The position numbers were made by a program, and so were the translations under genes. The notes below the pieces were generated by a model. The model was given only the letters and a program-made list of their open reading frames with translations. It was not told where the DNA came from and searched no databases. DNA of 64,000 nt from Rhizobium sp. WYJ-E13 (GTDB lineage Bacteria > Pseudomonadota > Alphaproteobacteria > Rhizobiales > Rhizobiaceae). The stretch covers positions 1,674,001 to 1,738,000 of the forward strand of contig NZ_CP076853.1 in assembly GCF_018987265.1 (NCBI RefSeq), written 5' to 3'. This document shows, one piece after another, positions 1 through 64,000 of the stretch; position 1 is the first letter of the stretch; each line of letters opens with the position of its first letter.

Positions 1-2
1 TA

Positions 3-686
3 CTCGTTGTCTTCGATCTCGACGGCACGCTGCTCGACACCCATGTCGATCTGGTCGAAAGCTTGAACTATACGATATCAGCGCTGAACCTCGAGCCCGT
101 TACCTATGACGACCTCACCCATCTCGTCGGCCAGGGTGCCCGTGTGATGATCGAACGCGCCTGCAGACTGCAGGGCCACCCGCTGACATCAGAGGAGGTT
201 CCTGATCTCGTCGAGCGTTTCGTCGCCCATTATAATGCGAACATGCCCGGCCATACCGAGCCCTATCCCGGCCTCATCGCCGCCATGGACCGGCTGAAGA
301 CATCGGGCTACCGCCTCGCCGTCTGCACGAACAAGCTGGAAGGCCTTGCCGTCAGCCTGCTGGAGAAGCTCGGCTTGAGGCATTATTTCGAGGCCATTAC
401 CGGCGGCGATACATTCGAACACCGCAAGCCCGATGCCCGGCATCTGACCGGCACCATCGAACGCGCCGGCGGCGATGTCGAGTGCTCGGTGATGGTCGGC
501 GACAGCATCAACGATATCGCCGTCGCGAAAAATGCCGGCGTGCCGGCGATTGCGGTCCCATTCGGCTATTCGGATGTGCCGGTAGCGAGCCTCGATCCGG
601 ATGTGATCATCACGCATTTCGATGAGCTGACGGTGGAATTGGTGGAAGGTTTGCTGAAGGGATCTGCGGCGAAGGTTGCTGTTTGA
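3..686 (+). CDS. gph: Phosphoglycolate phosphatase, 5' truncated by window edge
   Basis: HAD-superfamily hydrolase that dephosphorylates 2-phosphoglycolate in the cytoplasm. The reading frame is open to the left edge. The first codons read LVVFDLDGTLLDT, which is HAD motif I with the nucleophilic Asp, so only a few N-terminal residues are missing. Motif II is in VCTNK, the motif III lysine is in HRKPD, and the motif IV acidic pair is in MVGDSINDI. The size (at least 227 residues) fits Gph. It converges on the L,D-transpeptidase gene. A related HAD phosphatase with another substrate cannot be excluded. Confidence 0.9.
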   Translation, partial: LVVFDLDGTLLDTHVDLVESLNYTISALNLEPVTYDDLTHLVGQGARVMIERACRLQGHPLTSEEVPDLVERFVAHYNANMPGHTEPYPGLIAAMDRLKTSGYRLAVCTNKLEGLAVSLLEKLGLRHYFEAITGGDTFEHRKPDARHLTGTIERAGGDVECSVMVGDSINDIAVAKNAGVPAIAVPFGYSDVPVASLDPDVIITHFDELTVELVEGLLKGSAAKVAV

Positions 687-745
687 GGGCTGATAATCTG
701 GCCGAGGCGTTTGCGGGCGTGGCCCCCTCATATCTCTCGTGAAAC

Positions 746-775
746 GAAAACGAGCGGCCCGAAGACCGCCCGCTT
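746..775 (-). terminator. Intrinsic terminator of the L,D-transpeptidase gene
   Basis: On the minus strand GCGGTC and GGCCGC (754-769) form a 6-bp stem closed by a TTCG tetraloop and followed by a T-rich run. It lies just beyond the transpeptidase stop codon. Confidence 0.7.
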
Positions 776-798
776 GAACTCTCATCAAACGCCAGGCG

Positions 799-2691
799 TC
801 AGATCTGCGCCTCACGCGACTTTGTCGTCGCCTCAAACGCCTTCTCCACGTACGCATCGCGGCCATACACATCGTCGAAATATTCGATCACGCCGTCCTT
901 GTTCGGCCAGGCGGTGAAATAGGATACATAGACCGGGATCTTCTGAGGCACCTTCACGGCATGGTTCTGACCGGTGGCGATCTGCTTGGCGACATCGTCG
1001 ACCGTCGTGCCGAGAACGGCGGCCGCCATGGCGCGCGGATCGGAAAGGCGCACGCAGCCGTGGCTCAGCGCACGCATGTCACGCTTGAAGAAGCTCTTCG
1101 AGGGCGTGTCGTGCATATAGATGGCGTGGCTGTTCGGGAACAGGATTTTCAGTTCACCCAGAGCATTGTCGCTGCTCGGCGGCTGGCGCACCGAGATGTT
1201 CTGCGTCGAGCCGTACCAGTCGACGCTGGAGGACGGAACGGCACGGCCGCCGACTTCGACCTGATAACCCATCTGGTCCAGATAGTTCGGATCGGAGCGC
1301 AGCTTCGGCAGCATCTCGTTGATGATGATCGACTGCGGCACGCCCCAGAACGGGTTGAACTCGACCGTTTCGATCTCGTCGTCGAAGAAATAGGTCTGGT
1401 TGTTCTTGCCGCCGACGACGGTGCGCATCGCAAGCTGCTGCTTGGAGTCGTTGTAATAGTAAGCCATGAAGGCCGGCTGGTTGATCATCACGTAGCGCGG
1501 GCCGAGATCGGCGGGCAGCCAGCGCAACTGCTCCATCGCTACGACGAGCTTGTCGATCTTGGAGGCATTGGAATCGCCGCCGGTCATGGTGCGCACGGTT
1601 GCCTGGCCGATGATGCCGTCAGGCTTCAAGCCGCGCTCCTTCTGGAAGTCCTCGACCAGTGACACAATCTCGGGCGAATAGTCGCTGCTGCCGGTATAGG
1701 CCGAGAAGGTAGCCGCATGCGCTGTCCTCAGCTCTTCCGAACCGTGCTTCTGGATCGCCTTGACGATGTTGGCCACTTCCGGTGAGCTGTCGCCCGGACG
1801 CAGCAGGGACGTGAGCGAAATGGTGATCCGCTCTTCATTGCCGCCGTCGGCTGCGCGCAGCTTGGCAAGCTCGGCCTTCAGCGCCAGGAACTGCGTGCTG
1901 TCGGGATTGCGGCTCGAGAGATAGGCCGCAACGTCAGGGCTCAGGCGGGAAAGCTTCAGCACGGGATCGAGCTTCACGACCTTGCGCTGGAAATCATGGT
2001 AGCCCGACAGCTTGTTGGGATCGACGCGGCCGCGCGTGGTGTCCTGCACATAAGCCAGGACCTTGGAGGAAAGCGCCAGTTCGAACTGCGTCAGCGCCCG
2101 GTCGCGAGCATCCGGGTCCGGATTGGCCGGATCGAGCGTCGGCTCGGAGACGGCATAATCGGCCGGGTCGAGGCCGACGCTTGCGGCATCGGCAAGCACG
2201 CTGAGGGCCGCCTTGCCGCGTTCGTTGACGCCCTCGCCGGACACCCAGACCAGCGGATTCTTGCCGTCGCCGTAATAGGCCTGCAGGGCCTTGGCGACAT
2301 CGGCATTGGCACGAACCTTGGCTTCCGTCAGGAAATGGCGCTGCGGAGCGCCGTCGGTCGTCGCAGCACCCGAGACGTCGGCGACCGCACCGGTCACGAC
2401 AGGATCGGCAAATTTCGTCGTATCGACGAGCAGCAAGGCTTCAGTCTTGTAGGTGTAATAGCGCGGGCTGGAAACCTTCGGCAGTGCGGCTTCCGGATCG
2501 ATATCGCCGCCAAGACCACCATTGCGATTGCCGCGGATGGGCGCCGAAGGGTCCATGATGATCGTGCTCTGGCCACTTCTTGCCCTGTCGCCGCGTAGCA
2601 TGTCCATCAGCGTATAGGCATGCGCAGGAACCGCGCCAATCACGCAGGAAAGTGCCAATGCGGAAACCGCGCTTTTCAAAACGAACTTCAT
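799..2691 (-). CDS. L,D-transpeptidase, YcbB/LdtD type
   Basis: Periplasmic enzyme that makes 3-3 crosslinks in peptidoglycan or attaches proteins to it. The 630-residue product starts with a signal peptide (MKFVLKSAVSALALS, cut near AHA). It has a YcbB-type N-terminal scaffold, a PG_binding_1 repeat around residues 335-370 (VEDFQKERGLKPDGIIGQAT), and a C-terminal YkuD domain whose catalytic Cys is about residue 546 in SHGCVRLSDP. An in-frame ATG 39 bases upstream exists, but starting there would bury the signal peptide. Family membership is certain. Which peptidoglycan reaction it performs is inference. Confidence 0.93.
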   Translation of the reverse strand: MKFVLKSAVSALALSCVIGAVPAHAYTLMDMLRGDRARSGQSTIIMDPSAPIRGNRNGGLGGDIDPEAALPKVSSPRYYTYKTEALLLVDTTKFADPVVTGAVADVSGAATTDGAPQRHFLTEAKVRANADVAKALQAYYGDGKNPLVWVSGEGVNERGKAALSVLADAASVGLDPADYAVSEPTLDPANPDPDARDRALTQFELALSSKVLAYVQDTTRGRVDPNKLSGYHDFQRKVVKLDPVLKLSRLSPDVAAYLSSRNPDSTQFLALKAELAKLRAADGGNEERITISLTSLLRPGDSSPEVANIVKAIQKHGSEELRTAHAATFSAYTGSSDYSPEIVSLVEDFQKERGLKPDGIIGQATVRTMTGGDSNASKIDKLVVAMEQLRWLPADLGPRYVMINQPAFMAYYYNDSKQQLAMRTVVGGKNNQTYFFDDEIETVEFNPFWGVPQSIIINEMLPKLRSDPNYLDQMGYQVEVGGRAVPSSSVDWYGSTQNISVRQPPSSDNALGELKILFPNSHAIYMHDTPSKSFFKRDMRALSHGCVRLSDPRAMAAAVLGTTVDDVAKQIATGQNHAVKVPQKIPVYVSYFTAWPNKDGVIEYFDDVYGRDAYVEKAFEATTKSREAQI

Positions 2692-3108
2692 CTTGTTTTC
2701 CAGTTCCAGTATCATGCTGTTGTCGAGCAAAAAGGCTCAGATCAATTCTTCCAGAATTCCCGGCGGCCGCGGCCCATTCATCAGAAACCGGCCCGCAATG
2801 CCAGCACTTTCAGGCTCAACTTCGTGTGACGGAGTCGAACGCAGCGCCGCGCAGCAGTTCACACAAAATTATGAAATTATTAGTTAATTTTTTACCGAAT
2901 TTTCCTGTCCGAGAAAGGGCGCTTTCTGTCGCTTTTCGCATTAATTTCCCGGCGTGGCCGAAAAAACACGCTGACTGGCGATGCAAAACATGAGAGCTGC
3001 CTTCAATATTTCGTGTTGCGTCCGGTTTTCTTGTCAAGCGTTCCACCCTATAAGTCCCTCATCTCCAAAGACTGCCCTCAACAGCATGTGACAGGAAGGC
3101 ACGAAGCC
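2692..3108. other. Divergent intergenic region, L,D-transpeptidase / fumC
   Basis: 417 bases with no convincing gene. The stretch around 2866-2910 is much more AT-rich than the surroundings and contains AAATTA-N5-TAATTT (2874-2890). It probably carries the promoters for both divergent genes. Short reading frames here lack ribosome-binding sites and coding-like composition. Confidence 0.6.
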
Positions 3109-4500
3109 ATGAGTTCCACCCGCACCGAAACCGACACATTTGGCCCGATCGAAGTCGCCAGCGATCGTTATTGGGGCGCGCAGGCGCAGCGTTCTCTCGG
3201 CAATTTCAAGATCGGCTGGGAAAAGCAGCCGCTCTCGATCGTGCGCGCGCTCGGCATCGTCAAGCAGGCGGCGGCGCGGGCCAACATGGCGCTCGGCCAG
3301 CTCGATTCCAACATCGGCAAATCTATCGTGGATGCGGCCCAGGAAGTGATCGACGGCAAGCTGAACGACCATTTCCCGCTGGTCGTCTGGCAGACCGGTT
3401 CCGGCACGCAGTCCAACATGAACGCCAACGAGGTGATCTCCAATCGCGCCATAGAAATGCTGGGCGGCGTCATGGGTTCCAAGAAACCGGTGCACCCGAA
3501 CGATCACGTCAATATGAGCCAGTCGTCGAACGACACCTACCCGACGGCCATGCATATCGCCTGCGCCGAACAGATCGCTCATCACCTCCTGCCGTCGCTG
3601 AAGCATCTGCATGCGGCCCTCGACATGAAGGTCACGGAATTCAGCCACATCATCAAGATCGGCCGCACACATACGCAGGATGCGACGCCGCTTACTCTCG
3701 GCCAGGAATTCTCGGGCTATGCAGCACAAGTTGGCTCGGCCATCAAGCGCATCGAAATGACCCTACCCGGCCTCTGCGAACTCGCCCAGGGCGGCACCGC
3801 CGTCGGCACCGGGCTGAATGCGCCCGTCGGTTTTGCCGAAAAGGTCGCCGAAGAGATCGCCGCCATCACCGGCATGCCCTTCGTGACCGCGCCGAACAAG
3901 TTCGAGGCGCTCGCCTCGCATGATTCCATGGTCTTCGCCCATGGCGCGATCAATGCGGCAGCCGCTGCCCTCTTCAAGATCGCCAACGACATCCGCCTGC
4001 TCGGCTCCGGCCCGCGCGCCGGCCTCGGCGAACTGGCGCTGCCGGAAAACGAGCCCGGCTCGTCGATCATGCCCGGCAAGGTGAACCCGACCCAGTGCGA
4101 AGCCCTGACGCAGGTCTGCATCCACGTCTTCGGCAATAATGCCGCGCTGACCTTCGCCGACAGCCAGGGCCATTTCGAGCTCAACGTCTACAATCCGATG
4201 ATGGCTTACAACTTCCTGCAGTCGGTCCAACTCCTCGGCGACGCTGCCGTCTCCTTCACCGACAATTGCGTCGTCGGCATCGAGGCCCGCGAAGACAATA
4301 TCAAGGCCGGCCTCGAACGCTCGCTGATGCTGGTGACCGCGCTTGCGCCCAAGATCGGCTACGACGCCGCCGCCAAGATCGCCAAGACGGCGCACAAGAA
4401 CGGCACGACGCTGAAGGAAGAGGCCTTAGCGAGCGGGCTGGTGACGTCGGAAGAATATGACACGATCGTGCGGCCGGAGACGATGATCAGCCCGAAGTGA
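3109..4500 (+). CDS. fumC: Fumarate hydratase class II
   Basis: Oxygen-stable, iron-free fumarase that interconverts fumarate and L-malate in the TCA cycle as a tetramer. The 463-residue length is typical. The fumarase/aspartase superfamily signature [11 protein letters not shown] is present, as are the conserved [12 protein letters not shown] and [14 protein letters not shown] blocks. The start at 3109 is chosen because AGGAAGG (3092-3098) precedes it; the longer frame adds 32 residues with no homology. A class I fumarase follows 214 bases downstream after its own terminator. Confidence 0.97.
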
Positions 4501-4521
4501 GCTGATAAGGCGTGACTGTCG

Positions 4522-4548
4522 AAGGCTGGCTGTGTGCCGGCCTTTTTG
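4522..4548 (+). terminator. Intrinsic terminator after fumC
   Basis: AAGGCTGGC and GCCGGCCTT form a 9-bp stem with one G-U pair and a 5-base loop, followed directly by TTTTT. It separates fumC from the class I fumarase, so the two are probably independent transcripts. Confidence 0.8.
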
Positions 4549-4714
4549 CTTTTCACGGCACAAGCGGCCGCAGAGATTTGGCGCATCACCTTTCTTGATC
4601 AGGAGCGGAAGCGCCTCGGCATTTCGCCGCCAATCCCCCATCCTTCCCGATTGATTTTGCCCCCAGCCAGATTTAGACCGGTTCCAAACTATCCCACCTA
4701 GAAAGGTCACTTCA

Positions 4715-6322
<1,608 letters not shown>

Positions 6323-6342
6323 CGAATGCCGGCGTGGGCTGA

Positions 6343-6369
6343 TTGAGGGGCCACACGGCAAGCCCTCAA
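6343..6369. terminator. Hairpin between convergent genes
   Basis: TTGAGGG and CCCTCAA arms face each other between the fumarase and the convergent small membrane protein gene. There is no real T run on either side, so terminator activity is uncertain. Confidence 0.35.
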
Positions 6370-6380
6370 AAGCGAACGCT

Positions 6381-6602
6381 CTACCGCACCGAAGCTGTCT
6401 CAGACGTATCGATATTGGCCGCTGCCGGTTTCTCCATGGCGGCGATATCGGATGCGTTGAGAATATCCCCCGCCTTCACGCTGGCGAGAATATCGGTGCT
6501 GAAGATGCCGTTGAAGAAGCCGCTCTGCTGCAGGAGGAAAGCACCGCCGGCGAGAATGGCGAGTGCGAGAATGGTGGGCGAAGTATGACGAGACGATTGC
6601 AT
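6381..6602 (-). CDS. Small single-span membrane protein, unknown function
   Basis: A 73-residue product with one hydrophobic helix near the N-terminus (ILALAILAGGAFLLQQSGFF) and a short polar C-terminal tail of about 40 residues. GAAGG lies 9 bases upstream of the ATG on the minus strand, which supports translation. No family is recognised. It is convergent with the class I fumarase and divergent from the GGDEF gene, with an AT-rich gap upstream. Confidence 0.6.
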   Translation of the reverse strand: MQSSRHTSPTILALAILAGGAFLLQQSGFFNGIFSTDILASVKAGDILNASDIAAMEKPAAANIDTSETASVR

Positions 6603-6966
6603 GATCTCATGCCTTCAACGATGGACCGCGATCCGGTCCCCGCAAATCAGGTTTCTTGAGATAGAATCTGTCGTTTCGCCCTGCCCGCCAGTAGATTAGA
6701 GAACAGACACCGACCGTCAACAAAACAAAAACAATCCCTAAAAAGAGAAAACGACTGAACTTTTTTGGGGCACCTCGCGCATAGGAGGTGTCTCTTTCGC
6801 AGTTGAACTTACAAAATCCTGAGAAAAATCATAGGGCTGATCATAGTATTGATGCCCATCAAACTTATCGTATGTAATCTTTGGTATATGTGGCTTTAAT
6901 CTTTTCCCAAGAAATCTAAGCTAACAAGTAGAAGATTGCTTAGGAATTGGATGAGGAGTTGCCGGA
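6603..6966. other. AT-rich divergent intergenic region before the GGDEF gene
   Basis: 364 bases, clearly lower in GC than the flanking genes. It contains a CACCTC/GAGGTG hairpin (6771-6790) flanked by a T run on one side and TCTCTTT on the other, and then the anaerobox promoter listed separately. No protein gene is visible. A small RNA ending at the hairpin is possible but not demonstrated. Confidence 0.55.
6849..6890 (+). promoter_or_regulatory. FNR/FixK anaerobox and class II-type promoter
   Basis: TTGATGCCCATCAA (6849-6862) is a perfect TTGAT-N4-ATCAA palindrome, the binding site of FNR/FixK/FnrN activators. A TATATG -10 hexamer at 6885-6890 puts the box centre at about -41.5 from the expected start near 6897, the standard class II arrangement. 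It points at the GGDEF cyclase gene. Confidence 0.75.
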
Positions 6967-8037
6967 ATGAATACGGCCGTTGCGCCCAAGGTGCAAGTTC
7001 CCGATGTGGCGGGTCAGATCACCTATGCCATGCGTTCCATGGGCGTTGCACCAATTCCCCGCAACTACGAACTCTTCTATGAGGCCTATATTGGCTCCAA
7101 CCCGGCGCTCACCCGCGACCTTGCCGCCCTCGGCAGCCAGGCGACGCAGGCCGAGATCGATGCGCTCGGCGCCCAGCATTGCGCCCACACGGCACCTGCC
7201 AAGATCTTCGATGATGCGCATAGCCGCATCGCCAGCGAACTGGAAGGCCTGCTGAGGGTGCTTCGCCAGGAGCAGACCTCGCTCGAAAGCTACAACAGGC
7301 TGCTCAACGAGACTTGCAAGCGCATCAATTCCAAGAGCACGAGCAGCGCCGACCTTATCGAAAACGCCATCGACCTGCTCACCCAGGCAACCGGCGATAC
7401 GATCACCCACGGGGAAAAGACCGTTGAAGACATGGTCCAGCGCTCGCAGGAGATGGATGAGGTCCGCAAGGAACTCGACGAATACAAGCGCATCGCCAAT
7501 ACGGACTCGCTGACGCGCCTGTCCAACCGCCGCGCCTTCGACGACCGGCTGGCCGCCGTCTTCAACAATCCGGCGTTGCGCCCGGTCACGGCGCTGCTGC
7601 TTGCCGACATCGACAATTTCAAGAAGATCAACGACACCTACGGCCACCCGGTCGGCGACAAGGTTCTGGCGACGGTTGCCTCCGTCATTCGCGCCAATGT
7701 CCGCCGCGACGTCTTCGTCGCCCGCACCGGCGGCGAGGAATTCGCGCTCATCATCGACGGCAATACGCTCGAGGAAGTAACGGCAATTGCCGGGCGCATC
7801 CGCCGCACGCTGGAATCCACCCCTTTCAAGAATTCCCGCACGCGCGTCAATTACGGCCCGGTCACTGTCTCGATCGGCATCTGCATGGCCTCGCACGCCG
7901 GCGATGCCGGTGAGCTCTATTCCAAGAGCGATATCGCCCTTTACAGCGCCAAGAACGCCGGCCGCAACTGCACCGTCGTCTATGAGGACGGCATGCAGAA
8001 GGAATTCACCAAGAGCTGGCTGATCTACAAGTCCTGA
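6967..8037 (+). CDS. Diguanylate cyclase, GGDEF domain
   Basis: Makes cyclic di-GMP from two GTP. The 356-residue protein has a helical N-terminal region (1-165) of unknown function with no obvious membrane span, then a GGDEF domain (about 175-345). That domain has NRRAFDDRL, the metal site DIDNFKKIND, and an intact active-site loop GGEEF. At the place of the inhibitory RxxD site the sequence is RRDV, so canonical product inhibition looks lost. GAGGAG at 6953-6958 supports the start. The upstream anaerobox predicts induction under low oxygen. Confidence 0.93.
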   Translation: MNTAVAPKVQVPDVAGQITYAMRSMGVAPIPRNYELFYEAYIGSNPALTRDLAALGSQATQAEIDALGAQHCAHTAPAKIFDDAHSRIASELEGLLRVLRQEQTSLESYNRLLNETCKRINSKSTSSADLIENAIDLLTQATGDTITHGEKTVEDMVQRSQEMDEVRKELDEYKRIANTDSLTRLSNRRAFDDRLAAVFNNPALRPVTALLLADIDNFKKINDTYGHPVGDKVLATVASVIRANVRRDVFVARTGGEEFALIIDGNTLEEVTAIAGRIRRTLESTPFKNSRTRVNYGPVTVSIGICMASHAGDAGELYSKSDIALYSAKNAGRNCTVVYEDGMQKEFTKSWLIYKS

Positions 8038-8081
8038 TCACGGGGCGGTAATAGAGAGAAAACGAAATACATGCATCTGGT

Positions 8082-8105
8082 GGCCGGAAACGGCCGCTTT
8101 CTTTT
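8082..8105 (+). terminator. Intrinsic terminator after the GGDEF gene
   Basis: GGCCG-GAAA-CGGCC is a tight GNRA-looped stem followed by GCTTTCTTTTT. It ends the cyclase transcript before the convergent glucoamylase gene. Confidence 0.75.
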
Positions 8106-8146
8106 TGAGTGAAGGCATGTCGCGCAAGAGTGCGCCGCTGCTTCTC

Positions 8147-10570
8147 TCAAACCACCTCGATCCGGAAATCCGTGCCCTCCCAGCGCTGTACATCCGTCCA
8201 GAAGATCGTGAAGTCGATCATTCCGGGGCCGAGCGTCCGCGTCGGCAGGTCGAAGACATGCATGCCGAAGCCGGTGTCGCGGCACGGGCTGTCGGTGGCG
8301 CTCGTCCAGCCGTCGGTGGACCAGCGCACCCGCGCGGGTGATGGCAGTTCGATGCGCAGCTCACGGCCGGCCGGCATCTGGTCGCGCCGGGCGGTCAGCC
8401 GCCAGGAGAATGGTGCCGGCGCCGGTTTTGCCGCGACATAGCGGGCAAAAGTCTGTGGCGGCCTGTCGAAGATCACGCCATCGCGCAGCGACCGCAGCAG
8501 CTTGATATGTTCCGCGTGCGCCCAGACCAGCGGCATGGCGCTGCCCGAGGGCCGGCCGAGGAAAAGCTCGCGTTCCGGCACGTCCTCGCTGTCCCAGATC
8601 TGCTCGGGCAAGAGCCCGCCTTGGCTCGCCGAGGCTTCGAGCGCGGCGAGCATGCGCCGTGCTTCGTCCGCTCGCCCGGCAGCGAGTTCGTAATGAGCGC
8701 GCTCGCCTGTCAGCAGCGGCCAGAGCCTGCCGACACCGCTGCCGGCAAAGGGCGCGCCGCCAATGCGCTCGCCGTAGCCGTCGTCATTGTAGCGATACCA
8801 GTAGGGACCGGCTGGAAGATCGCGCCGTAGCTCCGCATCGATCGCCGCGACCGTGCCGGTGATGCGCGGATCGTCGGCGGCCCTCAGGCCAAAGCGCACC
8901 AGCGCCAGCGCATCCGGGCTGATCAGCAGGTCCGCTTCCAGCACTTCTCCGCCATTGTCACGATTGCGGATCGGAATGAAGTCACGCCTCAGTGACAGGC
9001 TACCGTCCGCGGCCGAGGCGATGCGCACGTAATAGCCCTCGATGCCGAGGCTGCGCGACAGTTCCGTATCGCTTGCGTAGGTCCATTCCTCGATACGCTC
9101 GTTCCAGCCATCGGCCACCTCGCGCAGATAGCGCGCCGCATCCAGCCGCCCGGCCGCTTCCACCGCGTCGGCCGCCGCAAGCAGCCCGGCGATCTCGACG
9201 GCGAGCGTGAACGGCGAATAGCCGGCATCCTCCTCCCATCGATCCTCCTCGGTGGCGGGACCGTTTCTGACGATGTAGCCCGCTGCCGCCTCGATCATGG
9301 GCAGATAGCGGCCGGCCTCCGAGGCACCGACCGCGCCCGATCGCAGCAGCATGTCGTAGAGCAGGATGGGAAATGCCGTCTCGTCCATCTGGATGCCGTA
9401 CCAGTAGGGCCTTCCATCGAGCCAGGCATTCTGCACCCAATGGCCGTCCGCCTCCTGGATGACAGCGAGATAGTCGAGCACGGAGCGCGCGTCAGCGGTA
9501 GCGCCCGCGGCAAGCAGGCCGCCCGCCGTCTCCACCAGGTCGCGCGTCCAGACCAGGTGATAGCCGCCAAGGTCGTCATCGCTCTTGCTGAAACCCCAGG
9601 GGATGGATAGGCTGGCGATGATGGCGCCCGAGGCATCGTCGCGATGGGTGGCGAGCACGCCGGTACTGACGCGGTAGCGGTTCAACTTATCAGGATCATG
9701 CGGCTCGTCCAACCCAAGCAGCCCGGCCTGCCACTCCCGCCAGCCGCTGCAATAGTGCTTCAGCGCCGGCTCGGCGCCGTGCTCCAGGCTGAGAAGGGTG
9801 CGCAGGGCTGCCTCCTCAGGCTGGGTGCCGAAGCCAATGGCAATCAGCGCCCTTCCCTGTTCAGCTCGCCCCTCGCCTGCCTGGATGTCGAGCGTGCCCG
9901 ACAGCGCGACATTGCCCGAGGTGGCGCGGCAATATTCCTGCTTCAGCCCCTCGCCGCGTGACAATGTCTGCCAGCCGTCGGAAAAGCCGACATAGCCCAC
10001 TGAGCGGGCAAGCCAGGGCACCGACGCAGCAACCGCAAGCGCCCGCCCGGAACCTTCGGCAAACAGCATCGGCCTGCGTTTGAAATCGGCATACCAGCCG
10101 GTGTTGTCGCCGCCGCCATTGACGAGATGCGGGGCGATCAGCGCGTACAGCCGGTAGTCGGAGAGATTGCCCGTCAATGCCTCGAAGCGGATGTCCTGCA
10201 GCACCACCTCGCGCTCCGGGTCCGAAAAGATGGTCTTGGTGATGCGATAGCGTCCATCGCGCGCGGTATTGACGATGCGGAAGGCAGGAACGCCGTCCTC
10301 GATCGCCTGCACACTGTGATCGGCATCGCGCTTCTCCTCGGAGAAATAGTTCTTCGCCGTGACGATGAAGCCGAAATCGCGCACGCAGGCCATATCGAGC
10401 CGTGGCGCGTAGATCTCGTTGAGGATGCCATGGCTGGCCGTGAACCAGACGCAGCTCGCCGAATTGACTGATGTACCGACCGCGCTCTTGTCGCTCGAGG
10501 TCCAGCGGGGTTCGATGCCCGGCGCACCCGGCGGCACGACGGAACCGGGTGGCAATGTTGGAAAGGCCAA
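8147..10570 (-). CDS. Glucan 1,4-alpha-glucosidase (glucoamylase), GH15
   Basis: Releases glucose from the non-reducing ends of alpha-glucans; with no signal peptide it is probably cytoplasmic. The 807 residues comprise an N-terminal bacterial-glucoamylase beta-sandwich (about 10-270), an (alpha/alpha)6 barrel (about 290-690) and a C-terminal beta domain (about 725-807). Likely catalytic carboxylates lie in IQMDETAFPI (acid) and LLPEQIWDSED (base); TRDLVETAGG is the conserved sugar-binding segment. It is divergent from a polyphosphate-glucokinase-like gene that could phosphorylate the released glucose. Confidence 0.93.
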   Translation of the reverse strand: MAFPTLPPGSVVPPGAPGIEPRWTSSDKSAVGTSVNSASCVWFTASHGILNEIYAPRLDMACVRDFGFIVTAKNYFSEEKRDADHSVQAIEDGVPAFRIVNTARDGRYRITKTIFSDPEREVVLQDIRFEALTGNLSDYRLYALIAPHLVNGGGDNTGWYADFKRRPMLFAEGSGRALAVAASVPWLARSVGYVGFSDGWQTLSRGEGLKQEYCRATSGNVALSGTLDIQAGEGRAEQGRALIAIGFGTQPEEAALRTLLSLEHGAEPALKHYCSGWREWQAGLLGLDEPHDPDKLNRYRVSTGVLATHRDDASGAIIASLSIPWGFSKSDDDLGGYHLVWTRDLVETAGGLLAAGATADARSVLDYLAVIQEADGHWVQNAWLDGRPYWYGIQMDETAFPILLYDMLLRSGAVGASEAGRYLPMIEAAAGYIVRNGPATEEDRWEEDAGYSPFTLAVEIAGLLAAADAVEAAGRLDAARYLREVADGWNERIEEWTYASDTELSRSLGIEGYYVRIASAADGSLSLRRDFIPIRNRDNGGEVLEADLLISPDALALVRFGLRAADDPRITGTVAAIDAELRRDLPAGPYWYRYNDDGYGERIGGAPFAGSGVGRLWPLLTGERAHYELAAGRADEARRMLAALEASASQGGLLPEQIWDSEDVPERELFLGRPSGSAMPLVWAHAEHIKLLRSLRDGVIFDRPPQTFARYVAAKPAPAPFSWRLTARRDQMPAGRELRIELPSPARVRWSTDGWTSATDSPCRDTGFGMHVFDLPTRTLGPGMIDFTIFWTDVQRWEGTDFRIEVV

Positions 10571-10732
10571 GTGCAGTTCCTCCGCTCAGGCTGTGTTCCT
10601 CATAGAGCGCCACATCCTGAGACGAAATTCAGTGATCCGCAATATACCGCCCTTGACAGTTGCTGCCGATCTTGTGCCGGATAGGATCGCGCGGGGAGCT
10701 GAAGCGGGCATTGCCCGGGAGGAGCGTCAGGC

Positions 10733-11473
10733 ATGGCTGACATGACGGAAGCATCTGAAGCAAAACAGACAAGCGAGCGCAGCAAGCCGAAGGCGGCAGC
10801 ATCTGCCGGCCGCATCGTGCTCGCCGTCGATATCGGCGGCTCGCACGTGAAAGCGGAACTCAGCAGCGGCAGTGAGCGACGCTCGGTCGTTTCAGGGTCG
10901 AAGATGACGGCGGCCAGGATGGTGGACGCGCTCAGCGATCTCACCGCCGACTGGCAATATGACCTCGTCGCCATGGGCTATCCCGGCCCTGTCGCCGCTC
11001 ATCGCCCGGCAGCCGATCCGTTCAACCTCGGGCCGGGATGGAAGGGTTTCGATTTCGAGACAGCCCTCGGCAAGCCCGTGCGCATGGTCAACGACGCGCT
11101 GATGCAGGCGATCGGCAGCTACGAGGCGGGCCGCATGCTCTTCCTCGGCCTCGGCACCGGTCTCGGCTCGGCCATGATCGCCGAAAACGTCTGCATGCCG
11201 CTCGAACTGGCGCACATGCCCTACAAGAAGGCGACATTCGAAGATTATGTCGGCGAACGCGGCCTGGAAGGCCGCGGTAAAGGCAAATGGAGAAAGTCGG
11301 TCTTCGACGTCGCCGATCGCCTGAATGCTGCCCTGCTGCCCGATTACATCGTCATCGGCGGCGGCAATGTCGAACGGCTCAAGGAATTACCGCCGAAGTG
11401 CCGGCGCGGCAACAATGACAACGCCTTCCGCGGCGGTTTCCGGATCTGGCTCGACGAGAGCCTGCGGCTGTGA
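10733..11473 (+). CDS. ppgK: ROK-family sugar kinase, polyphosphate-glucokinase-like
   Basis: Probable glucokinase. The 246-residue protein has a phosphate-1 loop (VLAVDIGGSHVKAEL), the catalytic Asp in VNDALMQA, and a GLGTGLGSAM phosphate-2 segment. It lacks the Cys-rich zinc motif of classical ROK proteins, which is typical of the PpgK branch. GGGAGGAG (10717-10724) precedes the ATG. Divergence from the GH15 glucoamylase suggests one alpha-glucan to glucose 6-phosphate route. Whether polyphosphate or ATP is the donor cannot be told from the sequence. Confidence 0.85.
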   Translation: MADMTEASEAKQTSERSKPKAAASAGRIVLAVDIGGSHVKAELSSGSERRSVVSGSKMTAARMVDALSDLTADWQYDLVAMGYPGPVAAHRPAADPFNLGPGWKGFDFETALGKPVRMVNDALMQAIGSYEAGRMLFLGLGTGLGSAMIAENVCMPLELAHMPYKKATFEDYVGERGLEGRGKGKWRKSVFDVADRLNAALLPDYIVIGGGNVERLKELPPKCRRGNNDNAFRGGFRIWLDESLRL

Positions 11474-11528
11474 GCGGCAGTGAAACTGATGTGTTTGAAG
11501 CCCCCTTGGGCGGCGGAAGGTGATGACA

Positions 11529-12341
11529 ATGCTGGACAAGGACAAGCTGTTCGTCGGCTCGATTCCGGAAAACTACGACCGTTACATGGTGCCGCTGATT
11601 TTCGAGCCCTTCGCCGCGGACCTTGCGCAGAGGGCGGCATCCCTGTCGCCCGGCGCCGTTCTGGAAAGCGCAGCTGGCTCCGGGGTTGTGACCCGCGCAT
11701 TGGCGCCGAAACTGTCGTCGGGCGCACGCTATGTCGTCACCGATCTCAACCAGCCGATGCTTGACTACGCCGCTTCGCAACAGGGCCTCGATGATCGCCT
11801 GGAATGGCGCCAGGCGGATGCTCTGGCGCTGCCGTTTGAAAATGCCGCCTTCGATCTCGTCTGCTGTCAGTTTGGCGCGATGTTCTTCCCGAACCGCATA
11901 TCGGGCTACCGCGAAGCAAAACGTGTCCTGAAGCCCGGCGGACATTTCCTGTTCAACGTATGGGACCGTATCGAGGAGAATGTTTTTGCCGACGATGTGA
12001 CAAATGCCCTCGCAACAATGTTTCCGGACGATCCGCCGCGCTTCCTTGCCCGCACGCCGCATGGCTATCATGACAAGGCGCTGATCCGCGCCGAGCTGGA
12101 AGAGGCGGGTTTCTCTAATGTGATGATCGAAACGAGAGCCGAGCAGAGCCGCGCCTCCTCACCCCGGATTCCTGCGCTCGCCTATTGCCACGGGACCGTC
12201 CTTCGCAGCGAAATCGAAGCCAGAGCTCCGGGAAAACTGGACGTTGCGACCGACTGTGCCGCATCCGCGATTGCCGACCGGCATGGCGACAGTGAGGTTG
12301 CTGCCAAAATTCAGGCCCACGTCATCATGGCAGTCGCGTAG
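11529..12341 (+). CDS. Class I SAM-dependent methyltransferase
   Basis: 270-residue methyltransferase of the Methyltransf_11/UbiE-like group. Motif I is degenerate (AVLESAAGSGVVTRAL instead of E/DxGxGxG), followed by VTDLNQPML, the acidic post-I residue binding SAM, and LKPGGHFLFNVWD (motif III). The start at 11529 is preferred because GGAAGG (11515-11520) is 8 bases upstream; GTG and ATG codons nearer the Shine-Dalgarno are too close. It follows the kinase on the same strand after 55 bases. The substrate is unknown. Confidence 0.88.
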   Translation: MLDKDKLFVGSIPENYDRYMVPLIFEPFAADLAQRAASLSPGAVLESAAGSGVVTRALAPKLSSGARYVVTDLNQPMLDYAASQQGLDDRLEWRQADALALPFENAAFDLVCCQFGAMFFPNRISGYREAKRVLKPGGHFLFNVWDRIEENVFADDVTNALATMFPDDPPRFLARTPHGYHDKALIRAELEEAGFSNVMIETRAEQSRASSPRIPALAYCHGTVLRSEIEARAPGKLDVATDCAASAIADRHGDSEVAAKIQAHVIMAVA

Positions 12342-12460
12342 ACTGGCTGGATTGCGCTTTCCGATGGCGGCAACGATTCGGGGGATGCAAGGCTTGGCCT
12401 GATGGCAGGGGCGGCGATAGGGGCCGCTTTGCTCGCGAAGGATTGACCGGCCGATACGGC

Positions 12461-13687
12461 TCAGGCGGAAAGCTGCAGCAGGATCCCACTTGCTGCCATC
12501 AGCAGCACGACGATCCATGGCGGCGCCTTCCAGACGGCCAGCAGGAGGAAGCCGGAGAGCGCAAGGGCAAAATCGGCCGATGTGAGGACCGCGCTTGTCC
12601 ATACCGGATTGTAGAGGGCTGCACCCAGCACGCCGACCACGGCTGCATTTGCGCCACGCATGGCCGCCTGCGCCAGCGGATAGGTGCTGAGCCTGTCCCA
12701 GAAAGGCAGGGTGCCGAGCAGCAGCAGAAGGCCGGGCAGAAAGATGGCGACGAGAGCGATGGCCGCGCCAGCGATACCGTTTGGAGCCGGCCCCATCACC
12801 GCCCCGAGATAGGCCGAAAACGTGAAAAGCGGACCAGGTACCGCCTGCGCAACGCCGTAACCGGCGAGAAACGCGTTTTCCGAAACCCAGCCCGACCGCA
12901 CGACCTCCGTTTCGAGCAGCGGCAGGACGACATGCCCGCCGCCGAACACCAGCGCACCCGAGCGATAGAAGGCATCGAAAAGGCGCAGCCCCTGCGAATC
13001 CATGACGGAAGCGATGAGCGGCAATCCGAACAGCAGGAGCAGGAACGCCAGCAGACAGGTGAGGCCTGCAGATCTCGATATTCCGAACGAAAAACCTGTC
13101 CGTTGCTCGACTGCTGCCCCGCGGCAAAGGACGAGCCCTGAAACGGCACCCAGCACGATGGCTGCGAGCTGGCCCAATGTCCCTCCTGCTGTCACCATGA
13201 AAATCGCGGCCAGCGCGATGCCGGCGCGCGGCCGGTCAGGCGTCAGCGATCGTGCCATGCCCCAGACGGCCTGCGCCACGACCGCCACGGCGACGAGCTT
13301 CAATCCGTGCAGCAGGCCTTGCCCGGCAGGATTGTCGAGCGCGGTGGCGGCGGTCGCGAAGATGAGGAGGATCAGGGCAGACGGAAGCGTGAATGCGCTC
13401 CACGCCGCAAGCGCCCCAAGCGGTCCGCCGCGCAAGAGGCCCATCGCAAAGCCGACCTGGCTCGATGCGGGACCGGGAAGAAACTGACAGAGGGCAACGA
13501 GATCGGCATAGCCCTTCTCGTCGATCCATTTGCGCCGCGTCACGAGTTCGTCACGGAAATAGCCGAGATGCGCGATCGGTCCGCCGAATGACGTGAGGCC
13601 AAGCTTCAGGAAGGCGCCGAAGACCTCCGCAGGCGTACCTGCCGATGGAGCCGCCGTCTTCTCCTCAGTTATTTCCTTTGCATCCAC
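12461..13687 (-). CDS. chrA: Chromate transporter, CHR family (long form)
   Basis: Inner-membrane protein of 408 residues with the two homologous CHR halves of long-chain ChrA. The N-terminal half carries FLKLGLTSFGGPIAHLGYFRDE and QFLPGPASSQVGFAMG. The C-terminal half repeats the pattern with FYRSGALVFGGGHVVLPLLE and GVAQAVPGPLFTFSAYLG. The family exports chromate and confers resistance. No chrB-like regulator is adjacent; a 12-bp inverted repeat lies 112 bases upstream. Confidence 0.92.
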   Translation of the reverse strand: MDAKEITEEKTAAPSAGTPAEVFGAFLKLGLTSFGGPIAHLGYFRDELVTRRKWIDEKGYADLVALCQFLPGPASSQVGFAMGLLRGGPLGALAAWSAFTLPSALILLIFATAATALDNPAGQGLLHGLKLVAVAVVAQAVWGMARSLTPDRPRAGIALAAIFMVTAGGTLGQLAAIVLGAVSGLVLCRGAAVEQRTGFSFGISRSAGLTCLLAFLLLLFGLPLIASVMDSQGLRLFDAFYRSGALVFGGGHVVLPLLETEVVRSGWVSENAFLAGYGVAQAVPGPLFTFSAYLGAVMGPAPNGIAGAAIALVAIFLPGLLLLLGTLPFWDRLSTYPLAQAAMRGANAAVVGVLGAALYNPVWTSAVLTSADFALALSGFLLLAVWKAPPWIVVLLMAASGILLQLSA

Positions 13688-13798
13688 GCCAATATTCCCC
13701 GTTGCTCCGCCCCCGTATCCTCATCATCAATGACAGCACAATGACAACAGGTGATTTCGATGTCGGTCGAATAAGCCGTTGCAGATCTTGTGGCGGCA

Positions 13799-13823
13799 CG
13801 GATCAGTCAGCCTGACGGATCCG
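13799..13823. promoter_or_regulatory. Palindrome upstream of chrA, possible operator
   Basis: CGGATCAGTCAG and CTGACGGATCCG form 12-bp arms with one mismatch around a single C. The site lies in the 264-base gap between chrA and the DUF1254 gene, both on the minus strand, so it could be a chrA operator or an end-of-transcript hairpin. The rest of the gap shows no gene. Confidence 0.4.
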
Positions 13824-13951
13824 CGTTCGTGGGGGCAGCCGATCGCGGCGAATGCTTCGATGCGGGACGAATTATCGATGGAAAAGAAAGGCTTGACGGG
13901 ACGCGCTTGGGTCATCGCGCGCCCGCAAAGCCTCGGATGCAATTGGCCTTG

Positions 13952-15436
13952 TTACTGAGCAGCGAGCGGAGCCGCTGTAGCCGCACGCGTCACCGGCGGC
14001 GGGTTCCACTTGCCGATCAGCGCGCTGCCCTTCGGCGCATAGAGCCTCATCGTCAGATTATACGGGCCGTTCGGCGCCGGCAGCCAGTTCCATTCCCTAT
14101 CCTTCCCGGGGCTTTCGGTCTGGAAATAAAGGTCGAGCGAGCCGTCGGCGTTATACTGGAACGGCATCCAGCTGCTGACCGCGAAACGGTTAAGCGGGTT
14201 GGCGACCTGGAAGCCGTCGCTGTCATAGAGGGTGACCGACCAGAAAGCGTTGACCGGCGGAATCGCCTCCTTTTCGAAATGGATGGTGTAATTGCTTCGT
14301 CCGTCCAGCGGGTTGCCGGTTTCATCCGCAAGGTTCAGCGGATAGATGGCGTCTTCAGGCAGATTGGCGCCAAGTCCCTGTTGCGCCACGATCGCCCGTT
14401 TCAGGTAGTAATTGCCATAGACGCCCATCGTGTCGGTGTTCATCGACCAGCCATTGACCACGCGTGCCAATGTCTTCAGCTTCCAGCCCATGAGCGCCTG
14501 CGCATCCTGCGGTGCCGTCTTCAACGCTTTCTGAACGATGGGATCGGCCTTGGACAGGTCAAAGCTCTTGCCGGGCTCGATACCGATCTGCTTCATGCGG
14601 GCAATGATCGGTTGATCGGTGCTGTGCGGCGGATGAAGTTTCAGGAGTTCGGCAGCGTAAGCGAAATAGTCTTCCGCCGAAGCCGTATCGGCCTGCATCT
14701 TAGGCGGCGTCTTCATGTCGACGGAAGGGTCTATCTTGACCTCGGCCGGCTTGGCGTCTTTGCCCCACTGCGACAGCGGCGTGATCTTGTAGCCGTCCTG
14801 GATCTTGTGAACGGCATCGTAGTCATCGGGGCCATCGGTCTTGGTGCGCCCGATGATCCAGACATAGGGCGTCGGAGCGTCGATCCGTTCGGTCCCATCA
14901 GGCAGCTTGAATTCGTCGAACCTGTCGCGAAGCTCGGGCCTCCAGCCGGGCGGTGCGATCAGGAAATTTCCGGCCGATGTTCCGGTCGTTCGCCAGCCCG
15001 GCGCGGCGAACACATCCGTCCACATGTCCAGCATCGGCAGTAGGTAATAGCGGCCTCCGGTATCCGGCGCGGTAACCACCACCGGCTCCGTCGTCAGATC
15101 GAGCCAGCCGCTCGAATAGAGCGTGTCGAAATTCGGCCGGACCACGGCCTTCATGTCCGCCGTCGGAAACGCGCGGATATTGATGAACCGGTTGGGCGGA
15201 CCGCCGATTGCCCCCTCCTTCGGTTCCATGTTGGTCAATTGCTTGCGGGTGATGTCCATCGTTATCAGCGGATAAAAATAGACATAGGCCTCGATGCCGA
15301 TCTGACGCGCCTCCTCCTCCGTCAGGGAGGCGGCCCTGGCCTCAGGTGCGGCCGGAATGGCCATCGAAGCAATTGACAGGAAGACGAACGACATAGGCGT
15401 TCGCAACAGGCGTTTGATCCCAAACTGGATTGTCAT
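13952..15436 (-). CDS. DUF1254/DUF1214 secreted protein
   Basis: 494-residue exported protein of unknown biochemical role. A signal peptide (MTIQFGIKRLLRTP onward, cut near ARA-ASL) precedes the DUF1254 domain (about 45-175, AYVYFYPLITMDITRK) and a C-terminal DUF1214 domain (about 355-475, FWSVTLYDSDGFQVANPLNR). The start at 15436 is chosen over the longer frame because of the signal peptide and a GGGGGGAAA Shine-Dalgarno. It is preceded at 137 bases by copy A of the shared 18-bp motif, linking it to the OmpA operon and the sulfatase. Confidence 0.88.
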   Translation of the reverse strand: MTIQFGIKRLLRTPMSFVFLSIASMAIPAAPEARAASLTEEEARQIGIEAYVYFYPLITMDITRKQLTNMEPKEGAIGGPPNRFINIRAFPTADMKAVVRPNFDTLYSSGWLDLTTEPVVVTAPDTGGRYYLLPMLDMWTDVFAAPGWRTTGTSAGNFLIAPPGWRPELRDRFDEFKLPDGTERIDAPTPYVWIIGRTKTDGPDDYDAVHKIQDGYKITPLSQWGKDAKPAEVKIDPSVDMKTPPKMQADTASAEDYFAYAAELLKLHPPHSTDQPIIARMKQIGIEPGKSFDLSKADPIVQKALKTAPQDAQALMGWKLKTLARVVNGWSMNTDTMGVYGNYYLKRAIVAQQGLGANLPEDAIYPLNLADETGNPLDGRSNYTIHFEKEAIPPVNAFWSVTLYDSDGFQVANPLNRFAVSSWMPFQYNADGSLDLYFQTESPGKDREWNWLPAPNGPYNLTMRLYAPKGSALIGKWNPPPVTRAATAAPLAAQ

Positions 15437-15570
15437 GTGCGTTTCCCCCCGAACGAAATGAAGAACCCGGCAGGACCTCGATTTACGCCGGCGCATCTTT
15501 GGCGAGACCAAGATGGCCAAGGTACTCGGACCTGCTGAGCGACCCGACCGAAACATAAAGGGCGTATATC

Positions 15571-15607
15571 CGGAAGTACGTTACAGTAAACGGCGCCGTA
15601 AATGGCC
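15571..15607 (-). promoter_or_regulatory. Shared 18-bp motif, copy A
   Basis: Read towards the DUF1254 gene this is GTTTACTGTAACGTACTT, preceded 6 bases earlier by ATTTAC. It is one of three near-identical sites within 5 kb (also at 16371-16407 and 20670-20707). The core contains TTAC-n-GTAA dyad symmetry typical of repressor sites. It lies midway between the divergent DUF1254 and LysE-family genes and could serve both. Confidence 0.6.
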
Positions 15608-15721
15608 GGGATACAGAACTCTTTGCTTCGATCCGGAGCAGGATATTGGCTTTGATTGAAGGCCCTTCCGCAAATGTCAGGCGAATGCCATAACTCGATT
15701 CCCGACACGGAGGAGGACGAC

Positions 15722-16357
15722 ATGACTGAAATGACGGTTCTTGCATTTGCGCTCGTGGCATTCATCGGCATCGCCACGCCCGGCCCGACCGTGCTTCTCG
15801 CCCTGACGAACGGCTCGAAATTCGGAGTGCGCCGGGCGATATCGGGCATGATCGGTGCTGTCATGTCCGACTTCGTGCTGATCGGCGCAGTCGCATTGGG
15901 TCTTGGCGCCCTGCTCGCGGCCTCGGAATTCTGGTTCACCGTCGTCAAATGGGTCGGCGTCTGCTACCTCGTCTTCCTGGGTGTCATGCTGCTGCGTTCG
16001 AAGGGAACGCTTGACGTCTCGCTGCGCTCTGAAAGCGGAAACGCAGCCGCTTCGGCAGTGACGATCTTCCTGAAGAGCTTTCTCGTCGCCGTCACCAACC
16101 CGAAGGGCTATCTGTTCTTCTCGGCCTTCCTGCCGCAATTCATTGATCCCTCGGGTCCGCAGGTCGAGCAATATGCCATGCTCGCCCTCGTCTTCGCCGC
16201 CATCGATTTCATGGTCATGTTCGGCTACGCGGCTCTCGGCTCGCAGGCCGTCCGGCTGCTCCGGAAATCGGGCGCGCTCTGGCTCGACCGGATCTGCGGC
16301 AGCGCGCTTCTGACGCTTGCCGGGTCCTTGGCGCTCTATCGGCGGGCCAGCACGTAA
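15722..16357 (+). CDS. LysE/RhtB-family amino acid exporter
   Basis: 211-residue inner-membrane exporter with about six hydrophobic segments. It has the family signature near the N-terminus (GIATPGPTVLLALTNGSKFG) and the FLKSFLVAVTNPKGYLFFSAF block in the middle. The start at 15722 follows GGAGGAGG; the longer frame adds a non-homologous hydrophilic stretch. Members export Lys, Arg, homoserine, threonine or toxic analogues; the substrate here cannot be assigned. Confidence 0.9.
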   Translation: MTEMTVLAFALVAFIGIATPGPTVLLALTNGSKFGVRRAISGMIGAVMSDFVLIGAVALGLGALLAASEFWFTVVKWVGVCYLVFLGVMLLRSKGTLDVSLRSESGNAAASAVTIFLKSFLVAVTNPKGYLFFSAFLPQFIDPSGPQVEQYAMLALVFAAIDFMVMFGYAALGSQAVRLLRKSGALWLDRICGSALLTLAGSLALYRRAST

Positions 16358-16370
16358 CTCCCCTCACCTG

Positions 16371-16407
16371 CCGATTTACAGCGAGTTTACGGTAACGTAC
16401 TTATCCG
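16371..16407 (+). promoter_or_regulatory. Shared 18-bp motif, copy B
   Basis: Read towards the Cys-rich/OmpA operon this is GTTTACGGTAACGTACTT (16385-16402), preceded 5 bases earlier by ATTTAC. It ends 76 bases before the start codon at 16478. The orientation relative to the gene is the same as in copies A and C. Confidence 0.6.
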
Positions 16408-16477
16408 AACTCTCCCGATCTGCATTCAATAGTCCCGAGGGGGCGCCGTTCCGGCGCCGCAACAGGAGGGCTTGTGC

Positions 16478-16900
16478 ATGCGTGGAGTATGGAGACTGAC
16501 TGGCGCGGCGGCGATCGCCATCATCGCCTGGACGGGTGCGGCGAAGGCAGACACGATCAGCTATGCCGATGCGATCACCGTGCTCGCGAAGGATTGCGGC
16601 GCCGATATCAAGAGGCTCTGCAAGGGGCTGAACCTCGGCAATAACAGGATCGCCGATTGCCTCGCACAGAATGCGGGCAAGGTCTCGCCAACCTGCACAT
16701 CCACGCTTGCGAGTGTCGCGGCATCGATCCAGAAGCGGGAGCAGGCACAGACGGCCTACAGTAAGGTCTGCGCCACCGACATGGCGCGGCGCTGCAATGG
16801 CGTTGTCGGCGACGGCTACATTCTCGCATGCCTGGCCAAAAAGCAGAAAACGATCAGTGCCCGGTGCAATCAGGCGATATCAGATGCAGGCTGGAGGTAA
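16478..16900 (+). CDS. Secreted cysteine-rich repeat protein
   Basis: 140-residue exported protein with a signal peptide ending near AKA-DTIS. The mature part has two repeats of a Cys-rich unit: CGADIKRLCKGLNLGNNRIADCL...CT and CATDMARRCNGVVGDGYILACL...C. They resemble the Cys-rich repeat family first described in Golgi apparatus protein 1. Eight cysteines suggest disulfides in the periplasm. AGGAGGG (16464-16470) fixes the ATG at 16478. First gene of a three-gene operon behind motif copy B. Function unknown. Confidence 0.82.
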   Translation: MRGVWRLTGAAAIAIIAWTGAAKADTISYADAITVLAKDCGADIKRLCKGLNLGNNRIADCLAQNAGKVSPTCTSTLASVAASIQKREQAQTAYSKVCATDMARRCNGVVGDGYILACLAKKQKTISARCNQAISDAGWR

Positions 16901-16904
16901 GGTC

Positions 16905-17483
16905 ATGATGTCCAGAAAAATCGCCCTCGCCGGCTTTGCTGCCGCCCTCCTCTTGCCCGCTCTTGCGTTTGCGCAGCAAGTCTCCCAGGAGCGGATCATC
17001 AACGGTCTTGGAAAGCTTCAGGGGGCAGCGCCTATCGTCGACGTCGAACTGCTGAGACAGGAGGCACTGAACGGGTCCGGAAAACAGATGTCCGGCCTGC
17101 CGAACTGGAGCAAGGTGGCGCGCCTGCCGCAGATGGTGGTCGAGATCGACTTCGCGAACGATTCCGTCGCCATCGAGCCGGAATCCTACCGCACGCTCGG
17201 CATGATCGCCGATGCGCTGCATCACCCGAACCTCTGGGCCTACAAGTTCCTCGTCGTCGGCCATACGAGTTCGACCGGCACCGACCAGCACAATCTCGAC
17301 CTCAGCCAGCAGCGGGCCGAAGCGATCAAGGAGATCCTTTCGACCACCTTCGCGATCGATCCGAGTCGCCTTTATGCGGTCGGGGTCGGCGAATATTTCC
17401 CGATCGAGGGCTCGAAATCGGAGGCCGCTAATAATAGGCGCGTCCAGCTTTACAATCTCGGTGTCTTCACGAAAAAGCCGTGA
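16905..17483 (+). CDS. OmpA-family peptidoglycan-associated protein
   Basis: 192-residue exported protein with a signal peptide (MMSRKIALAGFAAALLLPAL, cut near AFA-QQ). The C-terminal OmpA domain (about 75-185) has VEIDFANDSVAIEPES, VVGHTSSTGTDQHNLDLSQQRA and NNRRVQL, the usual peptidoglycan-binding pattern. It lacks a lipobox and a beta-barrel, so it is probably periplasmic and bound to the wall. It starts 4 bases after the Cys-rich gene stop, indicating one operon. Confidence 0.9.
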   Translation: MMSRKIALAGFAAALLLPALAFAQQVSQERIINGLGKLQGAAPIVDVELLRQEALNGSGKQMSGLPNWSKVARLPQMVVEIDFANDSVAIEPESYRTLGMIADALHHPNLWAYKFLVVGHTSSTGTDQHNLDLSQQRAEAIKEILSTTFAIDPSRLYAVGVGEYFPIEGSKSEAANNRRVQLYNLGVFTKKP

Positions 17484-17504
17484 GCGACGAAGCCGGAGGC
17501 ATCG

Positions 17505-18314
17505 ATGGATTTCCTTCGTGATCTTGCCGGATGGAGCGTGCTGGCCGTCGCGGTACTTCTGCTGGTCGTGCAGCTCGTTGCACACGAAATCGGCTATCGC
17601 TTCGGTTCCGCGCGTAAGCCGAATGTTGCGGGCCAGGCAGAAAATGTCGGCGTCGTCGTTGCCGGCATGCTGGGCCTGCTCGCCTTCGTGCTTGCGCTCA
17701 CGCTTTCCTATTCGACCGCCCGTTTCAACGAGCGGCGCGAGGGCACGTTGAGTGAAGCCAACGCCATCGGCACCGCCTGGCTGCGGGCGGTCGCGATCGG
17801 CACGCCTGATGCTGTCAAGGTGGCGCGGCTGCTCGAAGATTATCTGAATGCCCGGGAGGCCTTCGTCAAAGCTGGCTTCGATTCCGATGCCATCGCCAGC
17901 GCCAACCAGGAAACCTCCCGCCTGCAGCAATCGATTTGGGCCGGCGTCAGCGCCATCGTGCGTGAGCGTCCGGATCCTGTCACGGCCGCGCTGATGGCGT
18001 CCGTCAACGAAGTCTTCGATACCGGCTCGGCGGAGCGTTTCGCCATGGGCATACGTCTGCCGCCGCAGATTTTCTGGCTGTTAGCCGGCGTCATGTTGCT
18101 CAGCATGGCCTCGGTCGGCTATCAGTTCGGGCTCCGAGGCCGGCCGGTGCGCGTTCTCATTCTGCTGCTGACGATCGTATGGACGGCGATTATAGTTAAC
18201 ATCCTGGATCTCGCCTCGCCAAGGGTCGGCAATTTCCGCACCAATGCCATCGTCTACGAATGGACGCGCCAGGGCTTTTCGGGCATGGCAGCGCCGCCAG
18301 CCACATCGCAGTGA
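17505..18314 (+). CDS. DUF4239 (bestrophin-like) membrane protein
   Basis: 269-residue membrane protein with two N-terminal spans (about 11-30 and 48-68), a cytoplasmic helical segment with the conserved EANAIGTAWLRA motif, and two C-terminal spans (about 188-230). This layout matches the DUF4239 family, distantly related to bestrophin-like channels. The ATG follows GGAGG and lies 21 bases after the OmpA-like gene, so it is the third gene of that operon. The transported ion, if any, is unknown. Confidence 0.82.
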   Translation: MDFLRDLAGWSVLAVAVLLLVVQLVAHEIGYRFGSARKPNVAGQAENVGVVVAGMLGLLAFVLALTLSYSTARFNERREGTLSEANAIGTAWLRAVAIGTPDAVKVARLLEDYLNAREAFVKAGFDSDAIASANQETSRLQQSIWAGVSAIVRERPDPVTAALMASVNEVFDTGSAERFAMGIRLPPQIFWLLAGVMLLSMASVGYQFGLRGRPVRVLILLLTIVWTAIIVNILDLASPRVGNFRTNAIVYEWTRQGFSGMAAPPATSQ

Positions 18315-18359
18315 ATACGGCCCGGGCTCCTGTCGCCGTCAGGTGACGTTGCCGAAATT

Positions 18360-19805
18360 CTATTTCTGTAGCGCTTCGCCGGCATCCGGGCGTTCTCCCA
18401 CGCGCGCCACGAGCAGCGAATAGGCCACGTAATATTTGTAGATATTGCTGACATACTGGACCGTCTCTCGGCCGACGATCTCGGAGGCGGCATTCTCGAC
18501 ATTGCCGAACCAGACATTGGGGTCGAGCCCCATGGCTTTGGCCTTGTCGCGGAATTTCCTCAGGTTCCCCGGTCCGGCATTATAGGCGGCGAAGGCAAAG
18601 AGCTGCCTGTCCTTGGCGTCCAGCCCTTCATCGTCGATATAGGTGTTGATCAGGTGGCGCAGATATTTCGCACCCGCTTCGACATTGCGGTCGGCATCCT
18701 TGTCGATCCCGGTGATGCCGACCACCTTGTCCTTTGCTGTAGAGGGGAGCATCTGCATGACGCCGACTGCCCCGCGCGGCGAGCGCCTGGACTGGTCGAG
18801 CTGCGATTCCTGATAGCCCTGCGCCAACAGCATCAGATAGTCGAAGGAATAGGTCCCGCCATATTTGCGAAAGATCTCGACGAGCTTCTGGAAACGGTCG
18901 ACGTCGGCGGGCGAATAGGCGCGTTTGACGATCTTGTCCTGCTTGTAGAAGGTGTTGCGCAGAATATTGCCGAAGGTCGTGCCGACCTTATGGGTGGCCA
19001 CGAATGCGTTGAGCTCAACCATGAATTGCGGACTGTTCTTGCGGATCGCCCAGGCGATCTTGCCTTGCGATGACAGCACGACATCATGGCGCACCTTCAT
19101 GTCGGCAAAGACATGCGTCCAGATATCCGCTTTGTAGACATCGACGATGGTGAAAGGCAGAAGCTCGGCATTGACCATCTCCATAAGGTCTTCATCCTCG
19201 AGGCTCTCGTCCATCAGGTCGATGACGATCTCGGACTTGCCTGCGGCAGAAAGCGCCTTGTTCTTCGCCAGGAGGTGTTCGTGATAGCTGCTGGTGGCCC
19301 GCACGGCCACATGCTGACCGGACAGATCGTCGAGGCTTGAAACCGGCGGGCTGCCCGGAGATGCGACCAGGACTTCCTCGGCATTTTCATAAAGCGGATC
19401 GGTAAAATCCACCTGGCGCAGCCGCTCCTCCGTGATCGTCAGGTTCGCCATGACGATATCGCCATAGCCCTCGTTCAGCGAGGTCAACAGCTTGTCGCGC
19501 GGCGTCGGCACGAAGACGATGTTGACATGATCGATCTGCTTCTTGCGGTCCTTGTTGAGGACCTTTTCGAGCTCCAGCCCGAATTGCACTGCCGTGCCGA
19601 ACTGGCGGCCCTTGTCGACGAAATAGATCGTCTTGCTGTAGGGAACGAGCACGCGAACGATGCGGCGCTCCTTCATCGCATTGAGATCGATGACGTGCTT
19701 CTGGATGAGGCCGGGAGAACCCGCCTTCTCGGCTGCCGCCGGCGTCGTCCAAAGCGACGCGGCAACGAACAACAGGACAAATAGCACCTTCAAGAACGAG
19801 CTCAT
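18360..19805 (-). CDS. mltF: MltF-like lytic transglycosylase with solute-binding domain
   Basis: 481-residue exported protein combining a family-3 solute-binding domain (about 45-285) with a C-terminal SLT lytic transglycosylase domain (about 310-440), as in MltF. The catalytic Glu is about residue 333 in QGYQESQLDQ, followed by GAVGVMQMLPSTA and AAYNAGPGN. It cleaves peptidoglycan glycan strands in the periplasm. The signal peptide starts at MSSFLKVLF; GGGAGG supports 19805. It lies 57 bases downstream of the truncated sulfatase frame, probably co-transcribed with it. Confidence 0.9.
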   Translation of the reverse strand: MSSFLKVLFVLLFVAASLWTTPAAAEKAGSPGLIQKHVIDLNAMKERRIVRVLVPYSKTIYFVDKGRQFGTAVQFGLELEKVLNKDRKKQIDHVNIVFVPTPRDKLLTSLNEGYGDIVMANLTITEERLRQVDFTDPLYENAEEVLVASPGSPPVSSLDDLSGQHVAVRATSSYHEHLLAKNKALSAAGKSEIVIDLMDESLEDEDLMEMVNAELLPFTIVDVYKADIWTHVFADMKVRHDVVLSSQGKIAWAIRKNSPQFMVELNAFVATHKVGTTFGNILRNTFYKQDKIVKRAYSPADVDRFQKLVEIFRKYGGTYSFDYLMLLAQGYQESQLDQSRRSPRGAVGVMQMLPSTAKDKVVGITGIDKDADRNVEAGAKYLRHLINTYIDDEGLDAKDRQLFAFAAYNAGPGNLRKFRDKAKAMGLDPNVWFGNVENAASEIVGRETVQYVSNIYKYYVAYSLLVARVGERPDAGEALQK

Positions 19806-19862
19806 AGAGGCCTCCCCAGCATCGGCCGTCAACACATCTGGTGAACATTGCGGCTTCGGTCT

Positions 19863-20612
19863 TTACCGTCGCGGGAGCTCCGGCCGCACTCCCGCGACGG
19901 CCTTGTCCATACGCTTGGCATTGAGTGCACCGGTATCTTCGATCTTACCATCAGCCGTTGCCTTGATGACGCCGCGCGGGGCGAACTGCCGGCGGAAGGC
20001 CGGGTACTTCGGATAGAAATAGCCCTCCGGCTCCTCCTCGGCATTGAGGTGATAAAGATTGCCGAAGAACTCGTCGAAGCCGTGCTTGATCGGCAGATGC
20101 TGATCCTGGTCGCCGAGATGGTTCTTGCCGAACTGGCCGGTCGCATAGCCCCTGGTTTTCAGCACGTCGGCAATGGTCGGCATCCAGTCCTGAATGCCAT
20201 GCGGGTCGCCGGGCATGCCGATGGTGAGAAGGCCCGTGCGGAACGGCTCCTGCCCGAGGATGAAAGAGGCACGGCCGGCTGTGCAGCTCTGCTGGCCGCA
20301 GGAATCGGTAAAGATCGCCCCTTCCCTGGCGATGCGGTCGATATTCCGCGTGCGATAGCCCATCAGACCCATGGTGTAGGCGCTGATCTGTGGAATGCCG
20401 ATATCGTCGCCGAAGATGACGAGAATGTTCGGCGGTTTGCCGGAACCACCTCCCTGGGCGGGTGCTGTCTGCGGCGTCTGCGTCGCAGCCTGATCGACCG
20501 CGGACGAGGCGGCGAGAGCCGTGATCGCAAGCGACGTGCCGCCAAGCAGAAGGTTACGGCGGCTGACGGTTGCCAACGTATCATCCTGCTCTTGATTTTC
20601 GACGTCTTTCAT
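19863..20612 (-). pseudogene. Sulfatase missing its C-terminal half
   Basis: 249 residues. A twin-arginine signal (SRRNLLLGG) is followed by the N-terminal half of an arylsulfatase: metal-site DD in VIFGDDIG, the formylglycine motif in CTAGR, and the conserved GKNHLGDQD. Intact members of this group run to roughly 540 residues. Here homology stops after NAKRMDK, and the last codons fall inside a perfect 12-bp inverted repeat. The missing half carries part of the active site, so it is probably inactive unless the remnant has a new role. The start at 20612 follows GGAGGAG. Motif copy C lies 58 bases upstream. Confidence 0.75.
19867..19900. repeat. Perfect 12-bp inverted repeat at the sulfatase break
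   Basis: CCGTCGCGGGAG and CTCCCGCGACGG are separated by 10 bases and overlap the last codons of the truncated sulfatase. There is no adjacent T run. It may be a transcription-ending hairpin or a scar of the deletion that removed the rest of the gene. Confidence 0.7.
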
Positions 20613-21060
20613 CGATCTCCTCCACGAGATGAAACCAGCACGCGAATGCTTTGCCAAATTCCATGATCGCGGAAGTACGTAACGGTAAACATCGGGCGTA
20701 AACGGCCGCGTTAACGGGCCAGGCCTTGCCGCAGCCTCCGATATCAGCCTGTCACATATTCTTCGCCGTCGCGCGTTATTGCCTGCGCGAAGCAATGACT
20801 GAAATTGGTCGAGAATGATGCCCATGTGTCACCACATAAACAGGCCAACAGCCGGCGAGCCTGAGTGACGGCGCGACCAGGGGTTGGCATCGAGCTCGCG
20901 ACACGCTTTAGGCCACTTGTGCAGGCACCAGCCGCGCCCGTAAGTCGCCTCGACGTTAATGCAGTTCTTATGTTCCCTGCCCCGGGCAATATCGATTTCC
21001 TATGGGCTTTTCGACAGACTCCCTCCTGCAATCCTGTCGATGACCTCAAGGAAGAAACCC
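20613..21060. other. Intergenic region upstream of the sulfatase
   Basis: 448 bases. It carries motif copy C near the sulfatase. The remainder contains only short overlapping frames with poor starts, and I see no convincing gene, RNA or repeat in it. Confidence 0.5.
20670..20707 (-). promoter_or_regulatory. Shared 18-bp motif, copy C
   Basis: Read towards the sulfatase gene this is GTTTACCGTTACGTACTT (20673-20690), preceded 7 bases earlier by a second GTTTAC. It ends 58 bases before the start at 20612. Copies A and C also share GGCC before the first TTTAC and CCG after the core. Confidence 0.6.
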
Positions 21061-21246
21061 ATGTTCGGCCAGAGCGGCGTAGCTTACCTGGCGCGTGAAC
21101 GCGAAATCATCGCCGGCCCAAGCAGAATCCGGAGGACCTATCGGCAGTTTCTGGCGAGTCTGATGACAGCAGGCATCCTCGTCATGCGGTTGGCGGTCGC
21201 GATCGCCATCCGGCTGGTACCGCACAGCGTCTCCTTCCAGCGCTAA
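21061..21246 (+). CDS. Possible small membrane protein, 61 residues
   Basis: Begins at an ATG preceded by AAGGAAG (21048-21054) at good spacing. The product is basic at the N-terminal side and has one hydrophobic segment (LMTAGILVMRLAVAIAIRLV). No family is recognised and there is no operon partner, so this is a tentative gene. Confidence 0.4.
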   Translation: MFGQSGVAYLAREREIIAGPSRIRRTYRQFLASLMTAGILVMRLAVAIAIRLVPHSVSFQR

Positions 21247-21252
21247 TCACGC

Positions 21253-21363
21253 TCAGTCTGCCGCAGTGAAATGCGCCAGCTGGTCGGTATAGGACTTCTG
21301 GAAAGCCGGCGGGACATCCGCGCATGACGCAGCGCACGCGGATGTGTCGAGGGCCAGGACGGG
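21253..21363 (-). pseudogene. Possible C-terminal gene remnant
   Basis: A minus-strand frame without a start codon reads through about 36 residues ending DVPPAFQKSYTDQLAHFTAAD, then stops. Its codon use looks like genuine coding sequence. It lies between the small ORF and the 103-residue secreted protein. No family is recognised. It could be the tail of a deleted gene or chance. Confidence 0.25.
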
Positions 21364-21366
21364 CGA

Positions 21367-21678
21367 TCACCGGCCGAGCCAGCGATATTCCTGGATCGAG
21401 GCCTTGCCGGTCTTCTTGTCGTAAAGGCAGATCAGGTTGACGTTCTTGGCCCGGCTCTTGCCCTTGCCCATCGAGCCGCGCAGCAGAACGGCGACCTTGC
21501 CCGTGGCGTCGTCGAAGACGATAGGCGCGGTGGCTTCGGGCGTATCCATGCCGGATTGGCCGATGCACGTGCCGTTCACCTTGGCAAACAGCGCATTCCA
21601 GGCGGCATCGCTGGAGGCGCCGGCATAGTGAGCCGTCAACAGCAGTGTGGCGGCCGCAATCGTCATTGTCTTGATCAT
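21367..21678 (-). CDS. Small periplasmic protein, unknown function
   Basis: 103-residue product with a signal peptide (MIKTMTIAAATLLLTAHYAGA) and a mature part of about 80 residues containing two cysteines (GTCIGQ and LICLYD) that could form a disulfide. The start at 21678 is chosen for the signal peptide; the longer frame adds an unrelated extension. No known domain is recognised. It lies downstream of, and co-oriented with, the LysR gene. Confidence 0.65.
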   Translation of the reverse strand: MIKTMTIAAATLLLTAHYAGASSDAAWNALFAKVNGTCIGQSGMDTPEATAPIVFDDATGKVAVLLRGSMGKGKSRAKNVNLICLYDKKTGKASIQEYRWLGR

Positions 21679-21788
21679 TCTCAAACCCTTGTTGAACGGA
21701 AAGGAATCGTTCCCGTGCGGGACTTGTTGGCGAGAAGTCGGCGGAACTGAGACTTCCGGTTTTGCGGCTGCCGATTTCTCAGCGTCTT

Positions 21789-22688
21789 TCAATCGTTTCC
21801 CCACACACCAATCAACATCTTGAGAAAACGCTCCGCTGCCGGTGACAGGGTGCCGCCGCGACGGCGAACCACGCCGATCGTGCGTGATATCTCGGGATTG
21901 CGGATCGGGCGGGTGATCAGAAACGGATGGTCTTCTCTTGGGGTAGCCATTCTCGGCAGTACGGAAATCCCGAGGCCTGCCTCCACCAACCCGAGGGAGG
22001 TGGACAGATGGGTTACCTCGTAGAACCAGCGAAGCTTGATGTTCGATTTTGCCAGTGCTGCATCGAGCAGCGTTCTGTTGCCGCTTGATCGGTGAACCGT
22101 GATCAGATGATAGGGTTCCAGTTCCGCCCACCCGACCCATGGTTTTGCTGCGAGAGGGTGATCCTTGCGCGCTGCAAGCACGAATGGGTCTTCCGCGAGC
22201 CGCTCGAAGGTCAGGTCCGGATCCGACGTACCCATGATATTTATGCCGAACTCAACCTCCCCGCGAGCCACGGCTTGAAGACCGTCGGTCGCCGGCAAGT
22301 CGAGGATGCGGAAGCGGATGTTCGGGTACTCCTCGTTGAACTGTCTGATGACTGTAGGCAGGAAGTAGAATGCCGCGGTGGGGAGGCATGCGATCGTTAC
22401 CAATCCGCCCCGATTGGGTCCAACGTCACGAACAGCAAACAGAGAGCCATCGAACTCCTCCAGCATACGCCGGACGAGCGGCACGAACTCTGTACCGAGA
22501 GCCGTGGCGCTGACATGCCTGGTTGTCCGCTCCAGGAGCGGCGCTCCGACAACCTGCTCCAGTTTCTGAATGCGGCGGCTCAACGCGGGCTGTGACAGAT
22601 GCAAGGCCTCGGCGGCGCGATGAAAGCTCTCCAGCTCTACGACGCTCAGGAACGCGCGAAGGTCAAGGATCTCGCAATTAATGCTCAT
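21789..22688 (-). CDS. LysR-type regulator of the PrpF/ABC locus
   Basis: 299-residue LysR-type regulator. The N-terminal winged HTH (about 6-65) reads LRAFLSVVELESFHRAAEALHLSQPALSRRIQKLE. A periplasmic-binding-like effector domain follows (about 90-295). It is divergent from the PrpF-like isomerase and ABC importer genes with a 114-base gap, the usual LysR geometry, so it probably activates them in response to their substrate or a pathway intermediate. Confidence 0.92.
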   Translation of the reverse strand: MSINCEILDLRAFLSVVELESFHRAAEALHLSQPALSRRIQKLEQVVGAPLLERTTRHVSATALGTEFVPLVRRMLEEFDGSLFAVRDVGPNRGGLVTIACLPTAAFYFLPTVIRQFNEEYPNIRFRILDLPATDGLQAVARGEVEFGINIMGTSDPDLTFERLAEDPFVLAARKDHPLAAKPWVGWAELEPYHLITVHRSSGNRTLLDAALAKSNIKLRWFYEVTHLSTSLGLVEAGLGISVLPRMATPREDHPFLITRPIRNPEISRTIGVVRRRGGTLSPAAERFLKMLIGVWGND

Positions 22689-22802
22689 GACGCATCAATC
22701 CTCCGATTCTTAGCATTTCACAAATAAACGCCTGTTCCGATAATTGGATCAAACGGTGCCGATTGATACGGCGATGACATAATTCTGATGGAAGCACAAG
22801 CG

Positions 22803-23885
22803 ATGAACGACCTGTTGGCGATCCCTTGCGTATTGATGAGAGGCGGCACCTCGAAGGGTCCGTTTTTCCTGGCAAGCGATCTTCCCGCGACTGCCGGTCA
22901 GCGTGACGAGATCCTGCTGTCCATCATGGGCTCGGGTCATCCGCTGCAGATCGACGGCATCGGCGGCGGCAATCCGGTCACGAGCAAGGTGGCGATCGTC
23001 GGGCCTGCCGGCATTGCCGGCGCCGACGTGGATTATCTCTTTGCACAGGTGCGGATCGACCAACAGATTGTCGACACCTCCCCGAATTGCGGCAACATGC
23101 TGGCTGCGGTCGGCCCGTTTGCCATCGAAGCCGGACTCGTCCCGGTTCGCGGAGAAACGACGCTCGTCCGGATCCATAATGTCAACACCGGCAAGCTGAT
23201 CGAGGCCGAGGTTCCCACTCCAAACGGCAGCGTCTCCTATCTGGGTGATGCTGCAATCGATGGCGTGCCCGGACGAGCAGCGCCGATCGCACTGACCTTC
23301 ATGGACGCAGCCGGGGCTCGTACCGGGCAGCTCTTCCCCACTGGCAGGCCCATCGACCTGATCGATGGCGTTGCTGTCACCTGCATCGACTGCGCAATGC
23401 CGATGATGTTGATCGAGGCCGCCGCGATCGGCGCGACCGGCTCGGAATCGGCGGCTGAACTCAATGCTGATGAGGAATTGCTGACGCGGCTGGAAAAGTT
23501 GCGTATCGCTGCTGGCGAACGGATGGGCCTCGGCGACGTGCGCAATCAGGTAACGCCGAAGCCGGTTCTCATTTCCCGGCCAAAGTCGGGAGGTGACATC
23601 AGCGTACGGTATTTCATGCCGCATCAATGTCATCCGTCGCTGGCAACCACCGGCGCCGTGGGAATCGCCACAGCCTGTATCAGCCAGGATACGGTCGCTT
23701 CGCTTCTGATCGGCAGGCGTACCCCTCCAGTCGTTCTTTCCATAGAACACCCAAGCGGTCACCTGGACGTCAAACTGTATGAGAGGGACGGCCAGGTCGT
23801 CGCCGGAATCCTTCGCACCGCCCGCCGGCTGTTTGAAGGACACGTATTCGCAAAACCTGTCGCGCGACTGGGTTACGCGGCATAA
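22803..23885 (+). CDS. PrpF-family isomerase, 4-oxalomesaconate tautomerase-like
   Basis: 360-residue PrpF-fold protein. N-terminal MRGGTSKGPFF and IDGIGGGNPVTSKVAIVG match the GalD/4-oxalomesaconate tautomerase and methylaconitate isomerase group. A conserved Cys in DTSPNCGNML is a likely catalytic residue. The start at 22803 follows GGAAG at 9 bases. There is no prpC/prpD or gallate-ring-cleavage gene next to it. The ABC importer downstream suggests that it works on an imported carboxylic acid; the exact substrate is inference. Confidence 0.85.
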   Translation: MNDLLAIPCVLMRGGTSKGPFFLASDLPATAGQRDEILLSIMGSGHPLQIDGIGGGNPVTSKVAIVGPAGIAGADVDYLFAQVRIDQQIVDTSPNCGNMLAAVGPFAIEAGLVPVRGETTLVRIHNVNTGKLIEAEVPTPNGSVSYLGDAAIDGVPGRAAPIALTFMDAAGARTGQLFPTGRPIDLIDGVAVTCIDCAMPMMLIEAAAIGATGSESAAELNADEELLTRLEKLRIAAGERMGLGDVRNQVTPKPVLISRPKSGGDISVRYFMPHQCHPSLATTGAVGIATACISQDTVASLLIGRRTPPVVLSIEHPSGHLDVKLYERDGQVVAGILRTARRLFEGHVFAKPVARLGYAA

Positions 23886-23930
23886 TAACCGTGGCCGCCG
23901 GGAGGGCGCCACCAACAGGAGGAGAATATC

Positions 23931-24932
23931 ATGCGCAAACTCATGCTCGCCCTCGCGGCAACCGTCGTGTTTGCCGGTTCCGCATTTGCGGATCCGGTCC
24001 GCATCAGCGTCGGCTCTTACAACCTCAACAATCTTCCCTTTCCGGTCGCCCAGGGGCTTGGCCTTTATGAAAAGGAAGGCCTGGAGGTGACCGTCGAAAA
24101 CTTCGCATCGGGCGGGTCGAAGACGCTTCAGGCGCTTGTTGCCGGCTCGACGGATATTGCCGTCGGCTTCTACGACCATACGATCCAGATGCAATCGCAG
24201 AAGAAGGCTGTCGTGGCGTTCGTACAGCTCGCCCGCAATTCAGGGCTCGTGCTGGCTGGCGGCAAGAACAGCACTTTCGATCCGGCAAAACCGGAAACGA
24301 TCAAAGGCGCAAAAATCGGCATCACCTCGCCGGGCTCGTCTTCCGATTTCTTCGTCCGCTATTATCTGCAGCGCCACGGCCTGTCCGCCGACGACGTCTC
24401 GCTGATCGGCGTTGGCTCAGGATCTGCCGCTGTCGCGGCCGTTGAGCAGGGCAAGGTCGACCTCCTCGTCAACTACGACCCGGCAGCGACCTTCATCGAG
24501 GCCAAGGGCGTCGGCAAGATCCTGATCGACGGGCGCAGCGACGACGGTGCGAAGGCGATCTATGGCGGGATTTACCCGACCTCCGTTCTCTATGCCACGC
24601 AGAGCTATATCGAGGAAAATCCGGAGACCATCCAGAAGGTCACGAATGCGACGGTCAAAGCGCTCGAGTGGATGAATAGCCACTCGGCGGAGGAGATCGT
24701 CGACAAGCTGCCGAAGGAGTTCATTTCCGGCGATCGTGACACCTACGTCAAGGCGGTCGAGAACGCGAAAGCGATCTTCTCGAAGGACGGGCGCATCAAC
24801 GAGGAGGATATCAAGATTCCCCTCGCCGTTCTGAAGAGCTTCAACGAAAAAGTCGCGGCGGCCGAAATCGACCTTACGAAAACCTACACGAACGAGTTCG
24901 TCGGCAAGGTCCCGAACGTCGCAGCCAACTGA
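23931..24932 (+). CDS. ABC importer binding protein, NitT/TauT family
   Basis: 333-residue periplasmic binding protein (NMT1/SsuA-like) with a signal peptide (MRKLMLALAATVVFAGSAFA). The mature protein begins DPVRISVGSYNLNNLPFPVAQGLGLYEKEGLEV, a typical family opening, and has GGSKTLQALVAGSTDIAVGF. The family binds sulfonates, nitrate, thiamine precursors or aromatic acids. It is 45 bases after the PrpF-like gene and 12 bases before the ATPase gene. The substrate is unknown, probably an organic acid given the PrpF neighbour. Confidence 0.9.
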   Translation: MRKLMLALAATVVFAGSAFADPVRISVGSYNLNNLPFPVAQGLGLYEKEGLEVTVENFASGGSKTLQALVAGSTDIAVGFYDHTIQMQSQKKAVVAFVQLARNSGLVLAGGKNSTFDPAKPETIKGAKIGITSPGSSSDFFVRYYLQRHGLSADDVSLIGVGSGSAAVAAVEQGKVDLLVNYDPAATFIEAKGVGKILIDGRSDDGAKAIYGGIYPTSVLYATQSYIEENPETIQKVTNATVKALEWMNSHSAEEIVDKLPKEFISGDRDTYVKAVENAKAIFSKDGRINEEDIKIPLAVLKSFNEKVAAAEIDLTKTYTNEFVGKVPNVAAN

Positions 24933-24944
24933 CAGGAGGAGGTC

Positions 24945-25775
24945 ATGGCATTGGCCGTAGTAAAAACCGCAGCCCCGACGGACAGTCCGCATCAAGCAAA
25001 GCCGATGGTTTCCATCGACGCGGTCACCATGGCCTTTGGCGCCTACGTGGCCGTGCAGGATGTGAACTTGAAAGTCTCCGATGGTGAGTTCCTCGCCATC
25101 GTTGGTCCAACCGGCTGCGGCAAGAGCACAATACTCAATGCAATCGCCGGCCTGCTGAAACCTGCTGATGGCACCGTATCGATCGACGGTCAGCCGGTAC
25201 GCGGGGTTCAGAACGACATCGGTTATCTCTTTCAGCAGGATGCATTGCTTCCGTGGAAGACCGCAATCGAGAACGTGGAGCTCGGGCCTATGTTCAAGGG
25301 TGTCGGTACTGCCGAACGTCGCGAGCAGTCGATGAGATGGCTGGCGAAAGTCGGGCTGAAAGGGTTCGAGCATCGCTATCCCCACCAGCTTTCAGGCGGA
25401 CAGCGCAAGCGCGTCCAGATGGCCCAGGCGCTGATCACTGGTCCCAAGGTCATTCTGATGGACGAACCTTTCTCCGCGCTCGATATCCATACCCGCCATC
25501 TGATGCAGAACGAACTGTTGCGGCTTTGGCAGGAAGAAAGACGCGCGGTCGTGATGATCACGCACGACCTCGAGGAGGCAATTGCTCTCGGTGATCGGGT
25601 CGTGGTGCTTGCTGCGGGACCGCGTTCGCGCGTGATCGACAGCTTCCCCGTCGATCTCGAACGCCCTCGCGATGTCGCGGAAATCAAGCTCGATCCGCGC
25701 TTCATGGATCTTTATCGCAACATCTGGTCGTCGCTGCGCGGCGAAGTGGAGAAAAGCTATGAACGCCATGACTGA
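24945..25775 (+). CDS. ABC importer ATPase, SsuB/TauB type
   Basis: 276-residue nucleotide-binding subunit. Walker A is GPTGCGKST, the Q-loop is in LFQQDALLPW, the signature is LSGGQRKRVQMAQAL, Walker B is VILMDEPFSALD, and the H-switch is MITHDLEEA. The DALLPW context is typical of NitT/TauT ATPases. It overlaps the permease gene by 17 bases, showing translational coupling. Confidence 0.93.
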   Translation: MALAVVKTAAPTDSPHQAKPMVSIDAVTMAFGAYVAVQDVNLKVSDGEFLAIVGPTGCGKSTILNAIAGLLKPADGTVSIDGQPVRGVQNDIGYLFQQDALLPWKTAIENVELGPMFKGVGTAERREQSMRWLAKVGLKGFEHRYPHQLSGGQRKRVQMAQALITGPKVILMDEPFSALDIHTRHLMQNELLRLWQEERRAVVMITHDLEEAIALGDRVVVLAAGPRSRVIDSFPVDLERPRDVAEIKLDPRFMDLYRNIWSSLRGEVEKSYERHD

Positions 25776-26532
25776 ACGCCTTATCCAAATCGTGCTCTTG
25801 GTAGCAATTGTCGGAGGCTGGCAGCTGGGTGTCGCGGTCGGATTCATCGACGTCTTCTTTTTTCCGGCTCCGGTCGACATCTTCAATCAGGTCGCATCCT
25901 GGGTGGTGGACACCAGCTTCTATAGCCATGTCGCCATCACCCTGACGGAAACCGTGCTCGGCTATCTGGTCGGTACGGCACTTGGTGTAGCAGCAGGCGT
26001 CTGGCTCGGTCTCAGCCGTTCGACCGCGCGTATTCTGGACCCCTTCATCAAGGGCTTGAACGCGATTCCTCGAGTCGTACTCGCGCCGATCTTCGTCCTC
26101 TGGCTCGGCCTCGGCCTCTGGTCCAAGGTGGCGCTTGCCGTGACGCTGGTGTTCTTCGTGACATTCTTCAACGCCTTGCAAGGCGTCCGGGAAGTGAACC
26201 CGGTGGTGCTGTCGAACGCCCGCATTCTGGGGGCCAGGCGGTCGGATCTGCTCCGCCACGTCTATTTCCCGGCAGCCGCGAGCTGGATCCTCTCCTCCCT
26301 GCGCACATCGGTCGGCTTTGCCGTCGTTGGAGCGATCATCGGCGAATATCTTGGCTCTTCCGCTGGTCTTGGCTACCTCATCGCCCAAGCAGAAGGCAAT
26401 TTCGATGCGGTCGGTGTCTTCGCAGGCATCCTGATCCTGGCGGTTTTTGTCCTTATTATCGACAGCATCCTGGACATCGCCGAGAAGCACCTCATCAAGT
26501 GGAAAACGAGCGTTTCCGAACGGCCTGCATGA
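25759..26532 (+). CDS. ABC importer permease, SsuC/TauC type
   Basis: 257-residue inner-membrane permease with about six spans and the EAA loop around EVNPVVLSNARILGARRSDLLRHVYFPAA, which contacts the ATPase. The start at 25759 (MNAMTERLIQ) is chosen because it follows GGAGAAAAG and keeps the N-terminus short; it lies inside the ATPase 3' end. Last gene of the PrpF/ABC operon. Confidence 0.92.
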   Translation: MNAMTERLIQIVLLVAIVGGWQLGVAVGFIDVFFFPAPVDIFNQVASWVVDTSFYSHVAITLTETVLGYLVGTALGVAAGVWLGLSRSTARILDPFIKGLNAIPRVVLAPIFVLWLGLGLWSKVALAVTLVFFVTFFNALQGVREVNPVVLSNARILGARRSDLLRHVYFPAAASWILSSLRTSVGFAVVGAIIGEYLGSSAGLGYLIAQAEGNFDAVGVFAGILILAVFVLIIDSILDIAEKHLIKWKTSVSERPA

Positions 26533-26567
26533 CAATCGTCAGCGGTAACAGAGAAGCCTGTTCACAA

Positions 26568-26600
26568 GCGTCCTCCCTTTTACCCAAAAAGGGAGGACGC
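26568..26600. terminator. 14-bp hairpin after the ABC operon
   Basis: GCGTCCTCCCTTTT and AAAAGGGAGGACGC are perfectly complementary around ACCCA. The A/T pairs are at the loop end rather than as a 3' T run. It lies between the importer operon and the convergent TauE gene and probably ends transcription or protects the 3' end. Confidence 0.55.
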
Positions 26601-26686
26601 AGACGCTCTGCGCACTTCACCGGTGGCATCCTGCGCGATCCCTTCAAGTGCAAGGTGACCGGTGCGACACCGTAAAGTCGACGGCC

Positions 26687-27433
26687 TCAGCGCGGCCACA
26701 GACACATCTCCGCGCCGAGCAGCAGAAGGCAGACGAGAAACCAGCGGCGGAAGGTTGCCGGCGCAATCCGATCGCGCAGCACCTGCCCGGTCCACATGCC
26801 CGCCAGTGCCGGCAGGATCGCGAGGACTGAAAGCGCAAGATTGCCCCCTTCGAAAGCGTTGCGCAGGCCGAGCGAGGCTGCAAGCGCAACCGTGGAGACG
26901 GTAAAGGACAGGCCGAGCGCCTGCACCAGATCATCCTTCGCAAGCCCGAGCGCCTGCAGATAAGGCACGGCCGGGACAACGAAAACGCCTGTGCTGCCCG
27001 TGACGAGGCCCGTCGCCGCACCGATGACGGGCGAAAGCCATGGCTCCATCGCCGCCGGCACGCGGAGCGGACGGCCAATGAGCGCATAGGCGGAATAGAA
27101 TACCAGCGTCGCGCCAAGCCCTTTGGTCGTAGCGCCGGTATCGCCGCTCGCAAGCCATGCCGACCCAAGCATCGTTCCCGCAACGACGGCTGTCATCATC
27201 GGCCAGAACCGACGCAGAAGCGGAACGAAGCTCGGGCCTGCAAACAACTGCCAGAGATTGGTGACCGACGACGGTGCGATCAGCAGGCTTGCCGCCGTCA
27301 GCGGCGAGGTCAAAACGCCCAATATGCCCATGGCGACCGTCGGAAGTCCCATGCCGGTGACACCCTTGACGAGGCCGGCGGCAAAGAAGGTGGCGGTGAT
27401 TGCTGACAGGAAGGTGATGGACAGCTCGAACAT
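26687..27433 (-). CDS. TauE/SafE-family (TSUP) anion transporter
   Basis: 248-residue membrane protein with about eight hydrophobic segments in two repeats. The N-terminal half begins with ATFFAAGLVKGVTGMGLPTVAMGIL and the second repeat with GAATGLVTGSTGVFVVPAVPYLQALG, both hallmark TSUP motifs. Members export sulfite, sulfoacetate or related organic anions. It is divergent from a LysR gene over a 97-base gap with a perfect inverted repeat, so it is likely under that regulator. Confidence 0.88.
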   Translation of the reverse strand: MFELSITFLSAITATFFAAGLVKGVTGMGLPTVAMGILGVLTSPLTAASLLIAPSSVTNLWQLFAGPSFVPLLRRFWPMMTAVVAGTMLGSAWLASGDTGATTKGLGATLVFYSAYALIGRPLRVPAAMEPWLSPVIGAATGLVTGSTGVFVVPAVPYLQALGLAKDDLVQALGLSFTVSTVALAASLGLRNAFEGGNLALSVLAILPALAGMWTGQVLRDRIAPATFRRWFLVCLLLLGAEMCLWPR

Positions 27434-27483
27434 GCCGCATCGGTAGCAGCTTCGAGGCCATGGACAATGCGGAAGTTCCCCAG

Positions 27484-27510
27484 CCTGCCTTCGGCTGGCC
27501 CGAAGGCAGG
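27484..27510. promoter_or_regulatory. LysR-type operator / inverted repeat
   Basis: CCTGCCTTCGG and CCGAAGGCAGG are perfect 11-bp arms around CTGGC. The inner TTCGG-N5-CCGAA fits the T-N11-A LysR rule. It lies between divergent tauE-like and lysR genes, close to the lysR start, which would allow autoregulation. Confidence 0.55.
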
Positions 27511-27530
27511 AGATGCCTTATTGTGGCAAA

Positions 27531-28412
27531 ATGCGTTTTGATCTGACCGACCTTCGCCTCTTCCTGGCCGTCGTCGATGCCGGCAGCATCACCCATGGAG
27601 CGGCAGATGCGGGGCTCTCGCTTGCCGCTGCGAGCGAACGGCTGCGCGACATGGAGGCGCTCGGCGAAGTCATCCTGCTGGAACGCGGCCGGCGCGGCGT
27701 CTCGCCAACGGAGGCCGGGGAAGCGCTCGCCCACCATGCCCGCGTGATTCTCGGCCAGATCAGGCGGATGCGTGGCGAACTCGGCGAATATGCGCGGGGG
27801 CTGCGCTCGACGATCAGCATTCTCGCCAACACGGCTGCCATATCGGAACATCTGCCTGAACGGCTCGCATCCTGGATGGCCGCCAACCCGCAGGTGGATC
27901 TGCAACTGAAGGAACGGCAGAGCGTCGAGATTGCCAGAAGCGTGGCGGCGGGTCATGCCGAGATCGGCATCCTCTCTGCTGCGGCGGATATGGCCGGGCT
28001 GGCGGTGAGACCTTTCGCCATGGACCGGCTCGTCGCCGTTGTCAGCAAAGGCCATCCTCTGGCCCGAGAGAGCAGCGTCAGTTTCACCGACCTCGTCGAT
28101 GAGCATTTCATCGGTCTCGCCGGCGGCGCCCTGCAGGATCATATCGATGCGCAGGCGGGCCGTATCGGCATCAGGCTGAAGACCCGCGTGCGGCTGCGCG
28201 ATTTCGGGGCCATCTGCCGGCTGGCGGGTGCCGATATCGGTATCGGCATCGTGCCTGAAACGGCCGCCCGCCGCGCCGGGCGATCATCCGGGATTGTCGT
28301 TCTCCGCCTCTCGGATGACTGGGCCACGCGCCAATTGCTGGTCTGCACGGCGGAACGGGCGGAATTGTCGGTCCACGCGCGCAGCCTTCTGGACCATCTC
28401 GCGCCGGCCTGA
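27531..28412 (+). CDS. LysR-type regulator, divergent from TauE-like exporter
   Basis: 293-residue LysR regulator with the HTH in LRLFLAVVDAGSITHGAADAGLSLAAASERLRDME. A substrate-binding-like domain follows (about 90-290). I place the start at 27531 (MRFDLTDL) because it matches the usual LysR N-terminus; an ATG at 27513 would add six residues but sits directly on the AGGAG. Neighbours are a TauE/SafE exporter (divergent) and a ThDP-dependent enzyme (126 bases downstream), its probable targets. Confidence 0.9.
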   Translation: MRFDLTDLRLFLAVVDAGSITHGAADAGLSLAAASERLRDMEALGEVILLERGRRGVSPTEAGEALAHHARVILGQIRRMRGELGEYARGLRSTISILANTAAISEHLPERLASWMAANPQVDLQLKERQSVEIARSVAAGHAEIGILSAAADMAGLAVRPFAMDRLVAVVSKGHPLARESSVSFTDLVDEHFIGLAGGALQDHIDAQAGRIGIRLKTRVRLRDFGAICRLAGADIGIGIVPETAARRAGRSSGIVVLRLSDDWATRQLLVCTAERAELSVHARSLLDHLAPA

Positions 28413-28538
28413 AAAAATGTTCATCCAATGCCTGTGAGGAAGGCTTTCCGCTCTGTCACGAAAGCGTGCCGACGCGTTATTCAAGGTTGTGCTTATGTTC
28501 TTCCCGTGCAAGGCTGAAGTAAGCGGGAGGGAACTGCC

Positions 28539-30095
28539 ATGAATGGTGCGGACAGCCTGTGTGATACGCTCCTGGCAAACGATGTCAGGGTGTGCTTTGC
28601 CAATCCCGGCACGTCGGAAATGCATTTCGTGGCCGCCCTCGACCGCAAGCCCGAAATGCGCTGCGTTCTCGGTCTCTCCGAGGGCGTGGTGACGGGCGCG
28701 GCCGATGGTTATGCGCGCATGACCGATCACCCGGCGGCGACATTGCTGCACACCGGGCCGGGGCTCGCCAATGGCCTTGCCAATCTCCACAATGCCCGCC
28801 GCGCCAGAGTACCTGTCATCAACATCGTCGGCGATCATGCCTCCTATCATCTTCCCCTCGACGCGCCGCTGACATCTGACATCGAGAGCCTGGCGGGCGC
28901 GATGTCCAAGTGGGTGCACCGTATCCGCAGCCCGGAAGAAATTGCCGGCGCGACGGAGGCCGCCTACCGTGCCTCAATGTCACCGCCCGGTGTGGCAACG
29001 CTCATCCTGCCGGCAGATGCTGCCTGGGGCGATGTCGAGGCGGAGCAGCCGATCAGGCTGTCGCGGCCGGAGCCTCATGCCGTTAACATGGATAGCGTGC
29101 GCGAGGTTGCCGCCGCCATCAGAGACACGCCCGGAGAGGCTGGAATTCTGGTCAGCGGTGCGGCTGCCCGCGCCGACTGCCTGGAGATTGCGGGTGCGAT
29201 TGCAGCCGCCAGGGATGTGCGTCTCTTCAGCGAGATGCAACTGCCGAGGGTCGAACGTGGCCGCGGCCGTGTCGCCGTGACCCGCATCCCCTACCCGATC
29301 GACGCCGCCCTGGATCTGCTGGCCGATATCGATGTGCTGGTATTGGTCGGCGCGCCCGAGCCTGTCGCCTTCTTTGCCTATCCGGGTAAGCCTGGACGGC
29401 TGGTGCGCAAAGGCTGCAAGGTTCTGACCCTTGCAAGACATGGCGAAGATCTGAAAGGCGGGCTGGAAGCACTCAGGGACGAACTCGGCGTCAGGCCGTC
29501 GCAGCCTCTGCCGAGGGCAAGTTCCGCTTCCGACGACTACATCGTTCCTTTCGGGCATCTGACCGAAGATGCGATCGCCGTGATGGTGGCGGAAAGACTT
29601 CCCGACAATGCCATCGTCTGCGACGAAGGGATCACCTCGGCCCGCCGCTTCTTCGAACTTTCAGCCGGCTCGGCGCCGCACGACTACCTGATGAACACTG
29701 GCGGCTCGATAGGCTGTGGCATACCGCTTGCGACGGGTGCCGCAATCGCCTGTCCCGACCGGAAGGTCATCAATCTGCAGGCAGATGGCAGCGCCATGTA
29801 CACGGTGCAGGGCCTGTGGACGCAGGCGCGTGAAAATCTCGACGTGGTGACGATCATCTTCGCCAACCGCGCCTATGCCGTGCTTCATGCCGAGATGCGC
29901 AATGTCGGCGTCAACGGAATTGGCGAAAACGCCCGCCGGATGATGGACCTCGATCACCCCGCCTGGGACTGGGTATTGATCGCCAAGGGCATGGGCGTCG
30001 ATGCCGCAGGTGCACACAGCTGCGAGCAATTTGCCGATCTCTTCGACAGCGCCCTCAGGCGCCGCGGGCCGTTTCTGATCGAAGCGATCATCTGA
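28539..30095 (+). CDS. ThDP-dependent acetolactate synthase-like enzyme
   Basis: 518-residue protein of the acetolactate synthase/benzoylformate decarboxylase superfamily. The catalytic Glu of the PYR domain is in LGLSEGVVTGAADGYARM, the central domain spans about 185-320, and the ThDP/Mg motif of the PP domain is about residues 410-440 (LQADGSAMYTVQGLWTQARENL). It is shorter than true IlvB and has no small-subunit gene beside it, so it is probably catabolic, for example a 2-oxoacid decarboxylase. GGGAGGG supports the start. Confidence 0.85.
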   Translation: MNGADSLCDTLLANDVRVCFANPGTSEMHFVAALDRKPEMRCVLGLSEGVVTGAADGYARMTDHPAATLLHTGPGLANGLANLHNARRARVPVINIVGDHASYHLPLDAPLTSDIESLAGAMSKWVHRIRSPEEIAGATEAAYRASMSPPGVATLILPADAAWGDVEAEQPIRLSRPEPHAVNMDSVREVAAAIRDTPGEAGILVSGAAARADCLEIAGAIAAARDVRLFSEMQLPRVERGRGRVAVTRIPYPIDAALDLLADIDVLVLVGAPEPVAFFAYPGKPGRLVRKGCKVLTLARHGEDLKGGLEALRDELGVRPSQPLPRASSASDDYIVPFGHLTEDAIAVMVAERLPDNAIVCDEGITSARRFFELSAGSAPHDYLMNTGGSIGCGIPLATGAAIACPDRKVINLQADGSAMYTVQGLWTQARENLDVVTIIFANRAYAVLHAEMRNVGVNGIGENARRMMDLDHPAWDWVLIAKGMGVDAAGAHSCEQFADLFDSALRRRGPFLIEAII

Positions 30096-30160
30096 TTGCG
30101 ACGACGAACGCGGTTGAAGCCCTGCCCCGCTCGCTGTGGCGGGAAAGCCTGGGTCGGGTG

Positions 30161-30310
30161 ATGAGCGCCAGCGCCGCCGATCTCCTGACCGAGCTTTACG
30201 AGGTTCACAGCCGGGGCGGCCTCATCGACGTCGAGCCGAATACGCCCGATGTCCGCAGAGATTCCACCGAGCTGATCGACGCGCTCAGGCCCATTGTCGC
30301 CGTGCGGTGA
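30161..30310 (+). CDS. Possible 49-residue protein or gene remnant
   Basis: The frame after the ThDP enzyme is open from its stop codon and reads like coding sequence (VMSASAADLLTELYEVHSRG onward, ending LRPIVAVR). The only ATG is at 30161 and lacks a clear Shine-Dalgarno. It could be a small co-transcribed gene or the tail of an eroded one. No family is recognised. Confidence 0.35.
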   Translation: MSASAADLLTELYEVHSRGGLIDVEPNTPDVRRDSTELIDALRPIVAVR

Positions 30311-30385
30311 CCTTGAGAAAGATCGTCCTGCCAAGCCGGAACCGGATAAGGCTGCGGGGATTTACCCTCAGCACAGGAGGTTCAG

Positions 30386-30535
30386 ATGATCCGCAAACTG
30401 AAGTCAGGTGAATATCGTCTCTATTCCCGCAAACCCGATGCGAAGACGCACAAGCGCAAGAACCTTGGCACCTTCAAGACCCGGGAAGCGGCTGAAAAGC
30501 ATGAGCGCGAGGTGCAGTATTTCAAGCATCACTAG
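30386..30535 (+). CDS. Small basic conserved-type protein, 49 residues
   Basis: Starts 5 bases after a perfect AGGAGG (30375-30380). The product is MIRKLKSGEYRLYSRKP... ending AAEKHEREVQYFKHH. It is very basic and rich in Lys/Arg with a GTFKTREAAEKHEREVQ helix. I believe similar roughly 50-residue proteins are widespread in Rhizobiales, but no function is known. The composition suggests nucleic-acid binding, which is inference only. Confidence 0.8.
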   Translation: MIRKLKSGEYRLYSRKPDAKTHKRKNLGTFKTREAAEKHEREVQYFKHH

Positions 30536-30638
30536 AGCATTCCAGCAGCAAGGTGTGGAGCGGATGCACGGCCCGCTTGAACAGCAATAGTGCCGTCGTC
30601 GCGACTCCCCAAAGTGTGCTGCAGGAGGATCGGCTTCC

Positions 30639-30935
30639 TCAGCGGCCGATCGTGCCCTTCGGATCCTCCTGATAAGGTTCGCGGCGATTGGGATCGCTGT
30701 AATAAGTCCGGTAGCCGCCGCTCGAATAGGTCTCTCGATAGGTGCCATTGAGCTGCTGATGCGTCTGTGAATAGAGATCTCCGTTTCGGTACGTATTGTA
30801 GCCGCCACCGAGATTTTGCTCTCTGATATAGGTATTGCCTGAACTGTCGGTAGAACACGGAGCCGAAACCAGATCGCAGGAAGCAGATGCATTCCCGGCG
30901 ACCAGCAAGAAAATCCCAAACAAAACCGCCTTCAT
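30639..30935 (-). CDS. Secreted Tyr/Gly/Asn-rich small protein
   Basis: 98-residue product with a signal peptide (MKAVLFGIFLLVAGNASA). The mature chain is rich in Tyr, Gly, Asn and Ser (NLGGGYNTYRNGDLYSQTHQ, SSGGYRTYYSDPNRREPY) with an N-terminal Cys pair. AAGGAG precedes the ATG at 30935. No domain is recognised; the composition resembles small secreted or surface proteins. It is divergent from the DUF2092 operon across a 355-base gap. Confidence 0.72.
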   Translation of the reverse strand: MKAVLFGIFLLVAGNASASCDLVSAPCSTDSSGNTYIREQNLGGGYNTYRNGDLYSQTHQQLNGTYRETYSSGGYRTYYSDPNRREPYQEDPKGTIGR

Positions 30936-31290
30936 GCAAACTCCTTTTTCGCGAAAATCGGCGTCGCGCGCGAGAGCAATGTAACGTGACGGCGAAAAAG
31001 AACAAACAGAAAACATTTACGCCTGTCCCGGCAACATATTTCAGCATGGCGCCAGGCTGAGTTTCTTCTGCTCCCGGCACTCGACCCAGGATATCGCAAA
31101 ATAGGCGCAAAGCGCTGACGACCTTGATCTGCGTCAATGACGATGATATCGGGCAGATGAATATATTAGAAAATACTTATTTTAATTCCGGTTAGTGCGA
31201 TATTCTTCGCTGAGGAGCGGCCCAGCTTCGGGGCGTAGGTACTGACGCCTGGGGTGAAGGTGTAATTGGGCTATTCCTTTAAAGGGGGGG
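30936..31290. other. Divergent intergenic region with anaerobox
   Basis: 355 bases between the small secreted protein and DUF2092 genes. It has no gene of its own. The AT-rich segment 31150-31195 follows the FNR/FixK box described separately. The promoter for the minus-strand gene should also lie here but is not obvious. Confidence 0.55.
31124..31167 (+). promoter_or_regulatory. FNR/FixK anaerobox and promoter for the DUF2092 operon
   Basis: TTGATCTGCGTCAA (31124-31137) matches TTGAT-N4-ATCAA with one substitution, common in rhizobial FixK/FnrN sites. TATATT at 31162-31167 places the box centre about 43 bases before the inferred start, close to the class II -41.5 position. It points at the DUF2092 gene. 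Confidence 0.6.
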
Positions 31291-32127
31291 ATGATGCGAT
31301 ATTGCAATGGCATCACAGATAGGCCTTTTCTCGCACAGTTCCTGGGGTTGCGGACGGCTCGCAGGGCAATCATAGCCTTTGCCTTGGCAAGCGTTGCAGT
31401 CGTGCCGTCGTTTGCGAACGGCGGCAAAACCGATCCCAAGGCCATTCTCAAGTCGATGTCGGACTATCTGGCAAGACAGTCGGCGATCTCGGCGAAGTTC
31501 AACTCGAGCATCGAGGTGATCACGCCGGAACTCGAGAAAATCCAGTTCGACAGTTCGACGACCCTGCAGTTGAAGCGTCCCGACAAACTGAGAGCGGAGC
31601 GTGTTGGCGGTTATGCGGCTGTGGAGATGATCTTCGACGGGACCACGCTGACGATCCATGACATCGACAACAAGAAGTATGCGCAGGCGAGCGCCGGTGG
31701 GACGATTGACGCCCTGGTCGATCGCATGCGCCACGAGTTCGGCATCGGCGCGCCGGGCGTTGATCTGCTCTTGAGCGATGTCTATGGCGCCTTGAGCGCA
31801 GACGTGCTGGCCGCAAAATACATCGGCCAGGGCGTCATCGATGGTGTCGAGTGCGAACACCTCGCCTTCAGGAACAACGAGACCGATTGGCAGCTCTGGG
31901 TCAGAACAGGTCCGGAACCGATCCCCTGCAAGATGGTGATCACCAGCAAGACGGTGACCGGCTCGCCGCAATACACGGTCGAGGTCCGGGATTGGAAGCC
32001 AGGTGCGGCAATCGGGAATGCGGCGTTTGAATTCAAGGTCGATGGCGCGGGCTCGAAGGTGGACATCAAGGACCTTTCGGCTCTCGACGAGGTGCCGCCT
32101 GCCGCGACGGAAGGAGCGCAACAATGA
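31291..32127 (+). CDS. DUF2092 exported protein, LolA-like fold
   Basis: 278-residue exported protein of the DUF2092 family, related in fold to LolA/LolB lipoprotein carriers. An N-terminal hydrophobic signal (AIIAFALASVAVVPSFA) is followed by ILKSMSDYLARQSAISAKFNSS, RPDKLRAERVG and a long beta-rich region ending in FEFKVDGAGSKVDIKDLSAL. A run of Gs ahead of ATGATG serves as Shine-Dalgarno. It overlaps the next gene by ATGA. Low-oxygen control is predicted from the upstream box. Cargo unknown. Confidence 0.83.
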   Translation: MMRYCNGITDRPFLAQFLGLRTARRAIIAFALASVAVVPSFANGGKTDPKAILKSMSDYLARQSAISAKFNSSIEVITPELEKIQFDSSTTLQLKRPDKLRAERVGGYAAVEMIFDGTTLTIHDIDNKKYAQASAGGTIDALVDRMRHEFGIGAPGVDLLLSDVYGALSADVLAAKYIGQGVIDGVECEHLAFRNNETDWQLWVRTGPEPIPCKMVITSKTVTGSPQYTVEVRDWKPGAAIGNAAFEFKVDGAGSKVDIKDLSALDEVPPAATEGAQQ

Positions 32128-32381
32128 GCATCACGAAAACGATGATCGCTGGCATGGTCGGCCTCAGCGCTCTGGTCATGGCCGACAATGCCTCTTTGTC
32201 GAATCTCGAGACCTGGGTCGGCCAGGCTGAGGCGCGTATCGGTCGGCCGGCGACGCCGATGAGCTATGCCGGCGTGGCAAGGCGGACCACACGCCGAGCC
32301 GTCGCCGTGGGCGCGGCGGCGTCGACCGGCTGCCGGACCGTCTACGATGCCTACGGCCAAGCGGTGACGACCTGTTATTGA
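32124..32381 (+). CDS. Small exported protein coupled to DUF2092
   Basis: 85-residue product starting in the ATGA overlap with the DUF2092 stop, with AAGGAG upstream. The N-terminus has a short hydrophobic stretch (MIAGMVGLSALVMA), and the C-terminus ends with TGCRTVYDAYGQAVTTCY, whose two cysteines may pair. No family is recognised. Translational coupling suggests that it works with the DUF2092 protein. Confidence 0.72.
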   Translation: MSITKTMIAGMVGLSALVMADNASLSNLETWVGQAEARIGRPATPMSYAGVARRTTRRAVAVGAAASTGCRTVYDAYGQAVTTCY

Positions 32382-32764
32382 GGCGGCTTGATGCTGCATT
32401 GATAGGGCGAATCGAATTGCCTCGAACCCGCCACGCTCACTTTCGCGTTCCTGATATCCTGTATCGCCGCTCGCGCCGATGAGGGGGTGGTGTCGGTTTC
32501 TGGCTTCCAGGGCAATATGGCAGCTTCGCAGCCATAGCCCCGGAGCTGGGCTTTTCGCTTCCCATGATTACCTACGCCTATTCGGGAGATGCGGGCAAAT
32601 GCGAACAGAACGGATACCGACTGTGGCAATCAAGCCACGTCCGCCGGCAACCGCAAATATTAGCAGTCGAAAATATTTTGAAAAATCTGAGGCCTCGATC
32701 ATGATCGAGGCTATCAGGGCGGGATTCGGCATTCATCGCGCGCTGAACATTTGTGGGGGAACCA
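32382..32764. other. Intergenic region before the outer-membrane protein gene
   Basis: 383 bases. The first half contains overlapping short frames on both strands without starts or homology and may be decayed sequence. The second half is AT-rich around 32655-32690 and carries a perfect 20-bp palindrome. I see no real gene. Confidence 0.5.
32692..32711. promoter_or_regulatory. Perfect 20-bp palindrome, possible operator
   Basis: GCCTCGATCATGATCGAGGC is self-complementary over its full length and lies 54 bases before the outer-membrane protein start codon, next to an AT-rich block. It has the size and symmetry of a dimeric regulator site. Confidence 0.5.
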
Positions 32765-33556
32765 ATGAGATCTTCTGTCATTCGAACTCTGGTCTGCATC
32801 GGAATCTGTTTCATCACCGGCAGCACCCTCGCCGCGGACATCCAATCCCCGATGACGCCGGAGGTGCAGCCGATAAAGACCGAAAGTGGCTGGACCTTTG
32901 CATTCGTGCCTTATTTCTGGGCGGCAGGACTGTCGGGTGACATTGCCCAGTTCGGACTGCCGGAAGCTCATGTCGATGCCAGCTTCAGCGACATCCTCGA
33001 CCACTTCGATTTCGGTGCGATGGCGATGGGGGAAGCCCGTTACGGGCCGTACAGCATCTTCGGCGATGCAATCTATTTGAAGATATCAGGTCAGTCGGGC
33101 ACGCCGAGGGGGATTTTGGCGACTGGCGTCGAACTCTCGTCCGAAACCTTCGCAGGCTTGCTTGGTGCCGGTTACTCGGTCTACGAGGACAATGCAGCGC
33201 GGCTCGACATTGTCGGCGGCGCGCGCGTGTGGTCCGTCAAAAGCGAACTGTCCTTCAGCGGCGGCGTTCTCGACGGACGTTCTGCCACCGATGAGGCAAC
33301 CTGGGTCGATGGCATGGCCGGTTTCAAGGGGACCTATTCCATCACCCCGGAAATCTACCTGACCGGCTGGGGGCTTGTCGGTGCCGGCGGTGCCGACATC
33401 GATTGGGACGTCGCCGCGGCGATCGGCTACAACTTCAACGATACCGTCTCGGCGCTTGCCGGTTACCGCGCACTCGGGGTCGACTACAGCAACGACGGAT
33501 TCGTCTTCGACGTGGTCCAGCAGGGACCGATGCTTGGGCTCAAGGTGAAGTTCTAA
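32765..33556 (+). CDS. Outer-membrane beta-barrel protein, unknown role
   Basis: 263-residue exported protein. A signal peptide (MRSSVIRTLVCIGICFITGSTLA) precedes alternating amphipathic strands (WTFAFVPYFWAAGLSG, ARYGPYSIFGDAIYLKI, FAGLLGAGYSVYED), and it ends in Phe (GLKVKF), the usual outer-membrane insertion signal. The length fits an 8-10 strand barrel. The start at 32765 follows GGGGG; an upstream GTG in frame is less likely. Expression may be governed by the palindrome upstream. Confidence 0.8.
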   Translation: MRSSVIRTLVCIGICFITGSTLAADIQSPMTPEVQPIKTESGWTFAFVPYFWAAGLSGDIAQFGLPEAHVDASFSDILDHFDFGAMAMGEARYGPYSIFGDAIYLKISGQSGTPRGILATGVELSSETFAGLLGAGYSVYEDNAARLDIVGGARVWSVKSELSFSGGVLDGRSATDEATWVDGMAGFKGTYSITPEIYLTGWGLVGAGGADIDWDVAAAIGYNFNDTVSALAGYRALGVDYSNDGFVFDVVQQGPMLGLKVKF

Positions 33557-33567
33557 GCCGCGCAAGA

Positions 33568-33957
33568 ATGAGCGAATGGCTGAAAGCGACAAGACAATGG
33601 GCGCGATCCGTGAAACGCGATGTGGTCGCACTCTGGATTGCCGCGCGCGACAGCCGCACGCCTGTTGTGGCCAAGATCGTCGCCGGTGCGGTTGCTGCCT
33701 ACGCGCTTTCGCCCGTCGATCTCATCCCGGATTTCGTGCCTGTGCTCGGCTATCTCGATGATCTCATCATCGTCCCGTTCGGCATTCTCATCGCCATCCG
33801 CCTCATTCCGGAGCCGCTGATGGCGGAATTCCGGGACATGGCCACCCAACGGGCGCAGCGCCCGGTCAGCCGTTCGGGGCTTATCGCGATCATCATCATC
33901 TGGCTGATCGCCGCGGCCCTCTGCATCTGGTCTGCACGGAACCTGTTTCTTCGCTGA
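33568..33957 (+). CDS. YkvA-family DUF1232 membrane protein
   Basis: 129-residue protein with the DUF1232 core TPVVAKIVAGAVAAYALSPVDLIPDFVPVLGYLDDLIIVPFGI (about 30-72), including the diagnostic SPVDLIPDF. A second hydrophobic span lies near the C-terminus (LIAIIIIWLIAAALCIW). It begins 11 bases after the outer-membrane protein stop, so it is likely co-transcribed. Function unknown. Confidence 0.85.
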   Translation: MSEWLKATRQWARSVKRDVVALWIAARDSRTPVVAKIVAGAVAAYALSPVDLIPDFVPVLGYLDDLIIVPFGILIAIRLIPEPLMAEFRDMATQRAQRPVSRSGLIAIIIIWLIAAALCIWSARNLFLR

Positions 33958-33969
33958 GCCGAAACCCAT

Positions 33970-34062
33970 CTACTCCCGCATGAAGGCGCCGCGCAGCCAG
34001 TCTAGGAAATGGCTTGCCGCCGGCGAGAGCGCCCTTCTGGCGCGCGTAATCGCTGACGAGGA
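33970..34062 (-). pseudogene. C-terminal remnant of a LysR-type regulator
   Basis: A minus-strand frame ends TRARRALSPAASHFLDWLRGAF followed by a stop. This resembles the last residues of LysR regulators, where LSPAA-x2-FLDWLR is common. Nothing of the rest of the gene is present; the 2'-5' RNA ligase-like gene abuts it. Evidence for a deletion or recombination junction. Confidence 0.45.
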
Positions 34063-34064
34063 AA

Positions 34065-34601
34065 TCAGGCCGGCAATTGCCGATGCCATAAGAGCTCGAC
34101 CGGATGGAAGGCAACCAGTGAGATCCGGTGCAGGCTTGCGCTCATCGGCTGCCAGAGGCCCATCGCCCCGCTGATTGCCGCTCCTGCCTCCTCCGGGGTC
34201 AATTGTTCCCCGAGCGTCACATGCGGCACCCAGTTTCCGGGTAGATAATAGGGCCAGCACGCCGCCCCAGCCGAGTCGACGGCCGCGTGGAAATCCCGAT
34301 GCAGGGCAAGCAACTCAGCGGAGACGACGGGCGCTGCGAAGAGGACGGGTGCCGGTCCGGGAAAGAGACCAACACTGGAAAGCCTGACGACAGGCGCGCG
34401 CATGCCGTCGCTGAACCGGTCGAGCGCTCTGAAAAGAGGCTCGGGGTCGAGCCCGTCGTAGACGGCAAGCGATATATGCGGCTCGATGTTCAGCCGACGC
34501 GGGGTCCTGGCATTGGGCGAAATACGCTCAACATGCTCAACGATCGGCTGAAGTTCTGCGGTGCTGTACGGGTCCAACTCCAAATATACGGCAAAGGGCA
34601 A
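34065..34601 (-). CDS. 2'-5' RNA ligase superfamily (2H phosphoesterase) protein
   Basis: 178-residue protein with the two catalytic HxS/T motifs of the 2H phosphoesterase fold: HISLAVY (about residue 43) and HVTLGEQ (about residue 129). Members act on 2',3'-cyclic or 2'-5' phosphate linkages in RNA or nucleotides. It lies between two degenerate gene fragments. The true substrate is unknown. Confidence 0.82.
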   Translation of the reverse strand: MPFAVYLELDPYSTAELQPIVEHVERISPNARTPRRLNIEPHISLAVYDGLDPEPLFRALDRFSDGMRAPVVRLSSVGLFPGPAPVLFAAPVVSAELLALHRDFHAAVDSAGAACWPYYLPGNWVPHVTLGEQLTPEEAGAAISGAMGLWQPMSASLHRISLVAFHPVELLWHRQLPA

Positions 34602-34643
34602 GACGTCACCTGCATGTTGGCAGTAGCTTCGGTGACGCCATTA

Positions 34644-34970
34644 TCAGGGCAATCGGAGCCGTGCCGCAAGCGGGTACCGCCGGCATCTTCGCATTCCCCA
34701 CACTGGGGGCATCTTCTCGAATTTCAGCACGGCCGGATCGAGGTGCTCCCGGGCATATCCGGCTGCGGTCCAGGACACCAGTTGCGGCTGATAGCGGCTT
34801 GGGTCGTCGAGGCTTGCCGGCGTGACAATGAAGACCTCGGGCATATCGGCGAACGTCATGTAGACGGCCGAACCGCATGTCGGGCAGAAGCCGCGCTGCT
34901 TGACGATTCCGCCCTTGCCGACCGTTTGCCACGAGGATGCCGCTCCCTCGACCTTCACCTCCACTACCAC
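34644..34970 (-). pseudogene. GFA/CENP-V family fragment, N-terminus missing
   Basis: The frame contains the second half of a GFA-type zinc protein (KQRGFCPTCGSAVYMTF, then ASLDDPSRYQPQLVSW and LDPAVLKFEKMPP). The N-terminal part with the first CxCG and CxxC ligands is absent; upstream in frame there is a stop before any such motif. The end also runs on past the normal family terminus. An intact relative lies at 44723-45112. Probably a remnant. Confidence 0.65.
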
Positions 34971-35016
34971 GAAAGTCAGACGCGATTGATGCCCGGTGTC
35001 GCTGGAGCGTTACTCC

Positions 35017-35397
35017 CTATGATCTGATATCGGTGAGATCATCCCGTTCGGTTCGGGTGCGGCCCGCCGCATCGAGCGCCTGCACACTGACGGCGGCAAC
35101 AAGGCCGGTTAGTATGATGCCGCAAAGGCCGATCGGCACGAATAGGATGCGTGCTATCGTACTCTTCGGCGCAAGATCGCCGTAGCCGATCGTCAGGCCG
35201 GTGACGAAGGTGAAATACAGGCTCTCACCGATGCCCCAGCCCTCGATCCAGCCGACAACGGCGCCTGCTCCGACCATGACGATCAGCACGCCGGAAAAAA
35301 TCGGCCAGAGGATGCGGATCTGGTTGAAAAGCGCCGCGAAGAACAGCCGTCTCATCCATGTACTCGATTGAAATGTCGTGCCGACTTTTGTCGTCAT
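35017..35397 (-). CDS. Two-TM potassium channel-like protein
   Basis: 126-residue Ion_trans_2 protein: TM1 about residues 28-50, pore helix and selectivity filter TIGYGDL about residue 70, and TM2 about 82-105. The filter is the K+ channel type. There is no RCK/TrkA-N domain, so gating is unclear. The start at 35397 follows GGAGGGGAATGG and avoids a non-homologous extension. Same strand as the Ca2+/H+ antiporter upstream, 82 bases away. Confidence 0.85.
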   Translation of the reverse strand: MTTKVGTTFQSSTWMRRLFFAALFNQIRILWPIFSGVLIVMVGAGAVVGWIEGWGIGESLYFTFVTGLTIGYGDLAPKSTIARILFVPIGLCGIILTGLVAAVSVQALDAAGRTRTERDDLTDIRS

Positions 35398-35479
35398 GTC
35401 CCTGCCATTCCCCTCCTGCAATCCATAGGGCCAATCCATCACGCACGCGTTCCCGGCCGCCATTTTGCGGGTTGAATGA

Positions 35480-36625
35480 TCAGGACGGACTTGCCGGCGG
35501 CAGGACGAACAGGGTGAAAGCGAAAATCCCGTAAAGTGCCAGAGCCATGACCCCCGCATACCAGGCGCCGCGTCCGCCATTGGACAAGAGCGTGGCGGCG
35601 AGCGTGGCAACGATCATCATTGTCACCGCGCCGCGCCAGAATTGCAGCGTCATCGGTTCCGGGCCGATGAAATAGCTGACCACCACCAGGAGAGGCGCGA
35701 CGAAGAGCGCAATCTGGGCAGCACTGCCGAGCGCAATGCCGACGCTGAGATCCAGCCGATCGGCACGCGCCGCGGAAAAGGCCGTCGTCATTTCCGCGGC
35801 CGCGCCCACCAGCGCCACGACGATGAAACCGACAAAGGCCGGCGTCATGCCGAGATGTTCGGCGGCAACCTGCACCGATCCGACGAAGATCTCGCTGACC
35901 AGCGCCACCAGCAGCGTCACGACGACGAGCAGGACGAGAGCCAGCGTCATCGGCCAGTGTTTCTCCTCTTCGCCGCCATGGCTGACGCTGGCGAAAAGTT
36001 CCTTGTGCGTGCGCAGCGAAAAGAACATGCCGAGTGCGTAGACGACGATGAGCAGGACCGAAAGCCCGAGGCTCAGCGTCTGCGACACCTCGGGTGCCGG
36101 CGGCTGATCCGCTTCGCTGAGCAGCGACGGCACAAGAACCGCGATCGTTGCCAGGAACAGCATGCAGGCCTGAAAGCGCGCATTGACCCTGTTGAATTCC
36201 TGAATGTGATGCTTGAGCCCGCCGAGCAGGAAGGAGCCGCCCAGCATGAACAGCGTATTGGTAACGATCGCGCCCGCTATTGACGCCTTGACCAGCAGAT
36301 ATTGCCCCGCCTGCAGCGCCGCCAGCGAAATGACGAGTTCGGTCAGGTTCCCAAGCGTGGCATTGAGCAGTCCGCCGACCGCGTCTCCGGTCTTCGCGGC
36401 GACTGCCTCGGTTGCCCGGCTCAGGAGAGCGGCAAGAGGTATGATCGCCACGACCGATAGCAGGAACAGCAGCGTGTGCGAGTCGGGCATAAGCCGCTCC
36501 AGCACCAGCACCACAGGCACGAAAACAATGAGCGCGAGAAGGGGCGATTGACGGACCTCGTCCACAATGGCCCTTCCCACGGAAGAAGACGGCGTAACTG
36601 AAGGCCCTTCCGCAAGCTTGCCCAT
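35480..36625 (-). CDS. cax: Calcium/proton antiporter, CaCA family Cax type
   Basis: 381-residue membrane protein with about eleven spans in two inverted repeats. The alpha-1 repeat reads GGLLNATLGNLTELVISLAAL and the alpha-2 repeat GAAAEMTTAFSAARADRLDLSVGIALGSAAQ, with the conserved acidic residues of cation/H+ exchangers. An acidic/His linker (SHGGEEEKHW) lies between the halves. It should export Ca2+ in exchange for H+. The K+ channel gene follows on the same strand. Confidence 0.92.
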   Translation of the reverse strand: MGKLAEGPSVTPSSSVGRAIVDEVRQSPLLALIVFVPVVLVLERLMPDSHTLLFLLSVVAIIPLAALLSRATEAVAAKTGDAVGGLLNATLGNLTELVISLAALQAGQYLLVKASIAGAIVTNTLFMLGGSFLLGGLKHHIQEFNRVNARFQACMLFLATIAVLVPSLLSEADQPPAPEVSQTLSLGLSVLLIVVYALGMFFSLRTHKELFASVSHGGEEEKHWPMTLALVLLVVVTLLVALVSEIFVGSVQVAAEHLGMTPAFVGFIVVALVGAAAEMTTAFSAARADRLDLSVGIALGSAAQIALFVAPLLVVVSYFIGPEPMTLQFWRGAVTMMIVATLAATLLSNGGRGAWYAGVMALALYGIFAFTLFVLPPASPS

Positions 36626-36895
36626 GCCTCATCCCCCACAAGACGAGCAACCAACATATAATTTTACCACCGTCTCCGGTCGTTGTCGCGGCATTCCTGC
36701 ACCCGACCCATTGGCTGCGCATGCCTGGCCGCCAAGGGCGCTGGCCGGAGAATACGGCTTCGATCCCTCACCGGTCGCGCAGATACATGGCGATACAAAA
36801 AGCCCTGATGGCGGAAACATTTCCAATTCATCCCTCTGCTCAAATGACCCTGTCGCCCGATCATGGGGGCAAGCAACTGACGGAAGGATATGCAA

Positions 36896-37294
36896 ATGAA
36901 CGCGATCAAGATCATGGCAATGAGCGCCCTGCTCGCCACCGGCGCTATGCAACTGACGCCTGCCTATGCCGACCAACCGATAGAGCGCACCGACCTCGTC
37001 CATGCTGATATCGACGTGCCCGGCCACCAGGCCGCCCAGGTCCGCGTCGATTTCGCCCCCGGCGCCTTTGCGCAGAAGCACCAGCATCCGGGCGAAGAGA
37101 TCGCCTATGTCATCGAAGGTTCGTTGGAGTATGAGCTCGATGGCCGGAAACCGGTGACACTCAAGGCCGGCCAGTCGCTCTTCATCCCCTCGGGCATTGC
37201 CCATTCGGCAAGGAACGTCGGCATTGGCAAGGCCTCGGAACTGGCGACCTATATCGTCACCAAGGGGTCACCGCTCGTTGTGCCGGTGAAATAA
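36896..37294 (+). CDS. Exported cupin-domain protein
   Basis: 132-residue protein with a signal peptide (MNAIKIMAMSALLATGAMQL, cut near AYA-DQ). The single cupin_2 domain has the metal-binding pattern HQHPGEEIAYVIEG and a second motif AGQSLFIPSGIAHSARN. The start at 36896 lies 8 bases after GGAAGG (36882-36887). Metal ligands are intact, so it may be an enzyme or a sensor; the role is unknown. Confidence 0.87.
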   Translation: MNAIKIMAMSALLATGAMQLTPAYADQPIERTDLVHADIDVPGHQAAQVRVDFAPGAFAQKHQHPGEEIAYVIEGSLEYELDGRKPVTLKAGQSLFIPSGIAHSARNVGIGKASELATYIVTKGSPLVVPVK

Positions 37295-37347
37295 CCCGAC
37301 GCTGGCCACCTCGTCTTGCGGCGGATGGCCCGCGTATCGGCAGAGGA

Positions 37348-38208
37348 TCAACCCGCGACGTGGGCTTTAGCCGGCTTCCGTGCCGATTTCCGGGCCTCGA
37401 TATAGTGCCGCAGGGCAGCCGGCTCGTCAGTCTGGATAGTGCTGATGCCGGCATCCATCAGGCGGCCCCAGATGGCGTGGGGATCGGCAAGAGCCTTGGG
37501 ATCGGTCCATTCGCCGCTGGCAGCCATGTCAAGCGTATTGAACCAGATCGCCATATTGGCATCCCTGAAGAGCTGCTGATTGTTTGCGATAGTCTTGAGA
37601 TCGTCGAAGCGCAACTCGCACATGAAGGGCTTGAGCTCCGAGAGCAGCGCCAGCCTGTCGCCGACATCGCCAGCCGAAAACTGCGCCATCGCCATGAAGG
37701 GCACGCCTTCGATAGTCTGGGCGCGCACCCAGTCGATGTCTGCGCGGTTCATTACGACGGTCTTGAGGTCGACGGAAGATGCGACGCCCATCTCGCGGGC
37801 GCAGGCCGCCACTTCCGAAAACAACCCGCGATCCTTGAGGTCGAGATCCGCAAAGATGCGGCCGCGAATGGCTTCAAAGGCCTGTTTCAAGGTCGGAATG
37901 CGCTGGTCGGTGACGGCGCGATTTTCGCCGCCATTGTCTTCGCGCAGCGTGATCGCCTGCAGTTCGGCCATGGTGAAAGTTTCCGCATCGCGGTCGATGC
38001 CGGCCATGCGCGAGAGCGTATCGTCATGCATCAGGAAAAGCTCGCCATCGGCGCTCTTGCGCACGTCGATTTCGACGATATCGGCGCCGACGGCAATGGC
38101 GTTCTCGATGGAGGCCAGGCTGTTTTCCGGCGCGCCATGCCAGGCGCCGCGATGGGCGACGATGGCGCAGGAGCGGCTCGGGTCGTTGATGAAGTCTTTG
38201 TAGCTCAT
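37348..38208 (-). CDS. ugpQ: Glycerophosphodiester phosphodiesterase, copy 2
   Basis: 286-residue GDPD enzyme hydrolysing glycerophosphodiesters to glycerol 3-phosphate and an alcohol. Catalytic motifs are AHRG (general acid/base His), VEIDVRKSADG (metal ligands) and LMHDDTLSRMAG (second His). There is no signal peptide, so it acts in the cytoplasm on imported substrate. It is last in the ugp operon, 16 bases after a paralogue with very similar motifs, a tandem duplication. Confidence 0.9.
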   Translation of the reverse strand: MSYKDFINDPSRSCAIVAHRGAWHGAPENSLASIENAIAVGADIVEIDVRKSADGELFLMHDDTLSRMAGIDRDAETFTMAELQAITLREDNGGENRAVTDQRIPTLKQAFEAIRGRIFADLDLKDRGLFSEVAACAREMGVASSVDLKTVVMNRADIDWVRAQTIEGVPFMAMAQFSAGDVGDRLALLSELKPFMCELRFDDLKTIANNQQLFRDANMAIWFNTLDMAASGEWTDPKALADPHAIWGRLMDAGISTIQTDEPAALRHYIEARKSARKPAKAHVAG

Positions 38209-38224
38209 GGTCTTTCCTTATGTG

Positions 38225-39055
38225 TCAGCCGCGACGGCTGGCGAGGTATGATTTCAGTGCGACCGGTTCATCGGTCTGGATAAACGAAATGCCGGCCTCG
38301 ATGAGCCGGCCCCAGATGGCGTCGGGATCCTCAATGGCGGCCGTATCGGTGAAGCCGGCAAAGGCGACGGAATCGAGCGTATTGGCCCATAGTTTCATGT
38401 CCGTCTCGCCGATACGGGCATGGAGAGCCGAGATATCGTCGATGTGGTCGAAGCAGACTTCGCAAACGGGTGGTGCGAGTCGGAACAGGAGATCCAGCTC
38501 GGCCTTGGCATGCGTAGCGTCGATCCGCGACTTCGCCATGAACAGCACGCCATGCGGGATGACCGTCTCGCGCACCCAGGCAAGATCCTCGGCCGTGCGG
38601 AGGCTGCCCCAGAAATCAACCTGGGCCTCGACGCCCATGTTGCAGGCACAGGCGATGACCTCGGGGATGACCGCCCTGTCCTTCACATCGAGATGCACGA
38701 AGATGCGATCGCGGGTGAGATCGAACAGTTCTCGCAGGCCAGGCAGTTTCTCGCCGGTCATCTCATTGCCTTCGCTGCCATCGCGGTTTTTCAGCGTGAG
38801 ACTCGCGAGGCGCTCGGAACTCAGCGCCTCCGCCATCGCATCGATGCCGGCCATGCGCAGTAAGGTCTTGTCATGCAGCAGGAAGAGCCCGCCATCGGCG
38901 CTGCGGCGCACGTCGATCTCGACGACATCGCACCCCGCGCGGATCGCCGCTTCGATGGCTGCAAGGCTGTTCTCGGGAGCCTCGCGCCAGATGCCGCGAT
39001 GCGCCACGACCGCACAGTCCCTTTGGGGTGCGCGCACATAGTCAGTGTAGTTCAT
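38225..39055 (-). CDS. ugpQ: Glycerophosphodiester phosphodiesterase, copy 1
   Basis: 276-residue GDPD with AHRGIWREAPENSLAAIE, VEIDVRRSADG and LLHDKTLLRMAG. It parallels the downstream copy throughout but has diverged strongly outside the motifs. I take the ATG at 39055; a TTG at 39070 is in frame but overlaps the upstream ATPase gene stop. Cytoplasmic partner of the UgpBAEC importer. Confidence 0.9.
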   Translation of the reverse strand: MNYTDYVRAPQRDCAVVAHRGIWREAPENSLAAIEAAIRAGCDVVEIDVRRSADGGLFLLHDKTLLRMAGIDAMAEALSSERLASLTLKNRDGSEGNEMTGEKLPGLRELFDLTRDRIFVHLDVKDRAVIPEVIACACNMGVEAQVDFWGSLRTAEDLAWVRETVIPHGVLFMAKSRIDATHAKAELDLLFRLAPPVCEVCFDHIDDISALHARIGETDMKLWANTLDSVAFAGFTDTAAIEDPDAIWGRLIEAGISFIQTDEPVALKSYLASRRG

Positions 39056-39066
39056 GGATAGATCTT

Positions 39067-40164
39067 TCAATGCTCGGCGAATGCATCCGCAATGGCGCGC
39101 CCCGTTTCGCCGTCAAACAGGTGCAACCGGGATCGTGGGAAGGAGAAGGAAAGCTCGGCGGCAGGATCGATATCGGCGCCGAAGGGTGTGGCGATACGAA
39201 TAGGCGTGCCGGCGAGATCGGCAGCCAGTACCGCATGCGAGCCGAGATCCTCGAAATGCCGCAGCCGGCCTTTGATCGCGCCCCTCGCTTCGATGACAAT
39301 ATCTTCGGGGCGAATGCCGAGCTGGAACTTGCCCGCCTTGTGGTATTCTGCAACCGCCTGTCCGTCTGCCAGGCGCAGCGCCGAACCGTCTGATGTCACA
39401 GGCAGGATATTCATCGGCGGCGCGCCGATGAATTTCGCGACGAAGACCGAGGCCGGGCGATGATAGATCGCCTTCGGCGTATCGAACTGCTCGATGCTGC
39501 CCCTGTTGAGGATCAGGATTCGGTCGGCGAGCGTCATCGCCTCGACCTGGTCATGGGTCACGAAAACCGTGGTGGCACCGATGCGCCGGTGCAGATCGGC
39601 GAGCTCGACGCGCATGTCGTGACGCAACTGCGCATCGAGATTGGAAAGCGGCTCATCGAAGAGCAGCACGCCGGGCTCACGCACGATCGCCCGGCCGATC
39701 GCCACACGCTGGCGTTGACCGCCCGAGAGCTGTCCCGGCTTGCGGTCGAGATAGGCAGAAAGCCCGAGCATGTCGGCGACCGCGCCGACCCGCTGCTGGC
39801 GCTCGGCCTTCGGAAGACCGGCGACCCGCAGGCTATAGGCCATGTTCTGGAACACAGTCATATGCGGGTAGAGCGCGTAATTCTGGAAGACCATGGCGCA
39901 GCCGCGCTGCTTGGGCTCCAGGCCCTGCACCTCGCGATTGCCGAACAGGATCTTGCCGCCGCTGACGGCCTCGAGCCCTGCGATCATCTGCAGCAGCGTG
40001 GATTTCCCGCAGCCGGATGGGCCGAGTACGACGGTGAATTCGCCGGCACGCAACTCGACATCGAGCGGCGGGATGACTGTCGATTTCGTGTCGTATGCCT
40101 TGGTGACGCCTGCAAGCGTGATGTTGGTGGCCGCGGTGCGGATGGCGGTATCGATGGCGTTCAC
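39067..40164 (-). CDS. ugpC: sn-glycerol-3-phosphate-type ABC ATPase, GTG start
   Basis: 365-residue CUT1-type ATPase: Walker A GPSGCGKST, Q-loop MVFQNYALYPHM, signature LSGGQRQRVAIGRAI, Walker B VLLFDEPLSNLD, and a C-terminal TOBE regulatory domain (about 285-365). The start is GTG at 40164, supported by GGAG 7 bases upstream and by the close junction with the permease stop. It energises the UgpAE permease. Confidence 0.92.
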   Translation of the reverse strand: MNAIDTAIRTAATNITLAGVTKAYDTKSTVIPPLDVELRAGEFTVVLGPSGCGKSTLLQMIAGLEAVSGGKILFGNREVQGLEPKQRGCAMVFQNYALYPHMTVFQNMAYSLRVAGLPKAERQQRVGAVADMLGLSAYLDRKPGQLSGGQRQRVAIGRAIVREPGVLLFDEPLSNLDAQLRHDMRVELADLHRRIGATTVFVTHDQVEAMTLADRILILNRGSIEQFDTPKAIYHRPASVFVAKFIGAPPMNILPVTSDGSALRLADGQAVAEYHKAGKFQLGIRPEDIVIEARGAIKGRLRHFEDLGSHAVLAADLAGTPIRIATPFGADIDPAAELSFSFPRSRLHLFDGETGRAIADAFAEH

Positions 40165-40165
40165 G

Positions 40166-41083
40166 TCATTTCTCCGAAAGAACAAGGCCCTGCACGAGGT
40201 AGCGCTGCAAAAGCGCAATCATGACAAGGGGAATTAGCGAGACGACCACGACACCGGCCATGATCATCGGGAAGTCCGGAACTTCGCCTTCCATGTCGGG
40301 CACAAGCCGCGCCAGGCCGACGACCGCCGTCGTCATCTCGGGCTTGGAGGCAGCCACCAGTGGCCAGAGATACTGCGTCCAACCGCCGAGGAAGGTCAGC
40401 ACGAAGAGGGCTGCAAAACTGCTGCGCGAGATCGGCAACAGGATATGGAAGAGGAAGCGGATCGGCCCTGCCCCATCCATGCGCGCCGCCTTGAAGAGAT
40501 CCGATGGCAGCGTGCGGAAGAACTGCCGGAACAGGAAGGTGCCGGTGCCATGCGCAACCAGTGGCGCCACGAGGCCGAAATGCGTGTCGAGCACGCTCAG
40601 TTCGAGATGAACCGGCGCACCGAACAGGCTTTCGATCAGCGCATTGGCGCCGGTCAGATCAAGCAGCGTATTCAGTGGTGAAAAGATGTTCGCCGCCACC
40701 TGATAGGTGGTGATGACGCGGATATCGATCGGCAGCATGATCGTCGCCAGGATTGCGGCGAAAGCGATACCTGCCCAGCGGATGCGGAAATAGACGAGCG
40801 CATAGGCTGTCAGGAACGACAGCGCGCAGGTGAAGAAGGCATCATAAAGCGCCACCAGCATGCTGTTCAGCATCTGGATCGGGATGCGTGTCTCGGTAAA
40901 GACGCGCATGACATTGGCGATGAAATGGTCGCCAGGATACCAGGCAAGCCCGTTGCGCAGCAGAAACTCGTAGGGTTGCGAGGCATTGGCGAGCGTCAGG
41001 TAGAGCGGTCCGAGAATGAAGATGATACCGACAGCCAGAATGGCGCTGGCGGCGAAATTGAGCGAGCGAGCGTTTTCGATCAT
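40166..41083 (-). CDS. ugpE: ABC permease, UgpE type
   Basis: 305-residue CUT1 inner-membrane permease with six spans. The EAA loop is in LPSDLFKAARMDGAGPIRFLFHILLPIS. It carries the long N-terminal loop between TM1 and TM2 typical of UgpE/MalG proteins. It follows ugpA by 9 bases and precedes ugpC directly, so it is translationally coupled. Confidence 0.92.
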   Translation of the reverse strand: MIENARSLNFAASAILAVGIIFILGPLYLTLANASQPYEFLLRNGLAWYPGDHFIANVMRVFTETRIPIQMLNSMLVALYDAFFTCALSFLTAYALVYFRIRWAGIAFAAILATIMLPIDIRVITTYQVAANIFSPLNTLLDLTGANALIESLFGAPVHLELSVLDTHFGLVAPLVAHGTGTFLFRQFFRTLPSDLFKAARMDGAGPIRFLFHILLPISRSSFAALFVLTFLGGWTQYLWPLVAASKPEMTTAVVGLARLVPDMEGEVPDFPMIMAGVVVVSLIPLVMIALLQRYLVQGLVLSEK

Positions 41084-41092
41084 GGCTCTCTC

Positions 41093-41983
41093 CTACCGTT
41101 CGTAGTTGACGCTGCGGCCGAGAAGCAGGAATTGCGCAGCGGTGAGAAGGACGACGAAGATCATCAGAATGGCCGTCTGGGTGGAGGCGCCTGACAGGTC
41201 GTATCCGCTGAAGCCATCGGTATAGATCTTGTAGACCAGCAGGTTTGTGGAGCCGCCCGGCCCGCCCTTGGTGATCGTATCGATCAGCGCGAAGGCCGAG
41301 GTGACGCTTTCGGTAAATTCCAGCACCAGCGTCAGGAAAAGCTGCGGCATGATCAGCGGCAACTGCACGTCGAAGATGCGCCGCCAGGGTCCGGCACCGT
41401 CCATGGCCGCCGCCTGAAACATGGTGCGCGGAATGGATTGCAGCCCGGCGAGCAGGATGACGAAATTGAAGGGAATGCCGCCCCAGACATGCGCGATGAT
41501 GAGTGTGATGAAGGCATCCGTTCCATCGAGACCCGGCGCCCAGGCACCCGGGAAAAAATGGTTGATGGGTGCCAGAATACCGACGAAGGGATTGAAGACG
41601 AAGGCGAAGACGACGCCGATCGAAGCGCCCGCCACACCCTTCGGCCAGACCAGCACATTGCGGGCCGTCAGTGACAGCCGGATTTTCCGGTCGGCAGCGA
41701 CCGCCAGGATCAGTGGCAGAAGCACTGATAGTGACGAGGCGACGACCATGAAGATGACGGTGCGCCAGCCGGCATTCCAGAATTCCGGATCGGCAAGCAC
41801 ACGGCGGAAATTATCCCAGCCGACGAATTCCGACCCGCCGCCGAAGGGCCGCTCCAGAAAGAAGGACCAGTAGAAGGCCTGGATAACCGGTGCGTAGAAG
41901 AAGATGAGGATCAAGAGCAGCATGGGGGCGGCCAGCAAAAGCGGCAGCCAGCGATGGCTGAAAAGCGAAGATTCCGACGACAT
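41093..41983 (-). CDS. ugpA: ABC permease, UgpA type
   Basis: 296-residue CUT1 permease with six spans and the EAA loop PRTMFQAAAMDGAGPWRRIFDVQLPLIMPQLF. The N-terminal span (WLPLLLAAPMLLLILIFFYAPVIQAFYWSFF) is followed by the usual periplasmic loop. The start at 41983 (MSSESSLFSHRW) fits the family; the longer frame adds 19 residues. It forms the membrane pore with UgpE. Confidence 0.92.
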   Translation of the reverse strand: MSSESSLFSHRWLPLLLAAPMLLLILIFFYAPVIQAFYWSFFLERPFGGGSEFVGWDNFRRVLADPEFWNAGWRTVIFMVVASSLSVLLPLILAVAADRKIRLSLTARNVLVWPKGVAGASIGVVFAFVFNPFVGILAPINHFFPGAWAPGLDGTDAFITLIIAHVWGGIPFNFVILLAGLQSIPRTMFQAAAMDGAGPWRRIFDVQLPLIMPQLFLTLVLEFTESVTSAFALIDTITKGGPGGSTNLLVYKIYTDGFSGYDLSGASTQTAILMIFVVLLTAAQFLLLGRSVNYER

Positions 41984-42043
41984 CACGCATGTCCATTTCG
42001 AGGAAAGCAGGTGCGGCGACGGGAGCGCCGCACCTGACATGGA

Positions 42044-43354
42044 TCAGGGCAGCTTTGCCGTCTTGTAGGTCTGCTCGAAGCGGCGCAGCAGCTCGTCGCC
42101 ACGCTTCTTGGTGTTATCGAGCGCCACCTGCATGGTCTGCGTGCCGGCGTATGCCTTCTGGGTTTCTTCCATGAAGATCGAGCGGAACTGCACGTAGAAG
42201 CCGAGGCGGATGCCGCGGGTGTCCGGCGTGCCGGGCTCGTTCATGGATTGGATGCCGACACCAGCCGTCGCATATTTGGCGGAGCCCGCATCGGGGCTCC
42301 TGGCGATCGCATCGAGAACGTCGTTGGTGACGGGCACGTAGCCTGTCGATGCCGTCATGAACATCTGCTGCTCGGGCTTGCGCAGGAAATCGAGGAATGC
42401 CTTGGCGCCGTCGATCTCTGCCTGGTCATGACCCTTCATGATGTAGATGGAAGCGCCGCCGACGAAGGTATTGTGGCGCTCGTATCCCTTGTACATCGGC
42501 GCCATGTCGACGGCGAGTTCGTATTTGCCGGCAAAGGCCTTGGCCGAATCCGTATAAGAGCCTGAAGAGCCTTCCATCATGGCGCATTCGCCGGCATTGA
42601 AGGCGGCCGTGTAGTTGCCGGCCTTGGTATCCGTGTTGAGCCTGACGAGGCCTTCCTTGCGCCACTCGACGAGATTGGCGAGATGCTTGGCTGCGAAAGT
42701 CGTGTTGAAGACATACTCGGCATCGAGGCCGTCATAGCCGTTGTGCTTGGAAGCGATCGGCAGGCCGTGACGAGCGGAGAACTGCTCGAGCACGCGCCAG
42801 GTGTCGCCGTCCGTGACAAACGGGCATGCGTGGCCTGATGCCTTCAGCTTGCGGGCCGCCTCGATAATGTCTTCCCAGGTCTTCGGCATCTCGGTGACGC
42901 CGGCTTTCTCGAGCTCGGTCTTGTTGACGTAGAAGAGCAGCGTCGAAGCATTATAGGGTTGCGAATAGAGCTTGCCGCCCGACGTCTCGTAATAGGAGCG
43001 TGCACCCTTGATGTAGTTGTTCCAGTCGACATCCGGCAGCACGTCCTGAACCGGCACGACGGCGTCCGACAGCAAGAGGTCGAGCGTGCCGGCATCGAAG
43101 AACTGGATCAGCACCGGATGCTTGTTGGAGCGGTAGGCGGCGATCGCCTTCTGCATGGACACTTCGTAGCTGCCCTGCCCGACGCATGTCACATGGTCTT
43201 TCGACTGCGACGCATTGAAGGCGTCGCATTGCGCCAGGATCGCCTTTTCGACGCTTCCCGTATTGCCATACCAGAATTCGAAATTGGCAGCTTGCGCAGA
43301 AGAACACGCAGCCGTCATCAGGGCGGCCGCAGCCACCAGAATGGAAATCTTCAT
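42044..43354 (-). CDS. ugpB: sn-glycerol-3-phosphate-type binding protein
   Basis: 436-residue family-1 solute-binding protein with a signal peptide (MKISILVAAAALMTAACSSAQA). The mature protein starts NFEFWYGNTGSVEKAILAQCDAFN, close to UgpB, and has GSSGSYTDSA and the C-terminal LYDNTKK-like ALDNTKKRGDELL segment. Together with two GDPDs the system probably takes up glycerol 3-phosphate or glycerophosphodiesters. I see no Pho box in front of it; a ROK repressor gene is divergent instead. Confidence 0.9.
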   Translation of the reverse strand: MKISILVAAAALMTAACSSAQAANFEFWYGNTGSVEKAILAQCDAFNASQSKDHVTCVGQGSYEVSMQKAIAAYRSNKHPVLIQFFDAGTLDLLLSDAVVPVQDVLPDVDWNNYIKGARSYYETSGGKLYSQPYNASTLLFYVNKTELEKAGVTEMPKTWEDIIEAARKLKASGHACPFVTDGDTWRVLEQFSARHGLPIASKHNGYDGLDAEYVFNTTFAAKHLANLVEWRKEGLVRLNTDTKAGNYTAAFNAGECAMMEGSSGSYTDSAKAFAGKYELAVDMAPMYKGYERHNTFVGGASIYIMKGHDQAEIDGAKAFLDFLRKPEQQMFMTASTGYVPVTNDVLDAIARSPDAGSAKYATAGVGIQSMNEPGTPDTRGIRLGFYVQFRSIFMEETQKAYAGTQTMQVALDNTKKRGDELLRRFEQTYKTAKLP

Positions 43355-43418
43355 TTTGCCCTCGCCTGAATTGTGAGACCCGCCGGATCGGTATCCGGAT
43401 CGTGAACGGCCGGGTTAA

Positions 43419-43530
43419 TACACTTTATGTGTAACAAACGGATGACGAGATCTGGCTTGATTGGACCAGAAAAGCCCGATATGCAGTCACCAGCGGTTGC
43501 TTTCGGCTTCAGTGTTACACTTTTGTAGTA
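43419..43530. promoter_or_regulatory. Two candidate ROK-repressor operators
   Basis: TACACTTTATGTGTA (43419-43433) is a perfect TACAC-N5-GTGTA inverted repeat near ugpB. TACACTTTTGTAGTA (43516-43530) matches it at 11 of 15 positions just ahead of the ROK gene. One site per divergent start suggests control of both the ugp operon and the regulator itself. Confidence 0.5.
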
Positions 43531-43545
43531 TATTAGGGGTGCGTC

Positions 43546-44700
43546 ATGGCTTATTCTCCAGAACCGTTGATCGCCTCGCGGTTCCGGCGTCCGGGCGAAG
43601 AAATCGTCGTCTCCTCGAATGAGCGCAGCCTGCTGAAACTCATCTGGCGCAATCCCGGCCTGTCGCGATCGGAGATCACCGGCCATACGGACCTGACGCA
43701 GCAATCGGTCCATCGCATCATCGACCAGCTCGTCGAGCGCGGCATCGTTTCGCTGGGGTCTCCCAAGCCCGGCCTCGGCCGCGGCCAGCCGAGCCCCATG
43801 CTCAGTCTCAACGGCCGCCACGCCTATTCGGTGGGCATTTCCGTCAATTCCGACGTGGTCGACATCTGCCTGGTGGATCTGTCAGGCAATGTGCTCGGCG
43901 AAAGCGACATCTCGCTGAGGGAGCTCGGCATGAACCAGGCGCTGGACCGCGTTCGCGACCGCATCGCGGACCTGCAGCAGCAGAACGGCCTCGACGATGA
44001 GACCTTCTTCGGTATCGGCTTCGGCATTGCCGGCGCTCTGATATCAGGGACAAAATACAACGCCTCGATGCCGCTGCATGAATGGTCGCTGATCGAGCTC
44101 GGGCCGCTGCTGACCGATACTTTTAAAAAGCCCGTCTGGCTGCTGAACGGCGGTAGCGCCGGTGCAGTTGCAGAGGCGATGTTCGGCTGCGGCCGCTTCG
44201 TCAGGCACTTCGCCTATCTCAGCTTCAATTACGGCTTTGGCGGGGGCCTGATCAACGATGGCGAACTTCTGGCCGGCGGCAATGGCAATGCCGGCGAATT
44301 CTCCGGCATGTTCGATGACGAGGAGATCCTCCACCGCCCGGCCCTGCAGTTTCTCCTGGAGAAGCTCAAGCGCCACAATGTCGACGTGCCGTCGATCCCC
44401 TATCTGCGCAGACATTTCGATCCGAAATGGCCGGGTGTGGCGGAATGGGTCGAGGAGATCACCCCCGCCTACAACCGTCTCGTCAACGCCATCTGGGCGA
44501 TCTACGACCCGCAGGCAATCGTCTTCGGCGGCCAGGTGCCGCCGGGACTGGCGCAGATGCTGAGCGACCGCACCGAACTTTTCGGCCGCCCGCGCTACGG
44601 CGTGCCGCGCCCGCACCCCAAGCTCATCGTGTCAGAGATATCAGGCGACGCCGCCGCCATGGGCTCGGCGATCGTTCCCTTCAAATCGACGTTTTATTGA
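43546..44700 (+). CDS. ROK-family transcriptional regulator (NagC/XylR type)
   Basis: 384-residue regulator with an N-terminal winged HTH (about 22-85: LLKLIWRNPGLSRSEITGHTDLTQQSVHRIIDQLVERG) fused to a sugar-kinase-fold ROK domain (about 95-380). The Cys-rich zinc motif of NagC is not evident, and the kinase catalytic Asp region (LLNGGSAGAVAEAM) has Gly where kinases have ND, so it is a sensor rather than an enzyme. It is divergent from ugpB across 191 bases with candidate operators. Confidence 0.9.
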   Translation: MAYSPEPLIASRFRRPGEEIVVSSNERSLLKLIWRNPGLSRSEITGHTDLTQQSVHRIIDQLVERGIVSLGSPKPGLGRGQPSPMLSLNGRHAYSVGISVNSDVVDICLVDLSGNVLGESDISLRELGMNQALDRVRDRIADLQQQNGLDDETFFGIGFGIAGALISGTKYNASMPLHEWSLIELGPLLTDTFKKPVWLLNGGSAGAVAEAMFGCGRFVRHFAYLSFNYGFGGGLINDGELLAGGNGNAGEFSGMFDDEEILHRPALQFLLEKLKRHNVDVPSIPYLRRHFDPKWPGVAEWVEEITPAYNRLVNAIWAIYDPQAIVFGGQVPPGLAQMLSDRTELFGRPRYGVPRPHPKLIVSEISGDAAAMGSAIVPFKSTFY

Positions 44701-44722
44701 CGACTATGGCCGCGTTCCGAAT

Positions 44723-45112
44723 TTACGGCGCGTGTTCGTTTTCGTCGTAAAGCCGGACGTTCGGGATCGGCGGCAGCCAGGGCTCGCGCCTGACCGTCCA
44801 GACTTCGACCATCGGCCTGATATTAACAGGCGCCGAATCCAGCGTTCCAAGGAAGACTTCCACGGCATCGTCGAACATGAAAAACAGCCGCGAACCGCAG
44901 ATCGGGCAGAAGGATCGCTTGTCATAGGTGCTGATCTCGCCGTCCATCTTGAATTTCGAGCGGCGCCAGTTCGCAGTCCCCGAAAAGATCGAGCCGGTCA
45001 GTTTCCGGCATTTGGTGCAGTGGCAGAGCCCGGATTGGTAAGGCTCGCCTTCGACTTCATACCGCACCGCGCCACACGCACAGCCGCCCGTCCTCACGCT
45101 TTCCATCGCCAT
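44723..45112 (-). CDS. GFA/CENP-V family zinc protein
   Basis: 129-residue GFA-domain protein. Zinc ligands are complete: GGCACGAV, LCHCTKCRKLTG and SFCPICGSRLF. The name comes from a glutathione-dependent formaldehyde-activating enzyme, but most members have no verified activity. It is convergent with the ROK gene. A decayed relative lacking the first ligands is at 34644-34970. Confidence 0.88.
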   Translation of the reverse strand: MAMESVRTGGCACGAVRYEVEGEPYQSGLCHCTKCRKLTGSIFSGTANWRRSKFKMDGEISTYDKRSFCPICGSRLFFMFDDAVEVFLGTLDSAPVNIRPMVEVWTVRREPWLPPIPNVRLYDENEHAP

Positions 45113-45212
45113 CGCTTCCTCCGCGCAATCGCATCAGGCCGCCAAGAATAGCCGATATTGCGCTGAAAGCAGCCCGCTTGTCGGATGCGGCTCCAGGTGG
45201 TACCAATTCCGC

Positions 45213-45263
45213 ATGGACAGAACCGTGATCAACACGTCAGTGATGACGATGCCGCGCTCATAG
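45213..45263 (+). CDS. Candidate leader peptide of the MetRS paralogue
   Basis: A 16-codon frame reads MDRTVINTSVMTMPRS and stops just before an antiterminator-like segment. Two internal Met codons (45243, 45249) are near its end. AGGTGG lies 12 bases upstream, a rather long spacing. In an attenuation model ribosomes stalling at the Met codons would favour readthrough into the synthetase gene. Confidence 0.4.
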   Translation: MDRTVINTSVMTMPRS

Positions 45264-45297
45264 CGTGGCGGGTTTCGTGCGTCCATAATGCACCAGC

Positions 45298-45320
45298 GAC
45301 CGCCCCCGAGGCGGTCTTTT
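45298..45320 (+). terminator. Attenuator-type terminator before the MetRS paralogue
   Basis: GACCGCC-N5-GGCGGTC followed by TTTT sits in the leader, 49 bases before the synthetase start. GGCGG at 45267-45271 can pair with CCGCC (45300-45304) instead, giving a mutually exclusive antiterminator. Alternatively this only ends an upstream transcript. Confidence 0.65.
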
Positions 45321-45368
45321 CATGGGTCGATCCGTCTCGAGGGCAAACAGCCTCGAAAGGATCAACCG

Positions 45369-46922
45369 ATGAACAAGCCGGACACCTATATCACCACCTC
45401 GATCCCCTATGTGAACGCCGCCCCGCATGTGGGCTTTGCGCTCGAACTCGTGCAGACCGATGCCTATGCGCGCCATTTCCGCCTGCTCGGCCGCAATGTC
45501 CGATTCCAATGTGGAACCGATGACAACAGCCTGAAGAATGTCCGTTCGGCGGAAGCCGCAGGCCTGCCCGTGGCGGATTTCGTCAACGCCAATGCCGACA
45601 GGTTCGAGCGCCTCGGCACACGGCTCGACATTTCCAACGACGAATTCGTGCGCACCTCCCGCGATCCGCGGCATCTCCCTTGCGTACACGCCTTATGGAA
45701 CGCCTGCGCCGACAACGGAGACCTCTATCGCAAGGCCTACGAAGGCCTCTATTGCGTCGGCTGCGAGCAATTCTACGAGGCCGCAGAACTTGTTGACGGC
45801 CGATGCCCGGAACATGGCGTCTCCCTTGAACTTGTCAAAGAGGAGAACTGGTTCTTCCGCTTGTCCCGCCATGGTGACAGGATCCTGCAGCTCATCGAGA
45901 GCGGCGAACTCACGATCGTTCCGGCGCACCGGCGCAACGAGGTGCTGGCCCTTCTGCGACGCGGCCTTGAGGATATCAGCGTTTCACGCAGCGCCGAGCG
46001 GGCGCGCGGCTGGGGCGTTCCCGTCCCTGACGGAGACGAGGTGGTCTATGTCTGGTTCGACGCGCTCGCGAACTATCTGAGCGGGCTCGGCTACGGCTCC
46101 GATCCGACGCTCTTCAAGCGCTACTGGACCGGCGGCGGCCAACGTATCCACGTCGTCGGCAAGGGCATCTCGAAATTCCACGCCATCTACTGGCCGGCGA
46201 TCCTGCTCTCGGCCGGCCTGCCGCCGCCGTCATCGATATCGGTGCATGGCTATGTAACGGTCGATGGCAGGAAGATCGGCAAGTCGACAGGCAACGGTAT
46301 CGATCCGGACGGTATCATCGATGCTTACGGCACGCCGGATGCACTGCGCTATTATCTGCTCCGGCATATACGCTCGGGCGACGATGGCGACTTCTCCGGC
46401 GAGCGTCTCGAAGCCGCGTGGTCGGGTGAACTCGGCGGCCAGCTCGGCAATCTCGCCAATCGGGTACTGGCACTTCTCGCGAGTTCCCTTGGCGGGGTCG
46501 TTCCGCCGCTGCAGGAAAGCGATTTCGTGCGAGAAGCGACCCGTCTTCCTGGGAAGGTCGCCGCAGCCTTCGATGCCTATGAGCTGCATGTCGGCCTGGC
46601 CGATATCTTCGCCTTTATCGGCGAGGCAAACAGGCGCTTTGCCAAACGCGCACCATGGGCAGATGCGAAGGCGCTGCTTGGTGACCTCACGCCAGAGGAA
46701 CGACAGGCTACGGTTGATCGCCTCGGCGCTTGTCTTGCTGAGCAGGTCTATGGCCTGGCGGTCGTCGCACGCTGCCTCCTGCCCTTCCTACCGCGCTCGG
46801 CTTCGGTGCTGCATGAAAGGCTGGGGATCGAGGTGCCCGAAGTCTATGGGGCATCGCTTGTTGTCGATGGGGTCAGAACGGCCTCGGACGCTGTGCTGTT
46901 TCCGAGGAGAGTGGTGGCTTGA
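45369..46922 (+). CDS. metG: Methionyl-tRNA synthetase paralogue (divergent class I)
   Basis: 517-residue class I synthetase of the MetRS type. The HIGH motif is HVGF (in NAAPHVGFALEL) and KMSKS is KIGKS (in DGRKIGKSTGN). A zinc-knuckle insertion is present (YCVGCEQFYEAAELVDGRCPEHG), and the anticodon-binding helical domain follows from about 375. These deviations match a MetRS subgroup known to me from actinobacteria and other bacteria as second copies, sometimes linked to inhibitor resistance. AAAGGA precedes the ATG. A housekeeping metG elsewhere is expected. Confidence 0.88.
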   Translation: MNKPDTYITTSIPYVNAAPHVGFALELVQTDAYARHFRLLGRNVRFQCGTDDNSLKNVRSAEAAGLPVADFVNANADRFERLGTRLDISNDEFVRTSRDPRHLPCVHALWNACADNGDLYRKAYEGLYCVGCEQFYEAAELVDGRCPEHGVSLELVKEENWFFRLSRHGDRILQLIESGELTIVPAHRRNEVLALLRRGLEDISVSRSAERARGWGVPVPDGDEVVYVWFDALANYLSGLGYGSDPTLFKRYWTGGGQRIHVVGKGISKFHAIYWPAILLSAGLPPPSSISVHGYVTVDGRKIGKSTGNGIDPDGIIDAYGTPDALRYYLLRHIRSGDDGDFSGERLEAAWSGELGGQLGNLANRVLALLASSLGGVVPPLQESDFVREATRLPGKVAAAFDAYELHVGLADIFAFIGEANRRFAKRAPWADAKALLGDLTPEERQATVDRLGACLAEQVYGLAVVARCLLPFLPRSASVLHERLGIEVPEVYGASLVVDGVRTASDAVLFPRRVVA

Positions 46923-46996
46923 CATCGTCTCCTGCATCTCTTCGACACATCGGGCCTGTCCGAGGACATGGAGATGAGCGGCTGTCCGGCAAATCA

Positions 46997-47145
46997 AGAC
47001 CCCTCCCCAACCCCTCCCCACAAGGGGGAGGGACTAATCCAGAGCGCCGCCTTGCCCCTTCCGAAACGTCTGTTATGCGGAAATCGAGTGCCGCAGATTA
47101 AGCCCCTCCCCCTTGTGGGGAGGGGTATGGGGCGGGGCCTTTTTA
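46997..47145. repeat. GC-rich intergenic inverted-repeat element
   Basis: Arms CCCCTCCCCACAAGGGGGAG (from 47011) and its complement (47103-47125) are nearly perfect, and weaker similarity extends outward to a total of about 38 bp each. Each arm is itself a small hairpin. The element ends in CCTTTTT and can end the synthetase transcript. It resembles dispersed palindromic elements of Rhizobiaceae. Confidence 0.75.
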
Positions 47146-47180
47146 ATCTATGTCACCAACAGGTGATGTGCACCCTCACC

Positions 47181-47792
47181 TCACCACATCGTTTTGGCAG
47201 CGCGCGCCGGCCATTCCCGGTCATAAGTCTCGTGGTCGAAATCACCCACCGCATCCTTCAGCATCTGGCCGGGCGTCGGCAGCTTCGCCGGATCGACGAA
47301 GTGGTCAGCATTCCAGAGCTCGGCGCGCATGACCGCGCGGGCGCACTGGAAATAGACCTCGACAATGCTGATGACGGTGACCGTGCGCGGGTGTTTGCCG
47401 TCCATCTCGAAACTTGCAAGCAGTGCTTCGTCATTGGAGACGACGCCGCGGCCGTTGATGCGCATGACCGTGTTGGAGCCCGGAATGAGAAACATCAGTG
47501 ACAGGCGCGGATCGCGCACGATGTTGGAAAGCGAATCGACGCGGTTGTTGCCGCGCCAATCGGGCAGATGCAGCGTCCTATCGTCGATGATACGCACCAC
47601 GCCGCCGAGATCGCCGCGCGGCGAACAGTCGAGCCCTTCCGGGCCGACGGTCGCAAGCGCCGCGAAGGGCGACATCTCGATCATGCCCCGGTAGAGGGGC
47701 GTCAGCGCCTTCGTCACCTTGTCGACGGAGGCCTGCGACAGCCCCGCGCCATAGATTTCGCCGAGCTCCTCGATACTGCCGATGATTTTCAT
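47181..47792 (-). CDS. Pyridoxamine 5'-phosphate oxidase-fold flavoprotein
   Basis: 203-residue protein of the PNPOx-like split-barrel family (MSMEG_1061-type). Blocks include SPFAALATVGPEGLDCSPRGDLGG, LHLPDWRGNNRVDSLSNIVRDPRLSLMFLIPG and NGRGVVS. It probably binds FMN or F420-like cofactors and acts as an oxidoreductase of unknown substrate. C-terminal helix QMLKDAVGDFDHETYDREWPAR. Same strand as the alpha/beta hydrolase gene upstream, 48 bases away. Confidence 0.85.
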   Translation of the reverse strand: MKIIGSIEELGEIYGAGLSQASVDKVTKALTPLYRGMIEMSPFAALATVGPEGLDCSPRGDLGGVVRIIDDRTLHLPDWRGNNRVDSLSNIVRDPRLSLMFLIPGSNTVMRINGRGVVSNDEALLASFEMDGKHPRTVTVISIVEVYFQCARAVMRAELWNADHFVDPAKLPTPGQMLKDAVGDFDHETYDREWPARAAKTMW

Positions 47793-47840
47793 GGATATCC
47801 CGCCATAGTGCCGGCCGCCCGAGCTGCGGCCGGGCGGACG

Positions 47841-48791
47841 CTACACCGATGCGCGACGCGCCGGAAGCTCAAAAATCGGAATGATCTCAGCATCTTTTTT
47901 GATGTCTTCCTCCGCGAGGAACGCCGCGACCTCGCTCAGCACCGGACCTGCCGACATGATGCGCCGGTGGCCGAAACCGTTGGCCCAGGAGAGCCGCACA
48001 TGCCCGCCTGATGCCGCATAACGACGAGCATGGGCAGCACTCACTTCCTTGTCGTCCTCGGCATGGATGACGAGCACCGGCTTGCCGACGTGATTGGCCC
48101 GTTTTCCGGCGTCAAAATCCTCAAGTCTCCGACCGGTGATACGATGCACGACATCCTCAAGCGCTTCCTGTGCCGCCGGTTTCAGCCGCAGCATCCGGCC
48201 GAAATCGGTAAACAGCCACTGCATTTCACTGGGTGAGCCGATCAGTACCAAACGTTCGGCCGAGACGGGCTTCACATCCGGCAGCATGGCCAGGGCCGAA
48301 ACCATCAACGCCGCGCCACCGAAGGAATGACCAATGACCGCATCGAACCGGCCGAAGCGGGCCTCGGCTGCGGCAATAGCCTTCACCGCAAGCGCCATAT
48401 GCAGAAAGCGCCCGCCGGATTTCCCGTGGCCCGGAAAATCGAGAGCGATCACTTCCGCGCCCGTAGCCGCCAGCATCGTTACGAGATCGGCCATATAGGC
48501 CATGCCGGAGCCCCAGCCATGGGTGACGAGATAGCGCTTGCGCCGTCCAAGCGCTCCGCCATTCAGCCGATAGGCATGCGCCCGCCTGCCCTCGACGCGC
48601 AGCAGGAACCGTTCCGCATCGGCAAGCTTGGCGACACCCGCTGCATGCGCCGCCCTCGCCTTCTCGCCCTTGGGCCTGGCAGATGGGGTGCGGCAGAACA
48701 GCCGGAACGCCGCCTCGCCGGCAAGACGCGGTGAAACGGATTGCACGAGCGAAAATCCGAGGCGGGTGACCTCAAGCGCAAAGTTTGCCAT
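47841..48791 (-). CDS. Alpha/beta hydrolase
   Basis: 316-residue alpha/beta hydrolase. The nucleophile elbow is GHSFGG (Ser), the oxyanion region is VTHGWGSGMAYM, the acid is in VIHAEDDKEV, and the catalytic His is in GFGHRRIM. The start at 48791 (MANFALEVTRLGF) is chosen because the longer frame runs through the divergent marR gene. It is divergent from MarR across 42 bases with an inverted repeat, so it is the likely target of that regulator. Confidence 0.88.
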   Translation of the reverse strand: MANFALEVTRLGFSLVQSVSPRLAGEAAFRLFCRTPSARPKGEKARAAHAAGVAKLADAERFLLRVEGRRAHAYRLNGGALGRRKRYLVTHGWGSGMAYMADLVTMLAATGAEVIALDFPGHGKSGGRFLHMALAVKAIAAAEARFGRFDAVIGHSFGGAALMVSALAMLPDVKPVSAERLVLIGSPSEMQWLFTDFGRMLRLKPAAQEALEDVVHRITGRRLEDFDAGKRANHVGKPVLVIHAEDDKEVSAAHARRYAASGGHVRLSWANGFGHRRIMSAGPVLSEVAAFLAEEDIKKDAEIIPIFELPARRASV

Positions 48792-48807
48792 GATGGGAAT
48801 CCGACAA

Positions 48808-48823
48808 TGTTCAACACTGAACA
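48808..48823. promoter_or_regulatory. MarR-type operator
   Basis: TGTTCA-ACAC-TGAACA is a perfect 6-bp inverted repeat in the 42-base gap between divergent hydrolase and marR genes. Position and size suit a MarR dimer repressing both. Confidence 0.55.
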
Positions 48824-48833
48824 ATAAAGTACA

Positions 48834-49304
48834 ATGATGAACAAAAATCAATCCCTCCCCTGGGATCATCCGCGTTTTAGAAGCTGGATCGCAGTGGCTC
48901 GCGCCTGCCAGCTCATGCAACAGTCGCTGGCGCGCTCGCTCTCCGATCTCGATATCAAGCCGCCGCATCTCGATATTCTCGTCAATCTCTACCGCTTCGA
49001 AGGTATTTCGCAGCAGGAGCTGGCGCGCAAGCTGCTCGTCGGCCGCTCCAATATGAGCATGCTGCTGCCGCAGATGGAAAAGCGCGGCCTGATCATCCGC
49101 CGCGACGACGAGCGCGACAAGCGCGTGCTGCGGCTGCACCTCACGTCAGAAGGCCGCAGGCTGACCGAAGAGGCCATGGCCATACAGACCGCGCTCATCG
49201 AGCGCACATTGTCGGCCGAGCCGATCGAGCAATGCATGGCAACCGCCGATTCGATGGAGCGCATCATCGGCGTGTTGCTGCAGGATTTGCGGGACGAGGA
49301 TTGA
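48834..49304 (+). CDS. MarR-family transcriptional regulator
   Basis: 156-residue winged-helix regulator. The HTH and wing are LDILVNLYRFEGISQQELARKLLVGRSNMSMLLPQMEKRGLIIRRDDERDKRVLRLHLTSEG, the canonical MarR pattern. Start could be ATG at 48834 or 48837. The gene stop abuts the convergent ltrA stop with no spacer. Confidence 0.92.
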   Translation: MMNKNQSLPWDHPRFRSWIAVARACQLMQQSLARSLSDLDIKPPHLDILVNLYRFEGISQQELARKLLVGRSNMSMLLPQMEKRGLIIRRDDERDKRVLRLHLTSEGRRLTEEAMAIQTALIERTLSAEPIEQCMATADSMERIIGVLLQDLRDED

Positions 49305-50492
49305 CTAATGCAGCGCCGGCCCGGACGGCGCGCGCGTCAGCGATTTGTACTCCCAGGCCGCTACGACGATCAGCACCAGCGCCGCCAGAATGCCCATCAC
49401 GTAGACCTGCATGAAGGGCGCAAAGAAAGCGCAGAGGATCAGGATCACGATGCCGGCGAGATGCGAGAGCGGCAGGTGCCCGCTGGTCGCCCCCTTGAAC
49501 CAGAGATTGCCGATCAGGAAGAGGCCGGAGCCGCCGAGTACGGAGGCGGCGATGGCGAGATTGCCGGTCTCATGCGGATGCTCGAACATGAACTCCACCG
49601 CCACTGCATGCACGATGATGCCTGCTAGGATCGGGATATGCGCATAGGTGAAGGCCTGCCGCGCGAGGCTCCCCGGCGTATCCTCATGCTCGATGCGATG
49701 CGCCGCCCGCTCATGGCCGAAGCGGAAATACAGCCACCACATGGCGACCGTGCCGATGAAGCCGATCAGGAAGACAACCCCGGTCATGACCGAGAATTCC
49801 ATTTCGGAGAAGGTGCGGCCGGAAACGAGGATCGCTTCGCCGAGGCAGATGATGATGAAGAGCGCGCAACGCTCCGCCATATGCGCGCCGGAAACGTCCC
49901 ACTCTTCTGTCTTGGACTTGCCGAGGCCGGGCACCGCAAATCCGAGCGCCGGCCCGGAATATTCGATCAAGAGCGCGATCACCCAGCAGATCAGCCGCGC
50001 CTCATGCTCCAGAAGCCCGCCTGATATCCAGAACACGCCGGCAACGGCAAGGTAGGTGGTGATGCGCACGAAGTTGATGGTGGCCGAACGGCCGGCAGCC
50101 CGCATCGCATAGGTAGTGAAGAGCGAGCGGCCGACCTGCATCAGCACATAGGCTGAGGCGAAGAGCAGGCCCTTCTCGCCGAAGGCTTCGGGAATGGAGG
50201 CCGAGAGCACGAGGCCGAACAGCATCAGCACGATCAGCATTGATCGCACCGGCATGCGCTCCGGATCGAGCCAGTTCGTCACCCAGGCGGTGAAGATCCA
50301 CACCCACCAGACTGCAAACATCATCAGCGCCGCTTCGACGGCACCGAGCGGCGTATAATGGGCAAAAAGCGCGTGCGATAACTGCGAGATGGAAAAGACG
50401 AAAACGAGATCGAAGAAGAGTTCCAGGAATGTGACCCTGCTGCCGGTATGCCCGTGGGCTCGCAGCCAGCTCTTTTTATGTGTTTCCGTCAT
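49305..50492 (-). CDS. ltrA: Low temperature requirement protein A
   Basis: 395-residue inner-membrane protein with about eleven spans. It contains the LtrA-family N-terminal motif RVTFLELFFDLVFVFSISQLSH and the central EWDVSGAHMAERCALFIIICLGEAILVSG block. The family was named from Listeria growth at low temperature; the biochemical role is unknown. Its stop codon is directly adjacent to the marR stop. Confidence 0.92.
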   Translation of the reverse strand: MTETHKKSWLRAHGHTGSRVTFLELFFDLVFVFSISQLSHALFAHYTPLGAVEAALMMFAVWWVWIFTAWVTNWLDPERMPVRSMLIVLMLFGLVLSASIPEAFGEKGLLFASAYVLMQVGRSLFTTYAMRAAGRSATINFVRITTYLAVAGVFWISGGLLEHEARLICWVIALLIEYSGPALGFAVPGLGKSKTEEWDVSGAHMAERCALFIIICLGEAILVSGRTFSEMEFSVMTGVVFLIGFIGTVAMWWLYFRFGHERAAHRIEHEDTPGSLARQAFTYAHIPILAGIIVHAVAVEFMFEHPHETGNLAIAASVLGGSGLFLIGNLWFKGATSGHLPLSHLAGIVILILCAFFAPFMQVYVMGILAALVLIVVAAWEYKSLTRAPSGPALH

Positions 50493-50525
50493 CTGCCCCC
50501 TCGTTTGCCCTTGAGTCTATCGCGA

Positions 50526-50903
50526 TCAGCGCGGCTTCTCCGCGACGTCCCGGCTCATTCCCTTGGCCGCAAGCTCTTCTTCATAGGCCGAGAAGAGCTC
50601 GAAGCCGCGTTCGCCGAGTTCGCGCAGATACGTCCATGTATAGATGCCGGTATCGTGCATATCGTCGAAACCGATGCGCACGGCATAATTGCCTGTGGGT
50701 ATGGCGGAGACGATGGCAACGTTGCGCTTGCCCGGCACCGTCACCTTTTGCCCCGGACCGTGCCCCTGTACCTCGGCCGATGGCGACAGCACGCGCAAGA
50801 GCTCGGCCGAGAGATCGAAGCTCTGCCCGTCGTTGAAGCTTACCACCAGCCTTTGGCGGTCTTTCGATACCTTAAGTTCGGTCGGCCAGATATCGCTCAT
50901 CAT
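50526..50903 (-). CDS. DUF971 (GBBH-like N-terminal domain) protein
   Basis: 125-residue stand-alone DUF971 protein: [40 protein letters not shown], then [35 protein letters not shown]. The domain is the N-terminal part of gamma-butyrobetaine hydroxylase and also occurs alone near Fe-S and molybdenum cofactor genes. Here it is divergent from moaA over 133 bases. A metal or Fe-S role is inference from context. Confidence 0.85.
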
Positions 50904-51036
50904 GATGTCCTCTTCTGATGCGAGGAGTAGGCGCGGATCTTTTTCAGCGCAAGCTCAAATTCGCTTGGCGCCGTGGCCTGTTTCCCTTGACGCCACAATA
51001 GCATATGCCCACATTGACGTGAGTACGGAGATTGAC

Positions 51037-52083
51037 ATGAACACCAGAGTCGGAACGATAGGCAGTGCCGCGCCGCTTGTTGCTGATGCAGGCCCGATGA
51101 TCGACCCTTTCGGGCGTGCGGTCACCTATCTGCGTGTCTCCGTCACCGACCGCTGCGATTTCCGCTGCACCTATTGCATGGCGGAAAACATGACCTTCCT
51201 GCCGAAGAAGGACCTGCTGACGCTGGAAGAGCTCGACCGGCTCTGTTCCGCCTTTATCGCCAAAGGCGTGCGCAAGATAAGGCTGACTGGCGGTGAGCCG
51301 CTGGTGCGCAAGAATATCATGTATCTGGTGCGCCAACTCGGAGAGCAGATCGGCTCCGGCTTGGATGAGCTGACGATCACCACCAACGGCTCGCAGCTCG
51401 CCCGCCATGCGCAAGAGCTCTACGATTGCGGCGTGCGCCGCATCAACGTCTCGCTCGACACGCTCGATCCCGACAAGTTCCGCAGGATCACCCGCTGGGG
51501 CGATTTCGCCAAGGTGATGGAAGGCATCGATGCCGCCCAGAAGGCCGGCCTGAAGATCAAGCTCAATGCCGTGGCACTGAAGGATTTCAACGAGGCGGAA
51601 ATGCCCGCCATGCTGCGTTTCGCGCATGGCCGCGGCATGGATCTCACCGTCATCGAAACCATGCCGATGGGCGAGATCGAAGAAGACCGCACCGACCAGT
51701 ACCTGCCGCTCTCCAAGCTGCGCGCCGATCTGGAGGCGCAGTTCACCCTCACCGATATCGACTACCAGACCGGCGGGCCTGCCCGCTATGTCCGCGTTGC
51801 CGAAACCGGCGGCCGCCTCGGCTTCATCACGCCGCTCACCCATAATTTCTGCGAGAGCTGCAACCGCGTGCGCCTGACCTGCACCGGCACGCTCTATATG
51901 TGCCTCGGCCAGAACGACGCCGTCGACCTACGCGCCGCATTGCGCGCCACCGAAGACGACGGTCTGCTGCATGCGGCCATCGACGAGGCGATCACCCGCA
52001 AGCCCAAGGGCCACGATTTCATCATCGACCGCACCCACAAGCGGCCGGCTGTGGCCCGGCATATGAGTGTTACGGGGGGGTGA
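51037..52083 (+). CDS. moaA: GTP 3',8-cyclase (molybdenum cofactor step 1)
   Basis: 348-residue radical-SAM enzyme converting GTP to 3',8-cyclo-GTP. The N-terminal [4Fe-4S] motif CDFRCTYC binds SAM, and the GGEP motif is in [10 protein letters not shown]. The C-terminal cluster is ligated by [19 protein letters not shown]. The chain ends in GG, as required for MoaA activity. The start at 51037 follows GGAG. mobA and mobB of the same pathway lie 4.4 kb downstream, but moaBCDE are not in the window. Confidence 0.95.
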
Positions 52084-52143
52084 TAAGCCTCGCAGAGTTC
52101 GGCGGCACGGAGTCTCTTTAAGCGCCACCGCTTGCCTTCTCCG

Positions 52144-52281
52144 CGTCATTCCTGTGCTTGTCACAGGAGTCCAGTGTGCCCAAGTCCTTGGGTATGGGAG
52201 ACTATTTTTCATCGCCGCAATGAGTCGTTCACCGCGCCGACGCGCGGTGGCTGGATTCCTGTGACAAGCACAGGAATGACG
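52144..52281. repeat. 138-bp palindromic intergenic element
   Basis: Outer 31-bp arms (52144-52174 and 52251-52281) beginning CGTCATTCCTGTGCTTGTCA are inverted copies with one mismatch. Each arm contains its own CCTGTG/CACAGG hairpin. It lies downstream of moaA. The layout resembles a MITE-like or REP-like dispersed element of Rhizobiales. Confidence 0.75.
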
Positions 52282-52313
52282 GAGGAGAGGATGTTCCACG
52301 CAACGCTCCCAGC

Positions 52314-52338
52314 AAAAAAAGCCCCGCGAAAGCGGGGC
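52314..52338 (-). terminator. Intrinsic terminator of csbD
   Basis: On the minus strand GCCCCGC-TTTC-GCGGGGC is followed by TTTTTTT, 43 bases beyond the csbD stop. A strong canonical terminator. Confidence 0.88.
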
Positions 52339-52380
52339 CAAGTCTTTCTGATGTGGAATTCTACCGATGTCTGAATGTTA

Positions 52381-52587
52381 TCAGTGCCAAGTCTGGCCGT
52401 CGTACCAGGTGTCGACGTCGCGCCGGATACGGTCCTTTTCGTAGCCGTAGCGTTCCTGCAGCTTGCCTTCGAGCTGTTCACGACGACCGTTGATCTGGTC
52501 GAGGTCGTCGTCGGTGAGCTTGCCCCACTGTTCCTTGACCTTGCCCTTCATCTGCTTCCAGTTACCTTCAACACGGTTCCAGTCCAT
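52381..52587 (-). CDS. csbD: CsbD-family stress-response protein
   Basis: 68-residue cytoplasmic CsbD protein: MDWNRVEGNWKQMKGKVKEQWGKLTDDDLDQINGRREQLEGKLQERYG is nearly the whole family consensus. Members are small helical proteins abundant under general stress; the molecular function is unknown. GGAGAT precedes the ATG. It has its own strong terminator, so it is monocistronic. Confidence 0.95.
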   Translation of the reverse strand: MDWNRVEGNWKQMKGKVKEQWGKLTDDDLDQINGRREQLEGKLQERYGYEKDRIRRDVDTWYDGQTWH

Positions 52588-52703
52588 TCCAATATCTCCT
52601 CTGTTGGACGTGCTAGAAGAACGACCGGCCCGCTTAATTGTTCAAAAGAAAAACCCGCAATCCGAAAACCGCGGCTTCTAAATCTCGTTCCTGAAACGTC
52701 AGC

Positions 52704-55259
52704 TTATGCCGCTCGACCGCTCCAGCGGCCCTCAGCAAGCCCATAGCCGCGCACCTCGCCTTCGTCGCCGGTGCGGAAGCGGTTGACCTTGTCCGAGAGC
52801 ATGTCGACGCGCTGGCGCAGGCCCTGGATTTCGGCATTATTCTCTTCCACCATTGCGGCATTCTGCTGGGTGATGAGCTCGACGTCATGCACCGCTTTGC
52901 TGACTTCGTGAAGGCCGGTCGACTGTTCGCCGGTGGCCGCCGAAATCTCGGCGACGAGGCGCTGCACGCCGCCGACATGGGCGATGATTTCGGCGAGCGC
53001 CTGGCCGGTTTCCTCAACGAGCTCCACGCCGCTCTGCACCTGGCCGGAGCTTGCCGAGATCAGTTCCTTGATCTCGCGGGCAGCCTTGGCGCAGCGCTGC
53101 GCCAGTTCGCGCACTTCCTGCGCCACGACCGCAAAGCCGCGGCCCGCCTCGCCGGCACGCGCAGCTTCGACGCCGGCATTCAGGGCCAGAAGGTTGGTCT
53201 GGAAGGCGATCTCGTCGATCACGCCGATGATCGTCGCGATCTTCTCGGATGAGCGGTTGATCTCGCCCATCGCATCGACTGCCTTGGCGACGACCTCGCC
53301 GGAGCGGCTGGCGAAAACCTGCGTCTGGTCTACGGATTGCGCCGTCTGTTTGGCGCGCTCGGCGGTGGAACGCACGACGTCGCTCAGGTGACGCAGCGCC
53401 CGCGAGCTTTCTTCAAGCGCTGCCGCCTGCTGTTCGGTACGGCGGGCGAGATCGTCGGCAGACGATGCAAGATTGCCCGTGCCGCCCTTGATCTCGACAG
53501 TGGCGCCACGCACATCGGCCAGCGTCTGGCGCAGTGCCTCGACGGCGTGGTTGTAGGTATCGGCCATCTCGACGAAATCATCGGCAAGATCGCGGCGCAT
53601 GCCGACTTCCAGATTGCCTTCCGCGAGCTGCCGCAGCACGTCGGAGAGCGCATTCAGCGCCTGCTTCTGTTCGGCTTCGATGCGGGCGCGTTCGCTGGCG
53701 CGGCGGCCGGCTTCCTCGGCAGAGAGTGCACGTGCGCTTTCGGCTTCCTTCTCCAGGCGGACGTTTTCAACCGCCGCATCGCGGAAGACCGCGACCGAAC
53801 GCACCATGTCGCCGATTTCGTCACCGCGGTTGCGGCCTTCGATCGCCACTTCGAGATCGCCATTGGCAAGCCGCGTCATGACGTCGGAAACGCGCTTCAG
53901 CGGACCGCGCAGCGTCTCGACCAGCATCAGCCCGCCGACGATGGCCAGCAGCGTCCCGAGGATCATCGCAAAGACGGAAACATTGGCCGAACGCTCGCTG
54001 TCTTCCTTGCCGAGTTCCTGCGCCTGGCTGACGAACTGGCGGAGCGAGGCCATTGCGCCGGAAAGGATTTCCGAAGACTGCTGGCGGGCAGCCTTCCAGT
54101 CCGCAGCCGCCTTCAGCATGTCGGCAGACCCTGACGTCAGCGAAGCGGCAGCCGGGGCGACCTTGTCTGAAAAGGCTTTCATCACGGCGTCGTCGGCGCC
54201 GAGCGCGGAGATCTTCTTCGCGGTTTCGGTCAGCGACTTGAGGTCGGCGAGAACCACGTCACGTGAAGCAGCATCACGGGCGCTCAGCATCTGGCTCACA
54301 TGCACCTGCAACCGGTCGGCGCTGTCGCGCACCTGGTCGACCGAAGTCAAAAGCTCGCGCTGTTCGGCAATGCTCTTGTCGAGGCTCACGAAGCGGGCGG
54401 ACGCTGTATCGCTGTTCTTGGCCGACTGCAACGTCATCTGGCCCTCGGTATTGACGAAGCCGGTCAAGAGCGGCGCCATGCCGGAGGCTTTCTCATCCGG
54501 CGTGCCGTTGCCCTTCAGGAGCGCATCGAGCTTGCCGGCTGTCTCCGCGACCTGCGCGATCAGCGGCTGTCCGTCCTTGGAGACCATCGCCTTGGCGACG
54601 TCGAGCTGTTTCAGGATCTCGGCAATATGCTGCTGGGCGGCCTCGATCTGTTCCTCGGGCGTAAAGCCCATCTGGATGTCGACCCGCATCGCGCCCATGA
54701 TATCGGTCAGCGACTTGAAGGCGGCAGAATTGTAAAGCAGTGCCTTGGCGAAGACTTCCTTGTCGGTGAAATCCTTGCGCACGAGATCGGTCTGGCCGCC
54801 GGCTTCGTCAGCCGCAGCCGAGATCGTCTGCACTGTCATGTTGATGGCGGCAACGCTTGCATCCTCGGTCTGACGCAGTCCCCACAGTGTCTGCTGCTGC
54901 TTGCGCATGGCGGCGGCAAGGCCGCTGACTTCGATGAGCTGGCTGTGCTGGTCGTCGGTCTTCAACAAACCGTTCAGGCGCACGACACCGCTTTCCTGCG
55001 CATCGATCGCCTTGTCGAGATCGGCCTTGCTCGCATCCGACGGGTCGGAGACGAATTCCTGCAGCGCCGCCTGGAGGTTCTCGAAATCGGAAATGTTTTC
55101 GATCGTCGCGCGCGTCACCGTCATGTGACCGTTCAGGATATTGGCCGTGTGGTAGCCGAGGATGCCGACACCGGCAATCAGCACCACGAGCGGGATGACG
55201 AACAGCAGGACCTTGGTGACGATACGACGGCTTTGCAGAAGTCGGTCGATGAAGTGCAT
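52704..55259 (-). CDS. Methyl-accepting chemotaxis protein
   Basis: 851-residue transmembrane chemoreceptor. TM1 is about residues 17-38, followed by an unusually large helical periplasmic region (about 40-420), then TM2 about 425-447. Two HAMP units follow (about 448-500 and 540-590), then the signalling domain with the hairpin tip EIAFQTNLLALNAGVEAARAGEAGRGFAVVA. There is no C-terminal NWETF-like CheR/CheB docking peptide. The start at 55259 keeps TM1 near the N-terminus. The ligand is unknown. Confidence 0.93.
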   Translation of the reverse strand: MHFIDRLLQSRRIVTKVLLFVIPLVVLIAGVGILGYHTANILNGHMTVTRATIENISDFENLQAALQEFVSDPSDASKADLDKAIDAQESGVVRLNGLLKTDDQHSQLIEVSGLAAAMRKQQQTLWGLRQTEDASVAAINMTVQTISAAADEAGGQTDLVRKDFTDKEVFAKALLYNSAAFKSLTDIMGAMRVDIQMGFTPEEQIEAAQQHIAEILKQLDVAKAMVSKDGQPLIAQVAETAGKLDALLKGNGTPDEKASGMAPLLTGFVNTEGQMTLQSAKNSDTASARFVSLDKSIAEQRELLTSVDQVRDSADRLQVHVSQMLSARDAASRDVVLADLKSLTETAKKISALGADDAVMKAFSDKVAPAAASLTSGSADMLKAAADWKAARQQSSEILSGAMASLRQFVSQAQELGKEDSERSANVSVFAMILGTLLAIVGGLMLVETLRGPLKRVSDVMTRLANGDLEVAIEGRNRGDEIGDMVRSVAVFRDAAVENVRLEKEAESARALSAEEAGRRASERARIEAEQKQALNALSDVLRQLAEGNLEVGMRRDLADDFVEMADTYNHAVEALRQTLADVRGATVEIKGGTGNLASSADDLARRTEQQAAALEESSRALRHLSDVVRSTAERAKQTAQSVDQTQVFASRSGEVVAKAVDAMGEINRSSEKIATIIGVIDEIAFQTNLLALNAGVEAARAGEAGRGFAVVAQEVRELAQRCAKAAREIKELISASSGQVQSGVELVEETGQALAEIIAHVGGVQRLVAEISAATGEQSTGLHEVSKAVHDVELITQQNAAMVEENNAEIQGLRQRVDMLSDKVNRFRTGDEGEVRGYGLAEGRWSGRAA

Positions 55260-55570
55260 GGGGAGCGGCGCCTTGAAACTGATGGTACCGTCCACTCCGC
55301 AATCATTCCGGATGGTTCGGCGGCCTCCTCCATCATGGAGAGTGGCTGCATCTTTCGCTGAATCGGTTGATACAACCTTAATCGGCAGCCGAGAGATTTG
55401 GGAATTATCCTTATATTTCTTATATTTGCCGCAACTGCACAAGGATTCGCTTACCTAACGGCAGGTTGCGCTGCGCTGCAGCATCGAATTATTGCAGGTG
55501 TGGCATTCCTCCGATTCCCTTGCCGTACGTTCCCTTCTAAAAGGGCCTGTAAGGTAAGGGAATCTCCAGC
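55260..55570. other. Divergent intergenic region, MCP / EamA transporter
   Basis: 311 bases with no convincing gene. A short dyad GGTTG-ATA-CAACC lies near 55362-55374. Promoters for both genes are expected here but no clear consensus was found. Confidence 0.45.
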
Positions 55571-56479
55571 ATGCCGCGATCACGCAATACCGAAGGCGCC
55601 ATCTACATGAGCATGGCGATGGCCGGCTTTTCCGCAAGCGACGCACTCTCCAAATCGGTCATTTCCTACATGAATGCCGGCGAGATCATGTTTCTTCGCG
55701 GCCTCTTCACCAGCATCCTCGTCTATCTGATCGCCTGGAAGTTCGGCGCACTGCGCCCCTGGCGCGTCATGGTCAAGCCCATCATCGCGCTGCGCATCGC
55801 CTGCGAGATCATCGCTGCCGTCACGTACATCACCGCGCTCGGCATGATGCCGATCGCCAATGCCTCTGCCATCCTCCAATCGCTGCCGCTGGTTGTCACC
55901 TTTGGCGCGGCGCTTTTCTTCCATGAGCCGGTCGGCTGGCGGCGCTGGATGGCAATCCTCGTCGGCCTCGCAGGCGTCATGATCATCATCCGCCCCGGCC
56001 CGGAAGGTTTTACCGCCGCCGCGCTGCTCTGCGTCGCCAGCGTGGCTTCAACGGCCGGCCGTGATCTCGCCACCCGCAGCATCAGCAAGGATATCCCGTC
56101 GCTGATGATCACGACGGTGACGGCGATCTCGGTTGCGATCTTCGGCGCGCTGATGATCCCCTTCCTCGGTGGCTGGGAGCCGGTCAGCGTCACCTCGCTG
56201 ACGCATCTGCTGCTCGCCTCCGTGCTCGTGCTTGTCGGCTACCAGTCGGTCATCGTCGCCATGCGCACCGGCGAAATCTCTTTCGTCGCGCCCTTCCGCT
56301 ATACGAGCCTGATCTTCTCCTCCCTGCTCGGCTTCTTCTTCTTCGCCGAAGTGCCCGATTTCTGGACGCTGGTGGGTGCCGCCATCGTCATCGCGTCGGG
56401 TCTCTATACGTTCTATCGTGAGGCCAAGCGCCACGTGCCGCCGGTCGCCCAGGAATCGGCGCCCCGTTCGCCGGTGTAA
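55571..56479 (+). CDS. EamA-family (DMT) transporter
   Basis: 302-residue inner-membrane protein with ten spans in two EamA repeats (about 10-135 and 150-285). Characteristic stretches are EIMFLRGLFTSILVYLIAW, ALGMMPIANASAILQSLPLVVTFGAALFFHEPVGWRRW and the second-repeat FRYTSLIFSSLLGFFFFAEVPDFWTLVGA. Drug/metabolite transporters of this type export amino acids or other small metabolites; the substrate is unknown. It precedes mobA by 37 bases. Confidence 0.9.
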   Translation: MPRSRNTEGAIYMSMAMAGFSASDALSKSVISYMNAGEIMFLRGLFTSILVYLIAWKFGALRPWRVMVKPIIALRIACEIIAAVTYITALGMMPIANASAILQSLPLVVTFGAALFFHEPVGWRRWMAILVGLAGVMIIIRPGPEGFTAAALLCVASVASTAGRDLATRSISKDIPSLMITTVTAISVAIFGALMIPFLGGWEPVSVTSLTHLLLASVLVLVGYQSVIVAMRTGEISFVAPFRYTSLIFSSLLGFFFFAEVPDFWTLVGAAIVIASGLYTFYREAKRHVPPVAQESAPRSPV

Positions 56480-56516
56480 GAGTTCGCCCGTCTGAGAGAA
56501 TGTCTGAGGTATCGCC

Positions 56517-57146
56517 ATGACTGATTTCGTGCTCGACCAATCGACCATTCCGGGCGTTGTGCTGGCCGGTGGGCGCTCGTCACGGATGGGGCGCGACAAG
56601 GCGGGCGTGACGCTGGGCGGCCGCAGCCTGCTCGACCACATGTTGTCCCGCCTTTCGCCGCAGGTCGCGCAGATCGCCATCAATGCCGATGACGCCACCG
56701 GCCACGACCTGCCGGTCGTCTCCGACCGTATAGCAGGCAAGGCGGGACCGATGGCCGGCATCCACGCGGCGATGGTCTATGGCGCCGGCCTGCCCGCCAC
56801 CCACGTCGTCACCGTCTCGGTCGATTGCCCCTTCTTCCCTGCCGATCTCGTCAGCCGGCTTGCGAGCGTGGTCGACCATCCGGATCGCATCGCCATCGCT
56901 GCCTCGCAAGGCCGCAGCCATCCGGTCTTCGGCCTTTGGCCGACCGCACTGGCGGCCGATCTCGAAATGTGGGTGAAGACCGACGAGAAGCGCCGCGTCC
57001 GCGACTTCCTCTCGCGTCATGACGTTGCGGAAGTGCCCTTCCCGCTGCATCCGACCCGCGCCAGCGTTCTCGATCCCTTCTTTAACATCAATACATCAGA
57101 TGATCTAATGGAGGCCGAACGCTGGCTGGAGGCCCTTCGCGCATGA
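56517..57146 (+). CDS. mobA: Molybdenum cofactor guanylyltransferase
   Basis: 209-residue nucleotidyltransferase that joins GMP to Mo-molybdopterin to make the MGD cofactor. The signature GVVLAGGRSSRMGRDKAGVTLGG (about residues 11-33) binds GTP, and VSVDCPFFP carries a metal-binding Asp. The C-terminal RVRDFLSRHD and FFNINTSDDL match MobA. It overlaps functionally with mobB, 16 bases downstream, in one operon. Confidence 0.94.
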   Translation: MTDFVLDQSTIPGVVLAGGRSSRMGRDKAGVTLGGRSLLDHMLSRLSPQVAQIAINADDATGHDLPVVSDRIAGKAGPMAGIHAAMVYGAGLPATHVVTVSVDCPFFPADLVSRLASVVDHPDRIAIAASQGRSHPVFGLWPTALAADLEMWVKTDEKRRVRDFLSRHDVAEVPFPLHPTRASVLDPFFNINTSDDLMEAERWLEALRA

Positions 57147-57162
57147 GAAGGAAGATGGCAGG

Positions 57163-57687
57163 ATGACACAGAAGATCTTCGGCATCGCCGGCTGGAAGAA
57201 TTCCGGCAAGACCGGGCTTGCGGTGCGCCTCGTCGAGGAGTTTACGCGGCGCGGCTACCGCATTTCCACCGTCAAGCACGCCCACCACGATTTCGACATC
57301 GACAAGGTCGGCGCCGACAGCTACCGCCACCGCCAGGCCGGTGCCCATGAGGTGACGATCGTCTCGGGCACGCGCTACGCCATTATGCACGAGCTGCGCG
57401 GGGAGCCGGAACCAAGCTTCGAGGACATTTTGGCGCGGCTGGCGCCGTGTGATCTGGTGCTGATCGAAGGCTACAAGCGCGAGCCGATCCCGAAGATCGA
57501 GGCGCGGCGGCTGGAGGCCGCAAGGCGGGATCCGCTGGCGCCGGAGGATCCGCATATCGTGGCGATTGCGGCCGATCATGTGGTCGAGGATGCTCGGGGG
57601 CTTGCTGTGTTTGATTTGGATGACACCGTGGGTATTGCGGATTTTGTTGCGCGGACGGTTGGGCTTGGTGCTCCGGTTGGCGTTTGA
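57163..57687 (+). CDS. mobB: Molybdopterin-guanine dinucleotide adaptor protein
   Basis: 174-residue P-loop GTPase. Walker A is GWKNSGKTGLAVRL, followed by STVKHAHHDFDIDKVGADSYRHRQAGA, highly typical of MobB, and a Walker B-like DLVLIEGYKREPIPKIE. It assists MobA and passes the cofactor to apo-enzymes. In the mobAB operon. Confidence 0.94.
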   Translation: MTQKIFGIAGWKNSGKTGLAVRLVEEFTRRGYRISTVKHAHHDFDIDKVGADSYRHRQAGAHEVTIVSGTRYAIMHELRGEPEPSFEDILARLAPCDLVLIEGYKREPIPKIEARRLEAARRDPLAPEDPHIVAIAADHVVEDARGLAVFDLDDTVGIADFVARTVGLGAPVGV

Positions 57688-57724
57688 GAGATCGGTGCGA
57701 CCTGCCTCCCCACCTCACTACAAA

Positions 57725-57754
57725 ACGAAAGGGCGAGGCCTCGCGACCCCGCCC
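57725..57754 (-). terminator. Intrinsic terminator of the OmpA-like gene
   Basis: On the minus strand GGGCGGGGTC-GCGA-GGCCTCGCCC forms a 10-bp stem with two wobble pairs and a GCGA loop, followed by TTTCGTTTT. It lies 22 bases beyond the stop. Confidence 0.75.
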
Positions 57755-57775
57755 TCCCTATCATGAGGTAATGAA

Positions 57776-59944
57776 TTACCTCTGTGCCACCGGCCGCACC
57801 AGCGGCGTCACACGGCGAATGGTCACACGCCGGTTCTCCTGATTCGGCCCCAAGGTATTCACCTTCAGATACCGCTCGCCATAGCCCTGCGTCGCAAGGT
57901 TCTCCGGCGGAATGCCGTAGACATCCGTCAGCACATTGGCGACCGATTCCGCGCGCTGGTCGGACAGGATCAGGTTGCTCTGGTCCGAACCCACCGCATC
58001 GGTATGGCCTTCGATCAGGAAGGTCTCGCTCTTGTTCTTGTCGAGCACTTCATTGATCGCATCGGCAACCTTGCGCAGCGTGCGGGCCTGGCTCATCGGG
58101 ATTTCCGCGCTGCCCGTTGCGAACGTTACCGTGTCCAGGTCGATGCGGCGTACCTTGTCGCGGATACGGGCGGAATATTTCACCTCGTTCAGCGAATAGA
58201 CGCGCTCGACGGGTTCCACGGGCGGCTCGCTCAGGAACTCGTAATAGTCGCGGTCCGGGTCGGTGCTGGTGTCGATGATATAGTCGTCCAGCGGCACGCG
58301 GAGGCGCATCGGCGGCAGGTCGGCGCCCGGATCCTCGAAGTAGTCGCGATCCGGATCCTCATAGAGTTCGGGCGAATAGTAGAGCACTTCCTCCCGGCCG
58401 CGTGCATCGACACGCGAGCGCTGAATGATGTCGCCGTACCGGTTGCGGATCGTCACGATGCGATAGCCTTCGGGCCGCATGATCGTTTCGCGGTAGCGGT
58501 CGCCGGAAAGCTCCTCATAGCTCGGCCGTTCGCCGTCACGCAGGAAGCGGCGGTCGTCGTCGCTGCGAACAATGGTGCGGTCGCCGAACTGGATGATGAC
58601 GCGGCTGTCGTCCGTGCGCTCGCCGTAACGCACGCCATCAGGCTGGGCGAACTGCGGACGGCGGTCGATGCGCCGGCCTTCTTCACGCGTGATGGCCTCG
58701 ATCTGCACCGGCGCACGCTGTTGGGTGGCGCTCAGCGACTGAGCCTCGGCATCCGAGGTCGGCAGCTTGAAATTCTGGCTGTCGGCACGCTGGCGGTCCC
58801 GGTCGCGACGCCCCTGCCGGCCCTGGCTGCGGTCGGCATCCTTGTCGCTGTCGAGAACGGCGGCACCATTCTCAACCGGCAGGATGATGGTCTCGCTGCT
58901 CTTGGCCGGATCCTGGGCGATCTCCTTGCGGCGCTCCAGCTCCTGTGGCGTCACCTTTTCAGGCGCGGGGATCGCCTGTTCGGCCTGCTGCGGCGCTACG
59001 GCTGCCGGCTGTTCACCGGGCTGCGGCGCGATGGCAGTGGGCTGTTCAGGCTGCTGGTCGGGTGCGGGCTGGACAGCCTGCTGACCATTGGCGGGCTGTT
59101 CGCCAGCGGCAGGCTTTTCAGCGGTCGCCGGCGTTTCAGTTGCAGCGGGCTTTTCGGTTGTCGCAGGCTGTTCCGCCGTTGCGGGCTTCTCGGTCGGGAG
59201 GGGTGCCTCACCGGATGGTGCTGCCCGCTGCTCTGCCGGCTGTTTCGTGCTCTGCTCCGCGGGCTGATCTGTCGTTTCTGTCTTCTGGCGCTGCGGGCGC
59301 TGGCGCGGCTTTTCTGCGGGCTGATTCGCCTCGCTGGCGGCCGGGGCTTCGGCAGCCGGCTGCTGGGCGTCAGGCGCTGCCTGCTCGGCATTCTGCTTGC
59401 GGTCGCGCTGGCGCTTTGGCTGTTCTGCCGGCGGCTGCTCAGCTTGCGGCTCGGCCTGCTGTTCCGGCTGTGCCTGCTTCTGGCGACGCGGCTTCTGCGG
59501 TTCTTCGGCGGCAGGGGCCTGCTGCTCGGGTGCTGCCTGTTCGGGCTGGGCTTCGCGTTGGCGGCGTGGACGTGCCGGCTCCTCAGCCGCGGGTGCCTGG
59601 ACTTGCGGCTCTGCCTGCGGTTCGGGCTCGCGCTGGCGCTTGGGCTTCTGTTCCTGTTCCGGAGCGCTTTCGGCGGGCGCTTCGCGCTTCTGCGGCTTTT
59701 CGGCGGGCGCCTCCTGTTGCTGCTCTTCTGCCTGCTTCCGCTTCTTTTTCAGAAGCTCCTCTTCAGAAGATGCGTCCTGCGCTACCTCGTAGCTGCCCCC
59801 AACGACGGTATTGGCAACAGTGCCGGCAGCGCCATGCTCTACCCCACCGCTCACTGCGGCGTAAGCGCCCACCGGCGGCACCGCAAAAGCAAGGGAAAGC
59901 AGCGGAAAGGCCGCACTGGCAAACAGTCTGGATTTCATGCCCAT
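57776..59944 (-). CDS. OmpA-family protein with long P/Q/E/A-rich spacer
   Basis: 722-residue exported protein. A signal peptide (MGMKSRLFASAAFPLLSLAF) is followed by a low-complexity region (about 60-345) of Pro, Gln, Glu, Ala and Lys with repeated EKPA, AEQPA and PQKPRR-like units. Next is a charged region (about 345-560) rich in Asp/Arg with YGERTDDSRVIIQFGDR. The C-terminal OmpA domain (about 590-715) has FLIEGHTDAVGSDQSNLILSDQRA. The spacer looks disordered and may bridge outer membrane and wall. GAGGAA supports the start. Confidence 0.88.
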   Translation of the reverse strand: MGMKSRLFASAAFPLLSLAFAVPPVGAYAAVSGGVEHGAAGTVANTVVGGSYEVAQDASSEEELLKKKRKQAEEQQQEAPAEKPQKREAPAESAPEQEQKPKRQREPEPQAEPQVQAPAAEEPARPRRQREAQPEQAAPEQQAPAAEEPQKPRRQKQAQPEQQAEPQAEQPPAEQPKRQRDRKQNAEQAAPDAQQPAAEAPAASEANQPAEKPRQRPQRQKTETTDQPAEQSTKQPAEQRAAPSGEAPLPTEKPATAEQPATTEKPAATETPATAEKPAAGEQPANGQQAVQPAPDQQPEQPTAIAPQPGEQPAAVAPQQAEQAIPAPEKVTPQELERRKEIAQDPAKSSETIILPVENGAAVLDSDKDADRSQGRQGRRDRDRQRADSQNFKLPTSDAEAQSLSATQQRAPVQIEAITREEGRRIDRRPQFAQPDGVRYGERTDDSRVIIQFGDRTIVRSDDDRRFLRDGERPSYEELSGDRYRETIMRPEGYRIVTIRNRYGDIIQRSRVDARGREEVLYYSPELYEDPDRDYFEDPGADLPPMRLRVPLDDYIIDTSTDPDRDYYEFLSEPPVEPVERVYSLNEVKYSARIRDKVRRIDLDTVTFATGSAEIPMSQARTLRKVADAINEVLDKNKSETFLIEGHTDAVGSDQSNLILSDQRAESVANVLTDVYGIPPENLATQGYGERYLKVNTLGPNQENRRVTIRRVTPLVRPVAQR

Positions 59945-60285
59945 CAGGGTTCCTCATCCTTGTTTTAATTTCGACCGAGGCTGACTGCTCGGCAATCACG
60001 GCTTTTTGTGAGTCAAGCAGAGCTCAAATCGCTAAAATGCCGATTTGTTCCGGAGGCTAGAAAGACAGGCATTAACCCTGCCTGAACGTAGCAGTCGGCC
60101 TCCGTTCATATCGGCCGGCCCGCCGGCCGATATGTCGACCGCACCGCACAATTGCGGCGGGATTCCTGTTGCAATTTTGTGAAAAAAGGTTTGATTATCG
60201 CCGCAAGACGGTGGTGGCACCGTCGGAGTGTGCGGCCGCCGGCGAACAACAAAAAGACCCGGCGCCACCAACAGAGAGGATCCTC
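59945..60285. other. Divergent intergenic region, OmpA-like / amino acid importer
   Basis: 341 bases without a gene. It contains a 28-base perfect inverted repeat (60107-60134), annotated separately, and an AT-rich stretch (60160-60200) that probably includes the importer promoter. Confidence 0.5.
60107..60134. promoter_or_regulatory. Perfect 13-bp inverted repeat, possible operator
   Basis: CATATCGGCCGGC and GCCGGCCGATATG are perfectly complementary with only CC between them. Such a tight palindrome is poor as an RNA hairpin but suits a dimeric DNA-binding protein or a cruciform. It lies 152 bases before the binding-protein gene. Confidence 0.5.
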
Positions 60286-61059
60286 ATGCGCATTTCCACC
60301 AAGCTCCTTGCTGCAGCTTCGCTCGCAGCAATGTCCCTCTTCGCCGGATCGGCCCTCGCCGACGGTGAAAAATACGTGATCGGTACGGACTCGACCTACC
60401 CGCCGTTCGAATTTGTCGACGCCAGTGGCACCATTCAGGGCTTCGACATCGATATCGCCAAGGCACTCTGTGCCGAAATGAAGGCCGAATGCTCCTTCGT
60501 TTCCACCGACTGGGACGGCATCATCCCGGCTCTGAACGCCAAGAAGTTCGATATGATCGTCTCGTCCATGTCGATCACCCCCGAGCGCCTCAAGCTCGTC
60601 GACTTCTCCAACAAGTATTACAACACCCCGCCGGCAATCGCCGTGCCGAAGGATTCGACGATCACTGACGTCGCCGGCCTCAAGGGCAAGGTGATCGGCG
60701 CGCAGACCTCCACGACCCATGCCAACTATGCCGAAAAGCACCTCGCCGATACCGAGCTGAAGCTCTACCCGACGGCTGACGAATACAAGCTCGACGTCGC
60801 CGCCGGCCGTGTCGATGCGGTCATCGACGATGTCGTCGTTCTCTCCGAATGGGTCAAGTCCGACGCCGGCACCTGCTGCAAGATCCTGACGACCCTGCCG
60901 GTCGACAAGGAAATCAACGGCAACGGCGCGGGCATCGCCATCCGCAAGGGTGATCCGCTGAAGGAAAAGCTCAACACTGCGATCGCTGCGATCCGCGCCA
61001 GCGGCGAGTACAAGAAGATCCAGGACAAGTACTTCGATTTCGACGTTTACGGCGAATGA
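60286..61059 (+). CDS. Polar amino acid ABC binding protein
   Basis: 257-residue family-3 solute-binding protein with a signal peptide (MRISTKLLAAASLAAMSLFAGSALA). The opening GTDSTYPPFEFVDASGTIQGFDIDIAKALCAEM and SSMSITPERLKLVDFSNKYY are typical of Lys/Arg/ornithine/His or octopine-type binders. The Cys pair TCCK in the second lobe is also seen in this group. It is separated from the permease genes by a strong terminator, which should make it more abundant than the permeases. Confidence 0.92.
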   Translation: MRISTKLLAAASLAAMSLFAGSALADGEKYVIGTDSTYPPFEFVDASGTIQGFDIDIAKALCAEMKAECSFVSTDWDGIIPALNAKKFDMIVSSMSITPERLKLVDFSNKYYNTPPAIAVPKDSTITDVAGLKGKVIGAQTSTTHANYAEKHLADTELKLYPTADEYKLDVAAGRVDAVIDDVVVLSEWVKSDAGTCCKILTTLPVDKEINGNGAGIAIRKGDPLKEKLNTAIAAIRASGEYKKIQDKYFDFDVYGE

Positions 61060-61085
61060 TAAATTCGCTATCTGGCCGATAAAGG

Positions 61086-61118
61086 AAATGGCGGAAGGCT
61101 TGCTCTTCCGCCATTTTT
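61086..61118 (+). terminator. Terminator/attenuator between binding protein and permeases
   Basis: AAATGGCGGAAG and CTTCCGCCATTT form a perfect 12-bp stem with a 7-base loop followed by TT. It is strong and sits inside the importer operon, so most transcripts should end after the binding-protein gene. Confidence 0.9.
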
Positions 61119-61172
61119 GTTTGACAAAGGTGGCAAGATCAAAACGGCAAAAGCCGTGAGGGGACTTCTGGC

Positions 61173-61979
61173 ATGGGCGGATTGTTTTCCGCGCTCGGCT
61201 CCTTCTGGAGCCTACTTGTGCACATTTTCGATCCGCTGTGCGGACCCGTCGGCCTCTTCACCTGGTTTGGTCAGTCGACGCTTCTTGCCTGTGGCGATGC
61301 CGGCTGGGGCGATGAGATCGCGCTCGGCCTGCAGGTCACCGTTTCCGTGGCCGTCGTCACCCTGCCGATCGGCCTGATCATCGGCTTCCTCGTGGCGCTC
61401 GGCCAGCAATCGGAAGAAAAGTCGCTTCGGCTTGCGGCCGGCGTCTACACGACGATCTTCCGCGGTCTGCCCGAGCTTCTGACGCTCTTCATCATCTATT
61501 ACGGCATGCAGATCCTCATCCAGTATCTGCTGGATCTCGCCGGCTATGAGGGGCCGCCGGTCGAAATCAACGCCTTCTTCGCCGGCGTGATCGCGCTGTC
61601 GGTCGTCTTTTCCGCTTACTGTTCGGAAGTGTTGCTCTCGGCCTTCCGCGCCATTCCCAAGGGTCAATACGAGGCAGGAGATGCGCTCGGACTGCATCGC
61701 GGCCGCACGCTGCGCCTGATCGTCCTGCCGCAGCTCATCCGCATTGCCCTGCCGGGCCTCACGAACCTCTGGATGGTGCTGCTGAAAGACACCTCCTACG
61801 TCTCCATCATCAGTCTTTCCGATATCCTGCGCCAGACGAACGTGGCCGTGCGTGTGACTAAGGAACCCTTCTTCTTTTATGGCATCGCCTGCGTTCTCTA
61901 TCTGGTGCTCGCCATCCTCTCCTCCTTCCTGCTCGTCTATATCGACCGCTGGGCCAAGCGTTCGGAGGTTCGCCGATGA
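61173..61979 (+). CDS. Polar amino acid ABC permease, HisQ/OccQ type
   Basis: 268-residue inner-membrane permease with the His/Glu/Gln/Arg/opine family motif: LTLFIIYYGMQ, FFAGVIALSVVFSAYCSEVLLSAFRAIPKGQYEAGDALGLHRGRTLRLIVLPQLIR (EAA loop). The N-terminus carries an extra region of about 60 residues before the first core span. It overlaps the next permease by ATGA, so the two are co-translated. Confidence 0.92.
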   Translation: MGGLFSALGSFWSLLVHIFDPLCGPVGLFTWFGQSTLLACGDAGWGDEIALGLQVTVSVAVVTLPIGLIIGFLVALGQQSEEKSLRLAAGVYTTIFRGLPELLTLFIIYYGMQILIQYLLDLAGYEGPPVEINAFFAGVIALSVVFSAYCSEVLLSAFRAIPKGQYEAGDALGLHRGRTLRLIVLPQLIRIALPGLTNLWMVLLKDTSYVSIISLSDILRQTNVAVRVTKEPFFFYGIACVLYLVLAILSSFLLVYIDRWAKRSEVRR

Positions 61980-62806
61980 GCTACGCCGAAACATTGATCC
62001 CGCCGCAGCCGGCACCGCGGGCGGTGGCAAAGCCGATGACGGCTGCCCGCCTCGGCGGATACATCCTCGTCGCGTTCTGGGCGCTGCTCGCGGCGCTGCT
62101 GATCTTCACCGTCATCAATGGCTGGGATCCGGAGAAGTTCACGCGCTACGGGCCGCGCTACCTGCATGGCCTCTGGGTGACGCTGAGCATTGTTACGCTG
62201 TCCGTCTTCTTCGGCGCCATCCTGTCGCTGCCGCTTGCCATGGCCCGCCTGTCGAACAACCGGGTGCTGAACTGGCTGGCCTACGGCTATATCTATTTCT
62301 TCCGCGGGACGCCGCTGCTCGCCCAGCTCTTCCTCGTCTATTACGGCCTCGGTGCGTTCCGGCCGCAGCTGGAATCAGTCGGTCTCTGGTGGTTCTTCCG
62401 CGATGCCTGGTTTTGCGGCGTCTTCGCCATGACCATCAATACCGCGGCCTATCAGGCGGAGATCCTGCGCGGCGCCATCGAAAGCGTACCGTATGGCCAG
62501 CGAGAGGCCGCCGCCGCCCTCGGCATCCACAAGACTATCGCCTTCCGCAAGATCATCCTGCCGCAGGCCTTCATCGTGGCGCTGCGCCCGTATGGCAACG
62601 AGATCATCCTGCTGATCAAGGGCTCGGCGGTCGTCGCCATCATCACTGTGCTCGACCTGATGGGCGAGACGCGCTACGCCTTCTCGCGCACGTTCGATTA
62701 CCAGACCTATCTGTGGGCGGCGATCTTCTATCTCGCCATCGTGGAGGCGCTGCGCCACCTCTGGAACTGGATCGAGCGCCGTCTGACGCGCCACCTGAAG
62801 CGATGA
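61976..62806 (+). CDS. Polar amino acid ABC permease, HisM/OccM type
   Basis: 276-residue permease with the conserved YFFRGTPLLAQLFLVYYGLG and the EAA loop GAIESVPYGQREAAAALGIHKTIAFRKIILPQAF. It pairs with the upstream permease as a heterodimer. No ATPase gene follows, so the nucleotide-binding subunit must be encoded elsewhere or shared with another importer. Confidence 0.93.
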   Translation: MSYAETLIPPQPAPRAVAKPMTAARLGGYILVAFWALLAALLIFTVINGWDPEKFTRYGPRYLHGLWVTLSIVTLSVFFGAILSLPLAMARLSNNRVLNWLAYGYIYFFRGTPLLAQLFLVYYGLGAFRPQLESVGLWWFFRDAWFCGVFAMTINTAAYQAEILRGAIESVPYGQREAAAALGIHKTIAFRKIILPQAFIVALRPYGNEIILLIKGSAVVAIITVLDLMGETRYAFSRTFDYQTYLWAAIFYLAIVEALRHLWNWIERRLTRHLKR

Positions 62807-62814
62807 AGAAATTT

Positions 62815-62840
62815 GGCAGCACTCTCCTATTGCTGCTGCC
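62815..62840 (+). terminator. Hairpin after the permease operon
   Basis: GGCAGCA and TGCTGCC pair across a 12-base loop, 9 bases after the stop codon. The following T content is low, so it is a weak terminator candidate marking the end of the operon. Confidence 0.45.
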
Positions 62841-62967
62841 AAGCCTTTGAAATCAAAACAAATAGCTCTTTCTCCCTGCATCTGTCAAGCTTCGGTTAAC
62901 CACCGCATGATTTCATTTCATGTGGCGCTAACAAGCGCGGAGTGGGAACAAGAAGAAGCGAGACAAA

Positions 62968-63234
62968 ATGCACAAGGACATGGAAAAACAGCTTGAGGGC
63001 TATGGGCTGACGACGGCCCAGATCCTCTATCGCATGCCGGATCACCCGGCCTTTCTCCAGACCTATATCTGGCAGGACTACGACCTCGCCCCGGACTTTC
63101 CGGAAATGCGCGGTTTTCTGAAGTTCTGGCAGGAGAAGCTGGACGGACCGCTGCATTCGGTGCGCTATATCCACCGCAGGCTCATTTCGGCAACGGAGTG
63201 GCGCTCTCTTAAGGGCGAATTCATATTGCACTGA
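62968..63234 (+). CDS. usg: Usg family protein
   Basis: 88-residue Usg protein, a small family found in alphaproteobacteria and originally noted near tryptophan genes: LEGYGLTTAQILYRMPDHPAFLQTYIWQDYDLAPDFPEMRGFLKFWQEKLDGPLHSVRYIH matches the full domain. Function unknown. It stands alone here between the importer and a methyltransferase gene. Confidence 0.92.
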   Translation: MHKDMEKQLEGYGLTTAQILYRMPDHPAFLQTYIWQDYDLAPDFPEMRGFLKFWQEKLDGPLHSVRYIHRRLISATEWRSLKGEFILH

Positions 63235-63277
63235 GATTGCAGTTGCGATGGTAAGCTGTGGGCTCTAAAACGCCCGC

Positions 63278-64000
63278 ATGAACAAAAAGAAGATCGACGA
63301 AGAGGCTCTCGCGGAAGCCTATAACCGCGCTCTTGCGCTTGAAAAGGCCGGCGATATCGATGCTGCCGTGGACGCCTATCAGGAAGTCCTGGCAATCGAT
63401 CCCGACGATCACGGCGGCGCGGCCGTCCGTATTGCCTCCATGGGCCGCGGCGAAACGCCGGTTCGCGCACCGGACGCCTATGTCGAAACCCTCTTCGATC
63501 AGCATGCCGAAGTCTTCGAGGACGTGCTGGTGGAACAGCTCGGCTATCACGTGCCGATGCTCGTGCGCCAGCGCCTGCAGGATCTGAAGCTCGGCCCCTT
63601 CAAGCGCATGCTCGATCTCGGCTGCGGCACGGGCCTCACCGGCACTGCGCTGAACGATCTCTGCGAGGAGATGATCGGCATCGACATCTCCGAAAACATG
63701 GTCGTCATCGCCGACGAGAAGGAAGTCTATGAGACGCTCTTCGTCGCCGAGGTCGAGGATTTCCTCGACGACAATGACGAGGACCCCTTCGACCTGATCA
63801 CCGCCACCGACGTGCTGCCCTATCTCGGCGCGCTCGAACCGCTCTTCTTCGGCGCTGCCGAGAATATGAACACCGGCGGCATCTTCATCTTCTCTTCGGA
63901 AACCCTGCCCGACAGGCTGGCGGACGGCCGCCCCTATATGGTCGGCCCGCACCAGCGCTTCATCCACACCGAGACCTATATCCGCGAACGCCTGGCCGCC
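63278..64000 (+). CDS. TPR-containing class I methyltransferase, 3' end outside window
   Basis: At least 241 residues, open to the window edge. The N-terminus forms a tetratricopeptide-like helix pair (ALAEAYNRALALEKAGDIDAAVDAYQEVLAIDPDD). A Methyltransf-type domain follows with motif I MLDLGCGTGLTGTAL, the SAM-binding acid in IGIDIS, and motif post-II TATDVLPYLG. The YVETLFDQHAEVFEDVLVEQLGYHVP linker is typical of this COG4976-like family. Substrate unknown. Confidence 0.9.
   Translation, partial: MNKKKIDEEALAEAYNRALALEKAGDIDAAVDAYQEVLAIDPDDHGGAAVRIASMGRGETPVRAPDAYVETLFDQHAEVFEDVLVEQLGYHVPMLVRQRLQDLKLGPFKRMLDLGCGTGLTGTALNDLCEEMIGIDISENMVVIADEKEVYETLFVAEVEDFLDDNDEDPFDLITATDVLPYLGALEPLFFGAAENMNTGGIFIFSSETLPDRLADGRPYMVGPHQRFIHTETYIRERLAA

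Follow-up and report, generated by a model that had tools for sequence, protein, structure and literature searches.

Envelope and sulfatase genes behind three copies of an 18-bp motif

The 64-kb window, that is, the whole stretch of DNA analyzed here, contains several genes for envelope, exported and sulfatase proteins that lie behind three copies of an 18-bp motif. A gene for a DUF1254/DUF1214 protein with a signal-like N-terminus (13952..15436, minus strand; presumed start MTIQFG at 15436) is preceded by the operator core GTTTACTGTAACGTACTT (15574..15591, minus strand), which is identical at 18/18 positions in genome G027. On the plus strand, the core GTTTACGGTAACGTACTT (16385..16402) precedes genes for an exported Cys-rich repeat protein (Cys_rich_FGFR; 16478..16900), an OmpA-family protein (16905..17483), and a DUF4239/bestrophin-like membrane protein (17505..18314; just under the Pfam cut-off), which presumably share a transcript. 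The third core, GTTTACCGTTACGTACTT (20673..20690, minus strand), precedes a gene for a sulfatase (19863..20612, minus strand) that contains the formylglycine motif CTAGR and an SRRNLL signal and lacks the C-terminal half; the listed open reading frame begins at 20825, but the likelier start is MKDVENQ at about 20612, preceded by GGAGGAG. Another minus-strand gene, at 18360..19835, encodes an SBP_bac_3 plus SLT (MltF-like) protein, and in G003 (locus L024) and G036 (L057), a site is located directly before its homolog.

Exact matches to GTTTACNGTWACGTACTT occur only at these three places in the window, with 16 of the 18 positions invariant, and allowing up to 3 mismatches added no further match in the 64 kb. 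The chance expectation is a mean of 0.01 matches, and three were reached in none of 100 dinucleotide-preserving shuffles. Thus, the first-pass annotation was right to consider three such copies, conserved to this extent, very unlikely to arise by chance, and two of its three positions are exact; the site before the DUF1254 gene, placed there at 15573-15590, lies one base higher. Each copy is also, as originally described, outside the likely coding regions, oriented toward the gene it precedes, and accompanied by an additional [AG]TTTAC 5-7 bases before it (6, 5 and 7 bases, respectively). These upstream half-sites are ATTTAC at 15598..15603 (minus strand; 12 bp before the TTTAC of the core), ATTTAC at 16374..16379 (plus strand; aligned in G027 and G033, GTTTAC in G137), and GTTTAC at 20698..20703 (minus strand), the last with an additional GTTAAC at 20710-20715. 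Both elements upstream of the sulfatase core are kept in G033 and G137, where the DNA further upstream diverges. Except for the upstream TTTAC repeat, the DNA flanking the individual sites is dissimilar, which disfavors a dispersed repeat as the origin of the motif, a possibility that had been raised at the outset and that we rejected.

A probable regulon with a distant core cassette

Scanning this genome and related ones, as had been suggested for the motif, yielded 12 sites in the same genome, of which 6 are clustered 1.4 Mb from the window, and sites that recur before envelope and sulfatase genes. With at most one mismatch (and R at position 1 of the pattern), there are 11 matches genome-wide, compared to 0 for a reversed control pattern; with up to 3 mismatches, the search is at the noise level (18 matches versus 17 for the control) and was, therefore, left out of the counting. 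The original proposal of a candidate envelope regulon is supported as regards a real cis-element and a regulon, although the latter would extend beyond the window.

The clustered sites surround a cassette (L009) that encodes a DUF900 hydrolase, a formylglycine-generating enzyme (FGE), a HAD protein, an outer-membrane protein, an MscS protein, a 107-aa protein (hereafter P107), and a 579-aa protein (hereafter REG; G000:C1:3088216-3089952, outside the window). FGEs follow a Cys-pair rule, and the sulfatases a C-x-P/A-x-R rule. The FGE of the cassette contains the PF03781 domain (265.7 bits), and its Cys288 and Cys293 lie in GGSHLCAPNYCRRYRPAAR; the sulfatases carry a CTAGR or CTPGR motif. Of 198 sites in the fetched loci, 159 are followed by the start of a co-directional gene from a set of 15 that recur, and DUF1254 genes are located behind 18 of the 198; this count employed homology-anchored gene starts, with presumed starts for extended references. 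The targets are envelope or exported proteins, as first proposed. The motif is likely the switch site of a Rhizobium regulon that comprises genes for sulfatases, for sulfatase maturation and for the envelope.

Operator structure and promoter geometry

The TTAC-n-GTAA dyad singled out in the first-pass annotation is real, and in other genera it is perfect (GTAACnGTTAC), but it is only one part of a longer element, which also has a -35-like end, CTTCC, and repeats of TTTAC located roughly a helical turn upstream, and the type of regulator deduced from the dyad is not supported, as discussed below. The most common spacing between the TTTAC repeats is 12 bp (33 of 127 sites). Beyond the dyad, GTACTT is invariant, and position 20 is a C in 101 of the 127 sites. 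Among the 119 deduplicated sites, 78 have a -10-like element (a hexamer with A2 and T6) at offsets 20-22 downstream, compared with 10-22 in other three-offset bins, which places the CTTCC end at the -35 position. No good -35/-10 pair was found at the three window sites, of which only the sulfatase site has a hexamer with A2 and T6, a weak -10-like element at 20646..20651 (minus strand), at the preferred distance from the core. The best reading of the motif is an operator/-35 element of a sulfatase-envelope regulon that REG would bind and activate.

Co-occurrence and co-variation of the motif with REG

Among 148 Rhizobium genomes, at least one site was detected in all 50 with a close REG (best match of at least 49% identity, E at most 1e-150) and in 14 of the 98 without one; at least four sites were present in 47/50 and 3/98, respectively. 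The association of REG with any site has a Fisher p of 5e-27 (uncorrected for kinship), and contrasts within six genera (g41, g57, g87, g98, g108 and g127), in which REG and sites were compared, were used in place of kinship-corrected statistics. Outside Rhizobium, 297 genomes were scanned for sites, and REG was sought in all 20 site-bearing genomes and in 20 chosen site-less ones, the other 252 site-less genomes being covered by the site scan alone. A near-full-length REG (35-47% identity, E at most 1e-80) was present in 14/14 genomes with at least two sites, 0/6 with one site, and 0/20 with none; 15 of the 26 tested genomes lacking REG belong to genera of REG carriers. In 11 of the 14 non-genus REG loci, a site precedes the P107/REG pair, which supports autoregulation.

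Furthermore, the version of the operator changes with the REG clade, including clades without a detectable P107. In the 37% REG clade, GTTAACAGTAACATTCTT is found before the FGE gene (L076, L077), and in G115 (REG 41%), the operator is CGTTACnGTWACGTACTT. The 25% REG clade has TTTTACTGTAACCTACTT before the FGE gene, at L085, L086 and L089 together with that REG, and at L090 as a site only. The broad operator pattern has 22 matches in 354 kb versus 0.017 in 60 simulations.

Predicted architecture of REG

Databases list REG only as a tetratricopeptide-repeat protein, but it is probably the membrane-anchored regulator that runs the regulon. Its Pfam matches are exclusively of the TPR type, with no receiver or kinase domain, and neither Pfam nor NCBIfam recognized a DNA-binding domain in the N-terminal region. 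Trans_reg_C (PF00486) did not match REG at E 0.01 (among 37 family domains, there was a single match, at E 0.15), and solved structures queried with the alignment of the domain yielded no relative, only one chance-level row. In hhalign comparisons with 9 of the 32 PF00486 domains of the genome, the recognition helices are in register (E 0.0033, albeit with a probability of only 9.8%). In the fold search, the PhoB-pho box complex 1gxp occupies rows 2, 3 and 5 of the match list, and in the Foldseek search, the CadC periplasmic domain appears at ranks 6, 12, 14 and 16, but with an rmsd of 16-18. Hydropathy peaks at 2.16 at residue 165, and a single transmembrane helix is predicted at residues 163-185, after the putative DNA-binding domain, as in ToxR/CadC-like regulators. 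Overall, REG is predicted to have an OmpR/PhoB-type winged helix at its cytoplasmic N-terminus, connected through a single membrane-spanning segment to a domain of alpha/beta and TPR structure in the periplasm, which is the layout of CadC and ToxR.

The plan of REG would accordingly be that of CadC of Escherichia coli, a ToxR-like membrane-integrated one-component activator, but the DNA-binding domain of REG has no Pfam-detectable sequence homology, its presumed targets are sulfatase, FGE and envelope genes rather than cadBA, and its presumed site is long, strict and abutting the -35 position, in contrast to Cad1 of CadC at -153 to -113. PhoB/OmpR regulators resemble REG in the predicted fold (1gxp), and the pho box resembles the presumed REG site in having direct repeats, spaced by about a helical turn, ahead of the -10 element in place of a good -35; however, REG would be membrane-anchored and has no receiver domain, and the repeat unit is TTTAC at about 12 bp combined with a dyad rather than the pho box. 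Known FGE/type I sulfatase pairs share the FGE domain with its Cys pair and the CTAGR/CTPGR sulfatases, whereas here the enzyme and its substrate proteins are encoded at separate loci under one operator. The literature searched contains no description of this motif or regulon and no common regulator of FGE and separate-locus sulfatases, and the papers in which the motif strings occur concern other matters, for example primers or other organisms. Passages of an acid-stress study of R. tropici (PMC5936775) include a single mention of choline sulfatase and nothing usable.

Proposed mechanism and alternatives

The motif, its targets, the promoter geometry, the co-occurrence with REG, and the co-variation with the REG clade were all computed here. 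They are best explained, with considerable confidence, by a regulon under REG control that has the motif as its DNA site; binding by REG, activation and the signal are what we infer. A periplasmic or envelope signal would induce REG to bind as a dimer or oligomer, contacting both the dyad [GT]TWACnGTWAC and, one helical turn farther upstream, the TTTAC repeats. ACTTCC, with which the site ends on its 3' side, occupies the place of the -35 box and is followed 17-18 bp later by a -10-like box; given this arrangement, REG is most likely an activator that recruits sigma70 RNA polymerase to promoters whose -35 is poor. Its targets would include its own gene, through the co-directional P107 gene, FGE together with the sulfatases that FGE would mature, and a set of envelope or surface proteins: DUF1254/1214, outer-membrane barrel, MscS, DUF900 hydrolase, OmpA/DUF4239, MltF-like and OpuAC/YkuD proteins.

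A site that overlaps the -35 position would also suit a repressor, so REG might instead cover the -35 region until released by a signal. This appears unlikely: a repressor would not need the fixed promoter spacing evident from the -10-like elements, no good -35/-10 pair was found at the three window sites, and CadC and other membrane regulators of the OmpR fold are known as activators (PMC5430869). Less probable still is that P107, or an unlinked factor, binds the motif, with REG being merely a member or a modulator of the regulon. Such an arrangement would be compatible with REG itself lying behind a site, with P107 in between and present in most REG loci, but P107 has no match to a DNA-binding domain, it is undetected at several operator-bearing REG loci (having been looked for at the loci only), and the operator versions track the REG clade even where P107 is not detectable.

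The symmetry of the dyad, perfect in other genera, is what speaks for a TetR-family repressor, the regulator suggested in the first-pass annotation. We consider this highly improbable because the motif follows REG, predicted to be a membrane-anchored protein of the OmpR/PhoB fold, because the element continues past the dyad in the invariant GTACTT and the upstream direct repeats, and because none of the 9 Pfam-scanned ORFs of the core cassette L009 is TetR-like. There is equally little reason to expect that the whole motif is a -35 region for an alternative sigma factor. The fixed distance to the -10-like element would fit, but an element of about 30 bp with upstream repeats is far longer than a -35 box, its -10 resembles that of sigma70 (A2, T6), and known ECF -35/-10 pairs differ, being of the GGAAC/CGTC type.

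Implications

For a protein family without DNA-binding annotation, control by REG would supply an operator that can be read, a candidate for the regulator, and a list of targets, and it would unite DUF1254/1214, DUF900 and DUF4239 proteins with FGE and with sulfatases of unknown substrate in a single regulon. Versions of the operator and the regulator are found in at least 8 genera of the bacterial family (Rhizobium and the seven to which the 14 REG carriers belong), so the recognition helix-operator code is testable by simple swaps. More speculatively, REG might represent a large family of transcription factors that are anchored in the membrane and do not yet have a name, comprising a new winged-helix subfamily, a transmembrane helix and periplasmic TPRs; its members currently carry the labels TPR, adenylate cyclase or hypothetical protein. 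Each clade could recognize its own variant of a common operator design and control a matching sulfatase-FGE and envelope set, and sulfated or otherwise modified surface polymers may be what these regulators sense, so that the maturation of sulfatases would be coupled to the condition of the envelope.

The motif in the window and across the genome

The first-pass annotation described three copies of an 18-base motif, which precede the DUF1254 gene, the CysR/OmpA-like/DUF4239 genes (CysR encodes an exported Cys-rich repeat protein) and the sulfatase gene. The motif is present as claimed, with the first site mended to 15574-15591, one base later than stated, and chance occurrence is indeed very unlikely: shuffled windows contained a mean of 0.01 matches with up to 3 mismatches, and none contained three. 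Also as described, each copy is oriented like the gene downstream and has [AG]TTTAC 5-7 bases ahead of it. No consensus sigma70 promoter was found at the three sites. All three promoters were aligned with those of relatives; in the sulfatase promoter, the core and the upstream GTTAAC and GTTTAC repeats are conserved in two Rhizobium genomes (G033 and G137), and the DNA farther upstream diverges. A LysE-type translocator gene (15656-16357, +), divergent from the DUF1254 gene, lies between sites 1 and 2; such a gene adjoins the CysR site also in G027, G033 and G137 (loci L026, L020 and L118).

In the window sulfatase (19863-20612, -), the Pfam Sulfatase match covers positions 1-139 of 301, the C-terminal half being absent; its G033 ortholog (L059:10801-12513) is full length, so the enzyme may be inactive in this strain.

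The genome (6.9 Mb in three contigs) includes the window as C1:1674001-1738000, and its named close relatives are Rhizobium species such as R. mesoamericanum, R. vallis, R. cauense and R. chutanense. It contains 12 sites of interest, of which 5 match exactly, 5 differ at one position and 2 at two. With R at position 1, there are 11 sites with at most one mismatch, versus 0 for the reversed control. Six cluster within 7 kb (C1:3083781-3090511, L009) in a cassette encoding a DUF900 hydrolase, a formylglycine-generating enzyme (FGE), a HAD protein, a beta-barrel-like protein, an MscS channel, the 107-aa P107 and the 579-aa candidate regulator REG. Elsewhere, sites lie ahead of an OpuAC/YkuD pair in L010, of a gene for a full-length sulfatase in L011, and of a DUF3302-like protein gene in L012, where the next gene encodes a 408-aa protein without a Pfam match. 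An outer-membrane protein gene in the window (32747-33556, +), with a product 58% identical to the cassette barrel protein, has no motif copy nearby in the window.

Target genes and promoter geometry

Among 198 deduplicated sites in fetched loci (at most one mismatch to KTWACNGTWRCGTACTT), 159 are followed within 450 bp by the start of a same-strand gene from a set of 15 reference genes, namely, P107 (30), FGE (28), sulfatase (24+4), DUF1254 (18), outer-membrane protein (17), MscS (12), DUF900 (8), CysR (4), OpuAC (3), L012b (3), and L012a, MltF, REG and HAD (2 each); because the loci were picked for REG or sites, these counts show direction and recurrence, not genome-wide frequency. At 16 of the 39 sites without an assigned target, a reference gene begins on the opposite side. 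FGE contains Cys288 and Cys293, and the sulfatases contain CTAGR or CTPGR; thus, a maturase and its likely substrates have a common operator.

Site anatomy was derived from 127 sites, counted after deduplication, that lie in loci fetched around REG or sites and differ from RTTTACNGTWRCGTACTT at no more than 2 positions. Position 20 is C in 101, and the upstream TTTAC lies 12 bp ahead of the core TTTAC in 33, other distances being rare. An A2/T6 hexamer starts at offsets 20-22 in 78 of the 119 sites with unlike downstream flanks, versus 10-22 sites in each of ten other three-offset bins. With a 17-18-bp spacer, this offset places the -35 box on CTTCC, within the motif. The offset rule holds for 8/12 own-genome sites and 1/3 window sites.

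Co-occurrence of REG and the motif

Within the genus, the presence of REG follows that of the motif. All 50 of the 148 genomes with a close REG (best match 49-100% identity) have at least one site (median 9; at least 4 in 47), compared with 14 of the 98 without, only three of which (G033, G137 and G160) have at least 4. In G033, the stretch between MscS and DUF900 retains only 21-aa pieces of REG, along with short FGE pieces; in G137, MscS directly adjoins DUF900 (L107). Several orphan sites are still followed by a sulfatase, DUF1254 or OpuAC gene, as expected after regulator loss. REG is in remnants, frame-split or fragmentary in L058 (G033), L054 (G027), L083 (G090) and L130 (G030), with operators persisting in the genome; these are natural regulator losses.

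When 297 genomes sampled from the family were scanned, 22 contained an exact KTWACNGTWRCGTACTT match, and 20 of the 22 belong to other genera. REG (E <= 1e-80; 35-47% identity) was sought in these 20 and in 20 siteless genomes, 15 of which came from genera also containing REG carriers (g41, g57, g87, g98, g108 and g127). It was found in 14/14 genomes with at least two sites, 0/6 with one and 0/20 with none (Fisher p 4e-11, uncorrected for kinship), and 11 of the 14 REG loci have a site ahead of the P107-REG pair. A single copy just upstream of a REG-like gene, pointing away, is present at L060:6941 (G053) and in L139 and L140 (G291 and G360).

Operator versions and the candidate regulator

Operator and regulator vary together. 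In the 37% REG clade (L076 and L077), the FGE site is GTTAACAGTAACATTCTT; with the 41% REG of G115, the site is CGTTACnGTWACGTACTT; and with REG paralogs at 25% identity, the FGE site is TTTTACTGTAACCTACTT in L086 and L089 and CTTACTGTAACCTACTT in L085. In L090, FGE is likewise preceded by TTTTACTGTAACCTACTT. The broad pattern TTWACNGTWACNTNCTT (at most one mismatch) has 22 matches in 354 kb of variant-REG loci, whereas 60 simulations averaged 0.017. Five of the 22 lie at REG gene 3' ends and are homologous to one another; the pattern is absent from L061, L088, L092, L093 and L094. L085, L086 and L089 are second FGE cassettes, each with a distant REG paralog and its own operator version, TTTTACTGTAACCTACTTCAAGAA (CTTAC in L085).

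Computation directly gave the site, the target set, the geometry of the promoters, and both the co-occurrence and the co-variation. Beyond this, we infer that REG is CadC-like and activates a sulfatase-envelope regulon, binding the site upon a periplasmic signal. The main rival binder is P107, the usual companion of REG; it has no domain match and was not detected in L044, L060, L084, L085, L086 and L089 (those loci only). For REG as the activator, the overall plan is already known, being of the ToxR/CadC-like kind. No description of the motif, regulon or REG was found in the mostly open-access literature searched, and the DNA-binding subfamily, the operator and the regulon appear to be new.
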